Source of the DNA: a virus
Strand: one strand, 5' to 3'
Length of the DNA: 20,953 bases
IMG/VR virus record: IMGVR_UViG_3300030098_006112
Location: 1-20,953 of that record
Positions 1-20,953 of the stretch are shown piece after piece. Position 1 is the stretch's first letter. Each line of letters begins with the position of its first letter. A program made the translations under genes and the position numbers. Below the pieces are notes generated by a model. It searched no databases. It saw only the letters and a program-made list of their open reading frames with translations, and had not been told where the DNA came from.

Positions 1-463
1 GATTAGGAACCTTGCTAGCTTCATCAATTATTAATAGGTCCAGTCCCTCTCCAATCAAACCTGATGGATGCTCGGCTGATTTACCACATAACATAGAAGT
101 ACCCCCAGCCCAGTCAAATTTTAGGATTTGTTCTTTAGAGGAGTATTGACTGGGTTTATATTTTTTCTTAATTACCATATCTTCATAAACGATTCTAAAT
201 ATTTTTTCTGATGTGTTATAGCTAGGTGCTACAATCCACACAACTTTATTAGGCTGAGTCAAAACAACTTCAGCTTCCCTAGCTGCGGAATAACTTTTAC
301 CAAATCGCCTGCCACAACAAGCGATGATAAATCTATCTCCATCAGGATTATGGTTTTCGTCAAATTCTCCATTAGGCGGAAAGTGTAAATTGTTTTGGCC
401 TAAATGAGGGTCATAATCAATAAATGAAAACCAGTTGTTTTTATAATTTGTTAAGTTTTGCAT
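1..463 (-). CDS. terL: Terminase large subunit (N-terminal part, cut by window edge)
   Basis: This is the ATPase motor that pumps phage DNA into the prohead and, through a C-terminal nuclease domain outside the window, cuts the concatemer. Read from ATG at 463 leftward, 154 codons are visible with no stop. A Walker A motif GRRFGKS lies at residues 51-57, preceded by a hydrophobic strand (RFIIACC). A Walker B motif, LLIIDEAS, lies at about 143-150, with the catalytic acidic pair D147-E148. The N-terminal stretch YDPHLGQNNLHF is like the adenine-binding region of phage terminases. A GAAAGG Shine-Dalgarno sequence sits just upstream (about 470-475 read on the minus strand). The gene is divergent from the whole structural block, which is less usual than co-directional terminase-portal-capsid order. 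The family assignment is very secure. The portal and small terminase subunit are not in the window. Confidence 0.96.
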   Translation of the reverse strand, partial: MQNLTNYKNNWFSFIDYDPHLGQNNLHFPPNGEFDENHNPDGDRFIIACCGRRFGKSYSAAREAEVVLTQPNKVVWIVAPSYNTSEKIFRIVYEDMVIKKKYKPSQYSSKEQILKFDWAGGTSMLCGKSAEHPSGLIGEGLDLLIIDEASKVPN

Positions 464-490
464 AAAAAACCTTTCAAAATTTCTATGGTA

Positions 491-520
491 ACTTATATAT
501 TTAAGACAAATATATTAAGT
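491..520. promoter_or_regulatory. Dyad symmetry in divergent terminase/scaffold spacer
   Basis: The 82-base spacer between the divergent starts contains an inverted repeat. ACTTATATATTT (491-502) faces AAATATATTAAGT (508-520) across a 5-base centre, AAGAC. The arms match over 12 bases with one extra T in the right arm. TATATT at 511-516 could serve as a -10 box for the rightward operon, but I see no good -35 box for either direction. The position and symmetry suggest a shared operator or divergent late promoter region. A cruciform or RNA hairpin is the alternative. AT-rich DNA produces such dyads by chance more easily, so confidence is moderate. Confidence 0.4.
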
Positions 521-545
521 AAAAAAACTAATTTCAGGAGAAATT

Positions 546-1100
546 ATGGAAAATACAAAAGACCAGCAGGTCGCAGAAACACAAAATGAGCAGGTGGCTC
601 AGACTACAGAATCAGAAGAAACTGTGGATTATGAAGCTCTTTATAAGGCTGAGGTAGCAAATGCTATAAAGCTGAGAAAAAGGTCGCAAGATGCAGAATC
701 TAAACTTACTAGCTACGAAGCAAAGCAAACTGAAATTGAGGAAGCCAAGTTGAAAGAAGCAGGCGAATTTAAAACTCTTTTAGAGAAAAGAGATTCCGAG
801 ATTAAAGATTTAAAAGTCAAGGCTACCGCCTATGATGAGATGCTTGCAAGTGAAAGAAGCACGATTTTGGATAAGATGACAGAAGAAGATAAAGAGCAGT
901 TTGGAGATTTACCGTTAAAACAGTTGAAAGCTATTGATAAAAAGCTCAATAGTTCTGCTCCTGCTAAACAACAATCTGAAATATTGTCGAATGCAATTAG
1001 TGCAAACAGAGATTTGCCTAAAGACTGGACAACTATGGATGAAGATGATAGGAGAAAGTATTGGACTCAAATTGTAGCTTCAGCTAAAAATAGAAATTAA
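546..1100 (+). CDS. Probable capsid scaffolding protein
   Basis: This 184-residue, highly charged protein is predicted to be mostly helical. The middle (about residues 30-90) is rich in Glu, Lys and Ala in heptad-like spacing, consistent with a coiled coil; the N-terminus is acidic and Gln-rich. It has no signal peptide or membrane segment. Scaffolding proteins of tailed phages have this size, composition and place: directly before the major coat protein, whose assembly they template before leaving or being cleaved. The start is supported by AGGAG at 536-540, five bases before ATG 546. No protease gene is visible nearby, so a separate maturation protease would have to lie elsewhere or be absent. 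The assignment rests on context and composition rather than a recognised motif; another capsid-associated coiled-coil protein is possible. Confidence 0.7.
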   Translation: MENTKDQQVAETQNEQVAQTTESEETVDYEALYKAEVANAIKLRKRSQDAESKLTSYEAKQTEIEEAKLKEAGEFKTLLEKRDSEIKDLKVKATAYDEMLASERSTILDKMTEEDKEQFGDLPLKQLKAIDKKLNSSAPAKQQSEILSNAISANRDLPKDWTTMDEDDRRKYWTQIVASAKNRN

Positions 1101-1104
1101 AAAA

Positions 1105-1118
1105 TCCCTAAATAGGGA
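1105..1118 (+). other. Small inverted repeat between scaffold and coat genes
   Basis: TCCCTA and TAGGGA flank two A residues right after the scaffold stop codon and immediately before the coat gene's GGAG ribosome site (1121-1124). In RNA this could form a 5-base-pair stem with a 4-base loop. It could tune mRNA processing or relative expression of scaffold and coat protein. There is no U-tract, so I do not call it a terminator. Confidence 0.3.
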
Positions 1119-1132
1119 AAGGAGCTGAAAGC

Positions 1133-2095
1133 ATGAACTTTATGAACATGAATCATTGGCAAGGCCCTTATGCCAATCAAAGATGTATGGCAGACACAGG
1201 AGATAGTATCCTGGGTGCTGCTAGCACAATTACTACTCACGAAGAATTTGTACCACAAGTTTGGGCAGATGGTATATACAAATTTTTCTCAAGAAAGACT
1301 GTATTTAGAGGCCTTATTGATGATTACTCTGCATTAATTAAAAGTGGTGCAAGAACACTTAATATTCCGGAAGTTGCATTGGTAAGCTCAACTGAAAAAG
1401 GTGCTGATAGCCTGGTTACTTATGATGCAACCCATTCAACAGAAACAGAGCTAGCAATAAACAAGCATTACTATAATGCTATGCTATTTGAGGATGTGCT
1501 TATGATTCAATCAAGTGCTGATTTAGTTTCTAAATATACTCAAATGTTTGGAGAAGCCTTAGGTAGACAGTTTGATTCTGATGCTTGGGACCAGTTAAAA
1601 ACAGTTCAAGATACTCAAGCATTAGCTACTGACGATACTTTAACAGATGCAGAGTTCCAGTCAGCCTTAACTACTTTAGGAGAAAATGACATTCCATATA
1701 TGGATGGTCAGTGCTCTATGGTTGTTAATCCAACATTAATGGCTGATATTTTAGACCCTGCTGCTGGTGTATCTCGTAACTTTTGGAGAGCTGATGCTAG
1801 TGGTAATGGTGGCATTTTAGAAGCTGGTGGAAGTGTTAATGGCTTTATGGGTAAATTGTTTGGCATAAATGTTTATATGTCAAACACAGTAGCAAAAGGT
1901 GGTTCTGATAGTACAGCACCTGGGGCTATATTCCATAAAACAGCTGCAGCTTGTGCAGTGCAACAAGATGTAAGAGTTCAAGCTGAATACTCTATTGATG
2001 CACTAGGTACAAAAGTCGTTGCTGATATGCTATATGGAGTTAAAGTGCTCGATGATAGTGATAACAAGCGAGGTGTTAGATTCACTAATGCTTAA
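1133..2095 (+). CDS. Major capsid protein (HK97-like fold, probable)
   Basis: This 320-residue protein would form the icosahedral shell. It has the features of a phage coat protein of the HK97-fold class: a mixed N-terminal arm with VPQVWADGIYKFFSRK, a long helical stretch around residues 125-165 (SSADLVSKYTQMFGEALGRQFDSDAWDQL), a Gly/Ala-rich middle, and a C-terminal segment (VRVQAEYSIDALGTKVVADMLYGVKVLDD) typical of the strand that ends such coat proteins. GGAG at 1121-1124 is eight bases before ATG 1133; Met4 and Met6 are alternative starts but less well spaced. It follows the scaffold gene and is followed by a hairpin, the usual arrangement for the most strongly expressed structural gene. 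I am confident in the role and less so in the exact capsid subfamily. Confidence 0.88.
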   Translation: MNFMNMNHWQGPYANQRCMADTGDSILGAASTITTHEEFVPQVWADGIYKFFSRKTVFRGLIDDYSALIKSGARTLNIPEVALVSSTEKGADSLVTYDATHSTETELAINKHYYNAMLFEDVLMIQSSADLVSKYTQMFGEALGRQFDSDAWDQLKTVQDTQALATDDTLTDAEFQSALTTLGENDIPYMDGQCSMVVNPTLMADILDPAAGVSRNFWRADASGNGGILEAGGSVNGFMGKLFGINVYMSNTVAKGGSDSTAPGAIFHKTAAACAVQQDVRVQAEYSIDALGTKVVADMLYGVKVLDDSDNKRGVRFTNA

Positions 2096-2120
2096 TAGCT
2101 ATTAATAGCTTAATTTGTGA

Positions 2121-2140
2121 GGGTGGTCTTTTGGCCACCC
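2121..2140 (+). terminator. Strong hairpin after the coat gene
   Basis: GGGTGGTC (2121-2128) pairs with GGCCACCC (2133-2140) across a TTTT loop. This makes eight base pairs, one a G-U wobble. Only a short TTA follows, so it lacks the U-tract of an efficient intrinsic terminator. Its place 25 bases after the coat stop and 23 bases before the next start suits a leaky terminator or an RNA-stabilising 3' end for the coat transcript. The hairpin is seen directly; its function is inferred. Confidence 0.6.
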
Positions 2141-2163
2141 TTACAGCAACATAAAGGAGCAAC

Positions 2164-2340
2164 ATGCAGTATTGGAAAAAGCCAAATAATAGTATTGAAA
2201 GATTTGAAGATAACATTCAAGATGGTAAAATTAAAGAGTTGAAATTAAAAGGCCATATTAGAGTTGTTGGAATAGATGACCCTACTCCATATAAAGAACC
2301 TGTCAAAAAGAAACCTAAAAAGAAATCTAAAAAGAAATGA
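2164..2340 (+). CDS. Small protein with lysine-rich tail
   Basis: The 58-residue open frame starts at ATG 2164 with GGAG at 2156-2159. The first about 45 residues are mixed in composition (begins MQYWKKPNN, contains GHIRVVGIDDPTP), and the protein ends in KKKPKKKSKKK. That tail is encoded by three 12-base repeats (2305-2340). The Pro after the VVGIDD stretch followed by a poly-Lys tail suggests a small folded head plus a flexible, nucleic-acid-binding end. I do not recognise the family. Its place right after the coat gene makes a head-associated or DNA-associated protein reasonable, but that is a guess. The next gene starts within its stop codon (ATGA), so the two are translationally coupled. 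Confidence 0.65.
   Translation: MQYWKKPNNSIERFEDNIQDGKIKELKLKGHIRVVGIDDPTPYKEPVKKKPKKKSKKK
2305..2340 (+). repeat. Three tandem 12-base repeats encoding KKKP/KKKS/KKK-stop
   Basis: AAAAAGAAACCT, AAAAAGAAATCT and AAAAAGAAATGA follow each other without a gap at the 3' end of the small gene at 2164. The units differ at one base (first to second) and at the stop codon. Repeat expansion or contraction would lengthen or shorten the basic tail in steps of four residues. Confidence 0.7.
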
Positions 2341-2504
2341 AAGATTTAGGGGAAAAGATTAGAAATGGTGGTATTGATAAGATTACTCCTGGAAGATTAG
2401 GAATAAGAACCCAGGGTAAAGGTAGCTTTCCTAGAATAAATTATCAGACCGACTCTAAATATAAAGAAAATTTCGACAGAATATTTAGAAAAAAGGCCAA
2501 ATAA
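2337..2504 (+). CDS. Small hypothetical protein, coupled to neighbours
   Basis: This 55-residue frame starts at ATG 2337, overlapping the TGA of the upstream gene (ATGA), and ends at TAA 2502-2504, which overlaps the lysozyme ATG by one base. It has no membrane segment and is basic, with a Gly/Arg-rich middle (ITPGRLGIRTQGKGSF) and a charged helical C-terminus (KYKENFDRIFRKKAK). I do not recognise a family. The tight overlaps on both sides and coding-like composition support it as a real gene. It is possibly a minor head protein or an accessory to the lysis genes; nothing in the sequence decides which. Confidence 0.6.
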   Translation: MKDLGEKIRNGGIDKITPGRLGIRTQGKGSFPRINYQTDSKYKENFDRIFRKKAK

Positions 2505-2908
2505 TGTCTTTAATAGATGACATTAAAAAGTCTGAAGGTTATCGGCCTACAGTATACAAGTGCACAGAGAATTTTGACACGATTGGCTATGGCTTTGCTA
2601 TAAAAGATTTGCATCTTGACGAAGATATTTGCGATATGATTCTTGAACGAAAGTTGGGAGAATTAAAACTAAGAATACATAAAAACTTTCCCTTTGTTTT
2701 AGACCTTCCTGAAGAAATCCAGGATGTAGTTATTGAGATGTGCTATCAGATGGGCCTAAAAGGCTTTTCTAAATTCAAGAAAACAATAGCATTTTTAAGA
2801 TTAGAAAAATATCGTGATGCCTCTGTAGAAATGCTTGACAGTAAATGGGCCAAGCAAACACCTAATAGAGCTAAAAGATTGTCTGAAAAAGTGAAGTATG
2901 CTAAATAA
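2504..2908 (+). CDS. Endolysin: T4-type lysozyme (GH24 family)
   Basis: This muramidase would cleave peptidoglycan between N-acetylmuramic acid and N-acetylglucosamine at the end of infection, or locally if carried in the virion. It has 134 residues against 164 in T4 lysozyme. The N-terminal catalytic block aligns without gaps with T4: Glu11 (in KKSEGYRP), Cys20 at the T4 Asp20 position, and Thr26 (in DTIGYGFA). The spacing Glu-8-Cys-5-Thr fits the family pattern that permits Asp or Cys. The C-terminal half (VVIEMCYQMGLKGFSKF, then SKWAKQTPNRAKRLSE) matches the family's substrate-cleft helices and the W-x-x-Q-x-P-x-R-A motif. There is no signal peptide or N-terminal anchor, so release would need a holin. 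It starts one base inside the upstream stop, and the next gene starts the same way, forming a coupled cluster. Confidence 0.92.
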   Translation: MSLIDDIKKSEGYRPTVYKCTENFDTIGYGFAIKDLHLDEDICDMILERKLGELKLRIHKNFPFVLDLPEEIQDVVIEMCYQMGLKGFSKFKKTIAFLRLEKYRDASVEMLDSKWAKQTPNRAKRLSEKVKYAK

Positions 2909-3249
2909 TGGACATTTTTCAGATATTAGAGCAATTTGGGCTTCCTGTTGCGATGCTAGTGGCCTTTGGTTACTATATATGGCGACAGAATCAGTGGATA
3001 CAGAATGATTTAACTAAGGACTTGCATATCAAGTTCAACAATATCTACGATACTGTAGATAAAGATTTAAGAATGATACTTATTAAGTTAATTGACCAGC
3101 AGAAGATAATGCAGATTGATTTAAAGGGTATCGAAAAAAGCATCAAAACTTTAGAAAGAATTATTATTGATATTATAGGAAGGATACTGGATAAAGATAG
3201 CGGTAATGGTTTTAAGAAAAAACTAGAACAATTTTTAAAAGATAATTAA
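2908..3249 (+). CDS. One-pass membrane protein, holin candidate
   Basis: This 113-residue protein begins at ATG 2908 within the lysozyme stop codon. Residues about 9-25 (FGLPVAMLVAFGYYIW) form a single N-terminal transmembrane helix. A long charged helical region follows (about 30-110), rich in Ile, Leu, Lys and Asp with heptad-like spacing, probably a coiled coil. Small proteins with one N-terminal helix and a charged tail, placed beside an endolysin, often act as holins or holin-like pore formers. That is the best guess here. The long coiled-coil tail is larger than in typical one-helix holins, so a membrane-anchored accessory or spanin-like function is possible. The membrane segment is plain to see; the role is inferred from position only. 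Confidence 0.6.
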   Translation: MDIFQILEQFGLPVAMLVAFGYYIWRQNQWIQNDLTKDLHIKFNNIYDTVDKDLRMILIKLIDQQKIMQIDLKGIEKSIKTLERIIIDIIGRILDKDSGNGFKKKLEQFLKDN

Positions 3250-3258
3250 GGAGATAAA

Positions 3259-3456
3259 ATGAAAAAGCTCGTAACCTGGATTAAAAGTTATGCTCTTACT
3301 TATGCTAAAGATTACTTAAAAAATAATAAAGCTGAGGTAGTTGCTAAACTAAATAAAAAAATTGACTTACCTTTATTAGATGAAAAAAAGGAAGCAGAAT
3401 TAATGACAGCTATTTATGATGTGTTATTAGAGGCTTTTGAGGATAAGAAGAAGTGA
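3259..3456 (+). CDS. Small amphipathic helical protein, unknown
   Basis: The 65-residue protein starts at ATG 3259 after an AAGGAG ribosome site (3249-3254). It is Lys- and Leu-rich, begins MKKLVTWIKSYALTYAKDYL, and is probably all helical. Its first about 20 residues could form an amphipathic, membrane-surface helix rather than a true transmembrane segment. The C-terminus is acidic then basic (LLEAFEDKKK). It sits in the cluster after the lysozyme and membrane protein and overlaps the next gene by four bases (GTGA). A lysis or small virion role is possible, but no family is recognised. Confidence 0.6.
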   Translation: MKKLVTWIKSYALTYAKDYLKNNKAEVVAKLNKKIDLPLLDEKKEAELMTAIYDVLLEAFEDKKK

Positions 3457-3656
3457 TACAAGGTGCAATAGCTAAATATGCCCTTTCTAAGGTCCTAGAA
3501 TACCTTTTTAAGAAATCAAAAAGGTTTAAGGCTATCCTAGACTATGTTCATGAAGAAAACGATGCAGACCTAAGAATTAACGATTTAGAGTCTGAGCAAG
3601 CTGTATTAAAAGCAAGACTAGAGCATGTTATCCTGGAGCTTAAAAAGAAAAAATGA
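3453..3656 (+). CDS. Small helical/coiled-coil protein, GTG start
   Basis: This 67-residue protein appears to start at GTG 3453, overlapping the upstream TGA (GTGA), a coupling pattern also seen at 14476. It is basic at its N-terminus (YALSKVLEYLFKKSKRFKAIL) and has an acidic central turn (HEENDAD). A Leu/Glu/Lys coiled coil follows (INDLESEQAVLKARLEHVILEL) and the protein ends in a Lys run. There is no clear transmembrane segment. The next gene begins within its stop (ATGA). It is unrecognised. The two adjacent short helical proteins (3259 and 3453) may work together, for example as partners of the membrane protein at 2908, but this is only inferred from neighbourhood. Confidence 0.58.
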   Translation: MIQGAIAKYALSKVLEYLFKKSKRFKAILDYVHEENDADLRINDLESEQAVLKARLEHVILELKKKK

Positions 3657-4603
3657 GCAAACAGCTAACAATAAAAGGACCACTAAGTAAAGACTTTCAG
3701 CAAGTCTATGTAGATGATGAGCCTACAGGTCTTTTTATTAATAATGAAGGAAAGATAAAAGCCTCAAATTCAACCTCTAATACAATTAATGGCGAAATAG
3801 GTATTGGAGATACTAATCAACTGCATTTAAACGACAATACAATAATTTCGAGAAGCTCTAGCGACCTTGAGATAATAGCTACAGCAGGGATAGATTTAGA
3901 GCCTGAAAATGGTGTGATACAATTTATAAAAAAGGATGGATATAATCATACTGTTATAGGAAATATTCAAATAGAGGGAGGAGGTTTAACAATAGCTCCA
4001 ATTAATTTAGGCAATCTTACATTAGATGTTGGAGGCACATTAACACAAGACTCAGGAATTGGAAGATTTGTTGCTAGTAAAGGTGGAACAGAATTTAGTG
4101 CGACTAATAGTGCTTATGCAGGAATGATTTTAGGCTATACAAGAATACAGAATGATGGAACAGGGGCTAGCGACCTTTATATATCTATGGATGCAACTCT
4201 TACTGTATTGCAAACCACACAAGGCACAAATGTAAGTATAACATTCGTAGCTCCTCCAAGTGGAAATGTAGAAATAGTTTTTAGTTGTTCTTTATATGCT
4301 TCATCAAAAACAATCGAGTTTGCATTGTCAGATAATGCAACTCATAATGAAATATCAGAAGAACATACTTATGATGGAGGAGCACAAAGTTCAGATGAAA
4401 CAGATGCTAATATGACGGTTGTATCATGGGCAGTTACAGGTCTTACAGCAGGAACATCTTACACTTATTATATTTCAGGTGCGGAAACAATTTCAGGAAC
4501 ATCATTTATCAGACATGGAAGATTTAGAGATTCTGGAGTTCATTATCCTCCAATCATAGTAAAAGCGATAGCTTTGCCTGCAACAATCACAACAGGAGAA
4601 TAA
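3653..4603 (+). CDS. Beta-rich virion protein, fibre- or decoration-like
   Basis: This 316-residue protein starts at ATG 3653 inside the upstream stop codon. The composition is typical of phage fibres and head decorations: rich in Gly, Ser, Thr, Asn and Ile, with short repeating strands. Residues about 1-135 look like a fibrous shaft (repeats such as GEIGIGDTNQLHLNDNTIISRSSSDLEIIATAGIDLEPENG). The C-terminal about 160 residues look like a compact beta-sandwich (LYISMDATLTVLQTT, VEIVFSCSLYASSKTIEFALSDN, TVVSWAVTGLTAGTSYTYYISGAE), similar in style to adhesion or carbohydrate-binding domains. There is no signal peptide. It lies between capsid and connector genes, so it may decorate the head or act as a whisker. 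An exact family was not recognised. Confidence 0.65.
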   Translation: MSKQLTIKGPLSKDFQQVYVDDEPTGLFINNEGKIKASNSTSNTINGEIGIGDTNQLHLNDNTIISRSSSDLEIIATAGIDLEPENGVIQFIKKDGYNHTVIGNIQIEGGGLTIAPINLGNLTLDVGGTLTQDSGIGRFVASKGGTEFSATNSAYAGMILGYTRIQNDGTGASDLYISMDATLTVLQTTQGTNVSITFVAPPSGNVEIVFSCSLYASSKTIEFALSDNATHNEISEEHTYDGGAQSSDETDANMTVVSWAVTGLTAGTSYTYYISGAETISGTSFIRHGRFRDSGVHYPPIIVKAIALPATITTGE

Positions 4604-5368
4604 ATGGCATTAACAGATAAAACAATAGCAAGTACATATAAAGATTTGTTACATTTAAATAATTCTAATAATGGAGCTTCATCAAGTGGTACTGTTATTC
4701 AGGATGGAAATGGAACAAACACAGGCCTAACTTTAGGAACAAGAGCACTAAAATTTACTCCTGCTGCCGACAACACGACTGCGATGTTAGTGTCAAATGC
4801 TTCAGGCACAAATATATTCAATGTAGATTCTACAAATAATGTAGTTAAGGCAGGGGAAACTCTTTCTAATGTAAATACTCAATATTTAAGATTCTCAGCT
4901 AACGATATAGATGTGGATAACGGAACTCATATTGGGGTTCCTGTGGCAGGACAGGTTGCAAATGCAGCTGTAACTTTTGGAACAAGTGCTAATCCAGTTG
5001 CTCCAGCAGTAAGCAATAATGGAGATGATTGGATTCATTATTTGCATTATGTAGATGTTAATATAGCGGTAGATGCAGTAACGGTATTAGTAGGAGCAAA
5101 TGGGGCATCCGGTGATGGCCTTAATTTTCATTTATTAAATCTAGCTACAAGCGATTCTACTACAATAGATGAATGGAGTAGCATAACAGTAGTAGCTGAC
5201 CAAAGCACAGGAACAATTAATGCAGGTTATGAGCAATTCTATAGAATACCATTAGATATACAATCAGCAGATGTAGATGCAGGAAATTATTTAGCACTAA
5301 CAATAGAAGGAGATGGTACAAATTCGGATTATTCCGTTAATGCACTTTGTCGGTACCACATTCGTTAA
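4604..5368 (+). CDS. Beta-rich virion protein with fibre-type N-terminus
   Basis: This 254-residue protein starts directly at the upstream stop (TAA then ATG 4604), using AGGAG at 4594-4598 inside the preceding gene. Residues about 5-65 (TIASTYKDLLHLNNSNNG, then VIQDGNGTNTGLTLGTRALKF and IFNVDSTNNVV) resemble the N-terminal attachment/shaft segments of marine phage fibre-like proteins. The remainder is a beta-sandwich-like domain (WIHYLHYVDVNIAVDAVTVLVGANG through YEQFYRIPLDIQSADVDAGNYLALTIEG). It is likely a structural partner of the 3653 and 5383 products. The exact site in the virion cannot be read from the sequence. A head-fibre or collar protein is as plausible as a tail fibre. Confidence 0.62.
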   Translation: MALTDKTIASTYKDLLHLNNSNNGASSSGTVIQDGNGTNTGLTLGTRALKFTPAADNTTAMLVSNASGTNIFNVDSTNNVVKAGETLSNVNTQYLRFSANDIDVDNGTHIGVPVAGQVANAAVTFGTSANPVAPAVSNNGDDWIHYLHYVDVNIAVDAVTVLVGANGASGDGLNFHLLNLATSDSTTIDEWSSITVVADQSTGTINAGYEQFYRIPLDIQSADVDAGNYLALTIEGDGTNSDYSVNALCRYHIR

Positions 5369-5370
5369 TT

Positions 5371-5376
5371 AAAGGA
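5371..5376 (+). promoter_or_regulatory. Ribosome site that fixes the start at 5383
   Basis: AAAGGA(G) at 5371-5377 lies six bases before ATG 5383. The longer frame begins at TTG 5347, inside the upstream gene and without its own ribosome site. The ATG at 5383 is therefore the better start. Confidence 0.8.
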
Positions 5377-5382
5377 GAAAAA

Positions 5383-7218
5383 ATGCCTAATTATAATATC
5401 GATATAAGTATTACAGATGGAGAAGGAAAAAAAACATCTATACAAAAGTCAAAATCGTATGAGGAAGTTTCTTATATAAATAAAGAATTTGACAATTCTG
5501 ATTCTTTTGATACCTTGGTTGAGTTTGATTGGGATGGGGTCAATTCAAATTTTAGAGATTGTAAAGGAATTTTGATACAAAACAATGGTCCAACATCAGC
5601 AGAGCTTCAGTTTGTTATGGAGGACTGGACAGCAGGAGCTGCTGACTCTAATGGTGCTGATGGTTATAATAATACATATTTAGCATCAGGAGAATGCCTG
5701 TACTTACCTCATAACAGAATAGTAGGTTATAATGGTGCTACCTCGGCAGGAGGAGGAACTACAAATCAGTTTTCAGATACTCAAGACATAACATCAGGCC
5801 TGGTTTCTTCAGGAACTCTAATCAATATGGGTAGTGGAACTACTGCTGGGGATGCTTCAGGACTACATGCTCTTACAGTCGATACAATAGATGCTAATCA
5901 GTTTGAACCAGGAGATGTATTATTGTTAGGAATATTAGAAAACGATGTTGCTACTGAGGCAATAGAGGTAGTTACAGTTGATTCTGCAACACAGATAACA
6001 GTAAAGAGAGGTGTTTTAGGGACAACTCCTGTAGCACATGCAGACGACCAACCATTATACTGGTATTGGGGGAACTTAGATGTGCCGATAAAGGAAATTA
6101 TGGGAACAGGATTGGCTTTTGTTGCTGCAGCCGCAGGAACATCAGAAACGATAACTGATACTGGTAGCGGATTTTTAACTGCTAACTTTCAAGCAGGCGA
6201 TATTGTTAGGATTGAAGATAATGGGGCTGCTAATGATGGGGCTTATGAACAGATAGCTAATGTTACAGCAGGGACACTATCTTTGCACGAGAATTGCAGT
6301 TTGACAAGTGTGAGTGCAGGCACATCTTTTAAAGTAACAACAATCCCTGTCCATACGAGCTCAAGAGGAACCTTTAAAACAAGCAACTGGTTTGGAAAGT
6401 TTAGGAATGCAAATGCAGATGATAGGTTTCAAGGCATAGTTCCAGGAAGTGTTATGATTCAGTTTTGTAATCCAGCATCAGCTCTTATTCCTGTTGGAGT
6501 ATCGGTATCTTCTGCATCTGACACTAATTTGACCGCAGCTACAACTTACCGATGGGCTATTATTTTAGATGGATGGGAAGCGAACTTAACAACAACGATT
6601 GACTCGACTAATACAAAGTTTGGTGGGGTTAATGGACTTATAAACAAATTGCAACAAACTATAGATGATGCTGTAGTGGCAGGCACATTTCCTTTTGGGG
6701 CCTCTGTTTCGCTAGTTGATGGCCATATTAAAATACAATCTAAGACAAATATTGGAAACTATAATGGCAACCTAACAGATTCAGAAAATAATAATTTTTC
6801 TAGAGGTTCTTCACAGGTTATAATAAAAGACTCTACTACTGGTAGTGAAACTCAGTTATTAGGGGCTGGCAGAATAGGTAAATCTTATATAGAGAATTAT
6901 CCAAGATTTCCTGACTTAGCTACTAAGTCTTATGATGGAAAGGTCGTTGCAAATACAGCAGAAATGATGATAGACCATGGCGATGGAACGATATCAGGGC
7001 AAGGTGCTGTAGGAACTATAGATTATAATAGTGGGGCAATTAACATAACAAATGCACCTCCTTTTGCACAGATGAGAGTATCTGCAACAGGTGCTTCAGC
7101 ACTAGCAGGGGGTGTCATGAGAACTGATGCTGCTAGCTCAAATTGCATAGAAAAGATTAGTGCAAGAAGCATGAATCCACATAGCAATACAAAAATTAAA
7201 TGCACAATATTTAGCTAA
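5383..7218 (+). CDS. Large beta-rich virion protein with repeated modules
   Basis: This 611-residue protein starts at ATG 5383 (see the ribosome site at 5371). It appears modular. Residues about 1-95 form a mixed domain with VEFDWDGVNSNFRDCKGILIQNNGP. Residues 175-230 form a module with EPGDVLLLG, then a strand pair, then VKRGVLGTTPVAHADDQ. Residues about 269-320 form a related module (FQAGDIVRIEDNG ... GTLSLHENCSL). The C-terminal part contains TYRWAIILDGWEANLTTTI and other beta segments. The R-G-x-L-G-T...A-H motif recurs in the connector-like protein at 7646. There is no enzymatic motif and no signal peptide. It is most likely a structural component of head, neck or fibre, sharing an evolutionary block with its neighbour. 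No precise family was recognised. Confidence 0.65.
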   Translation: MPNYNIDISITDGEGKKTSIQKSKSYEEVSYINKEFDNSDSFDTLVEFDWDGVNSNFRDCKGILIQNNGPTSAELQFVMEDWTAGAADSNGADGYNNTYLASGECLYLPHNRIVGYNGATSAGGGTTNQFSDTQDITSGLVSSGTLINMGSGTTAGDASGLHALTVDTIDANQFEPGDVLLLGILENDVATEAIEVVTVDSATQITVKRGVLGTTPVAHADDQPLYWYWGNLDVPIKEIMGTGLAFVAAAAGTSETITDTGSGFLTANFQAGDIVRIEDNGAANDGAYEQIANVTAGTLSLHENCSLTSVSAGTSFKVTTIPVHTSSRGTFKTSNWFGKFRNANADDRFQGIVPGSVMIQFCNPASALIPVGVSVSSASDTNLTAATTYRWAIILDGWEANLTTTIDSTNTKFGGVNGLINKLQQTIDDAVVAGTFPFGASVSLVDGHIKIQSKTNIGNYNGNLTDSENNNFSRGSSQVIIKDSTTGSETQLLGAGRIGKSYIENYPRFPDLATKSYDGKVVANTAEMMIDHGDGTISGQGAVGTIDYNSGAINITNAPPFAQMRVSATGASALAGGVMRTDAASSNCIEKISARSMNPHSNTKIKCTIFS

Positions 7219-7233
7219 AAGGAGATTGAAAAT

Positions 7234-7347
7234 ATGCCAAAATCAAAGTATAAAAAAGCTAGAAAAGTTGTAAGAAAAAAGAGCTCAAAACCTAAAAAAC
7301 CTAAGCTCGGAGCTAAGTGGGGACCAACTGGAAAAGTGCGAAAATAA
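7234..7347 (+). CDS. Tiny, very basic protein (37 residues)
   Basis: ATG 7234 follows AAAGGAG (7218-7224) and the frame runs 37 codons to TAA 7345-7347. The sequence begins MPKSKYKKARKVVRKKSSK; more than half its residues are Lys, Arg or Pro, and it has no acidic residue at all. Such a peptide would be expected to bind nucleic acid, for example packaged DNA, or be a small minor head protein. That idea comes only from composition. Presence of a ribosome site, close spacing to the upstream gene and an uninterrupted frame support a genuine gene. Poly-A richness of the DNA makes chance Lys-rich frames likelier, which lowers confidence. Confidence 0.55.
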   Translation: MPKSKYKKARKVVRKKSSKPKKPKLGAKWGPTGKVRK

Positions 7348-7454
7348 TGGGCAAAAAAATGGCAATTTTTAGCAATTATGATGAGCCAGGTGTTACGAAA
7401 ATAATTTTAGTAACTCTCCTTATGAAAATTAGGAAAATGAAAATTAGATGCTAA
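7347..7454 (+). CDS. Doubtful 35-codon frame in the spacer
   Basis: ATG 7347 overlaps the TAA of the basic peptide gene (TAATG) and reads 35 codons to TAA 7452-7454. It starts MGKKM, as does the frame at 7541, and holds a perfect DNA hairpin (7392-7414) inside it. There is no ribosome site of its own, and the sequence (NYDEPGVTKIILVTLLMKIRKMKIRC) looks like no family. It could be a coupled micro-gene, or a non-coding repeat unit that happens to be open. Confidence 0.2.
   Translation: MGKKMAIFSNYDEPGVTKIILVTLLMKIRKMKIRC
7392..7414 (+). repeat. Inverted repeat GTTAC-AAAAT / ATTTT-GTAAC
   Basis: GTTAC (7392-7396) and AAAAT (7398-7402) face ATTTT (7404-7408) and GTAAC (7410-7414), with a single G/A mismatch between the two blocks. 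In RNA the loop would open to about three bases. The element lies in the first copy of the spacer duplication and is absent from the second copy. Confidence 0.5.
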
Positions 7455-7540
7455 CATACGAGTAAGAGGGGAAAGTGGCTTAAAAGGCTATTCTAGGGCC
7501 AAATAGAGCTATATTGGGTTTTTAAAGAAAACAGGAAAAA

Positions 7541-7636
7541 ATGGGTAAAAAAATGATAAAAATTAGGGGCAAAAATGATATGCTAAACAGGGTTTTTTTA
7601 AGTAGAATTTCTGATTATTTTGCCCCCAAAAATTAA
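7541..7636 (+). CDS. Possible 31-residue peptide before the connector gene
   Basis: ATG 7541 has AGGA at 7533-7536 as a fair ribosome site. It reads MGKKMIKIRGKNDML and continues 31 codons to TAA 7634-7636, whose bases overlap the AAGGAG site of the connector gene. The first codons repeat those of the frame at 7347. Its second half encodes one arm of an inverted repeat. If expressed it may be a leader peptide for the connector gene; otherwise it is a chance frame in a structured spacer. Confidence 0.3.
   Translation: MGKKMIKIRGKNDMLNRVFLSRISDYFAPKN
7566..7626 (+). repeat. Inverted repeat GGGGCAAAA / TTTTGCCCC
   Basis: GGGGCAAAA (7566-7574) is a perfect complement of TTTTGCCCC (7618-7626), across 43 bases that include a T7 run. 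The right arm ends about eight bases before the AAGGAG site of the connector gene (7634-7639). A stem here could affect access of ribosomes to that gene. A classical terminator is unlikely because no U-tract follows the right arm. Confidence 0.45.
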
Positions 7637-7645
7637 GGAGTTTTT

Positions 7646-8935
7646 ATGGCTGTAACATCAACAATAGAGTATTGCACAGATAGGGAAGTTAAGGATGTTT
7701 TTCCAAATATTTCAGGATTTGATTTAAAGCAAAGACTGTATAATTTTACATCACTTGGCAATAATGTATATGTTGCTTACAATACAGGATTGGTAACTCA
7801 ATTATACAAAGATGGCCAAGAAATGAATGCTGTGGCTTCTACAGGAGCTGTGGGAACTTGGTCTACAGCAACTACTGCAAATATATTAGCATCTCCAACT
7901 GCTTCTGAGTCAAGTGCTTCTCTGTTTAACGAAATTTCTTATAATGCCAGTTTTAGTGCAGGAAGTGAAGGCGATATAAAGCCAGGCTCCTATGGGGTTT
8001 TAGTTGGAAATACGGAATATGTCTATATTCAGGCTGTAGATACTGATAATAATAAATTAACAGTTTCTAGGGCAGCTCTAGGAACATCTGCTTCAGCTCA
8101 TTCATCAACCGTTACAATAGCCGAGTGGTTAGAGGTTAATGAAACCAATCATTGGTATTATGATAGCTATTTAGACCACTGCCTACTTTATTCTACTACA
8201 AACCCTAATGACAGTATTGTAGAAACTGGCGATGACTGGTCTACAATTAAAACAAGATTCAGAAGAAAAGCATCTAGGTTTGTAGAGTCTTTGCTTGATT
8301 CCAGGATTGCTAGAGAGATATCTAAAGACAGGGAAGGAAACTATCCTGAGGTTATTGTAAGAATGACTGCCCTTAAAACAGTTGTTTTCTTACTCCAGGC
8401 ACACGACCCTACTAATGAATTTATCGAACCCTTCCAGGAAGAATTTAACGAATTATTAGATGGAATAAGAAATGGCCATATAGTTTTACCTAACCAAGTT
8501 AGTAGGGATAGCTCAAAAGGTGTTATAAGGCATGTTTCTGTTAATGCCTCAACAACATTATTTCCTGTAGAGCTTCGAGGAAATTATAGTCGGTATGGTT
8601 ATGATTTGCTAAAAATATATATAGATAGTGGGGAGGGGGGTGCTATAGGAACAGCCAGGATGACTGTTAAAGCTAAAGATAGCGACCAGCTTAAAAATGA
8701 TGTAATCGTAGACTCAGAAATTATAACAGGAGATTTTCAGCCACTTGCAAGCGGATTGCAAATAAGGTGGAGTGCTGGAGTTATTGATGGTTCTACAGAT
8801 GTGGCAACAGCAGGAGATGAATACGAAATAGAGGTTTATAGTACCACCATGGATGCAACAGTTTCAAATGTAGGGAGTGTTGGCTTAAGTAGGGGTGGCA
8901 GAGGATATTATAGCCATTCTAGGAGAAAAAGATAA
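7646..8935 (+). CDS. Head-tail connector (adaptor) protein with inserted beta module
   Basis: This protein is likely to form the ring under the portal that seals the filled head and receives the tail. It has 429 residues, with a strong AAGGAG ribosome site before ATG 7646. The N-terminus (EYCTDREVKDVFP) matches the opening helix of HK97 gp6/SPP1 gp15-type adaptors. Their helical core seems to resume at about residues 205-285 (FRRKASRFVESLLDSRI ... IVRMTALKTVVFLLQA ... FQEEFNELLDGI). Between them (about 95-165) sits a beta module with IKPGSYGVLVG and SRAALGTSASAH, which recurs in the 5383 protein. A C-terminal beta domain (about 300-410) and an Arg/Gly/Tyr tail follow. Typical adaptors are near 100-150 residues, so this one is a large, embellished form. 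It is placed correctly just before the tail terminator. Confidence 0.7.
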   Translation: MAVTSTIEYCTDREVKDVFPNISGFDLKQRLYNFTSLGNNVYVAYNTGLVTQLYKDGQEMNAVASTGAVGTWSTATTANILASPTASESSASLFNEISYNASFSAGSEGDIKPGSYGVLVGNTEYVYIQAVDTDNNKLTVSRAALGTSASAHSSTVTIAEWLEVNETNHWYYDSYLDHCLLYSTTNPNDSIVETGDDWSTIKTRFRRKASRFVESLLDSRIAREISKDREGNYPEVIVRMTALKTVVFLLQAHDPTNEFIEPFQEEFNELLDGIRNGHIVLPNQVSRDSSKGVIRHVSVNASTTLFPVELRGNYSRYGYDLLKIYIDSGEGGAIGTARMTVKAKDSDQLKNDVIVDSEIITGDFQPLASGLQIRWSAGVIDGSTDVATAGDEYEIEVYSTTMDATVSNVGSVGLSRGGRGYYSHSRRKR

Positions 8936-8937
8936 CT

Positions 8938-9300
8938 ATGTATGAATACAAAGCAAAACTAAAAAGAGTGGTTGATGGAGATACATGCGATGCCTATATA
9001 GATTTAGGCTTTGATGTATCAGTTAAAAAAAGAATAAGGTTTTGGGCGGTAGACACCTGGGAGTCCAGGACAAGAGATTTAGAAGAAAAAGCAAAAGGCT
9101 TGTTAGCAAAAGAATATACTAAGAAAATGCTAGAAAAGAATGAAGGGTGTTTTAAGATAATATCTCATGGTGTTGGTAAATACGGTAGGGTCCTGGGAGA
9201 AATCTTCATAAAAGGCGAAAATAGCTCTTTAAATGAGCTTTTAAAAGAAAATGGACATGCTTACGAATATCATGGCGGAAAGAAAAAGGAATTTAAATAA
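8938..9300 (+). CDS. Staphylococcal nuclease-like (SNase/thermonuclease) protein
   Basis: This 120-residue, calcium-dependent type phosphodiesterase would cut DNA and RNA. The family's catalytic set is present at matching spacing: D13-G-D15-T16 (calcium site, SNase D21 equivalent D15), R34 (R35), D39-T40 and E42 (D40-T41, E43) in RFWAVDTWE, and R84 (R87) in KYGRVLG. The C-terminal helix NELLKENGHAYEY is also typical. It has no signal peptide, so it acts in the infected cell or within the virion. It starts two bases after the connector stop, with AGGAG at 8921-8925, and overlaps the next start (TAATG). Phage SNase-like proteins embedded among head-tail genes may trim DNA ends, degrade host DNA or be carried in particles. 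Which one applies here cannot be seen. Confidence 0.9.
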   Translation: MYEYKAKLKRVVDGDTCDAYIDLGFDVSVKKRIRFWAVDTWESRTRDLEEKAKGLLAKEYTKKMLEKNEGCFKIISHGVGKYGRVLGEIFIKGENSSLNELLKENGHAYEYHGGKKKEFK

Positions 9301-9770
9301 TGGCTTTAGCTTTAAATACTGGATACGAGAATGTTTATTATGATGTTGTGTTGGATGGCTTGAGAGATTTACTTGTAGAAGAATGGAATTACGGAAAGAT
9401 ATATATTGCTCCTGAAATAAAACATCAGGACCCTTTTAGCATCAGGCTGTGGGGTTCTGAAGCGGAAACCGAGATATTTACTAGCTCAGAATGGCAAAAG
9501 CGATACAATGTGGATATTTTTATTTACCATATTGAACAAAACCCAACGGAAATATTTTACAAACAGATTTATCAAGACGCTGAAAGGTTGAATCAGGTTA
9601 TTTTTAACAATCAAACAAAAACAAAAACTATAGATGGCAGAAATTTTACCTGGTTAGCAGGAGAGATAGACAGTATAGAAATTAATGCTCCTGGGGAAAC
9701 TGAAGAAGAAATAGATGGATTGCATTCAACAAATTTGTCCTTTTCTTGCTTGGTAAGTAGGGAAAGTTAA
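9300..9770 (+). CDS. Probable tail terminator / tail completion protein
   Basis: This 156-residue protein starts at ATG 9300, one base inside the nuclease stop. It has the compact alpha/beta layout of small proteins that cap the end of the tail tube and join it to the head. An N-terminal helix (VYYDVVLDGLRDLLVEEW) is followed by strands around KRYNVDIFIYHIE, a helix (EIFYKQIYQDAERLNQVIF), and final strands WLAGEIDSIEIN...LHSTNLSFSCLVSRE. The position between connector and major tail protein is where this gene sits in siphoviruses. A second connector component (head-tail stopper) is the main alternative, because no other candidate for it is seen. Confidence 0.68.
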   Translation: MALALNTGYENVYYDVVLDGLRDLLVEEWNYGKIYIAPEIKHQDPFSIRLWGSEAETEIFTSSEWQKRYNVDIFIYHIEQNPTEIFYKQIYQDAERLNQVIFNNQTKTKTIDGRNFTWLAGEIDSIEINAPGETEEEIDGLHSTNLSFSCLVSRES

Positions 9771-9801
9771 ATTAAGTTATCACTAGAAAAAGGAGAAAAA
9801 T

Positions 9802-9996
9802 ATGGCTGATAAAGTCAAAAAAGAGTCAAAGGTGGTGGAAAAATATAAAGCCTCTGACCCTAAAAGATTCAAAGAGTCTTACAACGAGGCAGTGCCTTTT
9901 TACGATGAGCTTTCAAAAGGGAAATCTGTTGTGGTAGACACTAACGATAAGCAAATTAAATCATGGTTAAACAACAAAATATTAATTAAGGAGTAA
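9802..9996 (+). CDS. Small hypothetical protein before the major tail gene
   Basis: The 64-residue protein starts at ATG 9802 after AAGGAG (9790-9795). It is strongly charged, starting MADKVKKESKVVEKYK. A hydrophobic segment near the end (SVVVDTNDKQIKSWLNNKILI) resembles a small beta-alpha unit. There is no membrane helix or motif I can name. The coding end (9989-9994) carries the ribosome site for the major tail protein. Its place suggests a minor neck or tail protein, but this is only positional. Confidence 0.62.
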   Translation: MADKVKKESKVVEKYKASDPKRFKESYNEAVPFYDELSKGKSVVVDTNDKQIKSWLNNKILIKE

Positions 9997-9999
9997 ATT

Positions 10000-11037
10000 A
10001 TGGCGACTACAAGGGGATTCAGTGGTAAGGAGTTTAGATGCTATATAGGGACACAGGATATATCAGCTGCCCCTATAGGAACCGCACCTTCAGCAGCTGC
10101 TCATCTAGCACCTACTAATGGATTTGAATTCAGATTAAATGGAATTAATGATATAGCCTGGGATGCAGGTTATACTATGAGTGAGCTTTCAAGGACAGGG
10201 GCTAGAATGAAAAGAGCAGAAGATGTTATACAGCATTATGGCTCAGGTGTTTGGACCTGGGACTTTGATTACACTGTAGACAATAAAAGTGTTTTGCACA
10301 ATTTATTAAACCTGATATATCCTAGTAATGCTAATGGAGCAGACCATGCAAGTGGTTTTATTTTAGATGCAAATCCAACAGCAGACACTATGGTTCATGG
10401 TAGCAACGGTTCTTTAAATACGGTTGCGACTATATATATTAAAAATCCTAATGGCTCAGAGTCAAGAATGTTGCACTCAGCAGTTCTTCAAAACCTAACT
10501 CTTGCGATGGATGCAGGAACAGACTCAGGAAGATTGAAGGCGACAGGTCAGTTCATGTCAGGTTATAAACCAGCTATAGCTTCATCTGCAATATTTGACT
10601 CTGCTGTTACAACAAGCACATCTACAAAAAGTTTGTTTGATTTAACTACTCAGACTGTTGGCGGAGATGGTGCTTCTGTAAAAGCATTTTCATTAACAAT
10701 TAATAATCCTGCTTCAAGAATAGGGTTCCAGGGTTCTGATATGGAAGCAGATGGATATGTGAGAGGAGCTGAGATTACAGCAGAAGGCTCTATTACAATT
10801 AAGGCTGATGATAATGCTATGAATCATATAGATACTTGGCAAAACAATGCGGCAGACAGAACATTTGCTATAGTGTTAAACGATGGTGGAACTACTTTCG
10901 ACATAAGCATCCCTGAGGCTGCTATGAAAGGGCACAATCTAGATTTAGCTGATGAAGGGGTTTTTGTAGAGCTACCTTTTGTAGTTACATCAGGTGCTAA
11001 TGGTGGAGCTGCACCAATTACATTAAAAACAACTTAA
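10000..11037 (+). CDS. Major tail tube protein
   Basis: This 345-residue protein is expected to form the stacked hexameric rings of the tail tube. It is rich in Gly, Ala, Ser, Thr, Asn and Asp, with long alternating strands. Examples are VWTWDFDYTVDNKSVLHNLLNLIY, MLHSAVLQNLTLAMDAGTDSG and FSLTINNPASRIGF. The last portion (about residues 240-330: RGAEITAEGSITIKADDN ... FAIVLNDGGTTFDISIPEAAMKG) is a typical tube-domain hairpin layout. It sits after the terminator and before the chaperone pair and tape measure gene, the standard order. Its ribosome site is AAGGAG 9989-9994, inside the preceding gene. At 345 residues it is larger than minimal tube proteins, leaving room for an added outer domain. 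I am fairly sure of the role. Confidence 0.78.
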   Translation: MATTRGFSGKEFRCYIGTQDISAAPIGTAPSAAAHLAPTNGFEFRLNGINDIAWDAGYTMSELSRTGARMKRAEDVIQHYGSGVWTWDFDYTVDNKSVLHNLLNLIYPSNANGADHASGFILDANPTADTMVHGSNGSLNTVATIYIKNPNGSESRMLHSAVLQNLTLAMDAGTDSGRLKATGQFMSGYKPAIASSAIFDSAVTTSTSTKSLFDLTTQTVGGDGASVKAFSLTINNPASRIGFQGSDMEADGYVRGAEITAEGSITIKADDNAMNHIDTWQNNAADRTFAIVLNDGGTTFDISIPEAAMKGHNLDLADEGVFVELPFVVTSGANGGAAPITLKTT

Positions 11038-11056
11038 TAAAAAGAGGTAACAAAGC

Positions 11057-11404
11057 ATGGCAAGTACGAGATGGGAAGAAGTAGAGCTTTCTTCAGGAAG
11101 GAAGGTTAAGATTAAGGAACTTACTATTGATGAAATGGATGATTGCAAAGATGTTGCAAGAATCATATTTGATGGAAATGAGCTAAGGTCTATAACAGGT
11201 GTTAATAAGGCCAGGACCAACTGGTTAAGAAAGGGTCTTTATGGTGGGGACTTTAAATCATGGAATGGTGGAAATGGGGAATCTCCTCCTGATTCAGCTT
11301 TAAAAGAGCTTACTGAGAAGGAAAAGGATGAGTGTATTGAAAAAGTACAGGAAGCACAAAGACTGGGGGAGTTCAAAGGCTCCAATACCAGCTCAACATC
11401 TTAA
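11057..11404 (+). CDS. Tail assembly chaperone, upstream (G-like) frame
   Basis: This 115-residue protein is likely to bind the tape measure protein and help the tube polymerise around it, like lambda gpG. It is acidic/basic mixed: a beta start (WEEVELSSGRKVKIKELTIDEMDD), then helices, and a flexible Gly/Ser-rich end that stops at TAA 11402-11404. It sits exactly between major tail protein and tape measure genes. The -1 frame is open from 11341 to 11850 and overlaps this end, so a fraction of ribosomes could make a longer G-T fusion of about 264 residues. GAGGTA (11043-11048) serves as ribosome site. The role is inferred from position, size and the frame arrangement, with no strong sequence motif. 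Confidence 0.72.
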   Translation: MASTRWEEVELSSGRKVKIKELTIDEMDDCKDVARIIFDGNELRSITGVNKARTNWLRKGLYGGDFKSWNGGNGESPPDSALKELTEKEKDECIEKVQEAQRLGEFKGSNTSSTS

Positions 11405-11490
11405 TTAGAAAAAGTTGTTCAGGGTGCAGGTTTTGCGAGTTTCCTTATAAAGCCAGGTCTACTATAAGAGCAAAAGATGGTAAGTTTCCC
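11341..11490 (+). other. Trans-frame coding segment upstream of the T frame
   Basis: The -1 frame stays open from 11341 into the frame with ATG at 11491. The encoded segment reads protein-like, with LQYQLNILIRKSCSGCRF and then CEFPYKARSTIRAKDGKFPM. It has Cys codons at 11416, 11425 and 11434 (C-x2-C-x2-C), a metal-site-like cluster. It leads directly into the following frame without a break. This supports the T part being made by frameshift from the G frame rather than from the ATG at 11491. Confidence 0.6.
11363..11371 (+). other. Candidate -1 ribosomal slip site (CTG GGG GAG)
   Basis: In the zero frame the codons read CTG GGG GAG. A glycyl-tRNA on GGG (11366-11368) can re-pair on GGG one base back (11365-11367), after which the next codon is GGA in the -1 frame. 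The A-site codon does not re-pair well, so this is not a canonical X-XXY-YYZ heptamer such as lambda's G-GGA-AAG. GAA AAA GTA at 11339-11347 is a second candidate. The shift must occur after 11340, the last -1 stop, and before 11402. Confidence 0.4.
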
Positions 11491-11850
11491 ATGGTTACTT
11501 ATAAAAGTGAGGATGATGTGTGGGAGATGATAAAAGACTTATACAAAGAATCTGAACAAATGGTTTCGGATTTTTCAGCAGGTCAATCTATTTTAGATGT
11601 ATTTTATCAGTTGCCATATTTTTGTTGCAATAATATTATTCTCAATCAAGAAATTCAAGAAGATATACAAAGGTATGTTTATTGCGATGATACAAATACT
11701 CAACCTTATCCAGGGGGTTATGGAGATGTTCCAGGAAAGTGGATGGAAATACATTTTCTAATTAAGTCTGCTTTAAAGGTGTCTGATAACGAATATAAGA
11801 AAAACCACCTAAAAAAGATTAAGGAAAAAAATAAAGGGATAAATGGCTGA
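11491..11850 (+). CDS. Tail assembly chaperone, downstream (T-like) frame
   Basis: From ATG 11491 this frame encodes 119 residues (VTYKSEDDVWEMIKDLYKESEQMV ...), largely helical, with Cys-Cys and aromatic clusters in the middle (DVFYQLPYFCCNN) and a Lys-rich end. The ATG lacks a Shine-Dalgarno sequence (GGTAAGTTTCCC precedes it). The frame is in -1 register to the upstream chaperone and open back to 11341. This is the classic arrangement in which the product is the C-terminal half of a frameshift fusion that recruits tail tube subunits to the tape measure protein. The stop overlaps the tape measure start by eight bases. An independent start at 11491 cannot be excluded, but it is less likely. 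Confidence 0.7.
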   Translation: MVTYKSEDDVWEMIKDLYKESEQMVSDFSAGQSILDVFYQLPYFCCNNIILNQEIQEDIQRYVYCDDTNTQPYPGGYGDVPGKWMEIHFLIKSALKVSDNEYKKNHLKKIKEKNKGING

Positions 11851-14479
11851 AGAACAACTGATATTACAATTAAGGGCACGAGGTGTAACACTAACCAAAA
11901 ACCAGCTTAAAAAACTAGATGCTTCTGCTAAGAAAGCCGGAACATCTATGAAAGGCTTAATTGGAGCTGTAGGCGGTATATATGCCTTAGGAAAGGCATT
12001 TTCATTTGTAGGCAAGGTAGGTATGGAGTTTACCTCTGCACAAAGCAATTTAGCAGCTATATTAGGCACAACAAGCGACAAGCTGGGTGCTTTAGACAAA
12101 ACCGCAAAAGAATTAGGTCGAACCACAAAATTTACCGCAGGCGAGGTAGTGTCTTTGCAGACCGAGTATGCGAAACTTGGATTTTCAACAAAACAAATAC
12201 AAAATGCTCAGAAAGCAACCTTGTCTTTAGCATCTGCTGTAAATGTTGACTTATCAACAGCAGCAGAGGTATCAGGGCAAATGGTAAATGCTTTTGGATT
12301 AGGTGCAAAACAAACTCAAAGAGCTGTTGATGTAATGGCCAAGTCTTTCAGTTCATCTGCTCTCGATATGGACAAATTTACAAACTCAATGACTTATGTG
12401 TCAGCAATCGCTGCACAGTCAGGAGTATCTATAGAGGCTACAACAGGAATTTTAGGAAAACTGGCCGATGTCGGCATTGATGGTAGTATTGCCGGTACAG
12501 CACTTAGAAGGGTTATGCTTGAAATGGGTAATGAGGCTAGCAAGCTATCTAAAAAAGTAGGATTTGCTGTAAAGTCTGATGAAGATTTATTTAGAGCACT
12601 TCAGATACTAAATGAAGAAGGGATGAGCACTGCTGAAATGACTGACCTGGTTGGAAAAAGAGCTGTATCTGCTTTTGCAAATATGCTAAAGATGTCAGAG
12701 GGGGCTCAAAGCCTGACTAATGAATTAAGAAAAGCAGGGGGTACTGCCGATGAAATGGCAGATGAACAATTAAAAAATCTTGAAGGAGATATGCTTAAAC
12801 TTAAATCGGCTACAGAAGGTTTAGCTTTAGATATTTTTGAATCGTTAGAGCCTGCATTAAGGCAAGCCACTCAAGCCTTAACTTCTTTAATTGGTTTTTT
12901 TGATATTGGTAGGATAAAGTCTTATTCATCTGCTTTAGGAGTTTTGGCTTTAGCTTGGGGTGCAGTAGCCTTAAAAACTAAGGCAGCAGGTTTTCAGCTT
13001 ACAAAGTTTAAGGCAAAGATGGTTAAGTCAGGAATAGGTGTTTTGATTTTAGGGCTAGGGGAGCTTATAAATTATATGGGTTGGTTTGACGATGAGGTAG
13101 ACGACTCTAATGAGGCGACTGAAGAATGGTCAAGAACTCTAACTACCCACCTTAGTCCAGCCATGAAAGATTTGGCACAAGACTTAGCAAACATCGACAC
13201 TGTTGTTGGTTTGCAAGCATCGATAGATGCTTTTACAGTCGCAACTGAGGACCAAAAAAAGAAAATTGATGAGAAGCATGATGCAATTTATAAAGAAGCA
13301 CAGTTGTTGAAAGAAAAGGGAGAAATTGAAAAAATTGGCGACTATATGAGTCAAAAACATTTGGAAATAATAGCCCCTATGACAGCCGAATATTTACAAC
13401 TTTTAGATAAAAGAAACCAGGCAGAAGAAAAGATGGTTTTGCTACTTGATAGTAGAGATAGAGTGAATAACCAACTAAGCAAATCAGATAAAGTGTTGGC
13501 AGGGGTGGGAAGCTCGGAATATGAAACTATGCTCAAAGATTTAAAAGATTTTAATACAATAAAAAAAGACCTAGGGTATACAGAAAAGCTAGAATTACTA
13601 CAGCAAGAACGAGATTATTGGACAGAGGTTGTTGAGTTATATGGATTGGGCTCTGAAGAACAAGCAAAAGTAGATGAGGCTTTTACAGCCAAATCCAAAC
13701 AATTAAAAGATGAAAACTTAGATGCTATACAAGCCTATTTTGATGCAGAGATGGAAATAACTCACGAACAAAATTTATTAAAAATTCAAGAAGAAATAGA
13801 TTTTCAAAGAGCTCTAATAGAAACAACTATGGAGGCTGGGGAAGAAAAAGAAAAGGCTCTTTCAGACTTAGCTGCTATAGAGAAAAAGAAAAAGGAAAAA
13901 GCAAACAAAGAAGATAAAAAGCTAAATGCTCAGAGGGTAGCAAATACAGTAGAAATGTATGGTAGATTAGCAGGAGGTATCGCTGGATATTTTGCAGTAA
14001 CTGGAAAAAATGCAGAGCTTATGACTAATTTGCAATATATTGAAGCGATTGCAAATACCTATAAGGCTGCTTCAGAAGCATATACAAGACATGGTGGTTG
14101 GCCAGGAGGTGTGTTGCCGGCTGCTATATCGGTTACACAAGGACTGGCCCAAGTTGCTCAAATTAAAAAGGCTAGGGATGAGGCTAAAGCAGCTGCCTCA
14201 AAATCAGTTACAGCAGAATATGGAGCTAATTTTGTAACAGATGGCCTCACAAATTTAACTGTTGGAGATAACCCTGGTGGCCAGGAGCTTGTTAATGTAA
14301 CTCCTTTATCTAGCCCTAATATGTTTGGGGACCCTGATGCTGTTGGTGGTGGTGGAGGACAAACAATTAATGTGCAAATAGAAGGTGGTTTAATTAGCTC
14401 TGAGTTTGTTGAAAATGAGTTAGCAGAAAAGATAGCCGATGGGGTTCGCAGAGGTGTAGACTTTGGGATTAATCAGTGA
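11843..14479 (+). CDS. Tail tape measure protein
   Basis: This 878-residue protein sets tail length and may form part of the DNA channel at ejection. Residues about 65-280 match the conserved core of TP901-type tape measure proteins (QSNLAAILGTTSDKL, LGRTTKFTAGEVVSLQTEYA, YVSAIAAQSGVSIEATTGIL, GIDGSIAGTALRRVML). Two hydrophobic stretches follow (about 365-378 and 398-415, GVLILGLGELINYMGWF), possible membrane-inserting segments. A long Lys/Glu coiled coil covers about 450-700. The C-terminal motif EYGANFVTDG ... VGDNPGGQELVNVTPL (from residue 792) is typical of siphophage tape measures. Using the common rule of about 0.15 nm per residue, the tail would be near 130 nm long; this is an estimate. 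It follows the chaperone pair. The assignment is secure. Confidence 0.94.
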   Translation: MAEEQLILQLRARGVTLTKNQLKKLDASAKKAGTSMKGLIGAVGGIYALGKAFSFVGKVGMEFTSAQSNLAAILGTTSDKLGALDKTAKELGRTTKFTAGEVVSLQTEYAKLGFSTKQIQNAQKATLSLASAVNVDLSTAAEVSGQMVNAFGLGAKQTQRAVDVMAKSFSSSALDMDKFTNSMTYVSAIAAQSGVSIEATTGILGKLADVGIDGSIAGTALRRVMLEMGNEASKLSKKVGFAVKSDEDLFRALQILNEEGMSTAEMTDLVGKRAVSAFANMLKMSEGAQSLTNELRKAGGTADEMADEQLKNLEGDMLKLKSATEGLALDIFESLEPALRQATQALTSLIGFFDIGRIKSYSSALGVLALAWGAVALKTKAAGFQLTKFKAKMVKSGIGVLILGLGELINYMGWFDDEVDDSNEATEEWSRTLTTHLSPAMKDLAQDLANIDTVVGLQASIDAFTVATEDQKKKIDEKHDAIYKEAQLLKEKGEIEKIGDYMSQKHLEIIAPMTAEYLQLLDKRNQAEEKMVLLLDSRDRVNNQLSKSDKVLAGVGSSEYETMLKDLKDFNTIKKDLGYTEKLELLQQERDYWTEVVELYGLGSEEQAKVDEAFTAKSKQLKDENLDAIQAYFDAEMEITHEQNLLKIQEEIDFQRALIETTMEAGEEKEKALSDLAAIEKKKKEKANKEDKKLNAQRVANTVEMYGRLAGGIAGYFAVTGKNAELMTNLQYIEAIANTYKAASEAYTRHGGWPGGVLPAAISVTQGLAQVAQIKKARDEAKAAASKSVTAEYGANFVTDGLTNLTVGDNPGGQELVNVTPLSSPNMFGDPDAVGGGGGQTINVQIEGGLISSEFVENELAEKIADGVRRGVDFGINQ

Positions 14480-17400
14480 TACAATTACCAGGATTTATAC
14501 AATATGAAAACGAAATAAAAGTTTCAACAATAAACTCTTTTGTTGTTATTACTTTTGCAGATGACTATAGAATTTTTATAGGAAAAACTCCAAAATCGTT
14601 TGATTACAAAGAAGATGGCAGGACTATTTTTGAGTCATTTTGGGGCTATGCAAATCCACCTGGTGTGTGGATGCCACAAGATAGAAATATTTACCCAAAA
14701 TGGTTTTTTGAAGATAGGGATTTAAAAATATCTACTATAAAAGAATCTTTAGACTTAAGAAAACATAAATATCAAATTTCAAGTGCATCAATAACAATAT
14801 CTAATTTAATTGCTAACGGAACAAGGTTTTCGGACCATTTATTTTCAGAAGAAACAGGCGAAATTAGAGAACTTGTTAATTCAAAAGTTGATATTTATTA
14901 TGGTGTAGAGGCAAGCACGAACATACCTCCAACTGACCCTGCATTTGGGGTAACTGCGGACCTAGTTAGAGTTTATAAAGGAACTATCGAGTCTGCTAAA
15001 ATGGATGGAAAACAGGTTCATTTGAATGTAGAGGATGAATCTCAGTTGTTTTTTAATAACAGAGAAATTCCTAGAACAACTATTAATCCCCAAAACACAC
15101 TTAGTGAGTCAGATATTGAAAGGCCTTATCCTATTGTGTATGGAGAGGTTTCAAGAGCCCCTCTAGTTATTCAAAGCCTCTCCCCAAACTCAACGGATTA
15201 TGGGTTTTTGCCTGACAATATTTATAAAGAAGATGTAAATATGAATGGGTTTGTAGGAAACCTAATGGTCCTTTTAGGGGATAATTATTACAATGTTGGC
15301 CAAACCACAAGAATAAGTGGGGATATGTTTTTAGATGAGGGGGCGGATGAGAACTTTAATCAATACACAGGGGCTATTCAATGGGAAGTATTGAACAACA
15401 ATTATATCTCTATGCCGAGAATTTTTACTGATTCAGATATAGATGATACAAATAACATCACTTATTTTGGAGCTAAAAATCTTCCTGCCAAAGGCTATAT
15501 TCAGGTGTTCGATGTTGAGTATTTAGACAAGGTTACTCTTACACAAAAATTTACTCCTTCAACAGGTGGTGGAGGATGTGATTATGTTGGAGAGGATTAC
15601 CTGCATAGCAATTATGGAAACGGAACTTACAGATTTCCATCAGATGGTGGGACCATAGATGCTAATGGAAAAGTAATTTATGTTTCTTTGTATCCTCTCC
15701 ATACATGGCAAACAGATGAAGGATTCGCAGACTACGATTCTTTGAATTTATCAGAAGGAATTTTAGGTGTTTTAGATGCCCTGGCTCAACAAGAGGACCC
15801 ATCTCTTGAAGATAATATTGTTTGGACAGACAATGGATATGAAATGGCTTATACTCCTATGTCTTTTACAGAGCTTGGTCCTGAATATAAAGGAGCATCT
15901 AGCGAGGGGGTAAGTGGTGCTAATAATTATGAAGGGTTGCATGGAAGGTGTTGGAAAGAATACCTGTTTCTTCTTTATCAGAATTGGCATTACAGTGGGA
16001 GTAGCAATATAGTTGAAATTTGGGATGAGTATATAGATGACTGGAATGAAAGAAACTACCCTACTCAACACCCTGATACAAATGATGATGGCAATTTAGA
16101 GGAAAGGACTTTTAGATGGGGAATTGTAGATTGGAAGGTTATGAAAGCGGTAGAAAAATTTATCTTTGAGCACACACAGAGTGTAAATGCTTATGGGACT
16201 GGTGGGACAATGGAAAATCCAAATTCTAGGTATTCGTGGGGATGGAAAGCCTGTGATGATACATCTAATATAAGATATGTTCCTAGTTCTCAAGGCCTTC
16301 CAACAACAGGAGGCACATCTAGTAATGAGTGGGAAAATGTTAGAGATTTAGAGTTACATCTTCCTCAATCATTTTATCTTTCAGGAACTATAACAGATAA
16401 CGATAATAAGGTTTATCCTGAATCTTACAGTATTGTAACAAAAGGGGCTTCATTTGTAGGCGATTGGGTTATGGCTGGAGATTACTTTGATACTGTTTAT
16501 GGGTACAATACATCGCAAGGTTACCGGATTAATGGTGTTTTGCCAACTTTTAAAGTTGAACCAATATCTTATGCTGAAGATTTCGATGGTGTCATGGAAT
16601 GGCATCCTAACAACACTGACTACCAAACTCCATGGCAACAAGTCATGAATATACGATGTAGTTTTGGGTGGAGTGAATGGCCATGGCTTAATTACGGATT
16701 AGAGTACCCAAGTTATGTAGGGTCTTGGGCTGATGTGGTGGCTCCAGGAAGGCATCAGCTTGGCACTATGTCAAATCTAGCATGGTCAAGGTTAATGGAC
16801 ACAAAGCCAACATTTTCTCCTCTTATTAGCTATAATGGAGTCTATGGAATTTACTGTGGAAAAGTTACTACTTATTCTTTTGACTGGATGAACCCTAGGT
16901 TAGAAAAAGGACTAAGGGGGAATTCAGCCCAAGAATGGTATTCAGGTTATCTTTCTATAGCATTTCAAGACAGAATACATTTAATAGCAACATCTGTTGA
17001 ATATCGAGTAGATAGCTATCATTTACCTGACTATCAGCAAAGATACAGGGCAATATTTGAGCTAGAATCAAAATCAACAACTAATATGGTTAAGAATTCA
17101 ACTCAGGCTTTTTATGCCGGTTATATTAATTTTAATGGTGCAACAACAGCAGGAACAACTACCTCTCACTTTCACTCTAGGGTAAAAATGGGAATGTTAA
17201 GTGATAGTGGAACACTCGGTCATACAGTTTTCACACACGAACATTTTGCTTCTTCGGATAGCAGTGGTCAAGACTTTAATATAGAGGCCTCTATAAATAC
17301 CGACACTGGATTTCTTTTAACAAACGACACTGGCAACGGTGTTAATAATATAGTCCCAAGCGATTATATGTTTGTTAGGGACCCTGATTGGAAAAACTTT

Positions 17401-18600
17401 GGAGATAAATCTGAACTAACATTAGAAGTAGGGATGGATGATTGGGGTGTTGCTGAGCACTGCTTTACACACTTTCAACTAAATACTGATGGGTTGTCTG
17501 TGTGTAGATATGTTTTTGTCGAAAATATAAAAGATAACAATTTTTTTATGACAGTCCAGGGCAGAACAGATGACGATATTGGGAGCTACACAGGCCAACC
17601 GAACAGCTTAATTAAAAAACCATCGGATATTTTGTGGCATTTAATGTCATCAGAATTAGGGTATGATGGCGATTCTGTTATAGGTTTAGAAGATGCGAGA
17701 ACTAACCATGGCAGTATGGTATATAATTTTAGCCTTGACGAAAAAATGGATGCTAAAAAATTTGTGGAGGATTTTTCAAAACAAACTAAATTGTTTCCTA
17801 AATTTGATGTAAGCACAGGTTTGTTAAAGTTTATAAATGTTGAAGATATGCCTTCGATGCAATATACTGTAAGCGGAGAGGATGTTCTTGATATTAAATT
17901 TACAAGAACAAAGGTTTCAGATATTATTTTAAAATGTCGAATTATTTATAATTATGATTATGGTTTAGGAACTTTTTTATCTTCAACTGATGCAGGGATT
18001 GTTAGCGATGTTGATGATTTTTTATACAACTACGGAATAAAAGATATAGATTCGCATTACTTAGAGTTGGAGTGCAAGCATATAACAGACCCTCTGACTG
18101 CTACAGAACTAAGAAATCATATATTAGAGGTAAATAAAAACCTGAGATTAGAAATGAGGCTAAATTTAGGACCCAAGTATTTGTTTATTGAGGCAGGAGA
18201 TGTTTTTAATTATAGTCATTTTGACAAAGATGGTAATCCTATTTATGTAGATGGTTTTCTTCCATACGGAATTGATTATCTTAATACGACTTCTGCTATC
18301 GGTGGCCAAGAAAGAACATCCTTTTTTAGGGTAACTTCTGTATCAAAAAAAGAAACAGGTGTTCAAGTTGTTGCCGAGCAAGTTCATCGATTAGAGCCTA
18401 GCTCAGTTCAATACGACCCCATGACTTATTCTCAGTTAATCTCAAGTGGTGTGGTTATAGATATGCCTGACACTGAAACTTATTATGTAGGAGATGTTAA
18501 TATGGATGGGATGGTTAATGTTTTGGATGTTGTGTCGATGATACAAGGTATCGTGGCAGGTTCTTCTCCTGATGAGCTAGAGGTGGTAGTTGGCCCATGA
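14476..18600 (+). CDS. Tail hub/tip protein with dockerin-like C-terminal motif
   Basis: This 1374-residue protein probably starts at GTG 14476, overlapping the tape measure TGA (GTGA). The N-terminal about 350 residues look like a tail-tip hub (LKISTIKESLDLRKHKYQIS, VRVYKGTIESAKMDGKQVHLNVEDE). The hub-like pattern resumes at about 1010 (RYVFVENIKDNNFFMTVQGR, KPSDILWHLMSSELGYD, TATELRNHILEVNKNLRLEM, FIEAGDVFNYSHF). The middle, about 365-1000, is Trp/Tyr/Asp-rich and unfamiliar, perhaps an inserted receptor-binding region. The extreme C-terminus (residues 1340-1351) is a perfect calcium-loop pattern: D-V-N-M-D-G-M-V-N-V-L-D. It is followed by a helix (VVSMIQGIVA), as in one half of a type I dockerin. 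Its place after the tape measure matches tail-tip order. Role as central tip/hub is likely; fine details are inferred. Confidence 0.78.
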   Translation: MIQLPGFIQYENEIKVSTINSFVVITFADDYRIFIGKTPKSFDYKEDGRTIFESFWGYANPPGVWMPQDRNIYPKWFFEDRDLKISTIKESLDLRKHKYQISSASITISNLIANGTRFSDHLFSEETGEIRELVNSKVDIYYGVEASTNIPPTDPAFGVTADLVRVYKGTIESAKMDGKQVHLNVEDESQLFFNNREIPRTTINPQNTLSESDIERPYPIVYGEVSRAPLVIQSLSPNSTDYGFLPDNIYKEDVNMNGFVGNLMVLLGDNYYNVGQTTRISGDMFLDEGADENFNQYTGAIQWEVLNNNYISMPRIFTDSDIDDTNNITYFGAKNLPAKGYIQVFDVEYLDKVTLTQKFTPSTGGGGCDYVGEDYLHSNYGNGTYRFPSDGGTIDANGKVIYVSLYPLHTWQTDEGFADYDSLNLSEGILGVLDALAQQEDPSLEDNIVWTDNGYEMAYTPMSFTELGPEYKGASSEGVSGANNYEGLHGRCWKEYLFLLYQNWHYSGSSNIVEIWDEYIDDWNERNYPTQHPDTNDDGNLEERTFRWGIVDWKVMKAVEKFIFEHTQSVNAYGTGGTMENPNSRYSWGWKACDDTSNIRYVPSSQGLPTTGGTSSNEWENVRDLELHLPQSFYLSGTITDNDNKVYPESYSIVTKGASFVGDWVMAGDYFDTVYGYNTSQGYRINGVLPTFKVEPISYAEDFDGVMEWHPNNTDYQTPWQQVMNIRCSFGWSEWPWLNYGLEYPSYVGSWADVVAPGRHQLGTMSNLAWSRLMDTKPTFSPLISYNGVYGIYCGKVTTYSFDWMNPRLEKGLRGNSAQEWYSGYLSIAFQDRIHLIATSVEYRVDSYHLPDYQQRYRAIFELESKSTTNMVKNSTQAFYAGYINFNGATTAGTTTSHFHSRVKMGMLSDSGTLGHTVFTHEHFASSDSSGQDFNIEASINTDTGFLLTNDTGNGVNNIVPSDYMFVRDPDWKNFGDKSELTLEVGMDDWGVAEHCFTHFQLNTDGLSVCRYVFVENIKDNNFFMTVQGRTDDDIGSYTGQPNSLIKKPSDILWHLMSSELGYDGDSVIGLEDARTNHGSMVYNFSLDEKMDAKKFVEDFSKQTKLFPKFDVSTGLLKFINVEDMPSMQYTVSGEDVLDIKFTRTKVSDIILKCRIIYNYDYGLGTFLSSTDAGIVSDVDDFLYNYGIKDIDSHYLELECKHITDPLTATELRNHILEVNKNLRLEMRLNLGPKYLFIEAGDVFNYSHFDKDGNPIYVDGFLPYGIDYLNTTSAIGGQERTSFFRVTSVSKKETGVQVVAEQVHRLEPSSVQYDPMTYSQLISSGVVIDMPDTETYYVGDVNMDGMVNVLDVVSMIQGIVAGSSPDELEVVVGP
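18490..18555 (+). other. Dockerin-like (F-hand) calcium-loop coding segment
   Basis: Codons for GDVNMDGMVNVLDVVSMIQG fit the calcium loop and exit helix of dockerin type I repeats. Ligand positions 1, 3, 5, 9 and 12 are Asp, Asn, Asp, Asn, Asp. Only one repeat is present where free dockerins usually have two. The segment is the last folded part before a short acidic end (DELEVVVGP). Confidence 0.72.
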
Positions 18601-19301
18601 CGGTAAATAGAAAGTTATATGAAAATCCTCCTTCAATAATGAAAAAAGGGGGTTACCGAAAAGAAGGAACATTGGCCTACGAAATAGAAAAAGAGCCTCA
18701 AGCAACATACTGTATTTTAAAAATCGTAAACGATAAAATGATTTTAGAAAAAGATGGCAGAATTTTAGGTCTATGTATTAATTATGAAGGTGCTGCCGAT
18801 ATACATGTAAGCCTTCCTGATGGATGGATTATAAACGAAGGCCTCAACCAAATTCTTATTTATACTGGTGGAACACAAGACTTGGAAGAAGAATTGTTTA
18901 CTTTTTCAGGTGTTATTAAATTAAAAAACATGGAATATGTTACATCAGAGCTAAAATTAAAAAGAGGTAAGTGCAAAAATGCTGTATTAAATCATTGGAA
19001 TTTAATGGCTCTTGAGGACCCTTTCATAAGTAATGATGCACAATTATGGAACAATTTAGAGTCATCTTATAATTCTTTAAATAAATCTTTCATGGCAAGA
19101 GATGCGGAAAAAAACTTTAAAGTTCGTAAGGATAGTAGCAGAAGAACAAGAATTTTTAAAGATGGAAAAGAGGTCAAAAGAATGACTATAAAGGTCCCAA
19201 AAAACAAAATAGACAATATTACAATAAAGGCTCCAAAAAAAAGAGTATATGGCCCTGTTAAAAAATCCGTAAAAATGGCCGAAACAAACAAAGGGTATTA
19301 G
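18597..19301 (+). CDS. Unknown protein of the tail-tip cluster
   Basis: This 234-residue protein starts at ATG 18597, within the hub stop codon (ATGA). Residues about 20-130 are beta-rich (YCILKIVNDKMILEKDGRILGL, ADIHVSLPDGWIINEGLNQILIY) and compact. Then comes a helical part (ISNDAQLWNNLESSYNSLNKSF) and a very basic C-terminus (about 165-234). The basic part repeats RMTIKVPKNKIDNITIKAPKKRV, two short strand-like units each followed by Lys. There is no signal peptide or enzymatic motif. Tight coupling with the hub gene suggests a tail-tip partner or assembly factor, but I do not recognise the family. Confidence 0.65.
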   Translation: MTVNRKLYENPPSIMKKGGYRKEGTLAYEIEKEPQATYCILKIVNDKMILEKDGRILGLCINYEGAADIHVSLPDGWIINEGLNQILIYTGGTQDLEEELFTFSGVIKLKNMEYVTSELKLKRGKCKNAVLNHWNLMALEDPFISNDAQLWNNLESSYNSLNKSFMARDAEKNFKVRKDSSRRTRIFKDGKEVKRMTIKVPKNKIDNITIKAPKKRVYGPVKKSVKMAETNKGY

Positions 19302-19302
19302 A

Positions 19303-20520
19303 ATGTCAAACGAAATAAATCAAGTAAAAAAAGTTAGGTTTTACCCATCTTCAATTTTAAACCACTATGTAACAAAAGGGTATACTCCTGTCCCCTATGG
19401 TACAAATGCAATTCCTTACCCAAGTATTGTGGGTTCTAGTACTGTTAATGGAAGTTCTTTTAGTCCAAGTTCATTAAGAGCTTTGGTAGGTATGCACCCT
19501 TATAAAGAACATAGTTTGGCAGTAAGTGTTACAAGTTCATCAGAATCTATAAATTTTTATTATCCTTTAGGGAATATAAATGAAGATAATTTTAATTGCA
19601 ATTATTTTGCTTTGCTTGGGAGCAACCTGGGAACTTTAAATGGCAAGATGAGGCTATATGCTCATAATTATTCTAATGGAAGTGATACTCTTTTGTCAGT
19701 CGAACCGATTTTAAATTGCCAGATTATAAATACTAATGAAATTACACCTACCTTTAATACAGCTTATTGGACCGACACCGTTGGAGAGAGTCCAAGCATG
19801 CCATCAAATGGAACTGTTATGGTTAAAATAGATGACTCTCCTTTAAATCAAACTGCAAATGTTGGCGGTGGGTTAAGAATTGAGATAGTGCCTGAAGCAG
19901 GTGGCAACAATAAATTTCTTGCAAATTTCTTTAGACTGGGAGGGTTCTCCTGGGGCAGGTATTACGATATGCCATTCTCTCCTGACCTATCGTATAGCAT
20001 TAATTACAGTTTTGAGGGAATAGATGTGAAAAGAACAAAGTCCGGCTCAGATACGATTTATGCTCGCTATCATAAAAGACCATTATTTAGCGAAAGATAT
20101 GTTCCTTTTGTAGGTCATAAAATAGAAGATTATGAAACCACACCAATATATCAGATAGGCAGAAGAACTTTTAAACTAAACTATTCTTCTTTTAAGTCAG
20201 GGTACACAAATACTTACGATGAAGAAACCGGATTTCTTTTTCCTAAAACTACATGGAATATGGATGAAGCACATTATAGTAATGACTTTTATTTTAGAGT
20301 TATGCACCAAACCCTGGGTGGAAAATTGCCTTGCATTTTTGAGCTAGACAACTCCACTCAAACCGATGACGATAATACTGCAAATAACTCATATTGGCCA
20401 TACGGAGAGCACAACGAATCTAATTTTATTATAGGAAGAATAGATAATAAAAACACTTCTTTTAAACACAAAAGCCACAAACATTATAACTTCAGTATAT
20501 CTATCCAGGAAACCTGGTAA
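19303..20520 (+). CDS. Tail-tip / distal tail-like virion protein
   Basis: This 405-residue protein starts at ATG 19303, one base after the upstream stop. It is rich in Asn, Ser, Tyr and Phe. The N-terminal part (about 1-60) is irregular (VRFYPSSILNHYVTKGYTP). The middle has beta strands such as ESINFYYPLGNINEDNFN and LRIEIVPEAGGNNKFLANFF. The last about 110 residues (IGRRTFKLNYSSF, FYFRVMHQTLGGKLPCIFELD, FIIGRIDNK, KHYNFSISIQETW) look like a distal-tail or minor-tail beta domain. That domain closes with a pattern seen in tail-tip proteins. It is the last gene of the rightward structural block, where baseplate or receptor-binding proteins are expected. Exact function is not shown by any motif; a receptor-binding role is plausible. 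Confidence 0.62.
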   Translation: MSNEINQVKKVRFYPSSILNHYVTKGYTPVPYGTNAIPYPSIVGSSTVNGSSFSPSSLRALVGMHPYKEHSLAVSVTSSSESINFYYPLGNINEDNFNCNYFALLGSNLGTLNGKMRLYAHNYSNGSDTLLSVEPILNCQIINTNEITPTFNTAYWTDTVGESPSMPSNGTVMVKIDDSPLNQTANVGGGLRIEIVPEAGGNNKFLANFFRLGGFSWGRYYDMPFSPDLSYSINYSFEGIDVKRTKSGSDTIYARYHKRPLFSERYVPFVGHKIEDYETTPIYQIGRRTFKLNYSSFKSGYTNTYDEETGFLFPKTTWNMDEAHYSNDFYFRVMHQTLGGKLPCIFELDNSTQTDDDNTANNSYWPYGEHNESNFIIGRIDNKNTSFKHKSHKHYNFSISIQETW

Positions 20521-20551
20521 TGACCTTCTCTAATCACAAACAGCACAGAAT

Positions 20552-20652
20552 ACACCTAGTCATTTCTCGTACAATCAACAGATAGGAACTACTAATCTAG
20601 CTCTAATACCTCTGATTCCTTCCTGATGGCTAGGTGTCTACCGAAGGGAATC
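20552..20652 (+). ncRNA. Structured RNA candidate after the tail operon
   Basis: This segment can form three sizeable stems. Stem 1 is ACACCTAGTCAT (20552-20563) with ATGGCTAGGTGT (20626-20637), 12 pairs with one wobble. Stem 2 is GATTCCTTC (20614-20622) with GAAGGGAATC (20643-20652), nine pairs with one bulged G. Stem 3 is CAGATAGG (20579-20586) with CCTCTG (20609-20614), six pairs with a two-base bulge. Stems 1 and 2 interleave, so they form either a pseudoknot or two alternative folds. In the alternative fold, stem 2 encloses an inner GGcTAG/CTACC hairpin. G+C is 42 of 100 at 20551-20650 and 6 of 50 just after. No U-tract follows, so it is not a simple terminator. Either strand could be the transcribed one. 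Confidence 0.45.
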
Positions 20653-20684
20653 ATAATAAAAATAAAAAAAGTTATTAAAATTAC

Positions 20685-20714
20685 TTGCACTATATTATAA
20701 AAATAATGTACATT
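20685..20714 (+). promoter_or_regulatory. Promoter-like sequence for the gene at 20747
   Basis: TTGCAC (20685-20690) resembles a -35 box. TACATT (20709-20714), 18 bases further on, resembles a -10 box. The surroundings are extremely AT-rich. It fits the start of a new transcription unit after the structural block ends. TATATT at 20691-20696 is an alternative -10 box without a good -35 partner. Confidence 0.45.
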
Positions 20715-20715
20715 A
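20704..20715. promoter_or_regulatory. Perfect 12-base palindrome TAATGTACATTA
   Basis: The palindrome overlaps the likely -10 box of the promoter at 20685. Its place and symmetry are those of a dimeric repressor or activator site. Whether a regulator exists in this phage cannot be told from this window. Confidence 0.4.
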
Positions 20716-20746
20716 CGATAGTAACAAAAACAAAAGGGGAAACAAA

Positions 20747-20953
20747 ATGAAAACAGAATATGTACAAAAACAAACAGAAAACGGAACTACAATAACATTA
20801 TTTTTAAACTTAGATAGTTTCGGTAATCACGATGGCACATACGAATTAGAAGTTGTTGATATAGATGGGAATGAGTCTGATAAATACGACTTTTATTTTA
20901 CTAATGAAAGAGATGCAGTTAGCGAGGCTAATCAAGCTATAATAGATAATAAA
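20747..20953 (+). CDS. Hypothetical protein, cut by window end
   Basis: ATG 20747 follows AAAAGGGGAAA (ribosome site, about 20732-20741). The frame stays open for 69 codons to the window end. The visible part begins MKTEYVQKQTENGTTITLFL and looks like a small alpha/beta protein. Two or three strands are followed by an acidic helix (TNERDAVSEANQAIIDN). It is acidic, with an Asp/Asn-rich turn at LDSFGNHDG and a second acidic turn at DIDGNESDKYD. It is outside the structural operon and has its own promoter-like sequence, so an early or regulatory gene is plausible. I do not recognise the family. Confidence 0.7.
   Translation, partial: MKTEYVQKQTENGTTITLFLNLDSFGNHDGTYELEVVDIDGNESDKYDFYFTNERDAVSEANQAIIDNK

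Follow-up and report, generated by a model that had tools for sequence, protein, structure and literature searches.

The 20,953-base virus fragment that was analysed as a whole and is called the window below (IMG/VR record IMGVR_UViG_3300030098_006112) contains near its right end a spacer of 226 bases behind position 20520, after which a codirectional gene starts at 20747. The question raised by this spacer was whether a functional RNA structure is encoded in it and, if so, of what kind. A sequence-only reading had described a 12-pair and a 9-pair stem that interlock at the end of the structural operon, and had compared them to attenuators and riboswitches.

The left end of the window was occupied by a leftward ORF that appeared terminase-like when read by eye. 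The head-tail operon ran rightward up to an ORF of 405 aa at 19303..20520 on the plus strand, the last gene of the tail operon. Relatives of this protein were recovered by profile and tblastn searches, and its identity to them was ~20% across the full alignment. In database comparisons the tape measure protein was most similar to those of Flavobacterium and Cellulophaga phages (44% and 35% identity, respectively). A large tail protein encoded at 14476-18600 was found, by eye only, to have a dockerin-like C-terminal end, GDVNMDGMVNVLDVV. The new promoter proposed in the sequence-only reading was confirmed as TTGCAC-18-TACATT at 20685..20714 of the plus strand, a promoter type also seen before the early genes of the relatives. 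Judging by the promoter position, the leader of the next operon would span 20715..20746 on the plus strand, with AAAGGGG ahead of the ATG. The first gene of this operon was an ORF on the same strand at 20747..20953, truncated by the end of the record, and no relatives of it were found. No ORF of at least 50 aa crossed the spacer on either strand, and no tRNA or tmRNA was found. A perfect 12-bp inverted repeat was also recorded, with its halves in the promoter spacer (20698-20709) and at the start of the next gene (20795-20806).

Both proposed stems were present in the spacer and interlocked. The first stem, S1, was formed on the plus strand by the 5' arm ACACCTAGTCATT (20552..20564) and the 3' arm GATGGCTAGGTGT (20625..20637). 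It was counted at 13 pairs, including 2 G-U pairs, and enclosed a loop of 60 nt (20565..20624, plus strand) without significant complementarity to the downstream leader. The second stem, S2, connected TGATTCCTT (20613..20621), lying immediately before the 3' arm of S1, with AGGGAATCA (20645..20653), both on the plus strand, by 9 pairs in a contiguous register; the 9-pair stem described earlier was the same helix drawn with a one-base bulge. The linker between the stems, given earlier as five bases, measured 5-6 nt in that bulged register and 7 nt in the contiguous one. The 3' strand of S2 was Shine-Dalgarno-like with no start codon after it, and 20645-20653 was rejected as a leader, as neither a fitting start codon nor a promoter was present. 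Hammerhead-like letters (CTGATG...CGAA), noticed by eye only near 20624-20645, were also discarded since the core and the stems did not fit and the Rfam search was empty. Separately, the stretch CTAGGTGTCTACCG at 20630-20643 showed a 14-nt complementarity to 9047-9060, within the mRNA of a nuclease-like gene (8938-9300). A match of equal strength occurred in 0 of 60 shuffles, and the target was not a leader.

The statistical weight of the stems was estimated by dinucleotide shuffling of 20521-20746. A single helix equal to S1 was obtained in 1 of 1000 shuffles and an interlocked pair equal to S1 plus S2 in none of 1000, while among 135 other 226-nt pieces of the window, 2 contained an equal helix and none an equal interlocked pair. 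With S1 given, S2 alone was equalled in 6 of 1000 shuffles against the short linker and in 31-39 of 1000 when all of the spacer downstream was allowed as partner. By this measure, S1 is well supported, and S2 only marginally so. The stability of the nested fold of the spacer was not unusual (z -1.09). This fold did include an inner helix, 20573-20577/20613-20617, as had been claimed for the interior of the loop, but the helix was weak and competed with S2. The GC content, previously described as an elevated island, was 0.39 at 20521-20660 against 0.36 in the whole window and 0.12 in the next 40 nt, a mild elevation. No intrinsic terminator (GC-rich stem, short loop, T-tract) was scored in 19200-20953, and no T-tract followed S1. 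The Rfam search of the window returned 0 matches at the gathering threshold and nothing credible at a permissive threshold, in agreement with the earlier statement that no known class could be recognized.

One reading of these results, already suggested from the sequence alone, is a genuine H-type pseudoknot built from S1 and S2, or an alternation between two states, in either case acting in cis. The interlocked pair was equalled by no shuffle and by no other piece of the window, and the summed stacking estimates were approximately -22 kcal/mol for S1 and -14 kcal/mol for S2. A linker of 7 nt over a stem of about one turn is tight and not impossible, as is known from frameshift pseudoknots. 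However, S2 given S1 reached only p = 0.006-0.04, the inner helix competed for one of its strands, and S2 was without a counterpart in the relatives. The pseudoknot was considered a plausible candidate structure, and a cis-acting pseudoknot or switch was judged an unlikely explanation of the element.

Close relatives were searched for in IMG/VR with the 405-aa tail protein, a 1374-aa tail protein and the 69-aa downstream ORF, and none were found. Both tail proteins gave no match against GenBank phages, and no prophage relatives carrying this tail protein were present in GTDB genomes. A search with the major capsid protein yielded 80 related contigs; these were used to assemble a distant family of the 405-aa protein, which was then extended twice. 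In 36 of 79 loci a convergent gene stood directly after the tail gene with no spacer. When a spacer lay ahead of a codirectional early gene with its own promoter, many relatives held a long stem with a large loop in it; other relatives had ordinary terminators (L156, L186) or no such structure at the same place.

The spacer RNA of the relatives was composed of a stem P1 of 9-13 pairs around 40-57 nt, which often contained a hairpin, P2. The structure was evaluated in an alignment of ten elements of one subtype (A6), in which 14 pairs of P1 and P2 were scored. Pairs were kept in 99.3% of the cells, compared to 44-69% for slid structures, and 7 of the 14 pairs had changed on both sides, a value reached by 0 of 500 shuffles. 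Covariation was observed at all 5 pairs of P2. Two members, L213 and L214, were added by the covariance model (E values of 2e-12 and 7e-11, respectively). No credible match to Rfam was found for five loci of the relatives up to E = 5-10, and the class is without a match in Rfam 15. The expectation of a functional RNA structure in the spacer gained support from its position, as a covarying structured RNA was found at the same place in at least 20 related phages.

A T-tract directly after P1 was observed in L095, L096, L213 and L214. Together with the ordinary terminators of L156 and L186, and with a significant S1 next to a marginal S2, this is consistent with S1 serving only to shape the 3' end of the late mRNA, either as a terminator with a large loop or as an RNA-stabilising hairpin that closes the tail operon ahead of the next promoter, and with S2 being due to chance. 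Such a structure would nevertheless be one without a T-tract or any scored terminator-like site in the window, and its 60-nt loop would be atypical for an intrinsic terminator. This explanation was regarded as a serious one, somewhat short of probable.

The loops of the relatives contained two segments complementary to the next leader in antiparallel register. One faced the bases immediately following the -10 box, where the mRNA presumably starts, and the other faced the Shine-Dalgarno region. The two pairings were GATAATCACA x TGTGATTATT plus CTTCTTGTTG x CAACAAGGAG in G046, TGTTATTCACA x TGTGAATAACA plus TTGCTCCGT x ATGGAGCAA in G027, and TTGTTTATCA x TGATAAACAA plus TATATCCTT x AAGGATATA in L260. 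Shine-Dalgarno pairings recorded in the relatives comprised the last of these, CTTCTTGTT x AACAAGGAG, and TTGCTCC x GGAGCAA. Tested against joint shuffles, 20 of 22 relatives showed the loop-leader match in one shared register (p 0.0005-0.03), a count that includes close kin and represents, by our estimate, perhaps eight to ten independent cases. The match of the loop to the adjacent leader was not significant in G032 (p = 0.11) and G072 (p = 0.32). Lower scores were obtained in most cases when leaders were exchanged between subtypes.

The 10-pair helix between the loop and the leader 5' end was paired in 88.8% of the cells, compared to 26-42% after sliding, in an alignment that was anchored on a core found by complementarity and was biased towards pairing. 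Changes on both sides were recorded for 8 of the 10 pairs, a result given by 0 of 500 shuffles, and these compensatory changes are stronger evidence for the helix than the paired fraction. Pairing and coevolution of loop and leader are supported at the sequence level. The loop partner in the relatives was an early-gene leader and the contact would be antisense-like, which speaks against a riboswitch or attenuator type. Interlocking survived in an altered form, as the relatives' loops pair with RNA further downstream, whereas S2 of the window had no counterpart there. The riboswitch-like interpretation was partly supported on the whole.

A second leader matching the loop was located by whole-genome scans about 5-7 kb into the early region. 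Second leaders matched the genome's own loop in 12 of 12 genomes examined, with p 0.001-0.005 for sites that had been chosen for a high score or for the same following gene, and these values hold for the chosen sites. The second leader mostly preceded a putative amidoligase gene (PF12224 in the one tested). The genome-specific variant of the loop was carried by the second leader in G030 (TGTGAATATC with GATATTCACA), G033 (CGATGATTAAC with GTTAATCATCG) and G018 (TTTGCGAATA with TATTCGCAAA). The sharing of the loop variant by second leaders argues that the RNA acts not only in cis but also in trans.

The anti-leader segment recurred 1.3-2.2 kb downstream, inside the early operon. These additional copies were located in the loop of a 9-10-pair stem in G027, G048, G077, L304 and L323, and the stem-loop fell inside a predicted reading frame in at least the first three of these. 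The second stem-loops occupied positions +1750 (G027), +1980 (G048) and +1710 (G077) relative to the late element, and 5971-6035 of L304 and 5778-5842 of L323. Compensatory changes were present between the second stems of L304 and L323. Their 31-nt loops, TTATTCACA and TTATTCGCA, differed at one base (A or G), and the leaders, TGTGAATAA and TGCGAATT, differed correspondingly (T or C). In addition, counting from the late element, a ATAATCAC copy was noted in the main subtype at +1299 in G005, +1831 in G015, +1880 in G032, +2222 in G046 and +2002 in G047. This copy lay at the end of a small gene, as seen in G005, G015 and G046, and in the cases inspected it was followed by a conserved hairpin, TGGGCATG...CATGCCCA, or GGGGATAAGG...CCTTATCCCC in G032, which possibly constitutes a further RNA element.

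The coordinated changes of loop and leaders might instead track a changing DNA-binding protein, if the TGTGATTA-type sequence of the relatives were a DNA operator half-site for a phage regulator, occurring in two early promoters and in opposite orientation in the late spacer. In both early promoters a TGTGATTA-type stretch was indeed found immediately downstream of the -10 box, and the orientation of a DNA half-site is irrelevant. The separate Shine-Dalgarno complementarity would be left unexplained by an operator, as would the place of the segment in the loops of covarying RNA stems, one of them within a coding gene. An operator was considered very improbable.

The window element was then compared with the RNA class of the relatives. 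S1 resembled P1 in its place between the last tail gene and an early-type promoter and in its strength. The 5' strand of S2, just before the 3' arm, was at the position taken by the anti-leader segment in the relatives. The best score for pairing of the window loop with its own leader (5' end plus Shine-Dalgarno) was -8.4 (p = 0.87), and a complement of the window leader had no plausible place within the window. Pairing of TGATTCCTT with GGGGAAACA of the window leader, drawn by eye, gave 8 of 9 pairs with one mismatch and was not significant. The window spacer was without a local P2 hairpin, and the family covariance model R1 did not match 20552-20637 up to E = 10 with filters off. An S2-like helix with a linker was not common to the relatives, and only L189 had an 8-pair helix of that kind. 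Membership of the window element in the class, in a diverged or functionally altered form, was inferred as possible, albeit doubtful.

Behind the tail gene of L161 (G072), the spacer contained a 15-pair long-loop stem which, like that of the window, had no complementarity to the next leader; it follows that the stem alone does not define the class. Elsewhere in the window, the best weak match of the relatives' family model was found on the minus strand at 7563-7628. A large-loop stem, AGGGGCAAAA / TTTTGCCCCC, was present there just 5' of an ATG at 7646, in a 427-base gap without a listed 50-aa ORF.

The preferred explanation, given less than even odds, was that the spacer at 20521-20684 is the place where the relatives keep a late anti-leader RNA. 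In the relatives this RNA would constitute the 3' end of the tail-operon transcript, which would probably terminate near P1. The class RNA, presumably transcribed, would fold into the long stem P1 with its large loop. The loop would pair with two stretches of early-gene leaders, one at the presumed start of the mRNA and one at the Shine-Dalgarno region. The simplest function of this pairing would be to stop early-gene translation late in infection, with a presumptive action both on read-through RNA, in cis, and on separate mRNAs, in trans. The copy of the element within the early operon could provide feedback. In the window, S1 corresponds to P1 in position and geometry. Within this model, the element of the window would most likely be a diverged or functionally altered class member, with a loop seed at 20613-20621 that could be masked by the RBS-like stretch at 20645-20653, giving the interlocked S2. 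A probability of roughly one in four was assigned to the complete proposal, namely that the RNA of the window is a divergent representative of a phage RNA class not described before, which is made from the 3' end of the tail operon, masks the 5' end and RBS of early mRNA in trans, times the early-to-late switch and has its seed self-masked by the interlocked second stem. The window is a well-defined case, representing either a class member without a target or an unrelated 3' structure.

Early-gene shut-off in lytic phages is known mostly from proteins. In the relatives, the late structured RNA coevolves with at least two early-operon leaders, and one late transcript could silence early translation. 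No description of a late 3' RNA directed against early leaders was found in the open-access papers searched. The sar RNA of P22 and the OOP RNA of lambda are small phage antisense RNAs that repress phage genes and overlap their targets on the opposite strand. The relatives' RNA would likewise be a small phage antisense RNA acting on phage genes, but its complementarity is short, bipartite and directed to separate leaders on the same strand. As with large-loop intrinsic terminators, a stem stands at the operon end and is followed by a T-tract in several relatives; the conserved inner hairpin and the anti-leader loop set the relatives' RNA apart from such terminators, and the missing T-tract does so for the window.

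The closest known RNA in action was C4 (RF01695). In phages P1 and P7, this antisense RNA blocks translation of the ant mRNA by pairing around its RBS, with the complementary segments likely located in loops, as outlined in PMC12197685 (citing Citron and Schuster 1990). The C4 model did not match the window or five loci of the relatives up to E = 5-10. Complementarity to the target RBS, the criterion used for C4, was found in the relatives and not in the window (p = 0.87). The relatives' RNA is, like C4, a phage RNA with loop segments complementary to the RBS region of a target. It differs in its genomic place, which is the 3' end of a tail operon and not an immunity operon, in its additional pairing with the presumed mRNA 5' end, and in its targets, which comprise two or more leaders; some phages also carry another copy within the early operon. 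The comparative evidence suggests that the relatives possess a phage antisense RNA of a new kind.
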